From: Clostridia bacterium
GTDB lineage: Bacteria > Bacillota > Clostridia > UMGS1840 > HGM11507
Reading direction: 5' to 3'
Length of the DNA stretch: 64,000 bases
Assembly (NCBI GenBank): GCA_017554615.1
Contig: JAFZHY010000023.1
Coordinates: forward strand, 1 to 64,000
Shown: positions 1 to 64,000 of the stretch, piece after piece
How the letters are laid out: every line of letters starts with the position of its first letter
How positions within the stretch are numbered: the first letter of the stretch is position 1
Translations under genes and position numbers: made by a program
The notes under the pieces: generated by a model
What the model was told of the DNA's origin: nothing
What the model saw: only the letters and a program-made list of their open reading frames with translations
Database searches by the model: none

Positions 1-1065
1 CATAGTAAGAGTCCATCTTACCTGATATACACCTGATTTTCTTGTAAATTGCGAGTATTTCTCACTCATAATCCTTTCAAAGTCTTCCAGAGGGAAATTA
101 TAACCGGTAATCTCTGCTTCTCCTAAGTCTATAATATTGCCCACATTTGCCCTTATCCATATATCTTGTGCACCCTTACAGTAATAATTTGTACCATTAA
201 CATAAAGATATAGTGCAGGTTCTCCGTAAAACATTGTTTTAAACAACAGACCGTCTGCAGCATAATCGGTTATTCCCATTATTTCATCAAACGCCCATTT
301 TATATGATACACTCCTTCACTTACAGCAATTTCCTGTACTTTATTAACTTTTGGAAGATAGTCTATATCAAATTCGTCTAATACGCCTAAGTCTATGTAG
401 TTTATTCTTTGGTTTAGTTCTTCTTCTGACGGAAGTTTATTTAACTTTTCCTTTTCTTTTATTGTATAGTTTTCTTCGCTAAGCCCCATACCTTTTTCTT
501 TATCAACCTTATTATGAAGAACATTTAAAACTTCTTCTTTAAAGTCTTTAAACTCCAGATTATCCGTCTTCTCGCTAAGTTGGTTTGTAACCCTTAAATC
601 AAGATTATAAACATCCAATTTGTCTGCTTTATTCTTTACTGTTTTAGATAATTCCTCTGAAAAAGAAAGGTCAGTTTTATTTTCCATAATAAATTCTATT
701 GTATCCTGATAATTATCATCAATTACTTCCGTAGCGTTAAGACTGTCATTAAAATAAAGAGAAATCATATTTGACATAAACACTTTTTTACCTAACTTTA
801 AAACAAGCTGAATAACTATTTCTTTCTCTTTAGTGAGTGAAAACGGAAGAGTGAAATAAAAGATTTCGTTTTCCAAATCTCCTACAACTGTTTGTGTTTT
901 TACACCGTCGCTTTTTAAAATATCTAAATATTTATAGAAATTTTTATATTCTTTGGGAATAATAAACTTAAGCTGTGTAACCGAGTTCTCTCCGTTTATT
1001 CCGCCATAAATTTCTTCACATTTCACACTTCTGTCTTTTTCTACAATAATCTCAATAATATGCAT
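1..1065 (-). CDS. Phage baseplate/tail protein, C-terminus cut by window edge
   Basis: An open frame reads from the ATG at 1063-1065 to the left edge with no stop, at least 355 codons. It starts MHIIEIIVEKDRSVKCEE after a strong GGGGGGAG ribosome site. The first 120 residues look like the beta-rich N-terminal domain of phage upper-baseplate (BppU-like) proteins, including a line like GEIFYFTLPFSLTKEKEIVIQ-type strands; the middle is charged and helical (about residues 135-215), and the end visible here is again beta-rich with many Tyr, Trp and Gly, as in receptor-binding or fibre-anchoring proteins. It is the most 3' gene of the module in view. Family assignment is by general resemblance only; the C-terminal part that would settle it lies outside the window. 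Confidence 0.6.
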   Translation of the reverse strand, partial: MHIIEIIVEKDRSVKCEEIYGGINGENSVTQLKFIIPKEYKNFYKYLDILKSDGVKTQTVVGDLENEIFYFTLPFSLTKEKEIVIQLVLKLGKKVFMSNMISLYFNDSLNATEVIDDNYQDTIEFIMENKTDLSFSEELSKTVKNKADKLDVYNLDLRVTNQLSEKTDNLEFKDFKEEVLNVLHNKVDKEKGMGLSEENYTIKEKEKLNKLPSEEELNQRINYIDLGVLDEFDIDYLPKVNKVQEIAVSEGVYHIKWAFDEIMGITDYAADGLLFKTMFYGEPALYLYVNGTNYYCKGAQDIWIRANVGNIIDLGEAEITGYNFPLEDFERIMSEKYSQFTRKSGVYQVRWTLTM

Positions 1066-1077
1066 AAACTCCCCCCT

Positions 1078-2034
1078 TTACATATAGTCCTGAATACCTA
1101 AATATATGGCAGCATCGTTAATTATATAGTCAGAAATATTATACTTATGTTGCCAACTCCTTAATAACTTAAATGCCTCGTCGGTAGAAAACTTTATGGT
1201 TCTGTTTCCGTAACTGTCGTAATGAACTGAACCAATCTGGTTTTTTATACTTTCGGCAATATCTTTGGAAGACATTTTAGATAAAACATCATCATTCTTT
1301 GTGCCGCTTGTCGAACCGCTCTTTGAACTTTGGCCTTTGTTAGATGAAGAGGCTTGTCCTGATTTAATTAAATTCTGAGTCTGCACTTGTATTTGTTCAT
1401 TTTTAAGGCCTCTTTCTATTAACTCCTGTTCATACATTTGAGGCTTGTACTTCATCTCAACTTCATAACTTCCCTGTTTTCTTAAATCATCCCTTTCATC
1501 TAAATATGCTTTACGGGCGTTATTGTTTTTTTGCTCATTAAATTTTAGATACTCCAAGTTTAAATCGTCAAGTCTTCTTCCTTCATTAAGAGTTTCTTTA
1601 AGAGTGTTCTTTAAAATATCAGTTTTGTTACGCGCCATTTCCGCTTCGGCATCAAAATATGCTCTTTCTATTTCACCCTCTATTTTACTCTTATGTTCTT
1701 CTCTCTTTTCGTCAATTTCTCTTAAGCCTTTATTATACTCATTCATATTATCAAGTCTTTTAGAAATTGCATATCCTCCGGCTGTGTGATTACCTGTATT
1801 TGCAATATCTTCTTTTAGTTTTTTAAGTTGTTTGCCATTTGATAAAGTCAGGTTATCTTTCATTTTATTATAAATTTTAGGAATGTTTTTAAGTTCCTCC
1901 TTTAAAGTTGAAACCTTACTTTTTACGGCATTTGATATTATTTTATTCTGAGAGTTAACTATGGAGTCGGTTGCATTTTTTAAGTATTCTCTTGCATCAT
2001 ACGGTTTAAATTCTTTTTCGTTTATATTATTCAT
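1078..2034 (-). CDS. Phage coiled-coil structural protein, unknown function
   Basis: A 318-residue protein, very rich in Lys, Glu, Asn and Gln, predicted almost entirely helical or coiled coil from about residue 15 to 215. A low-complexity Ser/Gly/Lys linker follows at about 225-250, then a compact C-terminal domain (about 250-318) with several aromatic residues. The ribosome site AAGGAGGAG precedes ATG by a good distance. It sits between the fibre-like and baseplate-like genes. Possible roles are an internal ejection protein or a short tape-measure-like ruler; I cannot choose between them. It has no recognisable catalytic motif, no signal peptide and no membrane segment. Confidence 0.6.
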   Translation of the reverse strand: MNNINEKEFKPYDAREYLKNATDSIVNSQNKIISNAVKSKVSTLKEELKNIPKIYNKMKDNLTLSNGKQLKKLKEDIANTGNHTAGGYAISKRLDNMNEYNKGLREIDEKREEHKSKIEGEIERAYFDAEAEMARNKTDILKNTLKETLNEGRRLDDLNLEYLKFNEQKNNNARKAYLDERDDLRKQGSYEVEMKYKPQMYEQELIERGLKNEQIQVQTQNLIKSGQASSSNKGQSSKSGSTSGTKNDDVLSKMSSKDIAESIKNQIGSVHYDSYGNRTIKFSTDEAFKLLRSWQHKYNISDYIINDAAIYLGIQDYM

Positions 2035-2044
2035 ATTCTCCTCC

Positions 2045-3256
2045 TTAAAGCAATCTTGTTTTCACCAGATGATTGTCTATTCTTTTATATAAAAAGTTGT
2101 CCTTTAAAAAATAATCAATAAAATCACTCTTCGTAGTTGTTATCACTTTTGGAATATATGTTTTATCACTTAGCACAAGCACATAGGAATTTAAGATTAG
2201 CAAATTCCCATTATCATAGCCAATTACCCTGTAATCTAGAGTAATCATCTGATTAAAGTCTTTATTTTTTAATATTTTCTCGCCTAAGATAATATCCTCG
2301 TCGGTAATCAGTATTTTAAAATTATTCACTTTTGAAAAGCTTCCTAAAATCTCATATGATTCTAAGTCTTTGCCTAGTGTTTTTATTTTATATATATAAC
2401 ACGTCTCATCGTATAAATCTGTAAAAACTACATAGATATTATCGCCGTCTGTATTTGCATCATAAAGAAGATAACTATCCCCATATCTTGGAAAAATAGA
2501 TATACTGTTATATAACTTAAATTCGTTATCTTCTCTGACATATTTAAAGAATTCAAGTATTCCCTCACCTGATACCACCGTAAGTTTTACCATGATAATA
2601 TTTTCGTCATTATCAATATAATAAGTTTTATAGTTATTAAACTCTTCATCTGAAATTTTAACGGTTTCTGCAGTTTCTAAATTAACCTCATAAAGAGTAT
2701 TGCTTGCCTTTACATAGTGTTTATTTCCTTTTGTTTTTCCCCATATTGAAGAAAGAGTATAAGGTCCGATATAGTCTTTATATATATTTATATCCCCCGT
2801 CTTACCTATTGGTAAATAGTTGGAAGACGGTATATTATTTATATTTAAAGTATCATTGCTAAAAGGTACAACTGCGTCAGTCGAAAACTTTTCTTTAGTT
2901 ATTTCTCCGTCTTTTATTTTTTCTTTCGTTACGCTTTCATTTTTTAGTTTATACTCGTCAATAGACCCATCAGGCACATGGTTTAGGGAAATATCATTCA
3001 ACTGTCTTTTAACATCTTTTATCTGGGTAAAAAGATTATCCCCTGCTACTCCCTCTATTTTAGGGCTTTTAATATATTCGCCTCCACTTTCTCCCTCTTT
3101 ACTAGAATTTAAAGTGTTGACAACTCCATTTATAAAATCTCTTGTCTGATTGTGCTGTCTTTGGAGAATTTCTCTTGCATTTGCAGGTGTGTCTTCGTAA
3201 AAATCCCCGTCTAAAAACCCTCCCTCAGGTTCAAACTTAAACTTTTTAAATTCCAT
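2045..3256 (-). CDS. Phage tail fibre/spike-like protein
   Basis: A 403-residue protein when started at the ATG at 3254-3256, which lies 11 nt after AAGGAG; an upstream in-frame GTG at 3268 abuts that site and is less likely. The N-terminal region has an FEPEGGFLDGDFYEDTP-like head followed by a helical stretch. At about residues 100-135 comes the pattern IDEYKLKNESVTKEKIKDG, a short repeat of the xITKEKIxDGxI type that is typical of phage fibre and spike stalks. The rest is beta-rich with regularly spaced Tyr/Asp strands, like a propeller or adhesin domain. It overlaps the upstream 609-residue gene by 11 bp. Host-binding role is inferred from the stalk repeat. Confidence 0.65.
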   Translation of the reverse strand: MEFKKFKFEPEGGFLDGDFYEDTPANAREILQRQHNQTRDFINGVVNTLNSSKEGESGGEYIKSPKIEGVAGDNLFTQIKDVKRQLNDISLNHVPDGSIDEYKLKNESVTKEKIKDGEITKEKFSTDAVVPFSNDTLNINNIPSSNYLPIGKTGDINIYKDYIGPYTLSSIWGKTKGNKHYVKASNTLYEVNLETAETVKISDEEFNNYKTYYIDNDENIIMVKLTVVSGEGILEFFKYVREDNEFKLYNSISIFPRYGDSYLLYDANTDGDNIYVVFTDLYDETCYIYKIKTLGKDLESYEILGSFSKVNNFKILITDEDIILGEKILKNKDFNQMITLDYRVIGYDNGNLLILNSYVLVLSDKTYIPKVITTTKSDFIDYFLKDNFLYKRIDNHLVKTRLL

Positions 3257-5075
3257 TAAAACGCACACTCCTTTCTATTGAATAAGTTATGTTTATATCG
3301 GAAATATTCATTTGCGAATTTTCCTTATCGTTTGAGAGTTTTATCATTAAATATTTTGTTCTCCTGCTTGTTACTCTCCTTTTAATAATAAAGGAAAAAA
3401 GATTACCGCAGAATGTAAATTTAGGGAATGCAAAGTTAGTGAAGTTAAACTTATTTAAGTGAAACTCGCTTTCTCTTTTTATTTTTCCGTTTTCATCAAA
3501 TATCTCAAGTTTTATATAAGAATTATGTATAGACTTTAATGACAAGGATATGTCATATATTGTTTTAAAATACTGTGGTGCATTAAAGTCAAAGGCTTTA
3601 GTGGTTACATATGCCCTTATCGGTTCTTTAATATCAAAATCATAGAGCACATCCTTAAAGTAGGAAAACCCGTTTTTACCTGCAAGATATACCTCTTTAT
3701 TAAAATAAAGAAAATCTTTTGCATAGATATTATCCATTAAAAACCAACTCATATTTTCAGGCATCATACCAATATAAAAATTTGTGCTTATATTAAGAAC
3801 ATAAGTATAGTGGGGGGTTACTATATAAAACTTACCCCTTGAAGAAAATGCAACGCTTTCCTCTAAATTCTTACAGGACAGCAATCCTTTATCGGTTGTT
3901 CTTCCGTTTATATTTTCGGATATGCATTTAACATTTTTTTCGTCTTTTATATTGGTGGAAGAAAGAGTCATCACTCCCCAGATACTGTTAAGCCACACAA
4001 GTTGGTTATCAACTGTTGAAAGGGTATATTTACAGTCGCACCCTATATCCGAGTTAAGTTTGGAAATTTTAAAATTAACACCTGAATCTGTCAGTTCATA
4101 GTAGGCAATATATATGCTTTTTTTCTTAAAGAAAACAAGCCCGTTATATTGTTTTCCCATACACATTATAGGGTCAATATCGTCTCCTAAAATATCGAAC
4201 TGGTTAACGGGAAAATATTCAGGGTTTTTAACATCAGAATAAAAGAAGGTGTTTAAATAATCACTGTTTCCTGATAAAAATACTCTTGTTCCCTCACTGA
4301 TTCCTGAACTTAAGCCACCAAAAGTTTCTGCTATGGTGCAGTTTGTTATCATCATTCGCTCGTTTGAAACATCTGTTCTTTTATATATTATTTCAAGGTC
4401 ATTATGCCCTTCTTCCAATTCTCTTGAAAATTCTATATATCGCCTGTCTTCATTTACCGTAAAATTTGTTATTTTTTTTGACTGAAAAGAAATTTCAATA
4501 TCAGAAAAATCTATCGGTAAATCCGGCAGAAATATTTTTGATGTGGATGAAGTTGTATTATATGTAACCTTAAAATAAGGGGATATATAATTATGCCTTT
4601 CAAGTTCGTCGCCGATAGTTTGTGAGTCGCAGTTTATAAGCACGGTTGGAATATATCCTGTAACCTTTTCGCATAAGACTTTTTCTTCTTTTACACTTAT
4701 TTTATAATACTCGCCCGTTCCTATATAATACATATAGCCATTATATATAAAGAAAGTGCCTTTCTTTTTTTCCACCTTGGAAATTAAGATATCTGTTTCT
4801 TTGGTTATATAGTTATATGCCTTGATTTTACTTCCTGCATGATATATAAAAAAGTTATAAAAGCCCTCTTTTGCACAGGATATAATATCGTCTTCTTCAT
4901 TAAAAAGCATTAACTGCCCTTCTCTTTTTTTAAGCATATTTCCCTCATAGTACATATTGAGCATATCGGGCGACATATTATCAAAAATTTTATTTTCACT
5001 TTTATCTATCATAATGCCACCGTTTAAACTTGCGACAGTATAGTTTAAAGGCTTATACGCCAAATTAGGATACAT
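3246..5075 (-). CDS. Phage head-closure/nozzle-like protein (P22 gp10-like guess)
   Basis: A 609-residue protein starting MYPNLAYKPLNYTVASLNGG. It is beta-rich throughout, with repeated short strands containing aromatic pairs (for example NGYMYYIGTGEYYKI near residue 110 and GKFYIVTPHYTYVLNI near 415), a pattern seen in beta-propeller nozzle or hub proteins of short-tailed phages. No coiled coil and no membrane segment. Its place right after the 127-residue connector and before the fibre-like gene fits a protein that closes the head and forms the short tail tube. I base this on position, size and strand pattern, not on a recognised signature; a dispersed tail hub is an alternative. Confidence 0.5.
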   Translation of the reverse strand: MYPNLAYKPLNYTVASLNGGIMIDKSENKIFDNMSPDMLNMYYEGNMLKKREGQLMLFNEEDDIISCAKEGFYNFFIYHAGSKIKAYNYITKETDILISKVEKKKGTFFIYNGYMYYIGTGEYYKISVKEEKVLCEKVTGYIPTVLINCDSQTIGDELERHNYISPYFKVTYNTTSSTSKIFLPDLPIDFSDIEISFQSKKITNFTVNEDRRYIEFSRELEEGHNDLEIIYKRTDVSNERMMITNCTIAETFGGLSSGISEGTRVFLSGNSDYLNTFFYSDVKNPEYFPVNQFDILGDDIDPIMCMGKQYNGLVFFKKKSIYIAYYELTDSGVNFKISKLNSDIGCDCKYTLSTVDNQLVWLNSIWGVMTLSSTNIKDEKNVKCISENINGRTTDKGLLSCKNLEESVAFSSRGKFYIVTPHYTYVLNISTNFYIGMMPENMSWFLMDNIYAKDFLYFNKEVYLAGKNGFSYFKDVLYDFDIKEPIRAYVTTKAFDFNAPQYFKTIYDISLSLKSIHNSYIKLEIFDENGKIKRESEFHLNKFNFTNFAFPKFTFCGNLFSFIIKRRVTSRRTKYLMIKLSNDKENSQMNISDINITYSIERSVRFNGI

Positions 5076-5078
5076 TAT

Positions 5079-5462
5079 TTAACACATCCCTTCAATAGCA
5101 TCATCGCTTGATACTGTTTCTTCATTATGCTTAAAATTTTCAATCATATGCTGATATTCATACATTAAAAGATTATATTTATCATTCTCTCTGTCAAAAG
5201 CACAAAGCATGGCACCTACAAAACAAGGAATAATATTTTTTAAAACATAGTTATCAAGAGGAACATCTTCCCCCTCTTTATAAAAATCAGGGTCAATTAT
5301 TTTTTTGTTTTCAAGATGTGCAAATTTCCTTATTGCATGTTTAATTAAAAATTCACTTTTCTTTTTATGCTTATTCTTATATTCGCTGTCTATAAAACCT
5401 GTTGCATCATCGGTTTTTTCAGCAATATATAAAGAAATATCATATATATCATTTATTGTCAT
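5079..5462 (-). CDS. Phage head-tail connector-like protein
   Basis: A 127-residue, mostly helical acidic protein with a strong AAAGGAGG ribosome site. Position between coat/decoration genes and the nozzle-like gene, small size and helical make-up match the head-tail adaptor class (P22 gp4, SPP1 gp15 and relatives). It ends with a cluster of acidic residues and a Cys. Only 3 bp separate it from the next gene, so the two are translationally linked. A hairpin at 5483-5511 lies between it and the upstream decoration-like gene. No diagnostic motif is visible; the call rests on context. Confidence 0.5.
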   Translation of the reverse strand: MTINDIYDISLYIAEKTDDATGFIDSEYKNKHKKKSEFLIKHAIRKFAHLENKKIIDPDFYKEGEDVPLDNYVLKNIIPCFVGAMLCAFDRENDKYNLLMYEYQHMIENFKHNEETVSSDDAIEGMC

Positions 5463-5482
5463 AAATCCTCCTTTTTTTAAAT

Positions 5483-5511
5483 AAAGCAGGATTTATGGAA
5501 AATCCTGCTTT
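5483..5511 (-). terminator. Hairpin inside the phage late operon, possible partial terminator
   Basis: Perfect 12-bp arms AAAGCAGGATTT and AAATCCTGCTTT with a 5-nt loop, between the decoration-like gene and the connector. On the minus strand the stem is followed by ATTTAAAAAAA, not a clean U tract, so full termination is unlikely; partial termination or RNA processing that keeps capsid transcripts high is plausible. Confidence 0.5.
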
Positions 5512-5522
5512 ACTTATATAAA

Positions 5523-5867
5523 TTATAGGCCAAATGCAAACAATTCTATACTGCTGGAGGCAACCCCAGAAATATTTAAAACAATATATCCTGCATCTTC
5601 TCCATGAACATTTTTAAATCTTCCTGTATCTTTTAAATTGATTAAAGTTTCGCTTCCTTTTTTAACATCTACTGCCATATCTCCCATTGCAAGTACACTG
5701 TTACCGCCTTTTATAGTAACTGTACCGTCAGTTGTGGCATTGTTTTTTACAATAATTCCAAACCCTTCATCATGGTCAGGCACTTTTATTTTCACAGTAT
5801 CTTCACAAGCCGAAAATTCAACTTCGGCACTTGTAAGATTATATAATGATGTTGTTGTAATATTCAT
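5523..5867 (-). CDS. Phage capsid decoration/head-fibre-like protein
   Basis: A 114-residue, Thr/Ser/Val-rich beta protein with almost no helix-forming stretches, coded directly after the major capsid gene (17 bp gap). The sequence has a repeated Gly-turn pattern (KNNATTDGTVTIKGGN, DMAVDVKKGSETLINLK) like Ig-fold or jelly-roll surface proteins. Small beta proteins immediately downstream of the coat are usually head decoration or stabilising proteins. The function is inferred from position and composition. Expression together with the coat but upstream of the 5483-5511 hairpin fits a protein needed in hundreds of copies. Confidence 0.5.
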   Translation of the reverse strand: MNITTTSLYNLTSAEVEFSACEDTVKIKVPDHDEGFGIIVKNNATTDGTVTIKGGNSVLAMGDMAVDVKKGSETLINLKDTGRFKNVHGEDAGYIVLNISGVASSSIELFAFGL

Positions 5868-5884
5868 TTATTTCGCCCTCCTTT

Positions 5885-6721
5885 TTATTCTTCGCCTTTT
5901 GAAAACTTAATAACGCAGATTTCTTTTGGTCTTATAACCTCTCCACCATATACAACAAGCCCTTTCATAGCATCTGCAAAAAGATGGGATGGTTTAACTC
6001 TTTCAATCTCTTTTAATGTAAGAGCAAAGGCATATGCAGTGGTTGTTCTTGCGATACAGTAATCGAAATTACCGTCGTTATAAATGTTGTTTGTCATATA
6101 TACATCAAAATCAAGAAGTTTTCCGCAAAAACCTTTTCTTAAAATTTCAGAATTATTAGTATCTGTTGTAACTAACATCTTCTGAATTTTTTCAAACATT
6201 AAAGGGGAAACTTCTAAAACTCTTTTATCTGTCGGTGCGTCTGCCATATTAAGAAGAGTCTGAGCATTTAAAATATAATCAAATATATTTTTGCTTGTTG
6301 CACCCTCGGCATCAATAATATTGGAAGTTGATTTTTTAAGATTATTGTAAATTGATTTATAGATAAATCTATCTGTATCAACTGCAATACTTCTTCCTGC
6401 TTCTTCTAAAAGTGCTGTTTCATAGTCAATATCTGTTTTAACTCTGTCTGCACGGTCAATTTTTTTTGCAAAATATTTCTGCTCGGTAAGTCTTACATTT
6501 ACTGCAGCATCATCAATATTATCAAAATTTATATTCTGACCGTTATAGTCCATAAGGTCTACCTGACCTAAAGTTACCACTTTAATAGTGTCGCCTTTGT
6601 TTTTCATTTCTTCGCTGTAGCCTAAGTATGAATTTTCTGCTGCAACTGCATTTCCTTTACGGGAAATTTCTATTTTCTTAGAGTATAATAACTCTTTTCC
6701 TGATTGTATTCCGTTTGCCAT
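5885..6721 (-). CDS. Phage major capsid protein
   Basis: A 278-residue protein starting MANGIQSGKELLYSKK. It has the order of an HK97-fold coat of the P22/N4-gp56-like type: an N-terminal arm, a GDTIKVVTLGQVDLMDYNG strand region (about 40-60), a long helix with AKKIDRADRVKTDIDYETALLEEAGR (about 85-115), an RVLEVSP line near 165 and a C-terminal strand region with RPKEICVIKF. The neighbours are the scaffold upstream and a decoration-like protein downstream, as expected for a coat gene. No protease domain precedes it, so maturation, if any, would use a host or distant protease or none. Confidence 0.8.
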   Translation of the reverse strand: MANGIQSGKELLYSKKIEISRKGNAVAAENSYLGYSEEMKNKGDTIKVVTLGQVDLMDYNGQNINFDNIDDAAVNVRLTEQKYFAKKIDRADRVKTDIDYETALLEEAGRSIAVDTDRFIYKSIYNNLKKSTSNIIDAEGATSKNIFDYILNAQTLLNMADAPTDKRVLEVSPLMFEKIQKMLVTTDTNNSEILRKGFCGKLLDFDVYMTNNIYNDGNFDYCIARTTTAYAFALTLKEIERVKPSHLFADAMKGLVVYGGEVIRPKEICVIKFSKGEE

Positions 6722-6723
6722 AA

Positions 6724-7428
6724 TTATCTGTCTCCTTTTTTATACTGTTTTAAGATTTTTGTGAAATTTTTATTAAATTCCTTATCTGACATATTTCTTA
6801 TAAGTTCGTCAGTAAACTCTTCTTCCCTTTCAGGAAGACCTGCAACACTGCCTGAAGAAGAATCCTCATTTTCTTTATTGCTGTTTGTTGCGCTTTTTTC
6901 TTTAAGCATTTTTTTAAGTGTAAGTTCACTGTAAACATCCTTAAGAGGTCTTTTAGATTCTTCCCATTCTTTTAAAATTTCAGGGTCGATTTCCCTTTCG
7001 TCAATATCAGGATAAATTTTCTTAAACTCACTTATTTCGTCATTCTTTTTCTTAATTGGAATAAGTTCTTCCTTTTCTTTTTCAAGTGCTGTAATTTTTT
7101 CTTCCATATCCTTTAATTTTTTTGCATATTCAAAAGGAATGTTATTGTCTTTTGAGAAAGATAAGATATCTTCTTTTACGCTTTCTTCTTCAAGACCCAA
7201 AATAAGTTCTTCGGAAGAAATATTAAGTTTTTTTGCAATCTTTTCTAAACCTTCGTTTATTTTTGTTAAATTTTTAATTTCTTCTGAAAGTTTAGTGTTT
7301 TTCTCATTAAGTTTGTCATAGTTCATTCCTTTTTGCGCCAGAGTTACGGAATCTTCATAAGTTAGAGGAATTTTTTCTCCGTTATATGTAACTTCCATAA
7401 AAGGCTCATTTTTAATTTTTTCACTCAT
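6724..7428 (-). CDS. Phage scaffolding protein
   Basis: A 234-residue, highly charged helical protein placed between portal and coat. After a short beta start (MEVTYNGEKIPLTYEDSV) it runs as coiled coil from about residue 30 to 150 with regular Leu/Ile and Lys/Glu heptads, then a Ser/Asn/Glu low-complexity stretch (about 180-200) and a basic C-terminal helix ending NFTKILKQYKKGDR. Scaffolds commonly carry such a basic C-terminal coat-binding helix. This is the usual scaffold position, two bases upstream of the capsid gene; it overlaps the end of the portal gene by 8 bp. No protease motif is seen. Confidence 0.7.
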   Translation of the reverse strand: MSEKIKNEPFMEVTYNGEKIPLTYEDSVTLAQKGMNYDKLNEKNTKLSEEIKNLTKINEGLEKIAKKLNISSEELILGLEEESVKEDILSFSKDNNIPFEYAKKLKDMEEKITALEKEKEELIPIKKKNDEISEFKKIYPDIDEREIDPEILKEWEESKRPLKDVYSELTLKKMLKEKSATNSNKENEDSSSGSVAGLPEREEEFTDELIRNMSDKEFNKNFTKILKQYKKGDR

Positions 7429-8956
7429 TTAAAATACCTCCGTTAATTTTATTTTCTTCAATAAGTTTTTCTTTTGACGGTAAATATCCGTCAGGAATTC
7501 TTTCCAAATACTGAGTAAAGCTGATTTTTTCAGCCATAAGAAGTTTATCCAGCGTTTCAATAGATGTAAGTTCGCTAAACTGGGATGACGGTCCTGCATC
7601 TACTCTTAAATTAAGAACATTGTCTTTTAATTTGGAAAAGTCAATAGTTGTTATAACTTTTTTTCCGTTATCATCATAAGAAATAAGTCTGCCTGTTTTA
7701 TAGTAGGATGAAATAAAGTCCATTATTATTCTTCCCATATCCTCTATCATCTGATAAAATCTTAGCCTTATACTGTCTAAAGGCACATTTGATGCTTCTC
7801 TTACTGCTATAAAAGCACTTGTGTTATTGGTAGAAACATTACCTAAAGATGCATCGTTAACTCCCATCATTTCTTTGGTGTAAGAAATGGTTAAATCAAT
7901 AAGTCTGAACAAATCGGAAGAAACAGACGGTGGGTTTAAATATTTTACTGCCCCCTCTGTATTTCCGTTTACAGATATCACTCCTCCAATGGTGTTTGTA
8001 GGTTTTTTCACACGGGAATTATCATATATCATCTTTGGAAAGGAAAATAACATTGAGTTAAGCATAGCCTGAGCAAAGGCTTTGTTTATAAAAAGTTGGT
8101 TTGGTTTTAAACCGTATACTTCACTAAGACCATGAACACAGTTCTTTCTTTCCTCCCAGTTCATAAAGGCTATCGGATAAAGGGTTAACCTGGTATTTGT
8201 TTCGTCCTTTATCACTACATTTTTTGTAACCTTTTTAAATAATACTGTTCCGTCTTCGTTTTTATAGAATTTTATAAGTGCGGTAGTTTTGTCCAGTCCT
8301 TCAAGTTCAATTTTTGACATATCCCCTGCACTGTAAAAATCGTCCGAATCGGGCAGAATAAGTTCAGCCTCTTCCCTTGTGCATCCGTTTTTTATAGCCT
8401 CTTTTTTTAAGTTGGATGTTAGTTCTCTTACCTTAATAATTATATAAGGCTGTCTTTGGATGTCCGCTACATTAGGGTTTCCGGGAAAAAAGTTTACATT
8501 ATCCACTGCTTCGCAGTTGATATCTCCTATATATTCCTGCCCTGTTTTTATATTAGAGTCCCAGTAAAAATAAAGTATGTAGTCTCCTGACAGGGCAGCA
8601 TCCCTTAAACCACTCTGGTTTTTCTTATCAATCTTAAGTCTCTCCCATATGGTTTCTATAAGTTTTGTAAGAACAATACCTATCTGGTCGCCGTTAAAGT
8701 CATCCTTTACAAGCGACCCGGAAGAAACAGTAATTGATGTAGGATTTGACTTTAGTGCAGAAACTTTATACTGAATAACCCTTTTAATTAAGTTAAACAC
8801 CGGTTTAGGCATATTTTTAACATTAAGACCTGCCCATTGGTCTCCGTTAAAAAGCCTGTGTGCTTCATTTACAGTTTTATATAAATTTATGTTGTTTTTA
8901 AAGGCAACGCCTCTTTCATATTGTGTATAAATATCGTTGGGAGAATTACTGAACAT
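7421..8956 (-). CDS. Phage portal protein
   Basis: A 511-residue protein when started at the ATG at 8954-8956, which follows AGGTGAGG; an earlier in-frame ATG at 8983 lies inside the upstream gene without a good ribosome site. The N-terminal part shows the portal-type opening YTQYERGVAFKNNINLY then FNGDQWAGL and PVFNLIKRVIQYKVSALKSNPTSI, found in dodecameric portals that form the DNA channel. A region near residue 360 (MMGVNDASLGNVSTNNTSAFIAVREAS) matches the tunnel/stem segment of this class. It lies between terminase and scaffold, as in most tailed phages. Confidence 0.8.
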   Translation of the reverse strand: MFSNSPNDIYTQYERGVAFKNNINLYKTVNEAHRLFNGDQWAGLNVKNMPKPVFNLIKRVIQYKVSALKSNPTSITVSSGSLVKDDFNGDQIGIVLTKLIETIWERLKIDKKNQSGLRDAALSGDYILYFYWDSNIKTGQEYIGDINCEAVDNVNFFPGNPNVADIQRQPYIIIKVRELTSNLKKEAIKNGCTREEAELILPDSDDFYSAGDMSKIELEGLDKTTALIKFYKNEDGTVLFKKVTKNVVIKDETNTRLTLYPIAFMNWEERKNCVHGLSEVYGLKPNQLFINKAFAQAMLNSMLFSFPKMIYDNSRVKKPTNTIGGVISVNGNTEGAVKYLNPPSVSSDLFRLIDLTISYTKEMMGVNDASLGNVSTNNTSAFIAVREASNVPLDSIRLRFYQMIEDMGRIIMDFISSYYKTGRLISYDDNGKKVITTIDFSKLKDNVLNLRVDAGPSSQFSELTSIETLDKLLMAEKISFTQYLERIPDGYLPSKEKLIEENKINGGILNE

Positions 8957-9155
8957 TTTCCTCACCTGCCATTTCAAATTCATAATTTAGCATTTCTTCA
9001 TATTCTTTGGCAAATTTAGAGTCATTAGCCTTTTCTTCCCTTTTTGTAACGGGCAGATTATTATTTATATAAAAACTGTCTTTTATTCCCTGTCTGTAAG
9101 CAAAAAACACAATTAAACTTACAGATAAAAACATTAAATTTTCTACTATTTCCAT
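8946..9155 (-). CDS. Small phage membrane-type protein, unknown
   Basis: A 69-residue protein whose ATG immediately follows the terminase stop codon and whose end overlaps the portal start by 11 bp, so it is clearly part of the operon. Residues 5-20 (ENLMFLSVSLIVFFAY) form one hydrophobic segment, followed by a charged, acidic tail. Small genes at this spot are common in phage packaging modules but have no single known role. I cannot assign a function; a membrane anchor or a holin-like role is possible but unsupported. Confidence 0.55.
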   Translation of the reverse strand: MEIVENLMFLSVSLIVFFAYRQGIKDSFYINNNLPVTKREEKANDSKFAKEYEEMLNYEFEMAGEENVQ

Positions 9156-10547
9156 TTAATCATAAAAACTATCTATTACATCTTCATCAATAAACAGTTC
9201 TTCCTCCTTTTTATTATTGTTAAAACTAAAGTCGTGATAAAATAAATTTTTCTCACTTTCATATTCCGGCCCTGATAAAATATTTACTAAAAAATATCTT
9301 AAAGCATCAGGTGCGTGTGTTATATCGTGGGGAAACCTTGCAACATCTGATAAATTTTTTTCATCCTTTAAAAGTTTAGGGATGGAATCTATAAGATTTA
9401 CACAACTTCTTGCTATTTTTAGTCGGGAGGTAAGTTTATTATCACAAACCACAGGCTTTAGAAATTCTTTTACTGACAGCCATCCGTTAACACGGTTTTT
9501 GCTTGATTTTACTAAAGGTATACCATAACTTAAAAATATATCCGCAATACTTCTTCCGCTCTCTCTTTGCCTGTTCCACATATCAAAGGGAGCATAAACA
9601 CATCTTATATTCTCGTTTTGTATATATTTTTTTATTTCTTCTGCGGCTTTGGATACTATAATATCCTTTTTATATATCTCTCTGTATACATATACATTAA
9701 GAAATCTGTCCACCCTGTAAAAGTAACAGGCAAACATATCAAGCCCATAGTCAAAAGATGCATAATAGTCATATTCGCTGTCAAATGAAATTTCCATATC
9801 TTCTACTGTATGAAGATTATAGGAAAATTCGCTAAAATAACTTCCTGATGCTATTCCCCACTCGCCCTCTCCTACAATTTTATAACTTAGAGGGTCTTCA
9901 ACTTTTAATTTTTCAAACATCTTAGTATCATCTTCTGATAAAAACTCGTTGTGATAGTAATTCCTTGTTATTGCAAGAATATTTTTATCCTTCCTGTCAA
10001 AAAACCGTTTTTTTATCCACATTTCACACCAGGGGTTTAAAGTTAAGGTGATTTGCGGAAAAAGAGATTTGTCCAAAATTCCCCTTATGGAAAAATCAAG
10101 TTTATTAAAATTTTCTTCATTGTCTACCTGATATGCTTCTTCTATCCATACCCAACACAAGTATCCATGGCTTACAGTTATTGAGGTTATGGAATCGGGG
10201 TTATCAAACCCACGAAACAAAATCTTTTGACCTGTACTCTTAACCGTTATTTCCAATGGGGAAATTTTAAAGTCAAAAAGGTGTGTTACCTTAAGCCTTT
10301 CACATGCTTTTTTAAGTTCGGAAAACTGACTGTCTTTTAAACTGTTATAATATTGTCTTACACATAAAAGATTGGCATTTTTATATTTTAAAAGATGATA
10401 TATAAACCAGAGTGCAGAGGTTGTAGACTTTTTACTTCCTCTTCCTCCTTTTACCACTCTGTATCTTCCTTTAAAATTCCAGAACTCCTTATAGTTTTTC
10501 CCAACAGTTTCTCCTATGTTTACAACTACTTTCTCAATCGCAAACAT
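9156..10547 (-). CDS. terL: Phage terminase large subunit (PBSX/Terminase_3 type)
   Basis: The DNA-packaging motor ATPase and nuclease, 463 residues. Walker A is KGGRGSKKST at residues 33-42 (the KK variant common in Firmicutes PBSX-type terminases), followed by the adenine-binding RQYYNSLKDSQ region near 64-75. Walker B with its catalytic acid is LCWVWIEEA at about 130-138. The RNase-H-like nuclease starts near residue 265 with SFDYGLD, the first metal-binding Asp, and later acidic residues near APFDMW and DITHAPDALRY complete it. The ATG follows an AAAGGGG site with no spacer, which is poor; an alternative start is not obvious. It overlaps the upstream small gene by 14 bp. Confidence 0.92.
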   Translation of the reverse strand: MFAIEKVVVNIGETVGKNYKEFWNFKGRYRVVKGGRGSKKSTTSALWFIYHLLKYKNANLLCVRQYYNSLKDSQFSELKKACERLKVTHLFDFKISPLEITVKSTGQKILFRGFDNPDSITSITVSHGYLCWVWIEEAYQVDNEENFNKLDFSIRGILDKSLFPQITLTLNPWCEMWIKKRFFDRKDKNILAITRNYYHNEFLSEDDTKMFEKLKVEDPLSYKIVGEGEWGIASGSYFSEFSYNLHTVEDMEISFDSEYDYYASFDYGLDMFACYFYRVDRFLNVYVYREIYKKDIIVSKAAEEIKKYIQNENIRCVYAPFDMWNRQRESGRSIADIFLSYGIPLVKSSKNRVNGWLSVKEFLKPVVCDNKLTSRLKIARSCVNLIDSIPKLLKDEKNLSDVARFPHDITHAPDALRYFLVNILSGPEYESEKNLFYHDFSFNNNKKEEELFIDEDVIDSFYD

Positions 10548-10728
10548 CCCCTTTAAAAATTACTGTGGGAAAAGATCCTTCATCCTTTTTTCCTTTTAGG
10601 GTTGTGATACTTAAAATTTCCTTTGCAGCACTTATCTTTACCTTTAAGTCTTCGGCGCCGTAAATTATCTGGCTTAAGGCTTCGAGTGCTTCTTCGGTAT
10701 ATTTTTCGTATCTTTTTTCTTTATCCAT
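10534..10728 (-). CDS. Small packaging protein, possible terminase small subunit
   Basis: A 64-residue protein with a very strong GGGAGGAGG ribosome site, overlapping the start of the large terminase by 14 bp. It is charged and helical (about residues 5-45), and includes a KISAAKEILSI stretch as seen at the C-terminal, oligomerisation part of small terminase subunits. It is much shorter than usual (about 100-180 residues) and lacks a recognisable helix-turn-helix, so it is either a reduced small subunit or a remnant of one. It is the first gene of the module; host sequence starts just upstream. Confidence 0.5.
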   Translation of the reverse strand: MDKEKRYEKYTEEALEALSQIIYGAEDLKVKISAAKEILSITTLKGKKDEGSFPTVIFKGDVCD

Positions 10729-10795
10729 TTCTTTCCTCCTCCCGTGATTTTATTATATATTTTTAAAATTTTATTTTTTCTCATATTCGGATATT

Positions 10796-10821
10796 AAAAA
10801 AAAGGCTCTGTAAAGCCTTTT
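10796..10821 (-). terminator. Rho-independent terminator at phage/host border
   Basis: 8-bp arms AAAAGGCT and AGCCTTTT with a 6-nt loop, followed on the minus strand by eight or more U. With the hairpin at 10846-10876 it insulates the phage genes from the upstream host transcript. Confidence 0.8.
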
Positions 10822-10845
10822 AGAAAACTTATTTTTACTCTTTTT

Positions 10846-10876
10846 AAAAAAATGAAGCCGACATTTTGTCAGCTTC
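10846..10876 (-). terminator. Rho-independent terminator of the YdcZ-type gene
   Basis: 10-bp arms (one G-U pair) GAAGCCGACA and TGTCAGCTTC with a 3-nt loop, followed on the minus strand by seven U. The stem overlaps the stop codon of the transporter gene. Confidence 0.8.
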
Positions 10877-11297
10877 GGTATTTAAAAACTATTACTCCGG
10901 CAACCATAAGAATTATTCCTATATACTTAGTAGCATCAAAAGGTACTTTCTGTGCACCGAAAAGACCAAATGCATCAATTAATGCGGCTACAACAAGTTG
11001 AGAAATAAGTATTACCGAAATAGCAATAGTTGGGCTAAGGTTGGCTATTGAAAGCATTACGGTTACTGTTATAAAAAAACCTATAACTCCGCCTAAAAGA
11101 TATAATTTATTACACTCACCAATTTTTGATATATCCCCTTTGCCAAATAAAAACATACTTATAATTGCAAGTAAAAATGCTGACCCCTGAACAATAAGAT
11201 TAGATTCAAAAAGTCCTATTTTTTCACTTACACGAGTGTTAAACACTCCCTGAATACTCATCAACGCTCCTGAAATTAAAGCAAATATAAATCCCAT
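10869..11297 (-). CDS. DMT-superfamily transporter of the YdcZ/DUF606 family
   Basis: A 142-residue integral membrane protein with about five hydrophobic segments, matching the short DUF606 (YdcZ) half-size members of the drug/metabolite transporter superfamily. The N-terminus has MGFIFALISGALMSIQGVFNTRVSEKIG, the family's conserved Gln/Asn-containing first helix, and the middle has a Pro-containing helix (SPTIAISVILISQL). Such short proteins work as dimers. Substrate is unknown. It is a single gene with its own terminator; the upstream neighbour (hemolysin III) is separated by another terminator. Confidence 0.8.
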   Translation of the reverse strand: MGFIFALISGALMSIQGVFNTRVSEKIGLFESNLIVQGSAFLLAIISMFLFGKGDISKIGECNKLYLLGGVIGFFITVTVMLSIANLSPTIAISVILISQLVVAALIDAFGLFGAQKVPFDATKYIGIILMVAGVIVFKYRS

Positions 11298-11381
11298 ATC
11301 AACACCTCTACTATATTATCTTCCCTAAATAAGTAAATATTCTTTTTTTTATAAAAGTGTATATGGCAAATTTTAAATTAA

Positions 11382-11411
11382 AAAAAACGAAACTTAAAAG
11401 TTCCGTTTTTT
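11382..11411 (-). terminator. Terminator of the MarR-degV-hemolysin III operon
   Basis: A hairpin CGAAACTT/AAGTTCCG extended by A:T pairs, with one mismatch, followed on the minus strand by eight U. It lies 8 bp beyond the hemolysin III stop codon. Confidence 0.7.
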
Positions 11412-11418
11412 AAAATTC

Positions 11419-12093
11419 TTATATAGTATAAAGTAAAATTGCTAAAAAATGCAAAAGACTTGCAATTACAGTAAATATGTGAAAAACTGCATGCATAACA
11501 GGTCTTTTTGCTCCAATTCCATAAAGAACTGCTCCTATGGTATAAGATATACCACCCAATAATATAAGTAAAAATTCCATAGGATGCATAATAAGAGGAA
11601 TTTTATCTATTATTATAATTACGCACCATCCCATAGCAAGATAGCAAATCATTGAAAATTTCTTGTATTTTTTAAGGTCAATAGAATTAAATACTATTCC
11701 AACAATTGCTGCTGCCCACACAATGCCGAATATTGTCCACCCAAGCCATGTGCTGTATTCTCTTATACTGCAAAGAGCAACAGGCGTATATGTTCCTGCT
11801 ATTAAAAAGAAAATTGTGCAGTGGTCTAAAACCTGCATAACTTTTTTCCCTGTAAGTTTCGGGCTTAAAAGGTGGTAGATTGCAGAAATAGTATACATAA
11901 CCGTCATACTCGCACCAAATATTGCTCCACCTATAACACCGTATACTGATTGTTTAATTGCAGCAAATACCACGCATAAGACAATAGAAACTATTCCAAG
12001 GGCTGCGCCCACCATATGAGTAACTGAATTAAATATCTCATTACCTTTTGAATAATTGGGTAAAACTCTGTCTTTTAATTTTGTTCTTGTCAT
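11419..12093 (-). CDS. Hemolysin III family (PAQR-type) membrane protein
   Basis: A 224-residue protein with seven predicted membrane helices. The conserved family motifs are present: an N-terminal ...EIFNSVTHMVGAALG, then SAIYHLL near residue 71, LDHCTIFFLIAGTYTP near 90-105, and the C-terminal HAVFHIFTVIASLLHF near 200. The conserved His, Ser and Asp residues form the metal site known in PAQR proteins. The physiological role in Bacillota is unclear; despite the name, haemolysis is not established for most members. It is the last gene of a three-gene operon with degV (9 bp upstream) and a MarR regulator, which hints at a lipid- or membrane-linked role. Confidence 0.9.
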   Translation of the reverse strand: MTRTKLKDRVLPNYSKGNEIFNSVTHMVGAALGIVSIVLCVVFAAIKQSVYGVIGGAIFGASMTVMYTISAIYHLLSPKLTGKKVMQVLDHCTIFFLIAGTYTPVALCSIREYSTWLGWTIFGIVWAAAIVGIVFNSIDLKKYKKFSMICYLAMGWCVIIIIDKIPLIMHPMEFLLILLGGISYTIGAVLYGIGAKRPVMHAVFHIFTVIASLLHFLAILLYTI

Positions 12094-12102
12094 TATTATC
12101 TC

Positions 12103-12930
12103 CTATTTTTCATAACCTATAAGCATTCCACCATGTTCTGCATAGAAACTGCACAGTATTCCTGTTTTTAAAATTTTTATCTGTGCGCTTTCAAATAAAT
12201 TTAATAATTTTGATTTTAATTCACTTGCTAACTCTTCGTTAAAGCAATGGGATATTATAACCTTTTTACCGGAATATCCGTTTTCTATCATAGATTTTAC
12301 AAGGGCTGACACTGATTTTTTTTCGCCTCTTACTTTTCCCACAGGCTCAAGTGTACCTTCATCACTTGCTTTACCTATAAGGCAGATGCCTAAAATGTTG
12401 GCTATTGCTGCTACTGCATGGCTTACTCTTCCGTTATTTGCAAGATTTTTTAATGATGAAAGAATAAACATAAGCCCTGTATTACTTTTATATTCTTCAA
12501 TTTTCTCACATATTACATCAAAAGAATGTCCTTCTTCTTTTAATTCTTTTATTTTTTCAATTATTAAAGTTAACTCAGGCCCAGCAGAAAGAGAATCTAT
12601 TACATATACTTTTGCCTGAGGGTTTTTATTTATATACATATCTTTTGCAACACAAGCAGAATTATAACTTCCTGATAAACCACTGGTTATAGTAATTGCA
12701 AATATTTCATCAGCGCCATCAAATGCATCCAGCCAGTCTGCGCATGACGGGCAAGAAGAGCCTGATTTCCCTTTATACACCTTTAAAAAGTCTATCATTT
12801 CTTTGGTGTCTACTCCCTCTAAATCAATATATTCATTATCTCCTGCAATAATTTTTAAAGGAACAGATGTAAAATTTACTCCGTCTAAATTAAAAATATC
12901 ACATGATGAATCTGATACAATCTTAAACAT
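12103..12930 (-). CDS. degV: DegV family fatty-acid-binding protein
   Basis: A 275-residue protein with the DegV two-domain layout. The N-terminal MFKIVSDSSCDI and the SSCPSCADWLDAF segment are family features, and ITSGLSGSYNSACVA near residue 80-95 is the conserved serine motif contacting the fatty-acid carboxylate. SLKNLANNGRVSHAVAAIANILGI near 155-180 matches the second conserved helix. Family proteins bind a fatty acid and, as FakB, present it to the kinase FakA; no fakA is in this window. A second, diverged DegV lies at 35071-35958. Here it is in an operon 6 bp after the MarR regulator. Confidence 0.9.
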   Translation of the reverse strand: MFKIVSDSSCDIFNLDGVNFTSVPLKIIAGDNEYIDLEGVDTKEMIDFLKVYKGKSGSSCPSCADWLDAFDGADEIFAITITSGLSGSYNSACVAKDMYINKNPQAKVYVIDSLSAGPELTLIIEKIKELKEEGHSFDVICEKIEEYKSNTGLMFILSSLKNLANNGRVSHAVAAIANILGICLIGKASDEGTLEPVGKVRGEKKSVSALVKSMIENGYSGKKVIISHCFNEELASELKSKLLNLFESAQIKILKTGILCSFYAEHGGMLIGYEK

Positions 12931-12936
12931 AACTTT

Positions 12937-13395
12937 CTACTCTCTACTTTCTATTCTGTTATAAAATTCACTTAAATTACTGATTATTCTTCCGAACACT
13001 TTATAAAAAACATCAAGTTCTTCTTTCGTACACCCTTCGGCGCTTTTATGACTGATAAAGGTAATTATTCTTATAATTTCGTTATATATATCCATACCGT
13101 CATTTGTCATATAATATTTTGCTCTGTACGTTTTATCCTTATCCTCATTATATTTTTCGATAAGTTTCTTTTTCTTTAGGTAGTTTAAATTCTTTGATAT
13201 CCACGCCTTATCTTCTTTACACAGCCAACAAAGTTCGGATGCTGTAAGCCCTCCTGAACTTTTGCCAAGATAAAATATAACATTAAGATGCGCCGCTTTT
13301 AAATCAAGATTATTCATCTCATGGGTTTTAATTTTCATTATGTATTTATACGCAAGATTAATCTTGGTTGTAAACTCTTCATAACGCGAGAGCAT
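12937..13395 (-). CDS. MarR family transcriptional regulator
   Basis: A 152-residue winged-helix regulator. Residues 45-110 form the DNA-binding core: GGLTASELCWLCKEDKAWISKNLNYLKKKKLIEK is the helix-turn-helix, followed by a basic wing (EDKDKTYRAKYYMTNDG). Terminal helices form the dimer interface. Two identical perfect operator-like palindromes flank and overlap its own promoter, so it most likely represses itself and the degV and hemolysin III genes downstream. The effector is unknown; the fatty-acid-binding partner makes a lipid or membrane signal plausible, which is inference. Confidence 0.88.
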   Translation of the reverse strand: MLSRYEEFTTKINLAYKYIMKIKTHEMNNLDLKAAHLNVIFYLGKSSGGLTASELCWLCKEDKAWISKNLNYLKKKKLIEKYNEDKDKTYRAKYYMTNDGMDIYNEIIRIITFISHKSAEGCTKEELDVFYKVFGRIISNLSEFYNRIESRE

Positions 13396-13413
13396 TTTAT
13401 CACCTCTTTTACT

Positions 13414-13469
13414 TTTGTTGAGTTGTCAACAAATTTATTATACCACCCGTTTGTTGAGTTGTCAACAAA
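13414..13469 (-). promoter_or_regulatory. Consensus promoter with two identical MarR-type operators
   Basis: On the minus strand -35 TTGACA (13460-13465), a 17-bp spacer and -10 TATAAT (13437-13442). Two identical 20-bp near-palindromes, TTTGTTGACAACTCAACAAA, lie at 13450-13469 (containing the -35) and 13414-13433 (just downstream of -10, near the start site), 36 bp centre to centre. This arrangement predicts tight autorepression by the adjacent MarR protein. Confidence 0.85.
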
Positions 13470-13477
13470 AATAAGGG

Positions 13478-13507
13478 TAAAAAAAGCACCTGATTTATCA
13501 GGTGCTT
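13478..13507 (-). terminator. Terminator of the LplB/LplC-type permease operon
   Basis: 10-bp perfect arms AAGCACCTGA and TCAGGTGCTT with a 4-nt loop, followed on the minus strand by at least six U, about 20 bp after the last permease gene. Confidence 0.9.
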
Positions 13508-13529
13508 AAAATAAACATAATATGTAATT

Positions 13530-14447
13530 TTAACCTTTAACAGCCCCAAGTGTAAGACCTTTAACAAAGTATTTCTGAAGCCATGGATAAACAACCAAGA
13601 ATGGAAGAACTGATACAAAGATTGTAGCGTTCTTTAATGCTTCCGGAGTAAACTTCATTTGTTCTTCGTTATTAGCGTTCTGACCTGTCATATTAACTAA
13701 CATATCTCTTAAAACAACCTGTAAAGGATATTTTTCAGCATCTGTTAAGTAAATTGAAGGCATAAGGAAACTGTTCCACTGTCCCATAATATAGAATAGT
13801 GAGATAGAAGCGATAGCCGGTTTAGCAAGAGGAATAAAGATTGAAACAAGAATTTTCATTTCACTTGCACCGTCAACAATTGCCGCTTCGTATATTTCGT
13901 TAGGAATTGTTTCAAAGAAACTTCTCATAACGATAAGGTCATATGTCCAGATTAAGTTAGGAATGATAAGTGACCACATAGTGTTAAGCATTCCCAAACT
14001 CTTAACAAGTAAGAAGCCAGGAATCATACCGCCTGAGAAGAACATTGTGATAACAATCATAATCATAACTGGTTTTCTAAATACAAAGTTCTTTCTTGAT
14101 AGAGGGTAGGCTAACATAACTGTCATAATCATACAACAAACTGTACCAACGCCTGTGTAAAGAATAGAGTTGAAATACGCTCTTGGGATTTTAGGTGTTT
14201 CAAGAATTTCCTTATAAGCATCGATGTTGATGTCAACAGGCCAGAAAGAAACAAGACCTGCGTTAATAGCCTGAGTGGAACTTAATGATACACATAATAC
14301 ATACCAAACAGGGTATAATGTGATAAATATAAGGAACACTTGTACAAAAGCATTTAAATAATCAAAGAATGTCCATCTGTCTAATTTATTCTTTTTATTA
14401 CGGAATGCTTTTTCTTCAGCATTCTTTTTTGGTTTAATTAAACTCAT
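13530..14447 (-). CDS. Carbohydrate ABC transporter permease, LplC/YtcP type
   Basis: A 305-residue inner-membrane permease when started at ATG 14445-14447, 4 nt after GGGGGAG; the longer frame back to 14516 would overlap the upstream permease gene. Six membrane helices are expected. The EAA loop that contacts the ATPase is NEIYEAAIVDGASEMKILVSIFIPLAKPA, about residues 190-218. The last 15 residues (YFVKGLTLGAVKG) match the C-terminus typical of CUT1 permeases of the LplC/YtcP branch. It is paired with an LplB-type permease 16 bp upstream. No binding protein and no ATPase are adjacent; a shared MsmX-type ATPase elsewhere is likely. Sugar substrate cannot be read from the sequence. Confidence 0.9.
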   Translation of the reverse strand: MSLIKPKKNAEEKAFRNKKNKLDRWTFFDYLNAFVQVFLIFITLYPVWYVLCVSLSSTQAINAGLVSFWPVDINIDAYKEILETPKIPRAYFNSILYTGVGTVCCMIMTVMLAYPLSRKNFVFRKPVMIMIVITMFFSGGMIPGFLLVKSLGMLNTMWSLIIPNLIWTYDLIVMRSFFETIPNEIYEAAIVDGASEMKILVSIFIPLAKPAIASISLFYIMGQWNSFLMPSIYLTDAEKYPLQVVLRDMLVNMTGQNANNEEQMKFTPEALKNATIFVSVLPFLVVYPWLQKYFVKGLTLGAVKG

Positions 14448-14463
14448 CTCGTTACTCCCCCTA

Positions 14464-15408
14464 TTACCATAAACTTGTTTCGTTAACTTTTTTACTGATT
14501 GTATTAGAAGATACAACGAAGAATAATGCGATTACAGATTCAAATAAACTTACTGCTGTAGAATAAGCATAGTTTGTTTCAAGAATCCCTTTTCTGTAAA
14601 CGAATGTACCGAATATGTCGGCAACTTCATATGTAGCAGGGTTGTAAAGTAACAATACCTGTTCATAACCAACTTTGATAATGTTACCAGATTTCATAAT
14701 GAACATAGTAACAACTGTTGGTAAAATTGCAGGAATTGAAACGTGCCATAAACTCTTAAGTCTTGAACAACCGTCAATTCTTGCTGCTTCGTATAACTGA
14801 GGGTCAACCCCGCCAAGAGCAGCGATATAAATAATAGCACCGCTACCGAAACCATGCCATACCTGTATAAAGATAAGGATGGTTCTGAACCATTCAGGCT
14901 TAACCATAAAGTATATTGCTTCGCCGCCTAATGCTTCAATTAGTTTATTGAAGATACCTGAACTTGGAGAAAGCATATCGATAGCCATTGAACATACAAC
15001 AACCATTGATAACAGTGCAGGTAAATATGTAACAGTCTGAATTGTTTTCTTAAAAGAAACATTTTTAATTTCATTTAAGAACAAAGCAAAAATAATAGGT
15101 ATAGGGAATGACCATACTAAAGATAAAACACCAATCATAAATGTATTTCTAAGTAAAGGCCAGAAGTCACCTGAAGTGAAGAACACCTGGAAGTTGTGGA
15201 ACCAAGGGTCTTCCCAAGGGCTTTCAATTACACCTAAGAAAATACCGTAATCTTTAAACGCAATCTGAATTCCGTACATTGGCCCGTATCTGAAAACAAG
15301 ATAGAAAATAATACCAGGCAGGGCTAACAGAATCAGTTGCCAGTCTTCAGCAATTCTTTTCGCTAAAGATTTCTTTTTAACAACAACTGTCGATGAAACT
15401 TTTGCCAT
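14464..15408 (-). CDS. Carbohydrate ABC transporter permease, LplB type
   Basis: A 314-residue permease of the CUT1 family, LplB branch, with six predicted membrane helices. A basic N-terminus (VVKKKSLAKRIAEDW) precedes helix 1 (LILLALPGIIFYLVF). The EAA motif is QLYEAARIDGCSRLKSLWHVSIPAILPT, about residues 205-232. It is the first gene of a two-permease operon with a consensus promoter and a palindrome in its leader. Typical operons of this type carry an extracytoplasmic sugar-binding lipoprotein and often a two-component sensor; none is seen here, so the pair is an orphan. Confidence 0.9.
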   Translation of the reverse strand: MAKVSSTVVVKKKSLAKRIAEDWQLILLALPGIIFYLVFRYGPMYGIQIAFKDYGIFLGVIESPWEDPWFHNFQVFFTSGDFWPLLRNTFMIGVLSLVWSFPIPIIFALFLNEIKNVSFKKTIQTVTYLPALLSMVVVCSMAIDMLSPSSGIFNKLIEALGGEAIYFMVKPEWFRTILIFIQVWHGFGSGAIIYIAALGGVDPQLYEAARIDGCSRLKSLWHVSIPAILPTVVTMFIMKSGNIIKVGYEQVLLLYNPATYEVADIFGTFVYRKGILETNYAYSTAVSLFESVIALFFVVSSNTISKKVNETSLW

Positions 15409-15709
15409 TTTTTTGTCCCCCTCTAAATAAGCATTGTAACGACTTATAAAGTCTCGTATTTAACAGTACAATTATATTTCAAATTTTCCCATTTGTAAAC
15501 ACGATATTTTAATTTTTATAAAAAAAATTCCAAAAAATTTTATAAAAAACTCTTAAACCACGCAATTTCAGTGCATTCTGGCATTTTATAATTTTTTTAA
15601 AATATGTGAATTTTTCACAATAAAAAAAACAAAAAATTAGTCGTTATGCATCAATTATACATCTAATATAACACAATATTTTAAAAAAGTCAAACAATAT
15701 ATTAAAAAT
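15409..15709. other. 301-bp intergenic region with a promoter, otherwise AT-rich
   Basis: Holds the permease promoter (15471-15499) and a small palindrome. The rest is AT-rich with no ORF; a short hairpin TGTGAA-TTT-TTCACA lies at 15605-15619 and could weakly terminate the creatininase-family gene. I see no RNA gene. Confidence 0.6.
15441..15499 (-). promoter_or_regulatory. Sigma-A promoter of the permease operon, with leader palindrome
   Basis: -35 TTTACA (15494-15499), 17-bp spacer, -10 TATAAT (15471-15476) on the minus strand. Downstream of the start site the palindrome GACTTTATAAGTC (15441-15453) could be an operator. The leader is about 60 nt. Confidence 0.7.
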
Positions 15710-16441
15710 TTACCAAGCTTTATATTCCATTTTATTAAAGGCATCATTTAAATATTCTATACTTTTTTCGGTAAGAATTTTTACCACCTTTTCGCCTTTT
15801 TCTTTAGTTCCTAAAGATGGTTCTCCCCAAACGCCTGTATCGCTGAGTTTTACAAGGGAAATGTAGTTTAAATAATCTCTCGGATAATCGGGAACAAAAT
15901 CTGCTCCGTCTATTTTATCTTTTTTAACAAGTTCTTCTTTTAAATAAAGCATCAGTGAAGTTTCATATTCACAGGCATGAAGATTGTTTTTGCTTTCTAA
16001 AACCTCATTCATTTCCTTTGTTGAAAAAAACTGCAACAAATCTATTTTAACAACTTTTAAATCATCATACATTGCATTAAGTTCTCTTATTACAGGGGTT
16101 GCAATAAATATTCCACCGTGCCCGAGAAGTATGGCAACTCTCTTAAACCCCTGCCCTTTTAAGCAAAGAACTATATCGGATATAACATTATAAAAAGTGG
16201 AAGGGCTCATCCATACACTTCCCTTTTTGCCTTTATGCTCATAGCAGGTGCTTATAGGAAGAGTAGGAAGAAGATATGCTCCTGTTTTTTCTGCTACTCT
16301 TTTTGCAATTTCAGTGGCAACCACACTGTCAGTACATAGTGGAAGATGAGGCCCGTGCTGCTCGGTTGAGCCAATAGGCAGTATTGCAAGGTCGCTTGAT
16401 TTTTCTACAATTTCGTCTGCTGTATTGTTATAATTTAGCAT
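15710..16441 (-). CDS. Creatininase-family amidohydrolase
   Basis: A 243-residue cytosolic metallo-hydrolase of the creatininase fold. The metal site is visible: LPIGSTEQHGPHLPLCTD at about residues 21-38 gives the Glu, His and Asp ligands, and the LLGHGG motif near 108-113 and the HACEYETSL segment near 155-163 supply the remaining ligands. Length is normal for the family, which includes creatininase, MftE-like peptidases and FAPy deformylase-type enzymes; substrate cannot be chosen. It has its own promoter and no partner gene. It reads divergently from the transporter at 16724. Confidence 0.85.
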   Translation of the reverse strand: MLNYNNTADEIVEKSSDLAILPIGSTEQHGPHLPLCTDSVVATEIAKRVAEKTGAYLLPTLPISTCYEHKGKKGSVWMSPSTFYNVISDIVLCLKGQGFKRVAILLGHGGIFIATPVIRELNAMYDDLKVVKIDLLQFFSTKEMNEVLESKNNLHACEYETSLMLYLKEELVKKDKIDGADFVPDYPRDYLNYISLVKLSDTGVWGEPSLGTKEKGEKVVKILTEKSIEYLNDAFNKMEYKAW

Positions 16442-16482
16442 TTTTATTTTCTCCTTTATATAATACTTTTTTATGTATTAAC

Positions 16483-16510
16483 ATTATAACATTTTAAACC
16501 TATAATTCAA
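16483..16510 (-). promoter_or_regulatory. Sigma-A promoter of the creatininase-family gene
   Basis: -35 TTGAAT (16505-16510), 16-bp spacer, -10 TATAAT (16483-16488) on the minus strand. Confidence 0.7.
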
Positions 16511-16530
16511 CCCTTTTTATATTAAATTAA

Positions 16531-16565
16531 AAAATGAGCTTAAGAATATTCTTAAAACTCATTTT
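16531..16565. repeat. 35-bp imperfect palindrome between divergent promoters
   Basis: AAAATGAG and CTCATTTT form the outer arms, TTAAGAAT and ATTCTTAA the inner ones. It lies between the divergent promoters of the creatininase-family gene and the transporter, so it may be an operator for one or both; a terminator makes little sense here. Confidence 0.6.
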
Positions 16566-16657
16566 GAAATTTCCTTTCTTTTATTTTTTCCTTACTTATT
16601 TTATGAAAAACAACTGAATATATTTTAAAAATGCTTACTTTTTTAGTTATTATTCAT

Positions 16658-16686
16658 TTGACTTTTAAAAGTTATTTTGTTATAAT
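16658..16686 (+). promoter_or_regulatory. Sigma-A promoter of the transporter operon
   Basis: -35 TTGACT (16658-16663), 17-bp spacer, -10 TATAAT (16681-16686). The start codon follows about 30 nt after the predicted start site, with AGGGGATG as ribosome site. Confidence 0.85.
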
Positions 16687-16723
16687 TTGTAAGACTTAAA
16701 AATAAAAAAGGGGATGTTTAAAA

Positions 16724-18073
16724 ATGGCAGCGCCAGTTATTGCTGTTATCATTTTTATTGCTATGTTTCTTGCCATTGTTATGGATAAGATTGAAAGACA
16801 TATTGTAACACTTGTATCAGGCTTACTTATGATACTTATCGTGTTCGGGCTTTGTATGAAAAGTTTTCCTGCTATATGGGAAACATTAAATTTCCAGAGT
16901 ATGATAAGTCCGTCTTTCTGGTATTCAAACGGAGAGTCTCACGGAGTATCTCATGGTATTAACTGGGAAACTATTGTGTTTATTGCCGGAATGATGATAA
17001 TGGTTGAAGGAATGGGAGAATCAGGCTTTTTCAGATGGCTTTGTTTAGGCCTTGCAAAACTTGTAAAATACAAAGTAGTTCCTTTATTTATAGCATTTAT
17101 GCTTATGTCATCAGTTCTTGCAATGTTTATTGACAGTATTACAGTTATTTTATTCTTAGCATCTGCTACATTGGAGCTTGCTAAAATATTAAAATTTAAA
17201 CCTGCACCACTTATCATTGCAGAAATCTTTTGTGCAAATCTTGGAGGCTCTGCAACAATGTGTGGAGATCCGCCTAACATTATTATAGGAACATCTTTAG
17301 GATACAGTTTCTTTGACTTTATTTTAAACACAGGGCTTATTGCTCTTATATCATTACCGTTTGTTATGCTGTTTTTCTATCTTTCATTTAAAAAAGATTT
17401 AAAAAGCAACATTAAAGAAGAGAATGTTTCATACCCTGATGCTAAAGATGTTATAAAAAACAAAAAGGATTTTACAGTAAGTGTAATTATATTCTTATCC
17501 TCAGTTGTTTTACTTGTAACCCACTCTATAACAGGGCTTACAGTTTCAACAATAGGGGTGTTTGTAACTGTTTTCACTTTACTTTTTGCAGGGAAAAACT
17601 GTGGTGTTATACTTAAAAAGGTTGACTATAAAACACTTCTTTTCTTCCTTGGACTATTCATTGTAGTCGGAGGTCTTGAGCAGACTCACATATTGGAACT
17701 TATCGCAGAATATATTGCAATACTAAGCGAAGGAAATACATATCTTCTTATTGGAATCATTATCTGGGTTTCTGCCATTGCAAGTGCATTTGTAGATAAC
17801 ATTCCATTTGCGGCAACAATGATTCCTGTTATCAGAACACTGTCTGTTTCATCCGGTGTATCTCTTGACACACTGGCCTGGGCTTTATCAATGGGTACAG
17901 ACGTCGGCGGAAGTGCAACTCCTATCGGCGCAAGTGCAAATGTTGTGGGAATATCTGCAGCAGCACAGGAAGGTCATCTTATCGGCTGGGGTAAATTCTG
18001 TAAATATTCAGTACCTGCTACTGTTATAGTGCTTGTAATATCAACCGTTATAATCTCACTAAGATATATTTAA
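16724..18073 (+). CDS. IT-superfamily transporter (ArsB/NhaD/CitMHS-like)
   Basis: A 449-residue protein with about 11-12 membrane helices arranged in two repeats. Each half has the superfamily's re-entrant loop signature: CANLGGSATMCGDPPNIIIG (about residues 168-187) and GTDVGGSATPIGASANVVG (about 392-410). The first matches the NhaD/ArsB-type GDPPN motif, the second the matching GASANV motif. These proteins move anions such as arsenite or dicarboxylates, or exchange Na+ and H+; the substrate cannot be read from sequence. It is co-transcribed with a cytidylate-kinase-like protein 13 bp downstream. Confidence 0.9.
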   Translation: MAAPVIAVIIFIAMFLAIVMDKIERHIVTLVSGLLMILIVFGLCMKSFPAIWETLNFQSMISPSFWYSNGESHGVSHGINWETIVFIAGMMIMVEGMGESGFFRWLCLGLAKLVKYKVVPLFIAFMLMSSVLAMFIDSITVILFLASATLELAKILKFKPAPLIIAEIFCANLGGSATMCGDPPNIIIGTSLGYSFFDFILNTGLIALISLPFVMLFFYLSFKKDLKSNIKEENVSYPDAKDVIKNKKDFTVSVIIFLSSVVLLVTHSITGLTVSTIGVFVTVFTLLFAGKNCGVILKKVDYKTLLFFLGLFIVVGGLEQTHILELIAEYIAILSEGNTYLLIGIIIWVSAIASAFVDNIPFAATMIPVIRTLSVSSGVSLDTLAWALSMGTDVGGSATPIGASANVVGISAAAQEGHLIGWGKFCKYSVPATVIVLVISTVIISLRYI

Positions 18074-18086
18074 CAGGAGGTTTATT

Positions 18087-18692
18087 ATGAATAATCAACT
18101 TATTATTTCAATAGGCAGAGAGTTTGGTTCCGGTGGGCATGTAATTGCCGAAGAATTATCAAAAAGATTTAATATTCCGCTATATGACCATAATCTTCTT
18201 GACCATATTGCAGAAGATATGGGAATTGAAGACCATGACTTTAAAAAGTATGATGAAAAACCAAGATTTACTCTTTTTTCAAGAAAAGTAAGAGGTCATT
18301 CAACTTCTATGGAAGACCATCTTGTTAGAATGCAGTTTAAGTTTTTGCAGAACAAGGCAGATAACGGTGAATCTTTTGTTATCGTTGGAAGATGTGCAGA
18401 GCATCACTTATCTCACAACAAAAATATGGTTACAGTTTTTGTACTCGGACATACAGAAGAAAAGATAAAAAGAGTTATGGAAGTTTACAACTTATCTTAC
18501 AAGGAAGCAGAAGCTATGGCTAAAAGAAACGACCTTGCAAGAAAAAGTTATCACAACCACTACTGCAAAGGAAAATGGGGAGATTCAAGAAACTATCATC
18601 TTTCCATTAACTCAAGCGTTCTTGGAATTGAGAAAACAGTAGATTTTATCGAAAATTTTGTTAAAGAAAAGAAGGCTCTTAACGAACAGTAA
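18087..18692 (+). CDS. Cytidylate-kinase-like family protein
   Basis: A 201-residue P-loop protein of the AAA_26/cytidylate-kinase-like family. The N-terminal SIGREFGSGGHVIAEELSKRF (residues 7-27) is this family's altered P-loop. YDHNLL near 34 and VIVGRCAEHHL near 108 are conserved; a basic segment AKRNDLARKSYHNHYCKGKWGD (about 152-173) forms the lid, and YHLSINSSVLGIEKTVDFI is the conserved C-terminus. True Cmk (about 220 residues, GPAGAGKS P-loop) differs, so a housekeeping nucleotide kinase role is not implied; the substrate is unknown. It follows the transporter at 13 bp with an AGGAGG site and shares its terminator. Confidence 0.88.
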   Translation: MNNQLIISIGREFGSGGHVIAEELSKRFNIPLYDHNLLDHIAEDMGIEDHDFKKYDEKPRFTLFSRKVRGHSTSMEDHLVRMQFKFLQNKADNGESFVIVGRCAEHHLSHNKNMVTVFVLGHTEEKIKRVMEVYNLSYKEAEAMAKRNDLARKSYHNHYCKGKWGDSRNYHLSINSSVLGIEKTVDFIENFVKEKKALNEQ

Positions 18693-18702
18693 AATAAAAA
18701 AC

Positions 18703-18742
18703 AAAAAACCTTTCGCAAAATCATATTGCGGAAGGTTTTTTG
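18703..18742 (+). terminator. Terminator of the transporter/kinase-like operon
   Basis: Arms AACCTTTCGCAA and TTGCGGAAGGTT (one G-U pair), extended by A:T pairs, 7-nt loop, followed by T6. Confidence 0.9.
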
Positions 18743-18767
18743 AATTTAAAGATGCTTTTTTAATTTC

Positions 18768-18796
18768 TTGACTATTTAAAATATGAATGTTATAAT
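18768..18796 (+). promoter_or_regulatory. Sigma-A promoter of the exopolysaccharide operon
   Basis: -35 TTGACT (18768-18773), 17-bp spacer, -10 TATAAT (18791-18796), about 40 nt before the first gene. No other promoter of this quality was noticed before the terminator at 30170, so the 11-kb cluster is probably one transcript. Confidence 0.85.
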
Positions 18797-18841
18797 CATA
18801 TTATGGTTTATTATATATATTTATATAAAAGGAGTTAGGTT

Positions 18842-19474
18842 ATGTATAAAAATTATGTAAAAAGGGCAATTGATATTATCCTTTCTTTTTTAGGAATAAT
18901 GGTTTTACTTATTCCGATGCTGATAGTTGCAATAATGATAAAAATTGACTCTAAAGGCCCTGTTTTATTTAAACAAAAAAGGGTTGGATTACATAAAAAA
19001 GAATTTACAATTCTAAAATTCAGAAGTATGCCAGTAACCGTTCCGAAAGATATGCCAACTCATCTTTTTAATGCAGAAGATTCTCTTTCCAAATTTCAAA
19101 AACTTATTAGAAAACTCTCCATTGACGAACTTCCCCAGATTTACTGTATTTTTATAGGAACTATGACAATTATCGGCCCTCGCCCTGCGCTCTTTAATCA
19201 GGAAGATTTGCTTTGGGAACGAGATAAATACGGTGCTAACGACATTAAACCGGGGCTTACAGGCTGGGCGCAGATTAACGGAAGAGATGAACTTCCAATA
19301 GACTTAAAAGCATCTTTAGACGGAGAATATGCAAAAATTTTAAACGAAGGCGGCTTTAAAGCATTTTTAATGGACACAAAATGCTTCTTCGGAACAATAC
19401 TTAAAGTTTTAAAATCTGACGGTGTTGTCGAAGGCGGTACAGGAAGCCGTAAAAAAGAAGAAATTTCGAAATAA
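18842..19474 (+). CDS. Initiating sugar-phosphate transferase (PglC/WcaJ type)
   Basis: Starts polysaccharide repeat-unit synthesis by moving a sugar-1-phosphate to undecaprenyl phosphate at the inner face of the membrane. 210 residues, the short monotopic form: one N-terminal membrane helix (residues 8-33), then the catalytic domain with KQKRVGLHKKEFTILKFRSM (about 47-66), the DELPQ catalytic Asp-Glu segment (about 97-101), IGPRP (about 112-116) and GLTGWAQINGR (about 139-149). The large multi-helix N-terminal domain of full WcaJ is absent, as in PglC and many Gram-positive EpsL proteins. First gene of the operon; AAGGAG ribosome site. Confidence 0.92.
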   Translation: MYKNYVKRAIDIILSFLGIMVLLIPMLIVAIMIKIDSKGPVLFKQKRVGLHKKEFTILKFRSMPVTVPKDMPTHLFNAEDSLSKFQKLIRKLSIDELPQIYCIFIGTMTIIGPRPALFNQEDLLWERDKYGANDIKPGLTGWAQINGRDELPIDLKASLDGEYAKILNEGGFKAFLMDTKCFFGTILKVLKSDGVVEGGTGSRKKEEISK

Positions 19475-19493
19475 TTAAAAAGGGTGATATATT

Positions 19494-20204
19494 ATGATGC
19501 CTGTTAAGTATGCATTAAAAACATTAGTTAAAAACATATGCACTAAGAATTATTTTGTTAAACGAAAGACAGATGCTTTCCATAAATTTATGCAAAACAG
19601 ACTCATGCTTAATGAATCGCCTACAATTTTTTCCTGCAACTGTGCAGGCGGTCTTATATACCACAATTTAGGCCTTAAGTTTAATTCTCCGACTGTGAAT
19701 CTTACTATTGAAAATAAGTATTTTATAAAATTTATTAAAAACCCCGAGTATTATCTTTCTTTGGAACTTACAGAGGGTGAATACAGAAAAGACCAGGCGT
19801 ATCCAGCAGGTGGATATCCCACAGGTATTCTCGGAGATATAAAAATTTATTTTAATCATTATAAAACATTTAATGAAGCAAAAGAAAAGTGGAACGACAG
19901 GAAAAAAAGAGTTAATCTTGACAACCTGTATATTATAATGAGTTCAGACCAGTTGACTTATGATCAGTTATGCGAATTAAAAGAAATAAAATGCAAAAGA
20001 CTTGTTGTGTTTACAAACCATAAATATTCTGAGCTGGATTACTGCTTTTTATTAAAAAGCACAGTAGAAAAACCTGTAGTAGGCTCTTTTGCAAACATAA
20101 AGTTAGACGGATTCAGAATATACGAAAAAGAATTTGATTATGTTGCATGGCTTAATATGGAAGAAGATTACAGAACACATTATTTTGAAAACAGGAGTAT
20201 ATGA
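19494..20204 (+). CDS. DUF1919 family protein of polysaccharide loci
   Basis: A 236-residue protein with the DUF1919 pattern: TIFSCNCAGGLIYHNLGLKFNSPTVNL (about residues 40-66) then IKFIKNPEYYLSLEL, YPAGGYPTGILGDIKIYFNHY and NLYIIMSSDQLTYDQL further on. The family occurs in capsule and exopolysaccharide loci, has no proven reaction, and may act as a transferase modifying the repeat unit. No signal peptide or membrane segment. The end overlaps the next gene by 4 bp (ATGA), showing tight coupling. Confidence 0.8.
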   Translation: MMPVKYALKTLVKNICTKNYFVKRKTDAFHKFMQNRLMLNESPTIFSCNCAGGLIYHNLGLKFNSPTVNLTIENKYFIKFIKNPEYYLSLELTEGEYRKDQAYPAGGYPTGILGDIKIYFNHYKTFNEAKEKWNDRKKRVNLDNLYIIMSSDQLTYDQLCELKEIKCKRLVVFTNHKYSELDYCFLLKSTVEKPVVGSFANIKLDGFRIYEKEFDYVAWLNMEEDYRTHYFENRSI

Positions 20205-21046
20205 TGAAAAAAATACTTATTACCGGAAAAGGAAGTTACATAGGCGAAACCTTTAAGAATTATATTTTAAATAACTACTGCGACTATTCTGTGGATACTC
20301 TTGATATGCTTGATGAAAACTGGGCGCAAAAAGACTTTTCAGGATATGACGCGATTTTTCATGTTGCGGGTATTGCTCATATAAAGGAAACAAAAGAAAA
20401 TGCTTCGCTTTATTACAGGGTTAATTGTGATTTAGCATATGAAGTTGCAAAAAAAGCAAAGGATGAAAAAGTTGATCAGTTTGTATTTTTAAGCAGTATG
20501 AGCGTTTACGGAAAAGATACAGGTATAATCACTTTGAATACCATTCCTGCACCTGTTTCAAATTACGGAAAGTCGAAACTTATGGCAGAGGAAAAAATAA
20601 ATGCTCTGTCCTCCCCTGATTTTAAGGTCGCAGTTTTAAGACCTCCGATGGTATATGGCAAAGATTGCAAGGGTAATTTTCAACTTCTTAAAAAACTTGC
20701 TCAGATATTGCCTGTTTTTCCGCGTGTAAACAATAAAAGAAGTATGATTTACATAAACAACTTATGTGAGTTTGTAAAACTTATAATCGAAAATGAAAAA
20801 AGTGGTTTGTTCTTTCCTCAGAACAGAGAATATGTTAAAACTCTGGATATTGTAAAAGAAATTGCAGCCAAAAACGGAAAAAATATCTATTTTAGTTTTT
20901 TATTTGGTTTTGGAGTATTGATTATGATGCCTTTTGTATCTAAAATTCAAAAGGCGTTCGGCACACTTATATATGAAATTGACGATGAATGGAACTTTTC
21001 ATACTGTAAAGTAGATACCAAAGATTCTTTAGGACAAAGTTTATAG
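20201..21046 (+). CDS. NAD-dependent sugar-nucleotide epimerase/dehydratase
   Basis: An extended short-chain dehydrogenase of 281 residues. The Rossmann glycine motif is TGKGSYIG (about residues 8-15), one residue off the usual GxxGxxG form. SSMSVYGK near residue 100 holds the catalytic Ser, and YGKSKLMAEE near 125 gives the Tyr-x-x-x-Lys pair. Shorter than a full GalE (about 330), it resembles the WbpV/CapE-like or reductase-type members in O-antigen loci that epimerise or reduce the sugar. The substrate cannot be assigned. Two adjacent ATGs serve as possible start. Confidence 0.85.
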   Translation: MMKKILITGKGSYIGETFKNYILNNYCDYSVDTLDMLDENWAQKDFSGYDAIFHVAGIAHIKETKENASLYYRVNCDLAYEVAKKAKDEKVDQFVFLSSMSVYGKDTGIITLNTIPAPVSNYGKSKLMAEEKINALSSPDFKVAVLRPPMVYGKDCKGNFQLLKKLAQILPVFPRVNNKRSMIYINNLCEFVKLIIENEKSGLFFPQNREYVKTLDIVKEIAAKNGKNIYFSFLFGFGVLIMMPFVSKIQKAFGTLIYEIDDEWNFSYCKVDTKDSLGQSL

Positions 21047-21058
21047 GAGGAATTATAT

Positions 21059-22153
21059 ATGACTATTGCCATATTATCAAACGACCACGCATGGACATAT
21101 AATCTCAGAAAAGAAGTTATTCAGGCGCTTATAAGCGAAGGCCACCGAATTGTTCTTATATTAAGTTACGGAGAAAAAATTGAAAAACTAAAAGAAATGG
21201 GATGCGAATTTATTGATATCCCATTTGAAAGACATGGCACAGATTTTTTAAAAGAATTAAAACTTATAAGTAATTATAAAAAAATATTGAAAGAATTAAA
21301 ACCTGATATTGTTCTTTCTTATACAATTAAGCCGAATATATACGGAGGAATGGTATGTAACTCTTTAAAAATTCCTTTCTTCCCGAATATAACAGGTCTT
21401 GGCACTGCTGTAGAAAACAAGGGACCGTTGCAACCTGTTTTTATAATGCTTTATAAACTGGGCTTAAAGAAAGCAACTCATATTTTCTTCCAGAATACTG
21501 AAAATTTAGAGTTTATGAAAAAACACAGAATATTAAATTCTCCTTATACTCTTTTGCCGGGTTCAGGAGTTAATCTTTCTCATTTTAAACTGCTTGAATA
21601 TCCTGATGAAAATAAGACAAGCTTTGTATTTATTTCAAGAATAATGAAAGAAAAAGGAATTGACCAATATCTTGAAGCGGCAAAATATATAAAAGGAAAA
21701 TACGAAAACACAGATTTTCACATCTGCGGATTTTGTGAAGCTGAATACAAGGGTAAACTTAATGAATATATAGATAACGGTACTGTTATTTATCACGGTA
21801 TGGTAAGCGATGTAAGAGATGTATTAAAAGATGTTCATTGTACCGTTCATCCTACATACTATCCTGAAGGGCTTTCCAATGTTCTGTTAGAAAGCGCTGC
21901 TTCGGGCAGGGCTTTAATCACTACCGACAGAGCAGGATGCCGAGAAGTTATAGAAGATAGTATAAACGGTTATATATGTAAAGAAAAAGATTCGTCCAAT
22001 CTTATTTTGCAGATTGAGAAATTCCTTAATCTATCCTATGAAGAAAAGAAACAAATGGGGCTTAACGGAAGATTAAAGGTAGAAAAAGAGTTTGACAGAA
22101 ACATCGTAGTTTCAAAATATCTTGAACAAATAAAAAAGGTTGAAAAAAAATGA
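21059..22153 (+). CDS. GT4 family glycosyltransferase (CapM/PglA-like)
   Basis: A 364-residue GT-B enzyme. The N-terminal domain begins TIAILSNDHAWTYNLRKEVI and contains LSYTIKPNIYGGMV (about residues 92-105) and a NITGLGTAVENKG loop (about 117-129), which is typical of bacterial alpha-1,3-Gal/GalNAc transferases of the CapM/PglA kind. The C-terminal domain has SRIMKEKGIDQYLEA (nucleotide-binding entry, about 192) and HPTYYPEGLSNVLLESAASG (about 260-279), the EX7E motif. It adds an early residue to the lipid-linked unit; donor and linkage are inferred only at family level. Confidence 0.88.
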   Translation: MTIAILSNDHAWTYNLRKEVIQALISEGHRIVLILSYGEKIEKLKEMGCEFIDIPFERHGTDFLKELKLISNYKKILKELKPDIVLSYTIKPNIYGGMVCNSLKIPFFPNITGLGTAVENKGPLQPVFIMLYKLGLKKATHIFFQNTENLEFMKKHRILNSPYTLLPGSGVNLSHFKLLEYPDENKTSFVFISRIMKEKGIDQYLEAAKYIKGKYENTDFHICGFCEAEYKGKLNEYIDNGTVIYHGMVSDVRDVLKDVHCTVHPTYYPEGLSNVLLESAASGRALITTDRAGCREVIEDSINGYICKEKDSSNLILQIEKFLNLSYEEKKQMGLNGRLKVEKEFDRNIVVSKYLEQIKKVEKK

Positions 22154-23271
22154 TAAGAATACTGCATATAGTTTCTGCTATGAACTGTGGCGGAACAGAA
22201 AATATGATAATGAGTTTATTAAGGAATATTGACAGAGAGAAAATTCAGTTTGACTTTCTTGTAAATACTACAAAAAAAAGTTTTTTTGATGATGAAATAG
22301 AAAAACTTGGCGGCAGAATTTATTATATTCCACGCTGGAATGGTAAAAACACATTTTCATACATAAAAAAACTTAAATCTTTTTTAAAAGAACATCCTGA
22401 ACATAACATTATCCATGGGCATATTGCATCAAGTTCGGCAATTTATACAGAAATAGCCAAAAAGTTAAAAAGATATGTTATATCCCACAGCCATAATAAA
22501 AAAGGCGGGGGAAAATCTTTAAAGGATATGTTGTTTAAACTTACAACATATGCACAAAGATACCGTTCCGATTATCTTTTTGCCTGTTCTAAAGATGCAG
22601 GAATAGTTCGATTCGGGAAGAATGTTATTAATAAACCTAACTTTTCAGTATTAAAAAATGCAATAGATATAAATAAATATACACCAGATACTAAACTGTG
22701 CGAATTAACAAAAAACAAATATAACATAGATAATAAACTTGTTATCGGTCATATAGGAAGATTTACCGAAGCAAAAAATCATTCCTTCCTGCTTGAAGTT
22801 TTTTCTGAAATTACTAAAATGAATGAAGACTCTGTTTTAATTCTTGCAGGTGAAGGAGAATGTGAAGAACAGATAAAAACCAAAGCAAAATCTTTAAACA
22901 TCCTTGATAAAATAATTTTTACAGGTGTTTTAAATGACATTAACAGTATTATTAATATAATGGACTGTTTTGTTTTCCCGTCTTTACACGAAGGCTTGGG
23001 AATTGCAGTTATAGAAGCACAGACTCACGGTATACCTTGTTTTATAAACAAAGAATTACCGCAGGACTTATATATAAACAAAAATGTGTATGGTCTTTCC
23101 CTTGATAAAACTGCAAAAGACTGGGCTCAGTTTATTATAGAACATGCACACGATAAAGAAGATTATAAGAAATCTACAGAAAATATAAATAAAGCAGGAT
23201 ATAATATCTTAGAAACTGCAAAAAAACTTGAAAACTTTTATATAAATGTTACGGAGGAAATGAAAAAATGA
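22150..23271 (+). CDS. GT4 family glycosyltransferase (EpsF-like)
   Basis: A 373-residue GT-B protein resembling EpsF-type transferases: MIRILHIVSAMNCGGTENMIMSLL at the start (the GGTE loop is the acceptor-side glycine motif), and HSHNKKGGGKSLKDML near residue 113. The donor-binding domain has GHIGRFTEAKNHSFLLEVF near 200 and FPSLHEGLGIAVIEAQTHG near 277-295 with the EX7E acidic pair. It overlaps the preceding gene by 4 bp and the next one by 4 bp, so translation of the three transferases is coupled. Linkage formed is unknown. Confidence 0.88.
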   Translation: MIRILHIVSAMNCGGTENMIMSLLRNIDREKIQFDFLVNTTKKSFFDDEIEKLGGRIYYIPRWNGKNTFSYIKKLKSFLKEHPEHNIIHGHIASSSAIYTEIAKKLKRYVISHSHNKKGGGKSLKDMLFKLTTYAQRYRSDYLFACSKDAGIVRFGKNVINKPNFSVLKNAIDINKYTPDTKLCELTKNKYNIDNKLVIGHIGRFTEAKNHSFLLEVFSEITKMNEDSVLILAGEGECEEQIKTKAKSLNILDKIIFTGVLNDINSIINIMDCFVFPSLHEGLGIAVIEAQTHGIPCFINKELPQDLYINKNVYGLSLDKTAKDWAQFIIEHAHDKEDYKKSTENINKAGYNILETAKKLENFYINVTEEMKK

Positions 23272-24251
23272 ATGAATTAAATGTTCTTTATGCTACCGAT
23301 AGTAATTACTCCCAGCACGCTGCCGCATCAATTTACTCTCTTCTTAAAAACAACTCTTGTTTTGAGAAAATAAATATTTACATAATTGATGATAATATTT
23401 CTGATGAGTGTAAAGAAAAATTTTACATTCTTTCAAAAGAATTTCCGATTTCTCAAATTATTTTTTATCCGTTCAAAGAACTTAGCAAAAATCTTAAATT
23501 AAACGATAAAACAGGATATGCCCAAGTAGGATATGCAAGACTTTTTCTTTCTAAAATTTGTGATAAAGACAAAATTTTATATATTGACTGTGATACTATC
23601 GTAAACGGTTCTTTAAAAGAACTATGGGAAACCGAAATGGAAGACTATATTGTTGCCGGTGTACAGGACAACCCTGCCTTCCATTCACTTGAAATGGTAG
23701 GAATGACAAGAAAACACAGATATATAAACGGTGGAGTTCTTCTTATCAACTTAAAAAAATGGCGTGAAGAAAATGCAGAAGAAAGAATTCTTCAAATGAT
23801 AAAAGATTATAACGGTTTTGTTCCTCATCACGACCAGGGTATTATAAACGGTGTTTTTAAAGATGAAATAAAAATTCTTCATCCGAAATTTAATACAATG
23901 TCGCAATTTTTTGACACTAAGGCAAACCAGATTAAGAGTCTTTATGATATAGAAAATTACTACACTCAAGCTGAACTTGATGAAGCGGTTAAAAACCCTG
24001 CCATTATTCACTATATAACAAAGTTTTATAACAGGCCATGGTTTAAAAGCTGTACACATCCGTTAAAAGATTTATATATAGAAAATCTTAAAAAAACTCC
24101 GTTTGAAGTTAAACTTTTTGACGGTGAGCTGAACAAAAAAATAAAAATCAGAAAGTTTATATTTAACCACTTTCCTTTCTTTGTTTATTCACTATGTGAA
24201 AAAACTCTTAATATTAAAAGGAGAAAAAATGTTAATACAAGACATTTTTAA
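23268..24251 (+). CDS. GT8 family glycosyltransferase
   Basis: A 327-residue GT-A enzyme of family 8 (LgtC-like, retaining galactosyl or glucosyl transfer). It starts NVLYATDSNYSQHAAASIYSLL, has the metal-binding DxD as ILYIDCDTIV (about residues 103-112), the family GGVLLINLKKWRE segment (about 158-170) and HHDQGIINGVF (about 190-200). The C-terminal 60 residues are basic and probably membrane-associated. Only GT8 enzyme in this operon; the others are GT4 or GT2. Confidence 0.9.
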   Translation: MNELNVLYATDSNYSQHAAASIYSLLKNNSCFEKINIYIIDDNISDECKEKFYILSKEFPISQIIFYPFKELSKNLKLNDKTGYAQVGYARLFLSKICDKDKILYIDCDTIVNGSLKELWETEMEDYIVAGVQDNPAFHSLEMVGMTRKHRYINGGVLLINLKKWREENAEERILQMIKDYNGFVPHHDQGIINGVFKDEIKILHPKFNTMSQFFDTKANQIKSLYDIENYYTQAELDEAVKNPAIIHYITKFYNRPWFKSCTHPLKDLYIENLKKTPFEVKLFDGELNKKIKIRKFIFNHFPFFVYSLCEKTLNIKRRKNVNTRHF

Positions 24252-24262
24252 AAAATAAAACC

Positions 24263-25423
24263 ATGAAAATTCTTTTTATTAACTATCAGGCATTACCAAT
24301 ACCTGATGTTAAAGGCGGAGCAGTAGAATATCTTGTAAATTCTTATTTAAAATACAATGAAGAAAATCATCTTCACGATATTACTCTTTATTCAATTTTT
24401 GATAATGATGCTAAGATTAAGTCCAAGGAATATAAATTTACCGAGTTTAAGTTTATTAAAATTAAGAGTATATTTGATAAACTTGACCGAATTGCAAGGC
24501 ATATTATCAACAGATACACTAAAATTTATGTTGGGAATACATACATTTCAAAAGTAATAAGAAATGAAAAAGATTTTAATAAATATGATGCCATAATAAT
24601 TGAAAATGCACCTGAATTTGGATTAAAGATAAGAAAGAAATTTAAAAACAAACTTATCTTGCATCTTCATAACGATTATCTTAATAAGAATACTAAAAAT
24701 GCAAAAAAAATTCTTAACTGCTATGATTTTGTTTATACAATAAGCGATACATTGGGAAGTCTTGTTAAAACTATTGAAAATACCAATAAAGTTAAAACTC
24801 TTTATAATGGAGTCAATCTTAATAAGTTTTCAAAAGACGAAAATTTAAAAAAGGTTATGAAAGAAAAATACTCTATAAAAGATGATGACTTTGTATATAT
24901 GTATTGCGGAAGACTGACAAAAGACAAAGGTGCTTATGAACTGTGCAGGGCTTTTTCCCAGATTGACGACCCTGATATAAAACTAATAATTGCAGGTGGC
25001 ACAGGATACAGTACCAATGCGCCTAATGAAACATTATTAAAAATCAAAGAATTGGAAGATAAAAGAATAATTCTTACAGGGTTTGTTCCATATGATAAAA
25101 TAAACTGTTTGTATCAATTAGCAGATGTAGGTGTTGTTCCGTCAGTCTGCCAGGATGCTTTTAACCTTACAGTTATCGAATTTGCATCTAATGGCATCCC
25201 TCTTATAATAAGCGATCTGGGCGCAATGAAAGAATTGGTTAATGAAAACTTTTCAGTAGTCGCAAAATATGACAAAAACTACATTGACAACCTAAAAAAT
25301 TGCCTTTTATATATGAAAGAGGCTGATATTAAAAAAATGGGAGAAGAAGCAAAAAAAATATCCTGTAACTTTTCAATAGAAAACTACTGCGAAAGATTTA
25401 CTTATCTTTTAAATAACATATAA
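24263..25423 (+). CDS. GT4 family glycosyltransferase
   Basis: A 386-residue GT-B enzyme starting MKILFINYQALPIPDVKGGAVE, with the Gly-rich acceptor loop. The donor domain has CGRLTKDKGAYELCRAF (about residue 212), VPYDKINCLYQLADVGVVPS and AFNLTVIEFASNGIPLI (about 295-311), where the expected EX7E glutamate is replaced by a shorter NLTVIEFASNG version; the second Glu is present. The start codon is preceded by an A-rich run without a clear Shine-Dalgarno site, so translation may depend on coupling to the upstream gene 11 bp away. Confidence 0.85.
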   Translation: MKILFINYQALPIPDVKGGAVEYLVNSYLKYNEENHLHDITLYSIFDNDAKIKSKEYKFTEFKFIKIKSIFDKLDRIARHIINRYTKIYVGNTYISKVIRNEKDFNKYDAIIIENAPEFGLKIRKKFKNKLILHLHNDYLNKNTKNAKKILNCYDFVYTISDTLGSLVKTIENTNKVKTLYNGVNLNKFSKDENLKKVMKEKYSIKDDDFVYMYCGRLTKDKGAYELCRAFSQIDDPDIKLIIAGGTGYSTNAPNETLLKIKELEDKRIILTGFVPYDKINCLYQLADVGVVPSVCQDAFNLTVIEFASNGIPLIISDLGAMKELVNENFSVVAKYDKNYIDNLKNCLLYMKEADIKKMGEEAKKISCNFSIENYCERFTYLLNNI

Positions 25424-25438
25424 AAACGAGGTATAAAA

Positions 25439-26407
25439 ATGATTTCTGTTATAGTTCCCGTATATAATGCGGAAAAATGGCTTGACAAATGCATAGAAAG
25501 TATTATTAATCAGACATATAAGGATATAGAGATACTTCTTATTAATGACGGATCAAAGGATAAGAGTTTGGAAATTTGCCGAAAATACGAAACCATAGAT
25601 TCAAGAATAAGAGTATTTGACAAGAAGAACGAGGGCGTTTCAAAAGCAAGAAACTTAGGGCTTTACAATGCCAGAGGCAAATATGTTCAGTTTGTTGACA
25701 GTGATGACTTTATTGAGCCTGATATGTGCGAAAAACTTCTTGATGCGATAACCAATGCAGATATGGCTATCTGCGGAATAAAAATATATAAAAACGATAA
25801 GGTTTTAAAAGAACACCATATAAAACATAAAACATATAATTTAAGAAAAAGAATAGACTATTATTTTGAACTAAGAAAAATAAATCTTGGTCCTTGTAAT
25901 AAATTATACATAAGAAGTCTTATTGACGAACAGTTTATGGAAGACTTAACTTTAGGCGCAGATACTATGTTTGTACTTAATTATATGAAAAATGTTACAA
26001 CGGTTACTTCAGTATCAAAATGCCTTTATAATGTCCGCCTTGATAATGACAAGGCACTAAACAAAATGCCAAAGACTGATAAAGTTGACTCTTTAATTGA
26101 ACAAAGAAAAGCAGAAGAAAATTTCTTAAAATCCATATATGGGCCAGACTGTGAGTTAAAAAGAATGTATGAACTGTATTTAAAACTTATTCATTCCTGC
26201 TTTTTTGATACAGCAAAAAACAACAAAAAATTGTTAAAGCAACTTATCGCAGGATATACAAATCACAGTTTGCTTTTAGAAAAAATAAGAAAAGCACAAC
26301 CAAAAAGAATTGATTACATAGTTTTCAAATTTTTATACATTAATAATTTAAGACTTTTGATGTTTGTTTATTTTAAACTTAAGGTAGTATTATTAAAAAG
26401 AATATAA
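25439..26407 (+). CDS. GT2 family glycosyltransferase (EpsJ/WcaA-like)
   Basis: A 322-residue inverting GT-A enzyme. The N-terminal nucleotide-binding domain is classical: ISVIVPVYNAEKWLDKCIES, then INDGSKDKSLEIC (about 36-48), GVSKARNLGL (about 67-76) and FVDSDDFIEPDM (about 87-98, the DXD metal site). The C-terminal half is basic, with a hydrophobic final stretch that could sit at the membrane. It is the last transferase before the flippase; linkage cannot be predicted. Confidence 0.9.
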   Translation: MISVIVPVYNAEKWLDKCIESIINQTYKDIEILLINDGSKDKSLEICRKYETIDSRIRVFDKKNEGVSKARNLGLYNARGKYVQFVDSDDFIEPDMCEKLLDAITNADMAICGIKIYKNDKVLKEHHIKHKTYNLRKRIDYYFELRKINLGPCNKLYIRSLIDEQFMEDLTLGADTMFVLNYMKNVTTVTSVSKCLYNVRLDNDKALNKMPKTDKVDSLIEQRKAEENFLKSIYGPDCELKRMYELYLKLIHSCFFDTAKNNKKLLKQLIAGYTNHSLLLEKIRKAQPKRIDYIVFKFLYINNLRLLMFVYFKLKVVLLKRI

Positions 26408-26453
26408 TAAAAAACCAGTCTTTTAATACATTTTTAAAGCAAGGAGAAAAATA

Positions 26454-27980
26454 ATGAAGATTGATCAACTGAAAGCAGGAGTTGTTCTTACATATATGTC
26501 AACCTTCTTAACTATGCTTATATCATTTGCCTATACTCCTGTAATGATAAGTATATTAGGTCAGGGAGAGTACGGTCTTTATACATTGGTTAACTCCGTA
26601 GTGGCAAATCTCGGTATACTGAGTTTCGGTTTCAGAAGTGGTTATATTCGCTTTTATTCACGATATAAAGTAAAAGATGACAAAGAGGATATTGCAAGAC
26701 TGAACGGAATGTTTATGTGTGTATTTACAGTTATTGCAATTATCACTCTTATAGCAGGTGGTTTTCTTGTTGCAAATGTTGAAACTATCTTTAAAGAAGG
26801 TTTGACAGCACAGGAAATCAAGACTGCAATAGTACTTATGAAAATACTTGTTGTAAATATTGCGATATCTTTTCCTGCAAGTGTTTTTACCTGTTTTGTT
26901 ACAGCAAATGAAAAATATATATTTCTAAAGTTTACCAATATGATAAAAGTGGTATTCAGCCCTCTTATGAATCTGCCTATATTGCTATTAGGTTACGGTT
27001 CAATCGGAATGGTGTTTACCACACTTATTGTTAATCTTATTGCAGATGTAATAAATATTTATTACTGCTTTAAGAAAATAGGAATGAAAATATCCTTTAA
27101 AAAACTTGACTTTTCTTTACTAAAAGAAATATGGGCATTTTCATCACTGATATTCTTAAATATTATAACCGAACAGGTAAACTGGAATGTGGACAAAACC
27201 TTGCTTGGTATGTTCAAAGGGTCTGTAACAGTTGCGATATACGGTATTGCTGCTCAGTTTAATAATCTTTATTTAAATATATCAAACTCACTTTCCCATG
27301 TATTTATTCCTCGAATAAATAATATAGTCGCATCTGACAAGGGAAATCATCTGCTTACCAACCTTTTCACAAAGGTAGGAAGAATTCAGTTTATAATTCT
27401 TGCACTTGTTCTGGAAATGTACTTCTTCTTCGGAAAATACTTTATAACCATCTGGGCAGGTCCTGAATTTGCAGATTCTTTTTTAGTAGGTGCAGTACTT
27501 TTAACCTGTGTAACTGTACCATCTATCCAGAATCTTGGGATAGAAATTCAAAGAGCAAAAAACATTCATAAATTCGGAACTTTAGTGTATTTTTACATAG
27601 CACTTGCAAATATTGTTGTATCCATTCCTCTTTGTAAATACTATGGTGCTTTGGGAGCAGCATTTGGTACTGCAGGTTCACTTATTGTGGGTAACATTAT
27701 TATAATGAATATCTATTACCATAAAAAAGTAGGAATTGATATAATAGATTTCTGGAAAAAGATACTATCTCTTTTCCCGTCCTTTATAATACCAACAGTT
27801 TATGGTATTTTTGTAAACAGATTCTTTGTGATAACTAATATTTTTGAATTTATTACTCAGGCATTTATAATGTTTGTACTGTATTCCATAAGCGTATTCT
27901 TATTTGGAATGAATGAATTTGAAAAAAATATTATTTTAGTTCCTTTAAATAAAATATTAAAGAAAAAGGTGAAGAAATGA
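26454..27980 (+). CDS. Wzx-type polysaccharide flippase (PST family)
   Basis: A 508-residue membrane protein with about 14 predicted helices, the layout of MOP-superfamily lipid-linked oligosaccharide flippases. The N-terminus (LKAGVVLTYMSTFLTMLISF) and the segment GQGEYGLYTLVNSVV near residues 36-50 are conserved in the PST group; a Lys/Arg-containing half-way loop is present. It moves the undecaprenyl-linked unit to the outer face. A polymerase (Wzy) and a chain-length regulator would normally follow, but neither is in this cluster. AAGGAG ribosome site; its end overlaps the next gene by 4 bp. Confidence 0.9.
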   Translation: MKIDQLKAGVVLTYMSTFLTMLISFAYTPVMISILGQGEYGLYTLVNSVVANLGILSFGFRSGYIRFYSRYKVKDDKEDIARLNGMFMCVFTVIAIITLIAGGFLVANVETIFKEGLTAQEIKTAIVLMKILVVNIAISFPASVFTCFVTANEKYIFLKFTNMIKVVFSPLMNLPILLLGYGSIGMVFTTLIVNLIADVINIYYCFKKIGMKISFKKLDFSLLKEIWAFSSLIFLNIITEQVNWNVDKTLLGMFKGSVTVAIYGIAAQFNNLYLNISNSLSHVFIPRINNIVASDKGNHLLTNLFTKVGRIQFIILALVLEMYFFFGKYFITIWAGPEFADSFLVGAVLLTCVTVPSIQNLGIEIQRAKNIHKFGTLVYFYIALANIVVSIPLCKYYGALGAAFGTAGSLIVGNIIIMNIYYHKKVGIDIIDFWKKILSLFPSFIIPTVYGIFVNRFFVITNIFEFITQAFIMFVLYSISVFLFGMNEFEKNIILVPLNKILKKKVKK

Positions 27981-28975
27981 AAAACATTTTAGTTACAGGT
28001 GCTGCCGGTTTTATTGGCTTTTATCTTTCAAAAAGGCTTCTTGAAGAAGGGCAAACAGTTATAGGTTTTGATAACCTTAACGATTATTATGATGTAACCC
28101 TTAAAGAAGCAAGGCTTGACATTTTAAAGAAATATGATAAATTCACTTTTATTAAAGGTGATTTAAAAGATAAAGATTTTATCTTTGAGTTATTTAAAAC
28201 ATATAATTTTGAAATTGTGGTAAACCTTGCTGCTCAGGCAGGTGTGCGTTACTCAATCACTAATCCTGATGCGTATATAAACAGTAATATTATCGGTTTC
28301 TTCAATATTCTTGAGGCATGCAGAAACTTCCCTGTTAAGCATCTTGTATATGCATCAAGTTCATCAGTTTACGGAACAAATAAGAAAATTCCGTATTCAA
28401 CCGAAGATAAAGTTGATAACCCTGTGTCTTTATACGCTGCAACGAAAAAGTCAAACGAACTTATGGCACATGCGTATTCCAAACTTTATAAAATACCTGT
28501 AACAGGCCTTAGATTTTTCACTGTTTATGGGCCTATGGGAAGACCTGATATGGCATATTTCGGTTTTACCAACAAACTTATTAAGGGAGAAAAAATTCAG
28601 ATTTTCAACTTCGGCGATATGAAAAGAGATTTTACATATGTTGACGATATAGTAGAAGGAATCGTTAATGTTATGAAAAAACCGCCGCTAAAGAATGAAG
28701 ATGATGCATTTTATAAGGTGTATAACATAGGAAACAACAATCCTGAAAATCTATTGTATTTTGTTGAAACTCTTGAAAAAGCATTAATGAAATACGGAAT
28801 AATTAAAAAAGAAGCAGAAAAAGAGTTTTTACCTATGCAACCTGGAGATGTTTACCAGACTTTTGCAGATGTTGATGAACTTATAAAAGATTTTGACTTC
28901 AAGCCAAACACATCTTTAGAAGAAGGGCTTGACCGTTTTGCAAAGTGGTATAAAGATTTTTATATAAAGGAGTAA
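27977..28975 (+). CDS. UDP-glucuronate 4-epimerase-like protein
   Basis: A 332-residue extended [17 protein letters not shown] (about residues 8-21) is the NAD motif. The [17 protein letters not shown] stretch (about 34-50) is characteristic of UDP-glucuronate 4-epimerases (CapI/GAE), which differ here from Gal[17 protein letters not shown] (about 123-138) and [13 protein letters not shown] (about 153-165) give the Ser and Tyr-x-x-x-Lys. With the UDP-glucose dehydrogenase 4 bp downstream it would convert UDP-Glc to UDP-GlcA and then UDP-GalA, predicting galacturonic acid in the polymer. Confidence 0.88.
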
Positions 28976-28979
28976 TATT

Positions 28980-30155
28980 ATGAAAATAGCAGTCGCAGGA
29001 ACAGGATATGTAGGTCTATCAATGGCAGTGCTTCTTGCACAAAATAATGAAGTGTGGGCAGTAGATATTGTGGGCGAAAAAGTAGAAATGATTAATAATA
29101 AAAAATCTCCTATTGCAGATAAGGAAATCGAAGCATTTCTTAAAGATAAAAATTTAAATCTTACTGCAACGCTGGACAGCCATAAAGCATATAAAGATGC
29201 AGATTTTATTATTATATCAACACCTACCAACTATGACCCTAAACTTAACTTTTTTGACACTTCAAGCGTAGAACAGGTTATAGAAACCGTTCTTGAAATT
29301 GAGCCAAAAGCAACAATGGTTATAAAATCAACCGTACCTGTTGGATATACTGAGGGGATAAAGCAAAAATACGGATGTTCCAATATACTATTCTCGCCTG
29401 AATTTTTAAGAGAAGGGCAGGCTCTTTATGACAACCTGTATCCATCAAGAATTATAGTAGGCTCAAATGTAGAGTTTAGAAATAAAGCAGAACAGTTTGC
29501 TTTACTTCTTAAAGAAGGCGCAATAAAAGAAGATATCCCTACCCTCTTTATGAATACTACCGAAGCGGAAGCTGTTAAACTGTTTTCCAACACATATCTC
29601 GCTTTAAGGGTAGCATATTTTAACGAACTTGATACATACGCTGAAACACGCGAATTAGATACAAAGTCAATTATAGAAGGAGTAGGGTTAGACCCAAGAA
29701 TAGGAAGCCATTACAACAACCCGTCCTTTGGCTACGGCGGATATTGCCTTCCGAAAGATACAAAGCAGTTACTTGCAAACTATAACAATATCCCGAATAA
29801 TATCATCAGCGCAATAGTTGATGCCAATCGTACAAGAAAAGATTTTATTGCAGACAGAATCATAATGAAAAATCCGAATGTGGTAGGAATATACAGACTT
29901 ACAATGAAATCAAATTCAGATAATTTCAGAGCGTCTTCCATTCAGGGTGTAATGAAAAGAATAAAAGCAAAAGGCATCAAAGTAGTTGTATATGAACCAA
30001 CATTGGAAGATGAATTATTCTTTAATTCTGAAGTTATAAAAGACTTAAATGAATTTAAAAAGATGTCTGATGTTATAATTGCAAACAGATATAATGAAGA
30101 AATTGCTGACTGTCTTGATAAGGTATATACAAGAGATTTATATTTCAGAGACTAA
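28980..30155 (+). CDS. ugd: UDP-glucose 6-dehydrogenase
   Basis: Oxidises UDP-glucose to UDP-glucuronate with 2 NAD. 391 residues. Rossmann motif AGTGYVGLS at about 5-13, STPTNYDP near 80-87, EFLREG near 141, the catalytic Cys in [15 protein letters not shown] (about 250-264), and [16 protein letters not shown] near 310 are all present. Length fits the short bacterial/Gram-positive group. It is the last gene of the operon and is followed 13 bp later by a strong terminator. The neighbouring 4-epimerase uses its product. Confidence 0.94.
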
Positions 30156-30169
30156 AATTTATTTTTATA

Positions 30170-30206
30170 AAAACCATGAGAAATTTACTCTCATGGTTTT
30201 TTAAAT
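30170..30206 (+). terminator. Terminator of the exopolysaccharide operon
   Basis: 11-bp perfect arms AAAACCATGAG and CTCATGGTTTT with a 9-nt loop, followed by further T. Confidence 0.9.
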
Positions 30207-30298
30207 TTAACCATTTTTTTCTTTACATAAAAATTCCTTGTTTGCACAAAATACCAATATAAAATTGAATGATTAATGAATAACAAAGGAGTTTTTAT

Positions 30299-30841
30299 AT
30301 GAAAGCAACGGGAATTGTAAGAAGAATTGATGATTTGGGAAGGGTTGTTATCCCAAAAGAAATAAGAAGAACTATGAGAATACAAGAAGGCGACCCATTA
30401 GAAATTTATACCAATAATGAGGGGGCAGTCCTTTTTAAAAAATATTCTCAGGTTGGCGATATAAGTGAGTTTGCCGATGAATATGCTCAGGCTATAAATG
30501 ACATTACAGGCTATGTTACGGTTGTTACCGATAAAGATAATGTTGTATCTGCCTGTGGCATACCTAAAAAAGAATTAGTTGGTAAAAATCTATCTTATGA
30601 ATTAAGAGAAATAATAGACGACAGAATGACCTATGGATATGTTGAGGGGGAAGAAAGTGTTAACCTTATAGATTCTACTGATAAATATAAAGTAAGCCTT
30701 GCCTGTCCCGTGGTTTGTATGAACGAGCCTGTCGGAATGGTGGGCATAATCTTTCCGGACCTTAACAAAAAATTAGGCGAAACGGAAGAAAAAATTGCAC
30801 AGACTTCTGCAACAGTTTTAGGAAAAATTATAGAAAACTAA
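30299..30841 (+). CDS. spoVT: Stage V sporulation regulator SpoVT
   Basis: A 180-residue regulator with an N-terminal SpoVT-AbrB DNA-binding domain (ATGIVRRIDDLGRVVIPKEI, residues 3-22, then RRTMRIQEGDPLEIY) and a C-terminal GAF-type domain (about 60-178). This two-part architecture is diagnostic for SpoVT, which tunes forespore gene expression; AbrB itself ends near residue 95. It has its own terminator and a clear AAGGAG site. A forespore sigma-G promoter would be expected, but I could not identify one with confidence. Confidence 0.94.
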   Translation: MKATGIVRRIDDLGRVVIPKEIRRTMRIQEGDPLEIYTNNEGAVLFKKYSQVGDISEFADEYAQAINDITGYVTVVTDKDNVVSACGIPKKELVGKNLSYELREIIDDRMTYGYVEGEESVNLIDSTDKYKVSLACPVVCMNEPVGMVGIIFPDLNKKLGETEEKIAQTSATVLGKIIEN

Positions 30842-30855
30842 ACTTTTAAAATTTT

Positions 30856-30887
30856 ATGCTGAACAATTTGGTTTGTTCAGCATTTTT
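30856..30887 (+). terminator. Terminator of spoVT
   Basis: 11-bp perfect arms ATGCTGAACAA and TTGTTCAGCAT, 6-nt loop, T5 tail. Confidence 0.9.
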
Positions 30888-30913
30888 GTATTTTTAGTGC
30901 AGTACTTACATTG

Positions 30914-30942
30914 TTGACATTAGATATATAAAATGATATGAT
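30914..30942 (+). promoter_or_regulatory. Sigma-A promoter of the SpoIID-like/queA genes
   Basis: -35 TTGACA (30914-30919), 17-bp spacer, -10 TATGAT (30937-30942), about 30 nt before the start codon. Confidence 0.75.
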
Positions 30943-30980
30943 AAGAATGACTTATTTTGCAAATATGAGGTAGATTACAT

Positions 30981-32450
30981 ATGAAAAAATTATTTTTTGT
31001 TTTAATAATAAATATTATGTCTCTTTTTCTCTTTTCTACTTATGTTAATGCATCATATGATGTTTCAGACAGAGTAAGAATAGGTGTTAAATATGGTAGC
31101 AGTGCCATAGGCAACCCAACCGTATCATCCACTACAAAATCTTTTGATTTTTACAGTGTGAATGAAGATGTTTATAATATAGGAAGTGTTGATGCAAAAA
31201 AGGTCAGCATCTCTTCTTCTTTATCATACTTAATCGTTGAACAGTCTCAGTTTGAAAGTATAAACGCTGCTTTGGAATATTGCAATAAAAGAGAAAATCT
31301 TGTGCCTTATATTAAAGACGAAAATATATGCGCAGTAATGGAAGAAATTTATACACCTGAAGAACTTTCAATAAATCTTGAAACTGCAAGGTCTTTTAAC
31401 GAAACTGCATTTATAGTAGAGCCTGACAGCAACTTAATAAAAGTAACTGATGAATTTGGAAAAACTCTTTTACTGTTTTGCCAGACAGAAAGTTATAATT
31501 TAGGTATAGGCGCAACGGATGACGGGCTTATAGATTTCGGGAAAGAAGAAACTTACAGAGATGTTATAGAATTTGTTAAAAAAGGTAACGCTTTTAATAT
31601 AATAAGCAATGTTACTATGCAACATTATCTTTACAGCGTTGTTCCTGCTGAAATAGGTGCATCTGCCCCTCTTGAAGCACAAAAGGCTCAGGCAGTATGT
31701 GCAAGAACATATTACGAAGAAAACATTAAAAGACATAAGGCAGACGGTTTTTCCCTTTGTGCAACAACACATTGTCAGATGTATATCGGCACAAAGTGGG
31801 AAAGAGCGCAGTCCAACAAAGCAGTTGATGAAACAGAAAATATGATAATTACCTATAACGGAAAACCTATCAGCGCAGTTTATTTTGCTCATTCAAGCGG
31901 AAGAACTGCCAATGTGGAAGATGTATGGGGTAACCCTTATCCTTATTTAAAGTCTGTTGAAGATAAATACTGCACAGACTATTCATGGGAAGTAAAAATA
32001 AACTACTCAGACCTTACAAAAAAAATGAATGATAAAGGATATAATTTAGGAACTGTTACATCGGTTAAAATATCCAAAATGGCAGATACAGGAACAGTTA
32101 CCGGAATAATAATCAAAGGAACAAACGGGCAGAAAGAATTTTTAAGAGAAAGTGTAAGAACAATTCTCGGAGTTAAAAGCCAGAATTTTATTATTCCATC
32201 AGGAAACGAAGTAAGCGTTGATGCTAATCAGACTAAATATACACTTAAAGAATATGCAGAGTTTTTAGCAGGTAAAAAACCGCCAGTGTCAGCACCAAAA
32301 TTAAATGATGATACAATTTACGGAAAAGGCAACGGACATAATGTAGGCTTTTCTCAGCATGGTGCAATGGGCTATGCCGAAAACGAAGGATGGGACTACA
32401 TAACTATTTTAAAACACTATTATCAGGGTGTCGAAATAGAGGGAGAATAA
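30981..32450 (+). CDS. SpoIID/LytB-domain cell-wall protein
   Basis: A 489-residue exported protein; signal peptide of about 25 residues ([18 protein letters not shown], cleavage after VNA). The SpoIID domain starts near 205: [20 protein letters not shown] contains the catalytic-type Glu, [15 protein letters not shown] follows, then CATTHCQMY (zinc/metal ligand His-Cys) and [16 protein letters not shown] (about 300), ending with [18 protein letters not shown] (about 452-469), the conserved GHxVGxSQ motif. SpoIID cleaves denuded glycan strands during engulfment; a sigma-A promoter and the queA neighbour suggest this may be a vegetative SpoIID/LytB relative. The N-terminal 200 residues are of unknown type. 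Confidence 0.9.
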
Positions 32451-32452
32451 TA

Positions 32453-33487
32453 TTGGAAAATATGAAACTTAGTGATTTTTATTATGATTTACCCGAAGAA
32501 CTTATTGCTCAGACTCCTTTAGAAGACCGTACAAGTTCAAGGCTTCTTGTGTTAAACAAGGAAAACGGGGATATATCACACAGAACATTTAAAGATATAA
32601 AAGAATATTTAAATCCGGGCGATTTGCTTGTTTTAAATAATACGCGTGTTATTCCTGCAAGACTGTATGGGATAAAGAGTAAAACAGGCTCGAAAATTGA
32701 ATTTTTACTTTTAAAGCGTATTGACCTAACTAAATGGGAAGTTATTTTAAAACCTGGCAAAAAAGCAAGAGAGGGCGCAGAATTTTCATTTGGCGACGGA
32801 CTGCTTAATGCAAAGGTTATAAAGGTTAAAGAAGATGGTAACAGAATAGTAGAATTTTCTTATAACGGTGTATTTGAAGATATACTTGATAAACTGGGGC
32901 AGATGCCTCTTCCGCCTTATATCAAAGAAAAACTTAAAGATAAGGAAAGATATCAGACGGTTTATTCAAAACATGAGGGTTCATCTGCTGCACCTACTGC
33001 AGGTCTTCATTTTACAAATGAACTTCTTGATGAAATTAAAAATATGGGGGTTAAAATTTCATTTGTTACTCTCCATGTCGGTCTTGGAACTTTCAGACCT
33101 GTAAAATGCGATAATATCAAAGAGCATAAAATGCACAGTGAACATTTCTTTATTGATAAGTCCACCTGTGATATGATAAACGAAACTAAAAAGAATGGCA
33201 ATAAAGTTATTGCAGTGGGAACAACCTCGGTAAGAGTTTTAGAATCAGTTGCAAGAGATGACGGATATTTAGAGCCTTGCGAGGGAGATACCGAAATCTT
33301 TATCTATCCCGGATATAAATTCAAGGTGGTAGATAAACTTATAACCAATTTTCATTTGCCTGAATCTACCCTTTTAATGCTTATATGTGCTTTATCTGAT
33401 AAAGACACAATATTTAAGGCATACAAGGCGGCAGTTAATGAAAAATACCGTTTCTTCAGTTTCGGCGACGCAATGTTTATTCAATGA
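32453..33487 (+). CDS. queA: S-adenosylmethionine:tRNA ribosyltransferase-isomerase
   Basis: Builds epoxyqueuosine from preQ1 in tRNA using the ribosyl group of SAM. 344 residues from the TTG at 32453 (GGGAG lies 7 nt upstream); an in-frame ATG at 32462 lies 16 nt from that site and is the alternative. Conserved features: [24 protein letters not shown] near 8-31, [13 protein letters not shown] near 64-76, the [14 protein letters not shown] motif near 176-190, and [15 protein letters not shown] near 302-316. It follows the SpoIID-like gene by 2 bp. Its stop codon lies inside a perfect 15-bp inverted repeat, and tgt follows after a structured 200-bp stretch. Confidence 0.93.
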
Positions 33488-33654
33488 TAAAATCATTGAA
33501 TAAACAAGGTAATAGGTAATAAGGAATAGTGAAAAAAGTGCGGTAGGTTTTCGCAGTTGCGAAAACAAAAAAATAAAAATGACGATAACCTATAAACTTT
33601 GATTTTGTAGTTTTTATCACATAAACCATAAACATCGCACATGCAATGTTTATT
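33470..33654. repeat. Structured intergenic element bounded by a 12-bp direct repeat
   Basis: Direct repeats GCAATGTTTATT at 33470-33481 (end of queA) and 33643-33654. Inside: a perfect 15-bp inverted repeat with 3-nt loop over the queA stop codon (33474-33506), a GTTTTCGCA/TGCGAAAAC hairpin (33547-33566) and an ATAAACAT/ATGTTTAT hairpin (33628-33653). TAGGTT and AACCTA at 33544-33549 and 33587-33592 can also pair. It carries no ORF. Confidence 0.6.
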
Positions 33655-33656
33655 GA

Positions 33657-34820
<1,164 letters not shown>

Positions 34821-34831
34821 TATAGTTATAT

Positions 34832-35009
34832 TCGCCTGACGGCGAGTTATATTTGCCTTGCAAGTGATATTTGCTCTGCAAGTGATATTGCCTTTGGCAA
34901 TTAGTTTGCTTATGTAATAACATAAGCAAATACCACTAAAACTAACAGTTTTAATATCACTTTTACCATTTGGTAAAAATATCACTCTTTACAAAGTAAA
35001 GAATATCAC
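34832..35009. repeat. Hairpin array A: eight different mini-hairpins with GTGATAT/ATATCAC linkers
   Basis: Eight hairpins of different sequence: TCGCC-TGAC-GGCGA (34832), TTGC-CTT-GCAA (34853), TTGC-TCT-GCAA (34871), TTGCC-TTT-GGCAA (34888), one with arms TTTGCTTATGT and ACATAAGCAAA (34905-34930), TAAAACT-AAC-AGTTTTA (34937), TTTTACC-ATTT-GGTAAAA (34961) and TCTTTAC-AAA-GTAAAGA (34986). Linkers: GTTATAT 34846 and GTGATAT 34864 and 34882 in the left half; exactly complementary ATATCAC 34954, 34979 and 35003 in the right half. It lies between tgt and degV, which converge, and carries no ORF. Confidence 0.85.
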
Positions 35010-35019
35010 TTAAAAAATT

Positions 35020-35056
35020 AAAGTCTGAAACGGTTAAAATCGTTTCAGACTTTTTT
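35020..35056. terminator. Bidirectional terminator between tgt and degV
   Basis: 13-bp arms AAAGTCTGAAACG and CGTTTCAGACTTT, 8-nt loop, U-rich on both sides (T6 on the plus strand). Serves the convergent tgt and degV transcripts. Confidence 0.85.
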
Positions 35057-35070
35057 AACATTCCCTTTTT

Positions 35071-35958
35071 TTAATCTATTCTTTTATCACCCATATAGAA
35101 CAGCGCTACTGTTCCTCTTCCTGTATGAGAGCCTATAACTGCTCCGATATCATTAATTAAAACCTTACCTTTAAGAGCAGGTATTCTTTCTTCTACAAGG
35201 TCTTTTACTGCCTTTGCATCTTCTATACAATCTGAATGAGAAATAAAACATTCTCCGTTATATGAAGCACCGCCTTTAGCATGTTCTTCCATTGTGGCAA
35301 CAATTTCTTTAATAACAGTTTTCTTGCCTCTTATTTTCTTTCTTGCTTCAAGTTTTCCTTCAAAACTTACATTAAGCAAAGGGCAAATTCCAAGGAGTGA
35401 GCCTAAAAGCGCAGACGCAGATGATACTCTTCCTCCCCTTTTTAAGTGAGTTAAATCAGAAGTAAAGAACCAGTGATGAACATTAAGCTTATTATCTTCT
35501 GCCCAGTTATAAACCTCGTCAATAGATTTTCCCTCATCTTTTAAATCGGCAATTTTTTTAACAAATAAACCGTATCCTGAAGAAGCAGCCAATGAATCAA
35601 CTACCAGTATTTTTCTGTCAGGATATTTTTCACTAAGTTCTCTTGCTGCAATCTGGCAGGAATTAAATGAGCCTGAAATTCCTGAAGATAAGGAAATAAA
35701 GAGTATGTCTTTTCCCTCTTTTAAGTACTTTTCAAAAAACTCCATATGTTCATCAACATTTATCTGACAGGTGGTAGGCATTCCTCCGTCTGCTATTCTC
35801 TGATAAAAATCACTAAACGGATAACTTTCTCCAAAATCATCATCATACTGCTTGTCATCCAAAAGGAAATGAAAATATAAATATTTAATATCTCTTTCCT
35901 TAAAAAAAGCCTTTGGCATATCTGCAGTTGTTGCACATGCTAATATAAAATCATTCAT
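35071..35958 (-). CDS. DegV family fatty-acid-binding protein, second copy
   Basis: A 295-residue DegV-family protein. SLSSGISGSFNSCQIAA near residues 88-104 is the conserved serine motif, and LTHLKRGGRVSSASALLGSLLGICPLL (about 166-192) the conserved second helix and carboxylate-binding region; HTGRGTVALFYMG (about 279-291) is the family C-terminus. It differs from the degV at 12103 in the N-terminal half (MNDFILACATTADMP...) and is longer, so it is a paralogue of separate origin, probably binding a different acyl chain. It is monocistronic on the minus strand. Confidence 0.9.
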   Translation of the reverse strand: MNDFILACATTADMPKAFFKERDIKYLYFHFLLDDKQYDDDFGESYPFSDFYQRIADGGMPTTCQINVDEHMEFFEKYLKEGKDILFISLSSGISGSFNSCQIAARELSEKYPDRKILVVDSLAASSGYGLFVKKIADLKDEGKSIDEVYNWAEDNKLNVHHWFFTSDLTHLKRGGRVSSASALLGSLLGICPLLNVSFEGKLEARKKIRGKKTVIKEIVATMEEHAKGGASYNGECFISHSDCIEDAKAVKDLVEERIPALKGKVLINDIGAVIGSHTGRGTVALFYMGDKRID

Positions 35959-35984
35959 ATTTTAAGTGCCTCCTTTATCGCAGG

Positions 35985-36146
35985 TTATATTAAAGTATAT
36001 GAGAACATTTCGTAATGGAGTTTACTTCCTACATCAGTATTAGGCGGTAAAAGCGCCATCGCAATAAATATCTCATTACCCTCTTCGTCTTTTAAATAGG
36101 CATATTCGCCCTCAATTTTTGTAACAATATAATCTTTTGGCTCCAC
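35985..36146 (-). CDS. DUF3006-like small protein
   Basis: A 53-residue protein from a GTG at 36144-36146, 8 nt after AGGAAG. The sequence EPKDYIVTKIEGEYAYLKDE continues as EGNEIFIAMALLPP and fits the small beta-barrel DUF3006 pattern (IEGDYAVLE..., then LP followed by a GDxL-type turn, here TDVGSKLHYE). Proteins of this type are often coded beside hydrolases or transporters and have no known reaction. It lies upstream of degV on the same strand, 26 bp away, so it may be co-transcribed. Confidence 0.7.
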   Translation of the reverse strand: MEPKDYIVTKIEGEYAYLKDEEGNEIFIAMALLPPNTDVGSKLHYEMFSYTLI

Positions 36147-36284
36147 TTAAATTACTTCCTTAATTTTTATACTTTTATTATATATAATTCTTAATATAGT
36201 GTCAACTTTTTTTATATGCTATGACACATTTATAATAAATTCATAAAATAATTGTAAGAAGATTTTTAAAAAGAGAGTGATAAT

Positions 36285-36461
36285 ATGAATTCCTGCACAT
36301 TAACAACCTTTATAACAACTCTTGCAAATTCTCTGTCTTGTAAACTAAGCGAAGAGGAATTAACCTATCTGGCAGCAGTTCTTGTGCAGCTAGGGGATAC
36401 TTTAGCAACTATTGCAACACATAAAGCATTTGAAAAAAATAATAATTCATCTGCTAATTAA
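36285..36461 (+). CDS. DUF6774-like small helical protein
   Basis: A 58-residue protein, MNSCTLTTFITTLANSLSC then KLSEEELTYLAAVLVQLGDTLATIATHKAFE. The LxxxLxQLGDTLATI helix is characteristic of the short DUF6774 family widely found in Clostridia, with no known role. The AGAGTGA sequence stands 4-5 nt before ATG as ribosome site. Its last 8 bp overlap the 3' end of the convergent YetF-type gene. Confidence 0.75.
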   Translation: MNSCTLTTFITTLANSLSCKLSEEELTYLAAVLVQLGDTLATIATHKAFEKNNNSSAN

Positions 36462-37128
36462 AAGGAAAAAAGGTTACATTGTTATCCTTATCGCATATTC
36501 CAAGATAAATTTCTTTTGCGCTTTTAAATCTCTGGTCTTTTAACTGTTTTTCTAACCATTCTATATTAAACCCTAGGCGTTTTAAATTTTCATGCATAAT
36601 TTGTCCGTCCATAATTATTTCGGTGTTAATTTCCTCTTGTTTAACGGATATATTCATATCCTCGGGTGTAATAGGTCTTTTACTGCTTTTTGGCAGTATG
36701 GTAAGATGCCCGTTATGTTCAAATACTGCTGTATTTATATCATTTAAATTAAAATATCCCTCCTGTCTTAACATTACCATAAATTCGCTTAATTCTAATT
36801 TGGCTTTTTTCATATTCTTTCTGTATAATTTCCCGTTATCCATAATAATAGTAGGCGTTCCGTTAATAAACTTTCTGCTTTTGGGAAATCTTAGTGTAAT
36901 CCATGAAAGTCCTATCGATACCACTCCGTATATTATAATAGCAAGAAGAGGTTTCCAAAACATTTCTGAATCTATGGCAAGTTCTGCTGCTATTGAACCA
37001 ATAGTAATACCACTGATATAATCAAAAAAATCAAGTTCAGCCATTTGTTTATGTCCCATAATTTTTGCCATAACAAATAAAGAAACCACCGATAACAAAG
37101 AGGTTAATAAAATTTTTATAAATTCCAT
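36454..37128 (-). CDS. DUF421/YetF family membrane protein
   Basis: A 224-residue protein with three N-terminal membrane helices (about 5-80), including MAKIMGHKQMAELDFFDYISGITIGSIAAELA, the hallmark of YetF/YcaP proteins, then a cytoplasmic domain with NGTPTIIMDNGKLYRKNMKKAKLELSEFMVMLRQEGYFNLNDI (about 90-132) that forms a small alpha/beta unit. Family members occur widely in spore formers (YetF, YrbG, YkjA); some are linked to germination, none has a proven reaction. Monocistronic; convergent with the small gene at 36285. Confidence 0.9.
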   Translation of the reverse strand: MEFIKILLTSLLSVVSLFVMAKIMGHKQMAELDFFDYISGITIGSIAAELAIDSEMFWKPLLAIIIYGVVSIGLSWITLRFPKSRKFINGTPTIIMDNGKLYRKNMKKAKLELSEFMVMLRQEGYFNLNDINTAVFEHNGHLTILPKSSKRPITPEDMNISVKQEEINTEIIMDGQIMHENLKRLGFNIEWLEKQLKDQRFKSAKEIYLGICDKDNNVTFFPFN

Positions 37129-37211
37129 AAAGAAACACTTCCTAAAATTTTTTTATCTTTCCATAGTATTCCATAATTTATTTTTTTTATTATATTTTTT
37201 TACACTAAAAC

Positions 37212-37252
37212 TTTACACCTGACTTGACAGTTGTAAACAACTTTGTTATACT
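37212..37252 (+). promoter_or_regulatory. nad operon promoter with NiaR-type dyad
   Basis: -35 TTGACA (37224-37229), 17-bp spacer, -10 TATACT (37247-37252). A 26-bp dyad (37212-37237) with outer arms TTTACA and TGTAAA and inner CTG/CAG overlaps the -35: 10 of 13 half-site pairs match. Because niaR is the fourth gene of this operon, feedback repression by nicotinate is likely. Confidence 0.75.
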
Positions 37253-37295
37253 ATACACTGTATATAAATTTGAAAAACAAAGGGATTTAGGGAGA

Positions 37296-38204
37296 ATGGA
37301 TCAGATAATTTACGATATCAATAAAATAAAAAAAGAAAAAAACGCCATAATTCTTGCTCATTTTTATGCGCCAAAAGAAGTGCAGGAAATAGCAGATTAT
37401 GTAGGAGATTCTTTCTATCTTGCAAAAATTGCAAAGGAAACTGACAGTGAGATAATAGTATTTTGCGGAGTTTTATTTATGGGCGAGAGTGCCAAAATAA
37501 TAAACCCGTCTAAAAAGGTGCTTATGCCTGATATTACTGCTGACTGCCCTATGGCTCATATGGTAAGTAAAGAAAAAATTAAAAAACTAAGAGAAGAATA
37601 CAAAGACCTTGCAGTTGTATGCTATATAAATTCAACTGCTTCTTTAAAAAAACTAAGTGATGTTTGTGTAACCTCTTCCAATGCTCTTGATATTGTAAAA
37701 AAACTTCCTAATAAAAACATATTTTTTATTCCTGATAAAAATTTAGGAAGATTTGTTAAAGATAATATCAAGGATAAAAATATCATATTAAATGACGGTT
37801 ACTGCCCTATCCACGAAAAGATAAGCGTAGATGAGGTTAAAAAACTAAAGGCCCTATACCCTGATGCTAAAATACTTGCCCATCCTGAGTGTAATGATGA
37901 TGTATGCAAAATGGCAGACTTTTTGGGAAGCACTTTAGATATTATAAACTATGCAAATAGTGATTCTTGTAATAAATATATCATTCTTACCGAAGTGGGA
38001 GTTTTATATCAGTTAAAGAAGAATAATCCTGAAAAGGAATTTTATTTTACAGACCCTGCGCCTATATGCAAAGATATGAAACTTAACACACTTAATAAAA
38101 TATTAAATGTGCTTAAAAATGAAGAAAACGAAGTAGTTTTAAATAAAGAAGACATATTGGATGCATTACTGCCTCTTGACAGAATGCTTGAAAGAAAGAA
38201 TTAA
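37296..38204 (+). CDS. nadA: Quinolinate synthase A
   Basis: Condenses iminoaspartate with dihydroxyacetone phosphate to quinolinate using a [4Fe-4S] cluster. 302 residues from ATG 37296; upstream in-frame ATG 37224 is part of the -35 promoter element and not a start. Features: IILAHFYAPKEVQEIADYVGDS (about 15-36), the cluster Cys ligands in VFCGVLFMGE (about 57-66), CPMAHM (about 86), and the HPECNDDVCKMAD segment (about 194-206). Ribosome site AAAGGGA 10 nt upstream. First of four nad genes. Confidence 0.94.
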   Translation: MDQIIYDINKIKKEKNAIILAHFYAPKEVQEIADYVGDSFYLAKIAKETDSEIIVFCGVLFMGESAKIINPSKKVLMPDITADCPMAHMVSKEKIKKLREEYKDLAVVCYINSTASLKKLSDVCVTSSNALDIVKKLPNKNIFFIPDKNLGRFVKDNIKDKNIILNDGYCPIHEKISVDEVKKLKALYPDAKILAHPECNDDVCKMADFLGSTLDIINYANSDSCNKYIILTEVGVLYQLKKNNPEKEFYFTDPAPICKDMKLNTLNKILNVLKNEENEVVLNKEDILDALLPLDRMLERKN

Positions 38205-38214
38205 AAGTTAAGTT

Positions 38215-39477
38215 ATGATTAAAGAAATTTATACCGACATTGTAATAGCAGGATGCGGAGTAAGCGGTCTGTACGCTTCTCTTAACCTTAAAAAAGATAA
38301 AAAAATAATAATTTTATCTAAAACAAAAAAAGAAGAGAGCGATTCTTTCCTTGCGCAAGGTGGAATCTGCGTTAAAAAAGATGAAAATGATTTTGAAAGT
38401 TTTTATGAAGATACACTAAAGGCAGGACATTTCGAAAACAGTCCTCAGTCTGTTACAACTATGATTAACTCATCAGTTGATATAATAAATGACCTTGAAA
38501 AATACGGTGTAAGATTTAATAAAGATAAAGATGGTAATTTCGAGTATACCAAAGAGGGTGCACATTCTAAGCCGCGTATTCTTTATCATAAAGACGAAAC
38601 GGGGAAAGAAATAACCTCTTCCCTTTTATCAGAAGTTGAAAAAAGAGATAATATAACACTTTTGGAATACTATACAATGGTTGATATATTAACAGAGGAT
38701 AACACTTGTTACGGTATAGTATGCCACGATTTAGATATGAATTTTTACATAATATATGCTGATTATACCATTCTTGCAACAGGAGGTATCGGAGGGCTTT
38801 TTACCCATTCAACCAATTTCCCTCACCTTACGGGAGATTCTCTTGCAATATGTTATAAGCATAATATTCCTCTTAAAAATGTTGACTATATCCAGATTCA
38901 TCCTACCACTTTTTATACTGATAAAAAGGAAAGAAGTTTTTTAATATCCGAATCGGTGCGTGGAGAGGGCGCACTTTTATATAACCATAAAGGAGAAAGA
39001 TTTGTTGATGAACTTCTGCCAAGGGATGTTGTGGCAGATGCTATATTTAAGGAAATGGAAAAAGAAAAGAAAGATTTTATGTGGCTTTCTTTAGAAAATA
39101 TAGAAAAGGAAGAAATTATAAACCACTTTCCTAATATTTACTATTACTGCAAAGAAAGGGGCATAAATTTACCAGAAGATAAAATTCCTGTTGTTCCTGC
39201 CCAGCATTATTATATGGGTGGAATAGAAATAGACCTTGACGGTTGCACCTTAAATAAAAGGTTATATGCAGCAGGAGAAACAGCATGTAACAATGTTCAC
39301 GGTAAAAACCGACTTGCAAGTAATTCTCTGTTAGAAAGTTTGGTATTTGCAAAAAGAGCGGCAACCCATATAAATAATAACTATCAAAAAATTGAGAATA
39401 AGAAATTTGAAATTAACATTAAAGATTACGATAACTATAAAGAAGAATATGAAAAGATAATAAAAAATGAGATTTAA
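38215..39477 (+). CDS. nadB: L-aspartate oxidase, short form
   Basis: Oxidises aspartate to iminoaspartate with FAD, feeding nadA. 420 residues, shorter than the 530-540 of E. coli and B. subtilis NadB. The FAD Rossmann motif is VIAGCGVSGLYASL (about 9-22). LAQGGICV near 45, RGEGALLYNHKGERFVDE near 245-262 and the catalytic-loop region VPAQHYYMGGIEI near 324-336 are conserved, as is RLASNSLLESLVFAKRAA near 363-380. The missing part is the C-terminal helical domain of about 110 residues; truncated forms like this are known in clostridia, so it is probably functional. Confidence 0.9.
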   Translation: MIKEIYTDIVIAGCGVSGLYASLNLKKDKKIIILSKTKKEESDSFLAQGGICVKKDENDFESFYEDTLKAGHFENSPQSVTTMINSSVDIINDLEKYGVRFNKDKDGNFEYTKEGAHSKPRILYHKDETGKEITSSLLSEVEKRDNITLLEYYTMVDILTEDNTCYGIVCHDLDMNFYIIYADYTILATGGIGGLFTHSTNFPHLTGDSLAICYKHNIPLKNVDYIQIHPTTFYTDKKERSFLISESVRGEGALLYNHKGERFVDELLPRDVVADAIFKEMEKEKKDFMWLSLENIEKEEIINHFPNIYYYCKERGINLPEDKIPVVPAQHYYMGGIEIDLDGCTLNKRLYAAGETACNNVHGKNRLASNSLLESLVFAKRAATHINNNYQKIENKKFEINIKDYDNYKEEYEKIIKNEI

Positions 39478-39492
39478 AAAGGAGAAATTTAT

Positions 39493-40344
39493 ATGAACAG
39501 TATCACTATGTTACTAAATGCAGACGACCTTATATTAAACGCATTAAAAGAAGATATAACCAGCGAAGATATTACAACAAATTCTGTTATGCCCCACTAT
39601 CAGAAAGGACAGGTAGAACTTATTGCAAAACAGGAGGGTGTAATTGCAGGACTTGATGTATTTAAAAGAGTTTTTGAACTTCTTGATAAAAACACAGAAT
39701 TTGAATTTTTCTTTAAAGACGGAGATTTAGTAAAACCTAAAGATTTAATAGGTATTATTAAAGGAGATATAAGAGTTCTTTTATCAGGAGAAAGAACTGC
39801 TCTTAACTATCTTCAAAGAATGAGTGGTATTGCAACCTATACTAAAGAAATTGTAACTCTTTTGGAAGGGTCAAAAACAAAACTTTTAGACACAAGAAAA
39901 ACCACTCCTAATATGAGAATTTTTGAAAAATACGCTGTTAAAGCAGGTGGAGGAAATAACCACAGATATAATTTAAGCGACGGTATACTTTTAAAAGATA
40001 ACCATATCGGCGCTGCGGGAAGCGTTGCAAATGCTGTTAAAATGGCAAAAGAATATGCTCCTTTTGTAAGAAAAATAGAAATTGAGGTTGAAAACCTTGA
40101 TATGTTAAAAGAAGCACTTGATGCAGGTGCAGATATTGTAATGCTTGATAATATGAGTGTCGAGGATATGAAAGAAGCAGTTAAAATGGCTAAAGGAAGA
40201 GCAGAAACCGAATGCAGTGGTAATGTTACCAAAGAAAATATAAAACTTCTTTTAGATATTGGAGTAGACTATATTTCAAGTGGTGCTCTAACCCACTCTG
40301 CTCCGATTCTTGACTTATCCTTAAAAAATTTACATGCTATATAG
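39493..40344 (+). CDS. nadC: Nicotinate-nucleotide pyrophosphorylase (carboxylating)
   Basis: Converts quinolinate and PRPP to nicotinate mononucleotide. 283 residues. Typical features: DITSEDITTNSVM near 18-30, LSGERTALNYLQRMSGIATYTKE near 97-119, TRKTTPNMRIFEKYAVKAGGGNNHRYNLSDGILLKDNHI (about 137-175) with the basic PRPP-binding cluster, EIEVENL near 199, and LDNMS near 221. It lies 15 bp after nadB and 12 bp before niaR. Confidence 0.95.
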   Translation: MNSITMLLNADDLILNALKEDITSEDITTNSVMPHYQKGQVELIAKQEGVIAGLDVFKRVFELLDKNTEFEFFFKDGDLVKPKDLIGIIKGDIRVLLSGERTALNYLQRMSGIATYTKEIVTLLEGSKTKLLDTRKTTPNMRIFEKYAVKAGGGNNHRYNLSDGILLKDNHIGAAGSVANAVKMAKEYAPFVRKIEIEVENLDMLKEALDAGADIVMLDNMSVEDMKEAVKMAKGRAETECSGNVTKENIKLLLDIGVDYISSGALTHSAPILDLSLKNLHAI

Positions 40345-40356
40345 GAGGATATATTT

Positions 40357-40869
40357 GTGAAAGCCGATGAAAGAAGAAAACAGCTTTTTGCAATTTTAAC
40401 TTCTAAGAAATATGCCATATCAGGCAGTGAACTTGCTAAAAAACTAAACTGCTCAAGGCAGATTATAGTTTCTGATATTGCAATGCTAAAGGCTTCGGGG
40501 TATGATATTATTGCCACAAATAAGGGGTATATTATAAATAAAAGTCCACTTCCTGAACGCGTTTTTAAAGTAAGGCATCAAAGCGATAAAACAAAGGATG
40601 AACTTACCCTTATTGTAAATTGTGGTGGAATAGTTTCAGATGTATTTGTATGGCATAAAGTATATGGTAAAGTAAAGGCTGACCTTAATTTATTTTCTCA
40701 TACAGGGATAGATAAATATATGGACCTTATAAAAAGCGGAAAATCATCCGAACTTATGCATATTACAGACGGATACCATTATCACACCGTAAAAGCCGAC
40801 TCACAGGAAATTTTAGACAAAATAGAAGAAGCACTAAAGAGTGCAAACTACTTAGTACCTGAAATTTAA
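40357..40869 (+). CDS. niaR: NAD biosynthesis repressor NiaR
   Basis: A 170-residue repressor that uses nicotinic acid as co-repressor. N-terminal winged helix-turn-helix: QLFAILTSKKYAISGSELAKKLNCSRQIIVSDIAMLK (about 9-45). The C-terminal 3H domain carries the conserved His in VRHQSDKTKDE, VFVWHKVYGKV, and GYHYHTVKA. GTG start 4-5 nt after the ATAGGAGGA site. As the last gene of nadABC-niaR it very probably represses the operon it belongs to through the dyad at 37212-37237. Confidence 0.9.
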   Translation: MKADERRKQLFAILTSKKYAISGSELAKKLNCSRQIIVSDIAMLKASGYDIIATNKGYIINKSPLPERVFKVRHQSDKTKDELTLIVNCGGIVSDVFVWHKVYGKVKADLNLFSHTGIDKYMDLIKSGKSSELMHITDGYHYHTVKADSQEILDKIEEALKSANYLVPEI

Positions 40870-40894
40870 AAAACTTTATCTTTGTTCAACATAT

Positions 40895-40926
40895 AAAGAC
40901 GCACTTTCTTAAAGAAGTGCGTCTTT
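40895..40926. terminator. Hairpin between nad operon and phd-doc
   Basis: 12-bp arms AAAGACGCACTT and AAGTGCGTCTTT, 8-nt loop. The T tail is short on both strands, but the convergent setting (niaR plus, doc minus) fits a shared terminator. Confidence 0.7.
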
Positions 40927-40980
40927 GTTATATTTGCCAAAAACAGCAAATTTCTTATAATGGATATAAGGGACAAAAAA

Positions 40981-41358
40981 TCATCTTTTGAATTTATTTA
41001 TCCATTCTAAAATATGATCATATTTCATATTACCTGATGCAACTGATAGACCAAAGTCAACCACATCTGCATTAGTGCAATTCATTTTTATACCCTCTGC
41101 TTCCAGAAATGTGAGCATAACATATACACCTATTCTCTTATTTCCATCGACAAAAGCATGATTAGATATTAAAGAAAAACCAAGACTTGCTGCTTTTTCC
41201 TCTTTTGTTTTATATAGTTCTTCTCCGCTGAATGTAACATAGGCATTGTTAAGAGCACTTTCTAAAAGTCCAATATCCCTTACGCCAACACTGCCTCCCG
41301 TTTCTTCTGCTATTAATTGATGCAAAAGCAAAACCTTTTCTTTACTCAACTTAATCAT
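40981..41358 (-). CDS. doc: Doc-type Fic-family toxin
   Basis: A 125-residue Doc protein, the toxin of a type II pair. The Fic catalytic motif is HAFVDGNKRIGVYVML (about residues 66-81): His, then the anion-loop DGNKR. DIGLLESALNNAYVTF near 28-43 is a family-typical N-terminal helix region. Doc phosphorylates EF-Tu (known for P1 Doc) using its Fic fold. Its start overlaps the Phd-type gene by 4 bp (ATGA). No signal peptide. Confidence 0.93.
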   Translation of the reverse strand: MIKLSKEKVLLLHQLIAEETGGSVGVRDIGLLESALNNAYVTFSGEELYKTKEEKAASLGFSLISNHAFVDGNKRIGVYVMLTFLEAEGIKMNCTNADVVDFGLSVASGNMKYDHILEWINKFKR

Positions 41359-41597
41359 TTAGCCAACTCCTCAAAGGCAGGTTTGAATCTATTCATAATT
41401 CTCTTTGCAGCTACATCAATTTTCTCATCGTCGGTAATATCAAAATAAGAATTTGAATCTATATCAATAAGCAAAAATTTGGGTTTGTTGTTTTTAAATA
41501 TAACCGCTTGACCATTATTTTCCGCAACTTTAGCAACCTTCGAAAAATTTTGATTTGCTTCTGTCATTGTTGTAATGGTTTCAGTATTTATATTCAT
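41355..41597 (-). CDS. phd: Phd/YefM-type antitoxin
   Basis: An 80-residue antitoxin: N-terminal DNA-binding and dimerisation domain (ETITTMTEANQNFSKVAKVAENNGQAVIFKNNKPKFLLI, about 5-44), then an acidic, flexible C-terminal tail that would mask Doc. First gene of the pair. Its promoter region has a perfect 17-bp-arm palindrome covering the spacer and -10, the expected target for the Phd-Doc complex. Confidence 0.92.
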   Translation of the reverse strand: MNINTETITTMTEANQNFSKVAKVAENNGQAVIFKNNKPKFLLIDIDSNSYFDITDDEKIDVAAKRIMNRFKPAFEELAK

Positions 41598-41627
41598 AAT
41601 TACCTCCTATTTTTTATACAATAAATA

Positions 41628-41671
41628 TATCCTACAATTTGTATTATATACAAATTGTAGGATAATGTCAA
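41628..41671 (-). promoter_or_regulatory. phd-doc promoter with palindromic operator
   Basis: Minus strand: -35 TTGACA (41666-41671), 17-bp spacer, -10 TATAAT (41643-41648). A perfect inverted repeat with arms of 17 bp (TATCCTACAATTTGTAT and its complement, 41628-41644 and 41648-41664, 3-nt loop) fills the spacer and -10. Consensus promoter plus wide palindrome predict strong autorepression. Confidence 0.9.
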
Positions 41672-41729
41672 CCTATAATTTCACATGTAATTTTATAAAA
41701 ACTGCATAATTTAGATGCTAATCAATTTA

Positions 41730-41954
41730 GCGATATACTCACTTCGTTCGTGCGATATATTTTCGCTCCTCTCAAATGCGATATAACTCCATTTCATTCC
41801 GTTGCGATATGCTATAAATTCCTTTTCATTTTTGACATATCTCGCCTATGGCGAGAATATTCAAAAATATATCGCATTACGAAGTAATATATCGCACCGA
41901 AAGGTATATCGCAAATTCCGCAGGAATTTATATCGTTGCGGTCGCAGACCGCAA
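41730..41954. repeat. Hairpin array B: mini-hairpins with GCGATAT/ATATCGC linkers
   Basis: Left half: GCGATAT linkers at 41730, 41752, 41778 and 41804 with weakly folding segments between. Centre: a long hairpin 41828-41868 (arms ATTTTTGA..CTCGCC and GGCGAG..TCAAAAAT, loop TAT). Right half: ATATCGC linkers at 41869, 41889 and 41906 joining ATTAC-GAA-GTAAT, ACC-GAAA-GGT, AAATTCC-GCA-GGAATTT and TTGCGGTC-GCA-GACCGCAA. It separates the SLH gene end from phd. Confidence 0.85.
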
Positions 41955-41963
41955 AACCTCCCA

Positions 41964-44192
41964 TTATCTTAAAATAATTATTCGTACTCTTCCACCAGAA
42001 CTGTCAGATGCGTCATAGAAAGCCTGAACTCTGTATTTTGAGAAATTGGTTACTGCCTCTGTTAAGGTTGAAAGAACATAATCAAAAGAAGAATTTACTG
42101 TATATACAGTAACATTATCGGATATAGTATGTTTTACCCCTTTTGAGTCGTACAAATATCCATAGGAAAGTTCTTCTACATTATCAACTGATGACATTGC
42201 ATAAATGCCTTCAAGTTGATTATTTCTTATATCAAATTTTCCAAATGTTTTGGCATTAAATGTAAAGTATGTGCCTGTTGATTTTTCCACACCGTCTACA
42301 AGGTAGCGTGTTCCTCCTATTTCGGATGCAGAAATTATCATACCGTATTTGTAAAGGTCGCCTGTTACATCTTTTAATATTAAAGATGAAATTTCTCCCT
42401 TTTCATTTTTACCGCAATATAACACATCGCTCTCTTTTATTGTAACACCGTCAAGTCTTGGAGGGTAAATTTTTAAATACTCTCCGTTTTCGGATACTTT
42501 AGTATCCTTAACATCAATAATTGAAATATCAGGAGCAATTTTTAAATTGCCAAAATATCCTGACTGATAGTTAAATAAACCTGACGCCCCACCGTAATTT
42601 ACTGCCTGAGCAGTTGCAATCTCGTCTTTAAATGTAAGTTTTACAACTTTTCCTCTTAGACTGTCATATGTTTTACTGGTTTCAAATTCATAAGTGTTTC
42701 CGTCCGGTGTGGCAACGCTTATATAATAAGAAGTATACTTTTCATTATTTACAGTGTATTCTTTTAAGCCAGAAGACAGAGCGTATGCATAAATTGTCTC
42801 AAAAGAAGCTCCGCCTGACAGGATATCGGCTATTTTCCCGTCCTTTCCAAGAAGCACTGTAACTGCCTGACCTAACTTTAAAGTGCCCAAAGAAGAGAAT
42901 TTTGTATACGCATCTATTCCCTCTATTTCATAGGTTACACCTGAAATTTTAACAGAAGACGGAGTTTCCTGATTTGGAATTGCCTCTTCAAATATACCTG
43001 TTCTTTTTTCTGAATATGCCCAGATTGTATTAAGATTTTTAGAATAATAGATAATATCGTTTATATTTATATCGTTTTTATTTACCTTGTTTCCACCCTT
43101 TAATATAGTCGCACTGTCAATATTAACAGGTAAGGTAGCAAAGATACTTACGCCTGATACTCTGATTGGCCCTTTTAAATCTTCATCATCAACAAATATA
43201 TATCTTATCTGCCCACTACTGTCTTTTATTACCTTTATACTGTTTCCCACAGTTATTTTAGGTAAAACTGCGCTGTATGTTGACTGATTGTTTTTATAAT
43301 ATGTAATAACATCATCACTTAAGTTAATAATTTCATTTCTTCCGTTTTTATTTACAATTATATCGTCGCTAAGTACACCTGCTACTGCATAAACCTCTTC
43401 GTTTTTATTGTCAGCAAAAAAGCCTACAAGGTCTTTATTGTTTTTTACTATTATATCTCCCTGGCTTTCTATATTAGAAAAATCAAAATTATCTTTTACA
43501 TTAAAAGTTCCCAAAGATGTTACAACAGTATCTTTTTTAATACTTGCATCCTGATAGTATGAAGAAACAAGTACAACATCTTCTATCAGTTTATATCCTA
43601 ATGTTTCAATATAAGTGGTTCCGTTTTTTCCCTCTTCATTTAAGGTATTATAAATGATAGTTATGGCATCTTTTCTTGTAAGATGCTCTCCAACCTTTGC
43701 ATCTACATTATCCAAAATTCCAATATTTGTTGCAAGGCCTATCTGCCCATATGGCCATTCTGAGCCGAAATCTTCGCTTGTATAGCCCATAAGTTTTAAG
43801 GCAATAGTTACAGCTTCTTCCATAAGCACATAAGAGTCAGGGCGAAATGTTGAATCAGGATATCCTGTTACCAGCCTGTTTGTCGCTGCAACCTTTATAT
43901 ACCCTGCTGCCCAATGTGTGCGTGGAACATCGGCAAAAGGAGATGTATTTGTTCCTATCGGAACGCTGTTTTTATAATTAGATGATGCTACTACAATTTT
44001 AGCAAACTGCGCACGGGTAAGATTAGAATCAAGGTCATAATCTCCTCCTTTTGAAGCATCTCCATGTATAATATCAAGTTTGTTAAGAAAGTCTGCCATA
44101 TCATAAGGCGTATATTCTTTAGCCGAAACTTTTAATAGGCCTAATGGTAAAAACATACTTACTACTAACATAAAACACAGTATTCTTTTCAT
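41964..44192 (-). CDS. SLH-domain cell-surface protein of the MacAB-like operon
   Basis: A 742-residue exported protein: signal peptide (MKRILCFMLVVSMFLPLGLLKVSA), then three SLH repeats at about residues 30-195, which bind pyruvylated secondary cell-wall polymer. Key repeats are NLTRAQFAKIVVAS, DVPRTHWAAGYIKVAATNRLVTGYPDSTFRP and EHLTRKDAITIIYNTL. The remaining 540 residues are beta-rich with a recurring VxxI/GxVKIxVxKD-type strand pattern and no recognised domain. It is the last gene after an ABC exporter (23 bp from the permease), so it may be its partner at the wall. Function unknown. Confidence 0.88.
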   Translation of the reverse strand: MKRILCFMLVVSMFLPLGLLKVSAKEYTPYDMADFLNKLDIIHGDASKGGDYDLDSNLTRAQFAKIVVASSNYKNSVPIGTNTSPFADVPRTHWAAGYIKVAATNRLVTGYPDSTFRPDSYVLMEEAVTIALKLMGYTSEDFGSEWPYGQIGLATNIGILDNVDAKVGEHLTRKDAITIIYNTLNEEGKNGTTYIETLGYKLIEDVVLVSSYYQDASIKKDTVVTSLGTFNVKDNFDFSNIESQGDIIVKNNKDLVGFFADNKNEEVYAVAGVLSDDIIVNKNGRNEIINLSDDVITYYKNNQSTYSAVLPKITVGNSIKVIKDSSGQIRYIFVDDEDLKGPIRVSGVSIFATLPVNIDSATILKGGNKVNKNDININDIIYYSKNLNTIWAYSEKRTGIFEEAIPNQETPSSVKISGVTYEIEGIDAYTKFSSLGTLKLGQAVTVLLGKDGKIADILSGGASFETIYAYALSSGLKEYTVNNEKYTSYYISVATPDGNTYEFETSKTYDSLRGKVVKLTFKDEIATAQAVNYGGASGLFNYQSGYFGNLKIAPDISIIDVKDTKVSENGEYLKIYPPRLDGVTIKESDVLYCGKNEKGEISSLILKDVTGDLYKYGMIISASEIGGTRYLVDGVEKSTGTYFTFNAKTFGKFDIRNNQLEGIYAMSSVDNVEELSYGYLYDSKGVKHTISDNVTVYTVNSSFDYVLSTLTEAVTNFSKYRVQAFYDASDSSGGRVRIIILR

Positions 44193-44215
44193 CTTTTTCT
44201 TCCCTCCCTAAAAAT

Positions 44216-45382
44216 TTAATCGTGCCTTAGTGCGTCAATAGGATTTAACCTTGCCGCCTTTTTAGCAGGAAAATATCCAAACGCTATACCGATTATGGCT
44301 GATACCGAAAACGCAATAGCAACTGCACTAAAGGATGGCACAACAGTCAAATTAAGCAGTCTTCCTGCAAAGTATGCAAGTATTGCCCCGAGTATAATTC
44401 CAATAATTCCACCCATAACGCTTGAGGTTGCCGCTTCTACTACGAACTGGCTCATTATATCCTTATGCATCGCACCGAGCGATTTTCTAATTCCTATTTC
44501 CCTTGTTCTTTCGGTAACTGATACTAACATTATATTCATAATACCTATACCCCCTACTAAAAGAGAAATACCTGCTATGCAAAAGAGCATTAAGGTCATC
44601 TTGCCTGTAACCTCATCTAACATATCAACCATTTCATCCATAGAGGATACTGTATATGCATTAGTGTTGGAAAACTTCTTATATAAGAAATTCTGCAAAG
44701 TTGAAATAGCCTTTTGAACATTATCTTCCCCGTTGGCGCTAAAATAAAAAGTAGATGTCATTGCCATTCTTGAAGCATTGGTGTATGGAATAATTATCTT
44801 ATGATCGTCGCTGTTTTCCTTACTGTCTGCTTTTTCTTCAAGTACTCCGACTATCTTATAAATATCGTTGCCTATTTTTATGTTGCTCATAAGCGGCGAC
44901 TGCCCGTTAAAGAGTTCCTTTACTATATATGTACCGACAACGCACACCTTCTGTTTTTTCTCAACATCAATATATTCAATAAATCTTCCCTCGGATACTT
45001 CAACATTTCTTATATCCTTATACTGTTCACTTACACCGATTACAGGGGTTGTAAGATTTTCGCTGTCAACTTTAACTGTCTGAGAAAACTGAACATTGGG
45101 AGAACAGCCTAAGTAAACATCACTGTTTTCAAAAGCAAATTCTATCATTTCATCTGCTGATACAGTTCTTGACGAGCCTCTTCCTCTTACTGAAACTGTT
45201 ATAAGATTTGTGCCCATACTCTCAAAAGTGTTTTTTATTTCATTGGTCATTCCCTCTACAACGCTTACTAAGATAATAACCGATGCAACACCTATGATTA
45301 TACCCAGCATAGTAAGAAATGAACGCATTTTACTTGCCATAAGGCTTTTTATTGCTAAAATAAAAGATTGTTTAAAATTCAT
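44216..45382 (-). CDS. MacB-type ABC exporter permease subunit
   Basis: A 388-residue permease with the MacB/FtsX layout: helix 1 (about 18-42, FLTMLGIIIGVASVIILVSVVEGM), a large extracytoplasmic domain (about 45-255), then three helices near 262-285, 315-345 and 355-375. SVTERTREIGIRKSLGA (about 285-301) is the conserved FtsX-type motif. The N-terminal nuclease-free MacB form is split here: its ATPase is a separate gene 17 bp upstream, as in many Gram-positive macrolide or peptide exporters. The start is ATG with a Shine-Dalgarno of moderate strength. Confidence 0.9.
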   Translation of the reverse strand: MNFKQSFILAIKSLMASKMRSFLTMLGIIIGVASVIILVSVVEGMTNEIKNTFESMGTNLITVSVRGRGSSRTVSADEMIEFAFENSDVYLGCSPNVQFSQTVKVDSENLTTPVIGVSEQYKDIRNVEVSEGRFIEYIDVEKKQKVCVVGTYIVKELFNGQSPLMSNIKIGNDIYKIVGVLEEKADSKENSDDHKIIIPYTNASRMAMTSTFYFSANGEDNVQKAISTLQNFLYKKFSNTNAYTVSSMDEMVDMLDEVTGKMTLMLFCIAGISLLVGGIGIMNIMLVSVTERTREIGIRKSLGAMHKDIMSQFVVEAATSSVMGGIIGIILGAILAYFAGRLLNLTVVPSFSAVAIAFSVSAIIGIAFGYFPAKKAARLNPIDALRHD

Positions 45383-45399
45383 CCTGCCTTTTACCTTTC

Positions 45400-46077
45400 T
45401 TACCTTAATATATTATCGGCTATAATCTTACCGTCCTGTAACCTTACTATTCGGTTACACTCATTGGCAATACTGTTATCATGGGTAATAAGAACAACAG
45501 TGTTACCCTCTTTATGAAGTTCCTTTAAAAAGTCTAAAACTTCTCTGCCTGTTTTTGAATCAAGCGCACCTGTCGGCTCGTCTGCAAGGATAACTGATGG
45601 CTCCCCTGCAAGTGCTCTGGCAATAGAAACTCTTTGTTGCTGTCCGCCTGAAAGTTGCGACGGATAATACTTTTCTCTTCCTAAAAGTCCAACTCTTTCT
45701 AACGACTTTAATGCCATTTCTCTTCTTTTATCTTTATGAATTCCCCTGTATACCAAAGGAAGTTCAACATTTTCAAGTAAATTAAGTTTAGGAATGAGAT
45801 TATACTGCTGAAAGATAAAGCCTAAGGTTTTATTTCTTATATTTGCAAGTTCATCTTCATTAAGACGGCTTACATCTTTTCCAAGTAGATAATATTCCCC
45901 GCTTGTAGGAACATCAAGGCAACCTATAATATTCATCGCAGTAGATTTCCCACTTCCTGACTGCCCTACAATAGCAGTAAACTCGCCCTGTTTTATATGT
46001 AGGTTAATTCCGTCAAGGGCATGGATTTTATCTTCTCCGCTTTCATATATTTTATATATATCAACTAATCTTATCAA
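45400..46077 (-). CDS. MacB/LolD-type ABC transporter ATPase
   Basis: A 225-residue ABC ATPase: Walker A GQSGSGKST (about 38-46), Q-loop region FIFQQYNLIPKLNLLENVELPL (about 88-109), signature LSGGQQQR (about 143-150), Walker B ILADEPTGALD (about 163-173) and the H-loop in VLITHDNS (about 195). This is the class that pairs with MacB/LolCE-type permeases as mechanotransmitters. It works with the permease at 44216 and the adaptor at 46095. Confidence 0.95.
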   Translation of the reverse strand: MIRLVDIYKIYESGEDKIHALDGINLHIKQGEFTAIVGQSGSGKSTAMNIIGCLDVPTSGEYYLLGKDVSRLNEDELANIRNKTLGFIFQQYNLIPKLNLLENVELPLVYRGIHKDKRREMALKSLERVGLLGREKYYPSQLSGGQQQRVSIARALAGEPSVILADEPTGALDSKTGREVLDFLKELHKEGNTVVLITHDNSIANECNRIVRLQDGKIIADNILR

Positions 46078-46094
46078 GATTATCTGTCCTTCCC

Positions 46095-47888
46095 TTAATT
46101 TCTTTGACCGGCGCCTGATGGGAATGTACGGTTTGCTCCTCCCATGCCGCCTGACATACCACCCATGCCGCCTGACATACCACCCATTCCGTGAATGCCA
46201 AGTATATTAGTCATACCAGATGGGGCAGATTTAACATAAACTGTATCCCCCTCATTAAGTCCGCTTATAATTTCTATATTATTTTCATCATTTAAGCCTG
46301 TTACAACTCTTACAGGAACAAACCCTTCAGGCACATCTTGTAAATTCATCATGCCAGATTTGGCCTTTGTATCACTTGTTCCCCTATCTTTACTGCTATC
46401 AGTTTGTGCATTTGATTTTTCATTATTGTTCTCATGCTTTTTGGCATCTTCTTCTTTAACATATACCAAATTGCCTCTCATAACAGAAGATACAGGTACG
46501 GTTAAAACATTTATTTTCTCTTCTATAACAATTTCGGCATTAACATTCATCTGAGGAAGCATTCCGTCAGGGTTATCCACTATAACCTCAACAGGATAGG
46601 TAGTAACACCGTTTGCAGTTGTACCGTTTATGTTGATACTGTTAACATGCCCCTCAAATCTTCTTCCTGGGAGTGCATCGGCTGTAATATCAACTTTTTG
46701 GTTAAGCTTAATTTTGTCAACATCAAGTTCGTCTACATTTATTGTAAAACTTATTATTGACATATCTGCTATTACGCACATAGTAGTATTACCGTTGGTA
46801 TTATCAAGAGTGTCCCCTGCTTTTATGGTTTTTTCGATAACTGTACCGTCAATTTTTGATTTAATTGTGTAATCTTCAAGTTGTTCATATGTATTATCTA
46901 GAGATATCTGTGCTTCTCTTAAACTTCTGTTAGCATTTTTTATATTGTCATCAACTGTATCGCTTTCAAGTACTAATATTGTACTGTTATATGTAACATT
47001 ATCGCCTAAATCAAAATTTATGTTTTTAACATCTCCTGAGGTTTTTGCAGTAACAGTTTTTTTATTATAATAATCAAAAGTTCCCTCGCTGTTACATCCG
47101 ATAGAATTTATTACTGCTGTGGCTTTATGAGATGGAGTAATTCCACCTGGGTTATTAACTTCAATATCAACATATGATACTGCAACACCCATTTCATTTA
47201 TAAGAGAACCTGATGAAACCCTTGTAACGATACCATCTAATCTATAAAATGAATCAGAAAGTATAACTTCTGCATTATTTCCAACATATATATCTTTTAT
47301 GTCTGCCATATTAAAAGGTATGGTAAGCACCATTTTTGATTTATCTATTATATCGCATATCTTTGCTCCGTTTGACACGCTGTCCCCTTTTTTAACATAC
47401 ATATTGGAAATTACGCCTGAAATAGGCGCTTTAACATTTAAATCAGAAACTGAGTCCATTGTGTTATTATAAGAGTCTCTTGTTTTTTCCATAGAAAGTT
47501 CTGCTTTTTCAAGCGTGTCTGAAAAATCTTCCTTGTCAAGTTCGTAAAGAATTTCTCCCTTTTCTACTACATCGCCCACTTCAAATGTATCACTAATTAC
47601 ATCTCCTCTTACAGAAGATACAACCTTGTATAAGTTTTTAGGCTCAACTGTACCCGATGCACTTATAACATATCTTACATTTCCTATTCTTGCCGTAGCA
47701 GTATTAATAGCACCTTGCGCTTCTTTGCTTTTCTTTAAAAATGCATATGTAGTAAACCCGCCTATAACTATTAATGCTATAAGAACAATTAAAATAATCT
47801 TTTTTAACTTCTTATTTTCCAAAGACTTGATTTTATTAAATAAAGATTTAAAATATTCTTTAATGTCAGTAATTTTTGATATTTTCAT
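46095..47888 (-). CDS. MacA-like membrane-fusion protein with GMGG tail
   Basis: A 597-residue adaptor: N-terminal membrane helix (about residues 31-50), two lipoyl/barrel-sandwich halves (ISASGTVEPKNLYKVVSSVRGD near 82 and a second at about 270-300, with YTIKSKIDGTVIEKTIKAGD near 343), and a long coiled coil about 125-145 and 315-340. The end is odd: after a Lys/Asn/Ser linker (about 485-510) the C-terminus is GMGGMSGGMGGMSGGMGG, made by a 21-bp tandem repeat (46141-46182). In Gram-negatives such adaptors reach TolC; here no TolC exists, and a cell-wall or SLH-protein partner is more likely. GGGAGG ribosome site. Confidence 0.88.
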   Translation of the reverse strand: MKISKITDIKEYFKSLFNKIKSLENKKLKKIILIVLIALIVIGGFTTYAFLKKSKEAQGAINTATARIGNVRYVISASGTVEPKNLYKVVSSVRGDVISDTFEVGDVVEKGEILYELDKEDFSDTLEKAELSMEKTRDSYNNTMDSVSDLNVKAPISGVISNMYVKKGDSVSNGAKICDIIDKSKMVLTIPFNMADIKDIYVGNNAEVILSDSFYRLDGIVTRVSSGSLINEMGVAVSYVDIEVNNPGGITPSHKATAVINSIGCNSEGTFDYYNKKTVTAKTSGDVKNINFDLGDNVTYNSTILVLESDTVDDNIKNANRSLREAQISLDNTYEQLEDYTIKSKIDGTVIEKTIKAGDTLDNTNGNTTMCVIADMSIISFTINVDELDVDKIKLNQKVDITADALPGRRFEGHVNSININGTTANGVTTYPVEVIVDNPDGMLPQMNVNAEIVIEEKINVLTVPVSSVMRGNLVYVKEEDAKKHENNNEKSNAQTDSSKDRGTSDTKAKSGMMNLQDVPEGFVPVRVVTGLNDENNIEIISGLNEGDTVYVKSAPSGMTNILGIHGMGGMSGGMGGMSGGMGGANRTFPSGAGQRN

Positions 47889-47911
47889 TTAAGATAGCCT
47901 CCCAAGATACT

Positions 47912-47946
47912 TTATCACAGTTTATACTAATATCATTATGTGATAA
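47912..47946. repeat. 8-bp inverted repeat in the macA-spo0A divergent region
   Basis: TTATCACA and TGTGATAA separated by 19 bp, about 25-60 bp upstream of the MacA-like start. It may be an operator; the arms are in the reverse order to a CRP site. Confidence 0.4.
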
Positions 47947-48063
47947 TAGTATGTAATATTTATTAACAATCTGTAAACACTTTTCTATTTTACACCAAAT
48001 ATCCAAAAATTTCAACGATTATAATAATAATTTCTATTTTTTTCCATTTTTGTAAAATTTCTC

Positions 48064-48092
48064 TTGATTTCCCGAAAAAATTGGTATATAAT
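48064..48092 (+). promoter_or_regulatory. Sigma-A promoter of spo0A
   Basis: -35 TTGATT (48064-48069), 17-bp spacer, -10 TATAAT (48087-48092), about 35 nt before the start. No convincing sigma-H promoter or 0A box was found in the 246 bp upstream. Confidence 0.7.
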
Positions 48093-48134
48093 GGAAATAC
48101 ATCCAATAAATACTATTAAAAAGGAGAAATTAAA

Positions 48135-48950
48135 ATGAACAAGAAAATCAAGATATTACTTGCAGATGACAGTATTACCTTTAAGGAGCAACTTGAAAAA
48201 GCATTGGAAAAGGAAAATGATGTGGAACTTATCCGTCATATAACTGACGGACGAGATGTTATAGATACCATTAAAAACATTCAGCCTGATATTGTGATAT
48301 GTGATTTAATTCTTCCGTTTAAAGACGGTATTGAAATATTAGAAGAATTATCGAATTTAAGTTTAAGAAAAATGCCTATGATAATTGTTGCATCTGCTAT
48401 TACCACGGATAAAATTATAAGACAATGTATGGAGTTTGGTGCAAATTATTTTATTGCAAAACCCTGCAATTTATCAAATCTTATAAAAATTATCAAAAAA
48501 CTTACCGACGATATAGAAGACAACAGTATTTTCACTGTCAATAAAGATGTAGTTGACGAAAATTCGTACATTACAAATAATATTGAAGATATTATTGAAA
48601 ATAAGGTTACCTCAATTATTCACAAAATAGGAATTCCTGCTCATATTAAAGGATATAAATATTTAAGATGCGCAATTAAGAAAACGATTATTGATGAAGA
48701 TATTATAAATTCTGTTACAAAGGAACTTTATCCTGAAGTTGCAAAAGCATATAACACAACTCCTCCAAGAGTTGAAAGAGCGATAAGACACGCTATTGAA
48801 GTTGCCTGGAACAGAGGGGAAGAAGAAACTTTAAATAAAATATTCGGCTACACCGTTCAGTCAAATAAAGGCAAACCTACAAACTCTGAATTTATTGCAA
48901 TGATAGCAGACAGATTAAGACTGCAAAATCAAAGCATACTTGCAAAGTGA
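48135..48950 (+). CDS. spo0A: Sporulation master regulator Spo0A
   Basis: A 271-residue response regulator. The receiver domain has acidic residues D11 and D12 (LLADDS), phosphorylated D57 in VICDLIL, and K110 in FIAKP. The C-terminal effector domain is the Spo0A type: [24 protein letters not shown] near residues 213-236 and [18 protein letters not shown] near 251-268 are near-identical to the conserved recognition helix and sigma-A contact surface. It is not next to spoIVB, its usual neighbour. AAGGAG ribosome site. Its stop codon TGA is embedded in a GTGATAT linker of the hairpin family. Confidence 0.97.
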
Positions 48951-49023
48951 TATTGCATAGTGCAGTAGTACTGCACTATAAGAACCTCACGAAAAACTAT
49001 CGAACTTAAAGTTTGAGTTTTTC
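48947..49023. repeat. Hairpins with a GTGATAT linker at the spo0A stop
   Basis: GTGATAT at 48947-48953 spans the spo0A stop codon. It is followed by TAGTGCAGT-AGT-ACTGCACTA (48958-48978), then a compound hairpin with arms GAAAAACT (48991-48998) and AGTTTTTC (49016-49023). The sequence TAAGAACCT is repeated directly at about 48979 and 49025. It is a short relative of array A. Confidence 0.6.
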
Positions 49024-49051
49024 TAAGAACCTTGTTGTGTTTCTCTACAAT

Positions 49052-49091
49052 AAAAAAGAGTATTAAGAAATTTATTTCTTAATACTCTTTT
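49052..49091. terminator. Bidirectional terminator between spo0A and uvrC
   Basis: 17-bp perfect arms AAAAGAGTATTAAGAAA and its complement (49054-49070, 49075-49091), 4-nt loop, A/T-rich on both sides; separates the convergent spo0A and uvrC. Confidence 0.9.
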
Positions 49092-49094
49092 AAG

Positions 49095-50930
49095 TTAAGT
49101 TGTATGATAAAAGTTATATATTTTTTCTGCGAGATTTTTGTTTACTATAACTTTTAGTTCATCAATGGTTGCATTTTTTATATTATCGATAGTTTTAAAA
49201 TGTGCAAAGAGTTTTTCTCTTGTTTTTTCCCCCACACCGTCTATTCTAAAAAGTTCAGATTTAATTAAGTTATTAGTTCTTAGGTGGTGGTGGAATTTTA
49301 CTGCCTGATTATGAGTTTCCTCCTGCATTCTGGAAACGAGGTTAAATGCACCTTGGTACCTTTTAACTCCATATTCTTTTTCGTCATCACATATATCTTT
49401 GGTTTTATGTTTACTGTCTTTAACAAGGCCGAAAACACTAACATTTAAGCCTGATGCATCTACTGCCCTTTTGCCAACCTTAACATGATTTATCCCACCG
49501 TCAACAAATATAAGATCAGGAAGATTTATAAACTTTAATTTATCCCTGCTTTCGCCATTTTCAAGTTTAATTAAGTCCTCTAAGTAATGCATAAGTCTTC
49601 TGTATATAACCTCATACATAGAAAGATAATCATCCTGATTTTCGGTATACTTTATTTTAAATTTTCTGTATTCATCCTTTTTTGGCTTACCGTCATAAAA
49701 AACCGTCATAAACCCTACAATATCCTGTCCTCCTGTGTTGGATATATCATATACTTCTACTCTTTTTGGCATTTCATCTAAAGATAAGACTTCTTTTAAT
49801 TCCTTTAGCCCGTTTGCAAAAATACTGCTTTTTTTCTGTTTTAGCCCTTCTTTTGCATTGGAATTTGCAAGATTTAAAAGTTCCTTTTTATTTCCTCTTT
49901 TTGCTTTATATAAAACTACATTTGACCCTTTTTTATTTGAAAGAAATTCTTTAAGAAGTTCTGATTCGCTTAGTTCATAAGGTATAATAACTTCTTTGGG
50001 GATAAATGCATCTTCCCCGTAATACTGTTTTATAAATTCTTCTAAAACCTCGTTTTTGTCATCCGATACATCAAAAAAGTGATTTATACTTCCTAACATT
50101 TTACCGTTTCTTACAAAAAGAAGAGTTATACAGGTATTTACATCATCAGAGTCAATTCCTATTATATCAATATCCGAGTTTTTAGGAGCAGAAATTTTCT
50201 GTTTTTCCATAATGGCTTTAACGTGGTTTATCCTGTCCCTTAACTCCCCTGCAAGTTCAAACTTTAAATCATTACTTGCACTTAGCATTTCAGATTCAAG
50301 TTTTTCTAATATATTGCTTTTTTTACCCTCTAAAAACCTTATGATTTCTTTGATTGCCTCAGAATATGCCTTTTTATCTATATACCCTACACAAGGGGCA
50401 GAGCATTGACCTATATGATAGTTAAGACATTCTCTTCCCTTACATTTACCAGATAAATCTTTAGAACAGGTGCGTATTTTATAAGTTTTACAAAGAAGTT
50501 CAATAACAGATTTTACGGAACTTCCACTTACATAAGGGCCAAAAAACTTATCAGCCTTTGAGTCTATTCTTCTTGTCATAAAAATTCGAGGGTAATCTTC
50601 GGAAGTAGTTATTTTAATATACGGATAGGTTTTATCGTCCTTTAATAAAATATTGTATTTAGGACGGTATTTCTTTATAAGATTACATTCTAAAATAAGT
50701 GCCTCAATTTCAGAATCGGTAACAATCCAGTTTAAATCAAAAATGTTTTCTACCATTTTTAAAACTTTATTGTTATGGTTTGAATTCTTCACAAAATATT
50801 GACGCACTCTGTTTTTTAATATTTTAGCCTTCCCTACATATATTATATTGCCAAGGTTATCTTTCATTAAATAAACGCCAGGCTTATCAGGAAGCGATTT
50901 TAATTTGTCTTTAATAATCTCATTCATCAT
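49095..50930 (-). CDS. uvrC: Excinuclease ABC subunit C
   Basis: Makes the 3' and 5' incisions in nucleotide excision repair. About 610 residues from the ATG pair at 50925-50930. Domains: GIY-YIG nuclease (KPGVYLMKDNLGNIIYVGKAKILKNRVRQYF, residues about 12-43), Cys-rich segment CKGRECLNYHIGQCSAPCVG (about 160-180), UVR helix (about 200-235), RNase-H-like nuclease (VEVYDISNTGGQDIVGFMTVF near 386-406, FVDGG near 466), and two helix-hairpin-helix units (LFRIDGVGEKTREKLFAHF at about 560-578). Reading back to 50966 would translate the terminator of the HPr gene, so that longer start is rejected. No Shine-Dalgarno site precedes the ATG pair. Confidence 0.95.
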   Translation of the reverse strand: MMNEIIKDKLKSLPDKPGVYLMKDNLGNIIYVGKAKILKNRVRQYFVKNSNHNNKVLKMVENIFDLNWIVTDSEIEALILECNLIKKYRPKYNILLKDDKTYPYIKITTSEDYPRIFMTRRIDSKADKFFGPYVSGSSVKSVIELLCKTYKIRTCSKDLSGKCKGRECLNYHIGQCSAPCVGYIDKKAYSEAIKEIIRFLEGKKSNILEKLESEMLSASNDLKFELAGELRDRINHVKAIMEKQKISAPKNSDIDIIGIDSDDVNTCITLLFVRNGKMLGSINHFFDVSDDKNEVLEEFIKQYYGEDAFIPKEVIIPYELSESELLKEFLSNKKGSNVVLYKAKRGNKKELLNLANSNAKEGLKQKKSSIFANGLKELKEVLSLDEMPKRVEVYDISNTGGQDIVGFMTVFYDGKPKKDEYRKFKIKYTENQDDYLSMYEVIYRRLMHYLEDLIKLENGESRDKLKFINLPDLIFVDGGINHVKVGKRAVDASGLNVSVFGLVKDSKHKTKDICDDEKEYGVKRYQGAFNLVSRMQEETHNQAVKFHHHLRTNNLIKSELFRIDGVGEKTREKLFAHFKTIDNIKNATIDELKVIVNKNLAEKIYNFYHTT

Positions 50931-50936
50931 AACTAT

Positions 50937-50962
50937 ATAAAAAAAGGCTGTTAAAAACAGCC
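50937..50962 (-). terminator. Terminator of the HPr gene, abutting uvrC
   Basis: 7-bp arms GGCTGTT and AACAGCC, 3-nt loop, then T7 on the minus strand. The U tract ends only about 10 bp before the uvrC ATG. Confidence 0.9.
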
Positions 50963-50972
50963 CCATAAAATT

Positions 50973-51236
50973 TTATTCCCCAAAATTTGAATTAATAAGC
51001 GCAACCAAACCGTTAACAGCCAATTCTTCATCTGCACCCTCAGCAATAATAGTGATATTAGTGCCTCTGGTAATTCCTAAAGATAAAACGCCAAGTAAAC
51101 TTTTTGCGCTCACTTTTCTTTCATCCTTTTCCACCCAGACAGATGCTTTATATTCATTAGCCTTCTGAATAAAAAAAGTAGCAGGCCTTGCGTGAAGCCC
51201 TATCTGATTTTGAACAACAACTTCTTTGGAATACAT
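50973..51236 (-). CDS. ptsH: Phosphocarrier protein HPr
   Basis: An 87-residue HPr with both regulatory sites in the standard numbering: His15 in QIGLHARPA (residues 11-19) and Ser46 in AKSLLGVLSLG (44-54), the site for HPr kinase. It starts at ATG 51234-51236 after GGGAGAGG; a longer frame back to 51266 lacks this support. Since His15 is present it is true HPr, not Crh. The PTS enzyme I gene is not adjacent. It is monocistronic with promoter and terminator of its own. Confidence 0.94.
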   Translation of the reverse strand: MYSKEVVVQNQIGLHARPATFFIQKANEYKASVWVEKDERKVSAKSLLGVLSLGITRGTNITIIAEGADEELAVNGLVALINSNFGE

Positions 51237-51295
51237 AGATTTACCTCTCCCTTTTCTTATAAACATCTGAACTTATCAATTCAATTGTTACTATT

Positions 51296-51324
51296 AGAAT
51301 ACTAAATTTATCGAATAAAGTCAA
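51296..51324 (-). promoter_or_regulatory. Sigma-A promoter of ptsH
   Basis: Minus strand: -35 TTGACT (51319-51324), 17-bp spacer, -10 TATTCT (51296-51301). Confidence 0.75.
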
Positions 51325-51446
51325 CACTTTTTTAAAATTTTAGCAATTTACACAAATATTAAAAATAATAGTTTTATTTTTATAATTTATTTGTTATTAT
51401 AGTATATGAATAAGTATATTAAAGGTTAAAAAAAAGGAATGATTTT

Positions 51447-51986
51447 ATGAAAATGTTATTTACCCTTTTTGCCTCTTTTTTCAAAGTAGGAATAATGACT
51501 TTTGGAGGAGGACTTGCAATGCTCCCCATTCTTGAGCGAGAAATAGTTGATAATAAAAAGTGGGCAACAAAGGAAGAACTTATTGATTATTACGCTGTCG
51601 GTCAATGTACACCGGGCATTATAGCAGTTAACACTGCCACATTTATCGGTCATAAGGTAAAGGGTGTTATGGGAGGTATATTTGCTACATTAGGTGTTGT
51701 GTTCCCATCTGTTATAATAATACTTATACTAGCTTCTTTTCTAAAAAACCTTACATCTATATCCTATGTGCAGAGCGCTTTTGGCGGAATAAGAGTTGCA
51801 GTGTGTGCCCTTGTTATCTCTTCGGTTTTAGGTCTTATTAAAAAAGGCATAAAAGACTATTTGGGAATTATTATAGCAATTTTGTCCTTTTTACTTATAG
51901 TATTTTTAGATATTTCCCCTGTATTTATCGTGTTAGCAGCAATAGTTACAGGAATTGTAGCAAATATTAAAAAGGAGGTAAAATAA
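51447..51986 (+). CDS. Chromate transporter family protein, first CHR half
   Basis: A 179-residue membrane protein of the CHR superfamily, short-chain type. The conserved N-terminal motif is FFKVGIMTFGGGLAMLPILEREIVD (about residues 11-35), followed by GQCTPGIIAVNTATFIGHKVKG (about 53-74). About five or six membrane helices. In short-chain systems two separate CHR proteins assemble, here encoded in tandem; the next gene shares 1 bp (TAATG). Chromate efflux is proven for some members only; the natural substrate is uncertain. Confidence 0.9.
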   Translation: MKMLFTLFASFFKVGIMTFGGGLAMLPILEREIVDNKKWATKEELIDYYAVGQCTPGIIAVNTATFIGHKVKGVMGGIFATLGVVFPSVIIILILASFLKNLTSISYVQSAFGGIRVAVCALVISSVLGLIKKGIKDYLGIIIAILSFLLIVFLDISPVFIVLAAIVTGIVANIKKEVK

Positions 51987-52534
51987 TGATATATTTAACC
52001 CTCTTTTTAGAATTTTTTAAAACAGGGCTTTTTGCTGTCGGCGGCGGACTTGCAACCCTGCCTTTTCTGTACAATATAGCAGAAAAATATCCGTGGTTTG
52101 ATAAGGCAACCTTAATAGATATGATTGCAGTATCAGAGTCTACCCCCGGACCGATTGGTGTTAATATGTCCACCTATGCAGGTTTTTCGGCATCAGGAAT
52201 TTTAGGTGGTATTATATCAACCCTTGGTCTTATACTACCCTCTATAATTATTATACTTATAATTTCAACAATTCTTAATAAATTTAAAAGCAATAAATAT
52301 GTAAACTATTCATTTGACGGTCTTCGCCCGGCAGTATGCGGACTTCTGTGCGCTGCAACCTATGAGATAGTTAAAGTTGCTTTAATTAATTTAAATGCAC
52401 AAAACATCTTTAACTTTTTTAAGTTTAAAGAAATTATACTTTTTATAATTATCTTTATACTGATGAAAAAAATTAAACTACATCCTATATTTTTTATTCT
52501 CGGCGCAGGAATTTTAGGAGTATTTTTCTTATAA
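51986..52534 (+). CDS. Chromate transporter family protein, second CHR half
   Basis: A 182-residue CHR protein with the matched motif FFKTGLFAVGGGLATLPFLYNIAEKY (about 9-34) and STPGPIGVNMSTYAGFSASG (about 52-71). Length and helix pattern match the upstream partner, so the pair probably forms the functional transporter. Ribosome site AAGGAGG is inside the end of the first gene, indicating coupled translation. A terminator follows. Confidence 0.9.
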   Translation: MIYLTLFLEFFKTGLFAVGGGLATLPFLYNIAEKYPWFDKATLIDMIAVSESTPGPIGVNMSTYAGFSASGILGGIISTLGLILPSIIIILIISTILNKFKSNKYVNYSFDGLRPAVCGLLCAATYEIVKVALINLNAQNIFNFFKFKEIILFIIIFILMKKIKLHPIFFILGAGILGVFFL

Positions 52535-52553
52535 TCTAAAACTTAAGAAAAAC

Positions 52554-52589
52554 AAAAAACATTCAAGGAATTTATCCTTGAATGTTTTT
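52554..52589. terminator. Bidirectional terminator between chromate-transporter pair and SLH gene
   Basis: 15-bp arms AAAAACATTCAAGGA and TCCTTGAATGTTTTT, 5-nt loop; serves the convergent neighbours. Confidence 0.9.
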
Positions 52590-52597
52590 ATATTTTA

Positions 52598-53707
52598 TTA
52601 ATCTTTCTGACTTTCAATCAAATCTTCAATGCTCATACCAAAAAGTGTGTTTGAAAGTTCTTCTATTACATAAGTACTTAAATATGTAATTATTCTGTTT
52701 CTGAACCCACCTTTATCTACTTCTGACATAGCGTCATATTTTGCCTTTGCATTATTTATATCTTTTTTATATGTTTTTGTTACATAGTTTTCTTCATATA
52801 TTGCTATATCTTTTTTAGCATCTTTTAAAGTATCTTCCATAGCATCTTTTATAATGTTTAAAATTTCTTTTTCATCTGGTGTAAATCTCTTAAGATTTGT
52901 TTCTATATCATCAACTAAAAGTTTAATGTTGTCTACCATTTCTTCCTGTTTGTCTTCATCTATTTCAGGCTTTGTGCTAGGCTTTGCAGATGGTGTAGAT
53001 GGGGTTGTAGGTGTAGAAGGTCTAGATGGGGTTGTAGGTGTAGAAGGTCTAGATGGGGTTGTAGGTGTAGAAGGTGTAGATGGGGTTGAAGGTTTGGTAG
53101 AATTATTTATTGTTACATAAACAACTGATACAAGTTCGCCCCTTGTGATTTTTTCTGTTGCACGGAAAGTTCCGTTTGCTTCTAAAGACATAATTTTATT
53201 GCCAAGAACTTTGTTTACATATAAAACTGCCCATTCATCAACCTTATCTGTAATTTTATCAGTAAATGTTACATCCTTAAGGTTTGCCACTCTTGAAATA
53301 ATCGCACATGCTTCCTGTCTTGTAAGCTGATTATTTCCTCTGAATGTTCCGTCTTCATATCCTGTAATATATCCTGCTTTCTTTGCAACCAAGGCATAAT
53401 CATAAAACCAATCATCACTCTTAACATCACTAAAGCCTTCTTCTGCTTTTTCGGTATAGTTAAAAGCAAGGTTTATTATTTTACATAGTTCTGCTCTTGT
53501 AAGAAAATTATCGGGTCTAAATGTACCATCTCCATACCCTGCTAAAATTCCCATTTCAACTAATTTTAAAATAGCCTCGCCCTGAGCAGAATTTGCATCT
53601 ACATCATTAAAAGTCAAGGTATATGATGCAAGAGGCACATTAGCATTAACCACGCCGTATGAAAGCATCATTGCAAAAATCAAAACTAATGATAATATTT
53701 TTTTCAT
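52598..53707 (-). CDS. SLH-domain surface protein with Thr/Pro repeat
   Basis: A 369-residue exported protein: signal peptide of about 22 residues (KKILSLVLIFAMMLSYGVVNA), three SLH repeats at about residues 35-200 (ILAGYGDGTFRPDNFLTRAEL, YITGYEDGTFRGNNQLTRQEA and KIMSLEANGTFRATEKITRGEL), then a TPSRPSTPT-type linker at about 205-240 coded by a 27-bp tandem repeat, then a Lys/Glu-rich helical domain of about 120 residues. The linker is typical for wall-spanning stalks. The terminal domain is unrecognised. SLH anchoring to the wall is well supported; function is not. Confidence 0.88.
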   Translation of the reverse strand: MKKILSLVLIFAMMLSYGVVNANVPLASYTLTFNDVDANSAQGEAILKLVEMGILAGYGDGTFRPDNFLTRAELCKIINLAFNYTEKAEEGFSDVKSDDWFYDYALVAKKAGYITGYEDGTFRGNNQLTRQEACAIISRVANLKDVTFTDKITDKVDEWAVLYVNKVLGNKIMSLEANGTFRATEKITRGELVSVVYVTINNSTKPSTPSTPSTPTTPSRPSTPTTPSRPSTPTTPSTPSAKPSTKPEIDEDKQEEMVDNIKLLVDDIETNLKRFTPDEKEILNIIKDAMEDTLKDAKKDIAIYEENYVTKTYKKDINNAKAKYDAMSEVDKGGFRNRIITYLSTYVIEELSNTLFGMSIEDLIESQKD

Positions 53708-53722
53708 AACTTACTCCTTTAT

Positions 53723-53751
53723 ATATTAAAATCAATGCACAATTTAAGCAA
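53723..53751 (-). promoter_or_regulatory. Sigma-A-like promoter of the SLH gene at 52598
   Basis: Minus strand: -35 TTGCTT (53746-53751), 17-bp spacer, -10 TAATAT (53723-53728). It lies 10 bp from the edge of hairpin array C. Confidence 0.6.
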
Positions 53752-53761
53752 CATTGTTTTT

Positions 53762-53860
53762 GCGATATACTCACTTCGTTCGTGCGATATATCGCACCGC
53801 AAGGCATATCGCAAATTCCGTCAGGAATTTATATCGCTGATTTCATCTTTTATGAAATCA
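53762..53860. repeat. Hairpin array C: short form with GCGATAT/ATATCGC linkers
   Basis: GCGATAT at 53762 and 53784, then ATATCGC at 53789, 53806 and 53831. Hairpins: CC-GCAA-GG (53797-53804), AAATTCC-GTCA-GGAATTT (53813-53830), TGATTTCAT-CTTTT-ATGAAATCA (53838-53860). The first 31 bp (53762-53792) are identical to 41730-41760 of array B; positions 53789-53836 match 41889-41935 with changes mainly in the loops. Confidence 0.85.
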
Positions 53861-53921
53861 TTGTATCATAATTTAGCTAATAAATCAATATGAAATTTAA
53901 GTTATGTAAATGATGGAAATT

Positions 53922-53954
53922 AAAAATCTCCGAAAAATTTTCGGAGATTTTTTT
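53922..53954. terminator. Terminator of the large SLH gene
   Basis: 13-bp or longer arms with core AAAAATCTCCGAAAA and its complement, small loop, U-rich on both sides. Confidence 0.85.
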
Positions 53955-53976
53955 GTTTTATTAAGTGTACTATTGA

Positions 53977-56900
53977 TTAGTATGCTGTAACTTCTCTTAC
54001 TAATGTGATAGTAATGTCTTTAACTTTAAGTTCATACATATCATCGCCTATAACGGCAAATGTGCCTGTAATTCCTTTAACAGTTACACCGTAAATATCA
54101 ACACCATTATGTGTTGCACCGGCAAAGTCTACATAAGAAGCATTTTCTTCAACTAAGAAACCATCAAGTTTAGAAAGAAGAGTATCTATTCTTGGATCAT
54201 CAAATATTCCGTCTGTTTCAATATCTGTTGCATCATATAACTCTTTAACAATATTTCTAAACTGTGCATAGTCGCTTGATGTATATTCTTTGTTAAGAGG
54301 ACTTGTTAAATACCAGTCAAGAACTTTATTGTAAATGCTTCCGAATCTTGATTTAATAATATCCATAGCAGCATTAAAATACTTGTTTGATGGGTCGATG
54401 CTGCCATCAGCATATCCTTCTAAGTAAGAAGTAAGGATGTTTATATATTTTAATACCACATCTTCATAGTTAAGAAGAAGTGCATCAACTTCGTCTTTAG
54501 AAAGTTCGCCTTTATACCATTTAACTAAATCATCGCTTAAAATTGTGTGTTTAACCATTATATTATAATATTCTTCAAATGATCTTAACTGGTCCTGATT
54601 TCCTGCAAATAACGCATCAGGGCTGAATAATTTAACCATTTCCTGAAGATATTTATTTCCATCATAGTATAACCTATCGCCTATGTTTCCGCTTAATATA
54701 GTAACAAATGAATTATAAAGCGGAGCGTATACATCTTCTACAGGATGAATTACAAATTTAAGTCCACAGTCTATCCATGCAGTCTGACCGTCAGCAAGTG
54801 TAGTAGGAATCTGACTTACAAGATTGTCAAACGCACCCTGATAGATTTCTTCAAATTTATTTTCAGGATATATTTTAAATAACTTATCTTTCTGTGGAAT
54901 TAAAGTAAGTATATCATTATATGAATAATCTTCATAAAGTTTATTATATAGTCCTTCTGCAACAAATAAAGTTTTATTTGTAACACTGAACTGTTCGTTG
55001 TTTATAACCTGAGATACAAGTAAATCAAGGTCTGCTCTATATACTTCTTCTATAATTTCGTCAACAACAGCATCTCTTAGGTCGCTATCGTGAGAAACAT
55101 ATTCAGCAATATTTACAATATAATCAGGGGTAATATCACTATGGTCAACAAGATAGTTTATAACCTTAGAATACGCATCATAAGTGTTATTTCTTACTGC
55201 ATCAATAAACTGAGCCTTTGTAAGTGCAGGGCAACCGATTGTAGTTAAGAAAGAGTCGCTCCATTTTGTTTCTGCAAGATTTACAATGTAATCTTTTGCA
55301 GTAGCGCTTACAGTAACATCAGAAAGAAGGTTTTTCATACCTTGCTTATTTGTTGAAATAAAGTCTTCAATTCCTTCATTAAGAGCATCATTACTACCGG
55401 TACTAAACATTTCTTTAGCACTGTCTACAATAAAGTCTTCAACATTTGCTTCTCCTAAAACCTGTGAAAATCTTAGTAAGAAACTTAAGTCTAAGATATT
55501 GTTATTATTATCGATAATATTAAGTTCTTTAAGTTTATCTATAACTTTATCATCATAATCTGTAGCAAGTCTTGCTGCATTGATTGCTAATCTGTTTCCG
55601 TCTATATATACAAAGTCTTTTAAAGAATCATAAAGTCTTGTACCGTTATCATACCATACACTTAATTGGTTAGATCCGCCAACCTGTGGACCGCTTACCC
55701 ATACTGATATTTTTTTACCTTTGTAATATACATCTGTATCCTGTGTGATTACAACAGTTTCGTCAAACGGTAACCATTCTTCGCCAGTTGGGTTATACCA
55801 CCATCCAAATTCAATTTCGTGAACGGACTCTTCGGTATACACATCAGAGATGTCAGTATTCTTAATATAACCTTCGTTAACTATCTTATCACTGTCTGCT
55901 AAAACAGGTAAGTTATCACCAAACGCTGTGTTTTCATCAACTAAAACAGTATCTACAAGGTCTGTATCATACATATAGAAATTAACATTATACTGTGTAG
56001 TAGTCGGTGGTGTTGGAGGTGTTGGTGTGCTGCCGCCTCCTCCGCCTGATGTAGGTTTAAATGTAGCAGAAGTAATAATATTTATATTTTTAAATACATT
56101 TTCACTTCTGTAATTATCAAAGTGAACATTTGAATTTATATTCTTAACAACAACATCTTCGCCAACTGTTACATAGACAAGTTTAACCTTTTTAGAACCT
56201 CTTACAAGTAATCTTCCTTTAATTGTAACATTAGTAAGTTCAATTGTTCCGTAACCTGCACCGTCCCCGATAACTAAATCGCCTTCAATTATAACATTAG
56301 AAAGGTTAACATCAGGGGTGTTAATCATTACGCTGTCTTTTTCAACAGATGAGTATGTACCTTTTTCAGAGAAATAGGTTTTAAAAATGTTATGCATAAA
56401 CTGAGCCATTTCTGCTCTTTTTATGTTGGCTTTAGGATTAAGGTTTCCTAAATTATCGCCGTTAACATAACCTTTTTTAACAAGAATAGATAAAAATTCT
56501 TTAGACCATTCGCTTACATTGGCACTGTCATTAAATTTATCCAATGAAGAATAATCGTTTGAAGAAAGAACTAATGCTCTTGCAACAGCTGTAAATAATT
56601 CTGCTCTTGTAATAAAACTGTCAGGATTCATTTTCCCGTCGCCTGAGCCTACAAATACTCCCATATGAACAGCCTTGGAAATTTCATCATAATACCATTT
56701 GGAACTATCCATATCAGAATATCCTGAAATGTCTGCTTTAACGGTTGCGCCGAATGCTCTTACAATCATAGCAGCAGCTTCTGCTCTTGTAAGATAAGTT
56801 TCGGGATCAAGGTCACCGTTGTTTCTTCCGTAAAGTATATTGTTCTTAACACCAGCATTAAGAGCTTCGGTTGCCCAGTACTCTTCACTTGGATATCCGT

Positions 56901-56985
56901 TGGCACTAACACTTATAGCAGATAATGTTAATACCATTGAAAGAACTAATACGGCTGAAATAATTTTTTTAAATGTTTTACTCAA
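53977..56985 (-). CDS. Large SLH-domain S-layer-type protein
   Basis: A roughly 1000-residue exported protein. I start at TTG 56983-56985 (seven nt after AGGG); a GTG at 56994 abuts the site. Signal peptide KTFKKIISAVLVLSMVLTLSAISVSA, then three SLH repeats (about 30-200: NLDPETYLTRAEAAAMIV-type, MNPDSFITRAELFTAVAR, NLNPKANIKRAEMAQFM). Residues about 220-300 form a right-handed beta-helix-like ladder (VNLSNVIIEGDLVIGDGAGYGTIEL). A GGGGSTPTPPTPP linker (about 318) leads to a beta-sandwich-like region and a long, mostly helical part of about 500 residues, unrecognised. Size and make-up suit an S-layer or S-layer-associated protein. Confidence 0.85.
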   Translation of the reverse strand: MSKTFKKIISAVLVLSMVLTLSAISVSANGYPSEEYWATEALNAGVKNNILYGRNNGDLDPETYLTRAEAAAMIVRAFGATVKADISGYSDMDSSKWYYDEISKAVHMGVFVGSGDGKMNPDSFITRAELFTAVARALVLSSNDYSSLDKFNDSANVSEWSKEFLSILVKKGYVNGDNLGNLNPKANIKRAEMAQFMHNIFKTYFSEKGTYSSVEKDSVMINTPDVNLSNVIIEGDLVIGDGAGYGTIELTNVTIKGRLLVRGSKKVKLVYVTVGEDVVVKNINSNVHFDNYRSENVFKNINIITSATFKPTSGGGGGSTPTPPTPPTTTQYNVNFYMYDTDLVDTVLVDENTAFGDNLPVLADSDKIVNEGYIKNTDISDVYTEESVHEIEFGWWYNPTGEEWLPFDETVVITQDTDVYYKGKKISVWVSGPQVGGSNQLSVWYDNGTRLYDSLKDFVYIDGNRLAINAARLATDYDDKVIDKLKELNIIDNNNNILDLSFLLRFSQVLGEANVEDFIVDSAKEMFSTGSNDALNEGIEDFISTNKQGMKNLLSDVTVSATAKDYIVNLAETKWSDSFLTTIGCPALTKAQFIDAVRNNTYDAYSKVINYLVDHSDITPDYIVNIAEYVSHDSDLRDAVVDEIIEEVYRADLDLLVSQVINNEQFSVTNKTLFVAEGLYNKLYEDYSYNDILTLIPQKDKLFKIYPENKFEEIYQGAFDNLVSQIPTTLADGQTAWIDCGLKFVIHPVEDVYAPLYNSFVTILSGNIGDRLYYDGNKYLQEMVKLFSPDALFAGNQDQLRSFEEYYNIMVKHTILSDDLVKWYKGELSKDEVDALLLNYEDVVLKYINILTSYLEGYADGSIDPSNKYFNAAMDIIKSRFGSIYNKVLDWYLTSPLNKEYTSSDYAQFRNIVKELYDATDIETDGIFDDPRIDTLLSKLDGFLVEENASYVDFAGATHNGVDIYGVTVKGITGTFAVIGDDMYELKVKDITITLVREVTAY

Positions 56986-57021
56986 AGTATCCACCCTTTC
57001 TTTTATGTGTATTTAAAAACA

Positions 57022-57771
57022 TTACATATATTCACTGATATAGTATGACTTGGTAAGTTGCTTTTTCTCAACATACGATTCTTTTATCTGTTTTACTAAA
57101 TCAGTATTCTGACCTGCGTCTTTTAAAACTTTTGTAAGCTCTTCCAATATGGAATTTACACCCATATCACATTCCTTCTCGAGGGCTGCAAGTTTTGGGA
57201 AACCTATTGCTATAAGTTCTTTTTTCTTTGCAGGTCTATCCTCTCTTTTAACAGAGACATATTCATTTATTGCCCACTGCTCCAATGCCCCAAGCTCAGT
57301 TTTAAACTTTGCTTCAAGAACATATACTTTACCGACAAGTTCGGATATTCTCTCGCTGAGAGCATCTTCTTTTGAAGGTTGATTCAAAGATGAATCAGTG
57401 GTTTTATCGCCAGGCACTTCCTGTTTATCCTGAGGTTTTTGCCCCTCAGTATTTTCATTCTTGGTTTTAACTTCTTCTATAGTAGTTTTACCTGTGATAA
57501 TTTTAATTACTTCTTCTTCGGTTAAATTACCTTTGGAAAATTCCTCTTTTTCCTCTTCATTAAGAGGGCGGACATTTACATTACCCGCATTTTCCAATGC
57601 GTCTTTCTGCTTTTTGTCTACATCTTCCATTTTTTTATTTAAATCATCCAAAGACTGGGTAAGCCCGTCTTTTACCATTAGTATTAAATCAAAATTTGCC
57701 CATACAAAGACGGTAATTAAGATTAAAATTACCGATAAAACCGATAATGTAATTTTCTTTTTCTTAGTCAT
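57022..57771 (-). CDS. Membrane-anchored coiled-coil protein, unknown
   Basis: A 249-residue protein with one N-terminal membrane helix (residues 8-27, LSVLSVILILITVFVWANFD), an acidic, mostly helical extracellular part, a low-complexity Lys/Asp/Thr/Pro stretch (about 98-130), then a helical domain with SERISELVGKVYVLEAKFKTELG near 140-163. No signal cleavage motif is obvious, so it should stay in the membrane facing the wall. It precedes the large SLH gene by about 36 bp on one transcript, which hints at S-layer assembly or tethering. I recognise no family. Confidence 0.6.
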   Translation of the reverse strand: MTKKKKITLSVLSVILILITVFVWANFDLILMVKDGLTQSLDDLNKKMEDVDKKQKDALENAGNVNVRPLNEEEKEEFSKGNLTEEEVIKIITGKTTIEEVKTKNENTEGQKPQDKQEVPGDKTTDSSLNQPSKEDALSERISELVGKVYVLEAKFKTELGALEQWAINEYVSVKREDRPAKKKELIAIGFPKLAALEKECDMGVNSILEELTKVLKDAGQNTDLVKQIKESYVEKKQLTKSYYISEYM

Positions 57772-57843
57772 ATATTTTACCTCTTTTATATATTGTCAAA
57801 AAATTTAAAGACAACAACCCAATATATACACTAATATAGAATT

Positions 57844-57872
57844 ATTATAATCTATTATATAATAAATGTCAA
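57844..57872 (-). promoter_or_regulatory. Perfect consensus promoter of the coiled-coil/S-layer operon
   Basis: Minus strand: -35 TTGACA (57867-57872), 17-bp spacer, -10 TATAAT (57844-57849), leader about 65 nt. A strong promoter as expected for an abundant surface protein. Confidence 0.9.
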
Positions 57873-57954
57873 GAAAAGTTAGAGTAAATAAAACATCTTT
57901 TTATGTATTTTTTTAGAAGAAAACAAAGTTTTTTTCTTCTGATTTTAATACTAA

Positions 57955-57985
57955 AAAGACCAGACTTTTTTTGTCTGGTCTTTCT
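57955..57985 (-). terminator. Terminator of the 3D-domain gene
   Basis: 11-bp arms AAAGACCAGAC and GTCTGGTCTTT with a 7-nt loop; A/T-rich flanks, T after the stem on the minus strand. Confidence 0.8.
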
Positions 57986-57997
57986 GATTTTAAATTG

Positions 57998-59005
57998 TTA
58001 TTCAAGTATATAAACTTTAACATTTTTAACGCCGAACTGGATGCACTCGCTTCTTGTATCAAAGAATAAGTCTATCTTATTACCTTTGATGCTTCCGCCG
58101 GTATCACCTGCCACAGCATATCCATATGAGAAACTTCCGTCAGCACCTTCTATATAAAGTCTTGTACCAAGTGGTATAACTGACGGGTCAACAGCAACAA
58201 CGCCTTTTTGAGATGGCACTCCTGATGCTGTTGTGCCTTTTAAGCAGTATGCAGTAGCACGACAGTCAATAACCTTTTTGGCTCTTATATCGCCACCACG
58301 GGATGTAGGCACAGATGCGATAACACCGTATTCTACAACCTTATCAACAGGTTTTTTAGTAACTGTTTCTAAAATAAGTTCCTTTTCTAAAACAACGCCG
58401 TTATGTTTTAACACACGGTAAGTAGATTTTTTCTCACCGTCAACCCCTGCTTTTGCAACACGGGTTTTACCTGAATCCATATTGTAATTCGCTTTTTTGA
58501 TAGTTGAAAAAGGAATTACCTCAGTTTCTGTTATTTCTTCATACACTTTTTTGGCAATTTCAATTTTTAAACCGTTTGCCACTTTTTCATCGGCTGGAGT
58601 AATAAGTATACTATCCTCGCCAATTTCAATGGATAAAGCGTCTAAAACATCCGAAACTGTCGGAAGTGTAGTAAAGATTTTTTCTTCATTACCGTTAATC
58701 ATAAGAGCAACTTCCTTGGCTCTTATAATTTCGATTTTCTTTTCTTTTTTTAAGTTCGCGTTACGGTCCAAAGAAAGCTCGTCGAATTCGCTGACTTTGA
58801 TTCCTGCTTCTTTCAAAGCATCCTCAACAGTTGTTGAATATACAAATGCTTGTTTGACCTTTCCGTCTTCACTTATTGTAATTTCATATTTGCAAAGATT
58901 AAGCATAAGTGTAATTGCAGATATTGCAAACACTAAAGCAATACTGCAGATTATTGAGGATTTTAAAGAGAAACAGGATTTTAAATATCCTATTATCTTA
59001 TTCAT
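57998..59005 (-). CDS. G5/3D-domain cell-wall protein (YabE/Rpf-like)
   Basis: A 335-residue protein from ATG 59003-59005 (GGGAGGG is just upstream; an in-frame TTG at 59017 has no site). A membrane helix (about 15-36, SIICSIALVFAISAITLML) anchors it. Two DUF348 units follow (KYEITISEDGKVKQAFVYSTTVEDALKEAGI, and ALMINGNEEKIFTTLPTVSDVLDALSI), then a G5-type domain (about 155-230, EEITETEVIPFSTIKKANYN). The C-terminal 3D domain has CRATAYCLKGTTASG, IPLGTRLYI, AGDTGGSIKGNKIDLFF, with the three catalytic Asp that name it. It is a lytic-transglycosylase-like enzyme of YabE/YocH type, probably remodelling the wall. Confidence 0.9.
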   Translation of the reverse strand: MNKIIGYLKSCFSLKSSIICSIALVFAISAITLMLNLCKYEITISEDGKVKQAFVYSTTVEDALKEAGIKVSEFDELSLDRNANLKKEKKIEIIRAKEVALMINGNEEKIFTTLPTVSDVLDALSIEIGEDSILITPADEKVANGLKIEIAKKVYEEITETEVIPFSTIKKANYNMDSGKTRVAKAGVDGEKKSTYRVLKHNGVVLEKELILETVTKKPVDKVVEYGVIASVPTSRGGDIRAKKVIDCRATAYCLKGTTASGVPSQKGVVAVDPSVIPLGTRLYIEGADGSFSYGYAVAGDTGGSIKGNKIDLFFDTRSECIQFGVKNVKVYILE

Positions 59006-59058
59006 ATTCCCTCCCAAAAATTTGTTGTTAATTATTTTTTTGACAACAACGAGTTCTT

Positions 59059-59087
59059 ATTTTACACTAAAAAGAACTTTTTGTCAA
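59059..59087 (-). promoter_or_regulatory. Sigma-A promoter of the 3D-domain gene
   Basis: Minus strand: -35 TTGACA (59082-59087), 17-bp spacer, -10 TAAAAT (59059-59064). Confidence 0.7.
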
Positions 59088-59132
59088 GTTTTTTTTATTT
59101 TCATAACAGATTATATGCCAATATCTTCTTAT

Positions 59133-59804
59133 TTATACCTTTTTTTGTAATTTTTGGTATGCTATTTTTGCTGCTTGTTTTTCCGCTTCTTTTTTTGTTT
59201 TGCCGACACCTTCGCCAAGGTTATCTCCGTTTAATACTACCATTGATGTAAATGTTTTATCGTGGTCAGGCCCTTCTTCTTTTATAAGAACATAACTTGG
59301 GGCAACACCGTTTTTCTGGGTTAATTCCTGAAGAAGTGTTTTATAGTCTTTTAAGTCTGCTCCGTTTTTAGCAAGTTCAATTTCTTCTTTTAAAAGATTT
59401 AGTATAACTTCTTTTACAGAGTCTATCCCACCGTCTAAATAAATAGCAGCAAACACTGCCTCCATCGCATCTGACAAAATAGACGGACGGTTTCTTCCTG
59501 ATGTATTCTCTTCCCCTTTGCCAAGATAAATTTCTTCTCCAAGCCCTATTTTCTTGGCAACTTTATATAAACTTTCTTCACATACAACTATCGAGCGTAT
59601 TTTAGTAAGTTCCCCTTCAGGAAGATAGGCATAGTTTTTATAAAGATACTCTGCAACTGTAAAGCCCAAAACGGAATCTCCTAAAAATTCAAGCCTTTCG
59701 TTATTATCACAAGTTGCGCCTTTTTTTACATATGATTTATGCATAAGAGCATTAAGAAGCAATTTTTTATTTTTAAAATGATAGTTTAACCTGTTTTCAA
59801 ACAT
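59133..59804 (-). CDS. rnc: Ribonuclease III
   Basis: Cleaves double-stranded RNA in rRNA and mRNA processing. 223 residues, normal length. Signature NERLEFLGDSVLG (about 34-46) carries the catalytic Glu and Asp; SDAMEAVFAAIYLDGG (about 110-125) gives the second acidic pair. The dsRNA-binding domain is at the C-terminus: DYKTLLQELTQKNGVAPSYVL (about 152-172), KTFTSMVV and GKTKKEAEKQAAKIAYQKL. It follows ftsH on the same strand 12 bp away. Confidence 0.95.
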   Translation of the reverse strand: MFENRLNYHFKNKKLLLNALMHKSYVKKGATCDNNERLEFLGDSVLGFTVAEYLYKNYAYLPEGELTKIRSIVVCEESLYKVAKKIGLGEEIYLGKGEENTSGRNRPSILSDAMEAVFAAIYLDGGIDSVKEVILNLLKEEIELAKNGADLKDYKTLLQELTQKNGVAPSYVLIKEEGPDHDKTFTSMVVLNGDNLGEGVGKTKKEAEKQAAKIAYQKLQKKV

Positions 59805-59816
59805 AACTTACCTTTT

Positions 59817-61718
59817 TTATTCTTCGTCCTGACTTTCTTCCTCTGATATAATCTCTTTGGAAGTTTCATTTGTCTTTTCATTTAAGAGGTCATCTTCAAA
59901 TATAACTTCTTCTTTTTCATAAGGGAAAATTTCCATAAATTCATCTGCTTCGATTTTTTCTTTTTCAAGTAAAATCTTTGCAACTTCATGAAGTTTATCC
60001 ATATTTTCGCTAAGAAGATTTATACATATGTTATAAGCGTTATCAATAATTTTTGATATTTCTTCGTCAATGATTGCCGCAATATGTTCGGAATAATCTC
60101 TGGTATGACCGAAGTCTTTTCCTATAAATACTTCATCATTGTCTGTGCCGAATACCATTGGTCCGAGTTTTTCGCTCATACCGTATTTGGTAACCATATC
60201 TTTTGCAATCTTTGTTGCTCTTTGAATATCATTGGATGCTCCTGTGCTTATATCGTTAAGCACAAGTTTTTCAGCAACACGCCCACCAAGAAGTGAATTG
60301 ATTTCTTCTAACATTTCAGTTTTTGAAGAGTATGATTTATCACTTGAAGGAAGAGATAAAGTATATCCACCTGCTCTTCCACGAGGAATTATAGAAATCT
60401 GGTGAACTTTATCCTGCGTAGGCATAAGTGCTGTGATAATAGCATGACCTGCTTCGTGATATGCAGTAAGTTCCCTGTCTTTCTTTGTTCTTTTTCTTGT
60501 TTTCTTTTCAGGCCCTGCGATAACTTTAATCATCGCTTCTGCCATATCTTTATTGCTTATTTTTGTACGGTTATCTCTTGCTGCTAAAAGTGCAGATTCG
60601 TTAAGAAGATTTTCCAAATCTGCCCCTGTAAAGCCCTGAGTAGTTTTTGCTATAACTGATAAGTCTATATCGTCTTCAAACTTTTTATTTCTTGCGTGAA
60701 CCTTTAAAATGGCTTCTCTTCCGCCGATATCAGGGTATCCTACTACTATCTGCCTGTCAAATCTTCCAGGTCTTAAAAGAGCTGGGTCTAATATATCAGG
60801 TCGGTTAGTAGCAGCAATAACTATAATGTTGGTGTTGGATGTAAAACCGTCCATTTCAACTAGTAGCTGATTAAGAGTCTGTTCTCTTTCATCATGTCCG
60901 CCGCCAAGACCTGCGCCTCTATGTCTTCCCACTGCATCAATTTCGTCAATAAAAATTATACAAGGAGAGCCTTTTTTAGCCTGGTCAAATAAATCTCTTA
61001 CTCTGGAAGCACCCACACCGACATACATTTCAACAAAGTCAGAACCACTGATAGAGAAGAAGGTAACCCCTGCTTCCCCTGCAACTGCCTTTGCAAGAAG
61101 TGTTTTACCTGTTCCTGGAGGGCCTACAAGAAGCACTCCCTTAGGCACTCTTGCACCGATATCGGTAAATTTCTTAGGGTCTTTTAAAAAGTCAACAATT
61201 TCTGCAAGGTCTTCTTTTTCTTCATCCACCCCTGCAACATCATTAAATGTAACCGATACATTTTCTCCGTTAACCGATTTCGCACGGCTTTTGCCAAAAT
61301 TCATTATCTTTCCGCCACCTTGTGATTGACGCATAAAAATTGACCAGAAGATAATAATTGTTGCTATTATAAAAAATGTAGGTAAAAATGACAGCCACCA
61401 AGGCATTTCGGCAGGTTTTTCAATATCGATTTTTAACTGGCCTGTTGAAACCTGTTCGTTAATTACAGGCTCTATATCCATTCTTAGTACTGCATATCCA
61501 GGAATAGAAACCTCTGCTACCTTATCTGTGTCACGATAAAGTACTGTTGCTGTATTTTCCAATACTGATATTTCTTTTACTTTCCCTGCTCTTACATCTG
61601 AGATAAGTTGCGAATATGGTATAACCTCCGTTTTTTCCGGCATTGTTAAAGTAATAATCGCTATAAAAATAGAAGCAAGAAGCAGATAAAATGCAATTTC
61701 TTTAATGCGTTTTTTCAA
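59817..61718 (-). CDS. ftsH: ATP-dependent zinc metalloprotease FtsH
   Basis: A 633-residue membrane-bound AAA protease. Two membrane helices (residues about 10-25 and 107-128) frame an extracytoplasmic domain. Walker A GPPGTGKT at 199-206, Walker B IIFIDEID at 254-261, second region of homology [19 protein letters not shown] near 305-323, and the zinc motif HEAGH at 421-425, with a further acidic ligand in the ISTGASNDI region near 500. The C-terminus is acidic and Glu-rich. It sits in the tilS-hpt-ftsH order found in many Bacillota. Confidence 0.97.
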
Positions 61719-61763
61719 TTTTAAGCCTCCTATTTAAGTTGTATATGATTATCAAGAATACGC

Positions 61764-61789
61764 AAAAAACCCTATAAATAAGGCTTTTT
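61764..61789 (-). terminator. Weak terminator between hpt and ftsH
   Basis: 11-bp stem with two G-U pairs (core AAAAACCC...GGCTTTTT), T-rich on the minus side. May attenuate rather than stop transcription into ftsH. Confidence 0.6.
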
Positions 61790-61810
61790 ACAGTATATGA
61801 TTTTTTTATT

Positions 61811-62350
61811 TTATTCGTAGATTTCTCTTTTTAAAACTCCGATATACGGAAGTTCTCTGTATTTTTCTGCATAGTCAAGACCATAGCCTATGATAAATTC
61901 ATTCGGTGTATCAAAACCTATGTAATCAACATCAATTTCTGCTGTTCTTCTTTCAGGTTTATTTAAAAGAGTGCAGATTTTAAGACTTTCAGGTTCTCTT
62001 TTTAATAACTCTTCTTTAAGTTTTGAAAGAGTAACTCCTGAATCAATAATATCTTCCACTATAAGTACATGTTTTCCTTTTATATCAGTGTCAAGGTCTT
62101 TTTTAATAGTGATTTTTCCACAGGTTGTAGAAGAGTTGCCATAACTTGAAACAATCATAAAATCAATAGAAACATTGCTTTCTATATTTCTTATAAGGTC
62201 AGCCATAAATATAACCGAGCCTTTAAGTATACCTATCGCCAGAATATCTTTCCCCTTATAGTCAATAGATATTTCTTTCCCCAATTCTATTATTCTTTCT
62301 TTTAATTCACTTTCTGTGATAAGAATTTTTTCAACATCGTTATTCTTCAT
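61811..62350 (-). CDS. hpt: Hypoxanthine phosphoribosyltransferase
   Basis: Salvages hypoxanthine and guanine with PRPP. 179 residues. The PRPP-binding signature is VLIVEDIIDSGVTLSKL (about 95-111) with the Asp-Asp-x-Thr type loop, preceded by SVIFMADLIRN (about 45-55) and MIVSSYGNSS (about 66-75). The purine-stacking region is VDYIGFDTPNEFIIGYGLDYAEKYR (about 141-165). The gene overlaps tilS by 11 bp, a usual arrangement. Confidence 0.95.
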   Translation of the reverse strand: MKNNDVEKILITESELKERIIELGKEISIDYKGKDILAIGILKGSVIFMADLIRNIESNVSIDFMIVSSYGNSSTTCGKITIKKDLDTDIKGKHVLIVEDIIDSGVTLSKLKEELLKREPESLKICTLLNKPERRTAEIDVDYIGFDTPNEFIIGYGLDYAEKYRELPYIGVLKREIYE

Positions 62351-63668
62351 TTCCCATTCTCCTTATTTCAAGTAAGTATCCTCTTTCGTCGCTTTCCCTT
62401 TTAAATATCCCAGGTATCCATAAAATGCCTTTGTCGTCTGTAACTATCGGATAAATATCCCTTTCGTACTTAGGTACTTTTTTATCAGTAAATAAATCCT
62501 GAACTTTTTTATGGCCTACCTTTTTTATATATACTTTATCCCCGGGTTTTCTGTTTCTTACATTAAGATTTGAAATATCCGATACTAAAACCGAATTTTT
62601 ACCCCTTTTTTCGCCCGAAGATAAATTAAGTATCACTTTTGCTTCCTTTATATAATTATCCCCCAAAGATAAATTATATAAATAGTCTTTATAAGGTTCT
62701 TTTCTTTTAGTTATTATAACTTTATCATAACTTATTTTTATAATAACTTCATTTTTAAATGAAATTTCTTTGCCTGTATTTTTATTTCTTATAAGTGCTA
62801 TGGCACTGTCAGTCTGAACTTTTAAAAGGTCGATATCAAAAAGTTTTTTTATAGTAAGCCTTATTACTCTTGACAAAACTGCATCTTCCAAAGAATTAAG
62901 TAAGTTTATATCATATATAACCTCTTTATCCTTTATAACCCCTTGATTTAATACTTTATTTGCCAAAGATGTAATATATTCACTGTCCTTTTTTAAAAGT
63001 TCAACCGTGTTTATAATATTTTCTTCTTTTAAAGAGAAATTTTCTTTTAAATAAGGTATAAGTTCAAGCCTTACCTTATTTCTTAAATAGTTTGTTTCAA
63101 GATTTGTTTCATCCGTAACATAACTTTGATTTTTAAGTTTAAGATATTCTTCAATATCTTCTCTTTTAACCTCAATTAAAGGACGGATAACCCCGTCTTC
63201 CCTCATAGGCTTTATGGAAATAAGCCCATCGGTTGAAGCACCCCTTAAAAGACGGAGGAAAAATGTTTCTAATACATCGCCCATATGATGAGCAGTAGCA
63301 ATTTTTAAAGCGCCTGTTTTAGATTTTATTTCATTAAAAAAGTCGTACCTTGCTATTCTTCCCGCTTCTTCCTCACACACTTTAAGTTCATTTTTTATTT
63401 TTTTAATGTCTACACTTTTTACATAAAAATCTATACCTAATTTTTCGCATAATTTTCTTGAGAACTCTTCATCTCTTAAAGCAGTTTCTCTTAAATTATG
63501 GTTAATATGACATGCTATAATCTTATTTATTTTAAGTTTTTCTTTAAGATTATATAAGCATAAAATAAGACTCACAGAATCTGCCCCTCCTGACAGACCC
63601 ACAATAACAGTATCCATAGGAGAAATAAGGTTATATTTTTTTACCGTAGAAAGTACTTTGTTTTCCAT
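62340..63668 (-). CDS. tilS: tRNA(Ile)-lysidine synthetase
   Basis: Modifies C34 of the minor tRNA-Ile to lysidine so that it reads AUA. 442 residues. The N-type ATP-pyrophosphatase P-loop is VGLSGGADSVSLIL (about residues 23-36). ACHINHNLRETALRDEEF near 53-70, ATAHHMGDVLETFFLRLLRG near 124-143 and the GLISIKPMREDGVIRPLIEV segment near 149-168 are conserved. A C-terminal TilS domain with RNRKPGDKVYIKKVGHKKVQDLFTDKKVP near 371-399 completes it. It lies 11 bp after dnaB. Confidence 0.95.
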   Translation of the reverse strand: MENKVLSTVKKYNLISPMDTVIVGLSGGADSVSLILCLYNLKEKLKINKIIACHINHNLRETALRDEEFSRKLCEKLGIDFYVKSVDIKKIKNELKVCEEEAGRIARYDFFNEIKSKTGALKIATAHHMGDVLETFFLRLLRGASTDGLISIKPMREDGVIRPLIEVKREDIEEYLKLKNQSYVTDETNLETNYLRNKVRLELIPYLKENFSLKEENIINTVELLKKDSEYITSLANKVLNQGVIKDKEVIYDINLLNSLEDAVLSRVIRLTIKKLFDIDLLKVQTDSAIALIRNKNTGKEISFKNEVIIKISYDKVIITKRKEPYKDYLYNLSLGDNYIKEAKVILNLSSGEKRGKNSVLVSDISNLNVRNRKPGDKVYIKKVGHKKVQDLFTDKKVPKYERDIYPIVTDDKGILWIPGIFKRESDERGYLLEIRRMGNEE

Positions 63669-63679
63669 AAGCCCTCTTA

Positions 63680-64000
63680 CTAATAATTACCCTCAAATGT
63701 ATAGAATGTTGTAAATTCTCCAATCCATGTAAGTTTAACCGAGCCGGTCTCACCTGCTCTGTTTTTGGCAACTATACATTCGCAGATATTTTTTGCCTCG
63801 GTATCTTCGTTATATACTTCATCCCTGTATAAAAACATAACTATATCAGCATCCTGCTCTATTGCCCCGGATTCTCTTAAATCCGAAAGCATAGGACGGT
63901 GGTCGTCTTTTCTTTGCTCAACAGCACGGGAAAGTTGTGATAGAGCAATAACAGGGATAGAAAGTTCTTTTGCTATAAGTTTAAGATTTCTGCTTATTTC
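63680..64000 (-). CDS. dnaB: Replicative DNA helicase DnaB, C-terminal part only
   Basis: The frame stays open past the right edge: the last 36 codons before the edge read [30 protein letters not shown], followed by [29 protein letters not shown], the RecA-like core Walker B/H3 region of DnaB, then the normal C-terminal [26 protein letters not shown]. About 107 C-terminal residues are visible, out of about 440. It is the most upstream gene seen of the dnaB-tilS-hpt-ftsH-rnc group. Confidence 0.95.

Follow-up and report, generated by a model that had tools for sequence, protein, structure and literature searches.

Hairpins of differing sequence that alternate with a constant short linker between two convergent genes raise the question of whether such a locus encodes a structured RNA, serves the 3' ends of its neighbors or is a copy of a mobile element. 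The locus considered here lies in a stretch of 64,000 nucleotides from a Clostridia bacterium (contig JAFZHY010000023.1; the whole stretch is referred to as the window), where the intergenic gap between tgt and degV carries eight hairpins (34832-35002) set in a frame of 7-nt linkers, or heptamers (Table 1).

Anatomy and predicted fold of the array

Direct reading of the linkers and hairpins confirmed the eight hairpins, the 7-nt frame and the single flip that a first-pass annotation of this DNA had described. In the left half a heptamer, GTGATAT or GTTATAT, precedes each hairpin, and in the right half the complementary ATATCAC follows the hairpin, with one degenerate right linker (TACCACT). 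The 7-nt repeat is thus inverted between the two halves, whose complementary linkers give the array ends that are able to form a stem. The limits of the array had to be revised: the unit starts at 34823, and an omitted hairpin 3' of the array (35020-35053) probably belongs to it. Linker 3 and the 5' arm of hairpin 3 are complementary to a closing arm at 34925-34937 (pair I6, 92%); in most relatives the closing arm pairs with unit 1 rather than unit 3, which counts against reading the window copy as a mobile element. Folding of 34823-35010 as DNA gave -36 kcal/mol (z -7.9, 0/200 shuffles as good), and folding as RNA gave -56.4 for the plus strand (z -7.5) and -60.3 for the minus strand (z -7.0), with 0/200 shuffles in each case.

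Table 1. Features of the tgt–degV locus in the window.
Feature	Position	Strand	Basis
tgt (tRNA-guanine transglycosylase), left neighbor	33690..34820	+	ORF
Whole flip array (left half, central hairpin, right half)	34823..35009	+	Sequence; fold z -7 to -8; alignment A2
Rfam Gut-1 (RF01706) match, hairpins 1-3 and beginning of 4 only	34823..34893	+	54.7 bits, cut-off 50
Left linker 1, GTTATAT	34825..34831	+	Direct reading
Hairpin 1, TCGCC-TGAC-GGCGA, position-homologous to hairpin 1 of other copies	34832..34845	+	Sequence, alignment
Left linker 2, GTTATAT	34846..34852	+	Direct reading
Hairpin 2, TTGC-CTT-GCAA	34853..34863	+	Sequence
Left linker 3, GTGATAT	34864..34870	+	Direct reading
Hairpin 3, TTGC-TCT-GCAA	34871..34881	+	Sequence
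Left linker 4, GTGATAT	34882..34888	+	Direct reading
Hairpin 4, TGCC-TTT-GGCA	34889..34899	+	Sequence, covariation alignment
Central hairpin, TTTGCTTATGT-AATA-ACATAAGCAAA, 26 nt, at flip point	34905..34930	+	Pair I10, 100%
Degenerate right linker, TACCACT	34931..34937	+	Direct reading
Hairpin 5, AAAACT-AAC-AGTTTT	34938..34952	+	Sequence; 6/7 pairs double-changed across copies
Right linker, ATATCAC	34954..34960	+	Direct reading
Hairpin 6, TTTTACC-ATTT-GGTAAAA	34961..34978	+	Sequence, covariation alignment
Right linker, ATATCAC	34979..34985	+	Direct reading
Hairpin 7, TCTTTAC-AAA-GTAAAGA	34986..35002	+	Sequence, covariation alignment
Right linker, ATATCAC	35003..35009	+	Direct reading
Terminator-like hairpin, AAAGTCTGAAAC..GTTTCAGACTTT, 10 nt past array, probable member of the unit	35020..35053	.	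Resembles hairpin behind 4HB gene
degV-like gene, convergent right neighbor	35071..35958	-	ORF

Conservation of the fold

An alignment of 28 GTGATAT-type arrays (A2; the window array and 27 relatives) was searched blindly for helices, which recovered most of the hairpins and a 12-bp long-range helix joining heptamer 1 and arm 1 to the closing block about 100 columns away. Both sides had changed in 23 of the 39 pairs, 97.2% of the cells pair, and the 141 double-change cells compare with 33 after shuffling (0/500) and no more than 20 in slid controls. The long-range helix covaries (column pair 6-118: UA 19, AU 6, CG 2), and because it shares one arm with the local hairpin 1 the two folds compete. 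These data support a fold that is conserved while the sequence of its stems is not, as the first-pass annotation had proposed, and supply the compensatory stem change between copies by which it had suggested testing that proposal. The pairing of left with right linkers that it predicted is likewise supported, because the linkers change jointly on both sides between subfamilies and because the long-range helix covaries. The hairpins are not unrelated, as it had called them: in the alignment they match the hairpins of other copies position by position.

By an unbiased count 91-95% of stem pairs are Watson-Crick, with few G-T intermediates. The loops are closed by C-G. Those of the left half are mostly TNC-like and those of the right half mostly GNA-like, with C(GNA)G and GNNA frequent and no preference for GNRA; the C(GNA)G and GNNA pattern is suggestive of DNA mini-hairpins, albeit not decisive. 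A strand test based on G-T versus A-C mismatches initially hinted at the folded strand (34 vs 11, both halves combined), but this signal was unreliable because the mismatch counts were confounded by linker positions, and it vanished under a stricter count (10 vs 5, p 0.30).

Gut-1 and the array family

An Rfam scan of the whole window yielded a single match, to Gut-1, confined to the left half of the array and above the 50-bit cut-off of that model; the array therefore does not lie in an rRNA gene. RAGATH-6, mir-722, PyrG leader and similar Rfam matches had weak scores and were treated as chance. The survey that named Gut-1 lists it for the human gut only, and the passages found there on Gut-1 speak of no larger or mobile unit (PMC2864571).

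The genome containing the window (G000; 1.28 Mb) holds about 25 flip arrays of this kind, and a congener (G001; both are draft assemblies) has more. Matches to the Gut-1 model numbered 35 in G000, 12 of them above the cut-off (the window copy and 11 others), and often consisted of a plus match followed immediately by a minus match, i.e., of flip arrays; the right half, when read on its opposite strand, likewise matches the model in many copies. The search of related genomes that the first-pass annotation had recommended thus found arrays in abundance, with 45 matches in the congener and some in 17 of 60 relatives. The copies follow a common plan. On the left, a terminal hairpin (hp0) and CA are followed by three or four units of heptamer plus hairpin; in the middle, a closing block is the inverted repeat of heptamer 1 and the 5' arm of hairpin 1; on the right, the closing block is followed by three hairpins with the complementary heptamer. 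Heptamer subfamilies were distinguished (GTGATAT/ATATCAC, GTGAAAT/ATTTCAC, GCGATAT/ATATCGC, GCTAAAT/ATTTAGC and GTTATGA/TCATAAC), in which both sides change together, and tandem and truncated copies are common. When viral contigs were scanned for a pattern of three GTGANAT linkers, the matches listed were mostly single and chance-like.

The window holds a second full flip array, of the GCGATAT/ATATCGC type (41739-41940, minus strand), which is preceded by the hairpin CGGTCTGCGACCG and is close to the CGATAT heptamer type of a four-helix-bundle (4HB) gene in the same genome (L122). A short GCGATAT remnant array (53763-53839, minus strand) lies just 5' of a small gene and has a terminator hairpin farther upstream. 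The right ends of GTGAAAT copies (e.g., L056, L059, L071, L073) carry a recurrent tail of GCATC and about 20 nt ending in CCA, placed where the displaced native terminator resumes; this tail has three variants (TAAACCATTCGGCTCTTCCA, ATTATTGTTCTGCTTTGCCA and TATTATGTACGTGAAAGCCA) and is present also behind the 4HB gene in L127 and L108.

Dispersal and target sites

Between G001 and G006, which belong to different families (tgt 69.8% identical), array identity reaches 98.6% over 218 bp; the homology of the most similar pair extends from CCA|GAAAAA to GAAAGCC and the sequence outside is unrelated. For G006 and G007, which are of one genus, identity between the copies read did not exceed 75%. In the congener, a different species, tgt is likewise followed by degV, and the gap between them holds no array. 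Dispersal with sharp ends, near-identity across families and the empty orthologous locus establish, by genome comparison, that the arrays are a repeat that spreads. The first-pass annotation had taken the constant linkers and free stems for the reverse of a repeat spreading by copying; the array does spread, and the constant heptamer is a mark of the mobile element. Its overall reading therefore stood as regards conserved fold and linker pairing, failed as regards spread, and missed the links to Gut-1 and to the 4HB gene.

The arrays show a preference in their targets. GTGAAAT copies begin 31-40 bp past the 3' end of a tRNA or tmRNA in 23 of 40 cases, as opposed to 0 of 31 for GTGATAT and GCGATAT copies, and the tRNA-associated arrays are placed behind a terminator hairpin. 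Several GTGATAT copies lie inside split terminators, for example L063, where the terminator is split into 22-nt matching arms with a CTTTC direct repeat, and L069/L118, with the arms AAAAAGCCACTC and GAGTGGCTTTTT and the direct repeat CTCGTATG; the excess of split terminators is modest (9/104 vs 2.7% expected). A loose search for terminal inverted repeats over every copy gave mostly background scores, and such repeats together with direct repeats are recognizable in few copies only, which counts against an element. Despite the many arrays, no reverse transcriptase (RT; PF00078) was detected in the draft assemblies of G000 and G001 and no Y1 transposase (PF01797) in that of G000; hitchhiking on an RT and mobilization by Y1/RAYT are thus unsupported.

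Linkage to a four-helix-bundle gene

Directly behind several arrays lies a small gene whose product (MADSVLRDKAKQFAKD...TSIGANLHEAQYAQSK) is a TIGR02436 'four helix bundle protein' (PF05635, '23S_rRNA_IVP') with a solved structural relative, 2RLD. In the converse search most PF05635 genes of related genomes had an array directly 5' on the same strand, among them L101 in G000, where a GTGATAT array like that of the window is linked to a 4HB gene. At least 545 4HB relatives turned up in scanned genome contigs; the 80 that were kept are all from Clostridia-type records, one of them from the cultured Ruminococcus bromii. A strict detector placed flip arrays within 420 bp upstream of 40 of 77 4HB loci, compared with 2 of 416 control windows, and most of the loci that it missed proved on reading by eye to have arrays with mixed heptamers. 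On the tree of the 80 4HB proteins, heptamer type changes seven times (minimum 6; shuffled 39, 0/200), and G000 alone has three heptamer types at its 4HB genes (L101, L111, L122). Array and gene move jointly, so that this co-segregation of heptamer and 4HB clade shows them to be one unit; it is consistent with recognition of the array by the 4HB protein without proving it. The gene is under strong purifying selection (dN/dS 0.015-0.10).

At 30 of 44 loci with at least 45 nt from array to start codon, mostly of the GTGATAT type, a sigma70-type promoter (TTGAAA, 17 nt, TATAAT) begins at the downstream edge of the array, as opposed to 1.1% of shuffles, so that in the GTGATAT subfamily the array would lie upstream of the transcription start and outside the 4HB transcript. 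A terminator-like hairpin is often found upstream of the array in this subfamily. In the GCTAAAT type the array is mostly 16-26 nt from the start codon. In G001, GTGAAAT is the commonest kind of array among those read, but none of the 4HB genes read there is of this type, which speaks against assuming a strict pairing in trans between an array and a matching 4HB protein.

About one third of 99 4HB genes checked (L100-L129, L131-L208) are followed within 60 nt of the stop codon by an ORF of varied kind (ion channel, EamA, AzlC, MazG, NUDIX, DJ-1, GIY-YIG/DUF4357, nucleotidyltransferase, HNH); the 4HB unit may be the head of a cassette or may simply insert upstream of genes. In L205, L207, L203, L194 and L198 the 4HB ORF appears to lie between the two half arrays instead of behind both, as in a classical intervening sequence (IVS). 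A record labelled bacteriophage (L403, MT835815.1) has the same segment of tRNA-Arg, array and 4HB gene as the R. bromii contig (L155); the record may be mislabelled, or a prophage may carry the element. Two Avd-like proteins with a weak PF05635 match (L110, L126) are encoded less than 1 kb upstream of RTs in G006 and G004, where DGR-like variable repeats also lie close by.

The wider PF05635 family

A control set comprised PF05635 genes outside the array group, from other families of the phylum and from Bacteroidota, Spirochaetota and Cyanobacteriota plasmids. Most of these genes are flanked by plain 7-nt repeats that are inverted on the opposite side of the gene, such as (TAGTGAT)n and AATCACTA in Bernardetia, and AATTCGC and GCGAATT in Nostoc. 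Self-similarity beside 4HB genes has a median of 0.64 at lag 7, with lags 4-6 and 8-12 at the background of 0.43-0.45; a fixed cut at lag 7 was passed by 18 of 27 4HB loci compared with 9 of 108 controls, and inverted 8-mers common to both flanks occurred in 20/27 and 15/108, respectively. Three of the 4HB genes lie inside 23S rRNA genes (L382, L390, L394), with degenerate 7-nt repeats inverted across the gene, and two inside RNase P RNA genes (L389, L391), where the flanks are inverted heptamer repeats and the Rfam RF00010 match spans 775 nt compared with a 367-nt model. In view of these repeats the linker of the window array is most likely the heptamer of the element, and from their sequences the clostridial arrays are most likely heptamer repeats to which a hairpin has been added at each step.

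The window copy, a proposed element and rival explanations

The tgt stop codon is followed 3 nt on by the array. In gene-bearing copies (L105, L106, L118, L130, L138), a hairpin resembling the one 3' of the window array sits behind the 4HB gene. This hairpin (CTGAAAC..GTTTCAG sites) occurs five times in G000, four times linked to an array: at the window array, at those of L013 and L024, and at a remnant array after groEL (L222); the fifth, L219, is a plain terminator of this type. Counting against an element, the window copy has no 4HB ORF, no left terminal hairpin and no recognizable target duplication; terminal inverted repeats with target-site duplication were recognized in few relatives (e.g., L063, L069, L009) and not in this copy. 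It is read here as an element without its gene, and former possession of that gene we only infer, since insertion of an element next to a terminator of this type is possible as well.

Taken together, the array in the window is probably a non-autonomous copy, lacking the gene, of a small IVS/4HB-type mobile element. A full element would consist of terminal hairpin, flip array and 4HB gene, with a family-specific heptamer as its 7-nt linker. Because the tandem heptamers of one half recur in inverted orientation in the other, a single strand could fold as a ladder of helices formed by the linkers, each step bearing a hairpin. The 4HB protein would bind this folded heptamer-hairpin strand, as DNA or RNA, and help full and gene-less copies to spread by means of host enzymes, with insertion at hairpin tips or the ends of RNA genes. 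The tolerant sites would be terminator loops, tRNA and tmRNA genes at their 3' ends and, in the wider family, loops of 23S rRNA or RNase P RNA.

A free-standing structured small RNA, Gut-1, with a cellular job, whose hairpins and linkers are selected as RNA, would account for the Rfam match, the strong covariation and the good RNA fold, and the 2010 survey marks Gut-1 as 'certainly' RNA and probably not cis-regulatory (PMC2864571). We consider it unlikely all the same: the Rfam model spans less than half of the unit, non-Watson-Crick pairs are rare, and tens of dispersed, horizontally shared copies fit an element better. In the GTGATAT subfamily, moreover, the promoter at the downstream edge of the array argues against an independent noncoding RNA, and together with the terminator-like hairpin often found upstream it would leave the array outside the 4HB transcript. 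Equally improbable is a 3'-end element useful to the host, either an RNA stabilizer or a two-way terminator, that spread by recombination and was kept for its job. The start of the window copy just past the tgt stop and the many copies that follow tRNA, tmRNA and protein genes, foremost the GTGAAAT copies behind tRNA and tmRNA ends, would suit it, but the tgt of the congener does without an array, tRNA-associated arrays stand behind a terminator hairpin that is already there, some insertions split pre-existing terminators, and the 4HB gene is left unexplained.

The scarcity of G-T intermediates in the stems, and the frequency of tandem and truncated copies, could also reflect a mutational by-product, in which replication slippage and template switching would create the palindromes between heptamers, or improve them, with no selection acting on the fold. 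Such a process is very unlikely to be the explanation, given an architecture that is constant across families, a covarying helix that spans some 100 columns, and TNC/GNA loops closed by conserved C-G pairs. The lowest probability is assigned to mobilization by a known machine acting on single-stranded DNA or by reverse transcription (IS200/IS605 or RAYT Y1 transposase; DGR or group II intron RT). Recognition of hairpins and the terminator and tRNA sites resemble such systems, and the PF05635 profile also matches the Avd-like proteins beside RTs; against this stands the lack of detectable RT in the array-rich G000 and G001 and of Y1 transposase in G000.

Relation to known systems

If the window array is an element copy, Gut-1, a listed noncoding RNA, would be reclassified as part of a mobile element. 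What Rfam models as a 77-nt RNA with three hairpins is the left half of each array, whereas the unit found here, about 190 nt long, has an inverted second half and is usually closed by a long-range helix; this unit is mobile, occurs at dispersed sites and in full copies adjoins a 4HB gene. Compared with MITEs and REP/BIME sequences, the arrays are likewise short, gene-less, palindromic and dispersed between genes, but their stems vary around a constant 7-nt linker and their partner gene encodes a 4HB protein, not a transposase. The conserved palindrome with a GTAG foot that marks REP/BIME with RAYT is absent from the window array, and G000 has no detectable Y1 transposase. A DGR with Avd would call for an RT and a template repeat, and G000 and G001 yielded no RT.

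The closest resemblance is to IVS of 23S rRNA genes with an S23p/4HB ORF. RNase III cuts IVS out of the precursor RNA, and some IVS have no such ORF. Both share the protein family (TIGR02436/PF05635), inverted flanks able to pair into a stem that encloses the ORF, and insertion at hairpin tips; the 4HB genes inside 23S rRNA genes carry 7-nt inverted flanks as well. The window copy differs in being intergenic and ORF-less, with hairpins separating its heptamers, while the ORF is present in gene-bearing copies of the same array type; arrays of Clostridia usually have both halves upstream of it. In rRNA, IVS are known to replace hairpin loops (PMC4990558).

Cyanobacterial STRRs are 7-nt tandem repeats, too, although with no hairpins between the heptamers; the plasmid 4HB genes of Nostoc and Planktothrix have 7-nt tandem repeats on either side, in opposite orientation, and may thereby be linked to the STRR heptanucleotide repeats. 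A tentative generalization, which we hold at slightly below even, is that rRNA IVS, the Gut-1 'RNA' and perhaps STRRs belong to one mobile class spanning several phyla. Its mark would be a 7-nt repeat that is specific to each family and inverted either around or next to the gene for a 4HB protein without known enzyme activity, and it would recognize and insert at folded hairpins by means of the 4HB protein and host enzymes only. Such a class would be new. Gut-1 has so far been listed only as a gut noncoding RNA; a literature search, with subscription journals and preprints mostly outside its range, found no paper that joins Gut-1, TIGR02436 and the repeat. The IVS, whose means of spread is not known, would gain many relatives located outside rRNA genes and accessible to study in strains, and the widespread TIGR02436 proteins, which have no settled job, a likely (putative) cis-site in the 7-nt inverted repeat with hairpins; the co-segregation of heptamer and protein eases the design of direct binding tests. 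Two of the cyanobacterial plasmid 4HB genes adjoin restriction or defense genes, L404 and L402 (DrmD and MmeI; DNA cytosine methyltransferase).
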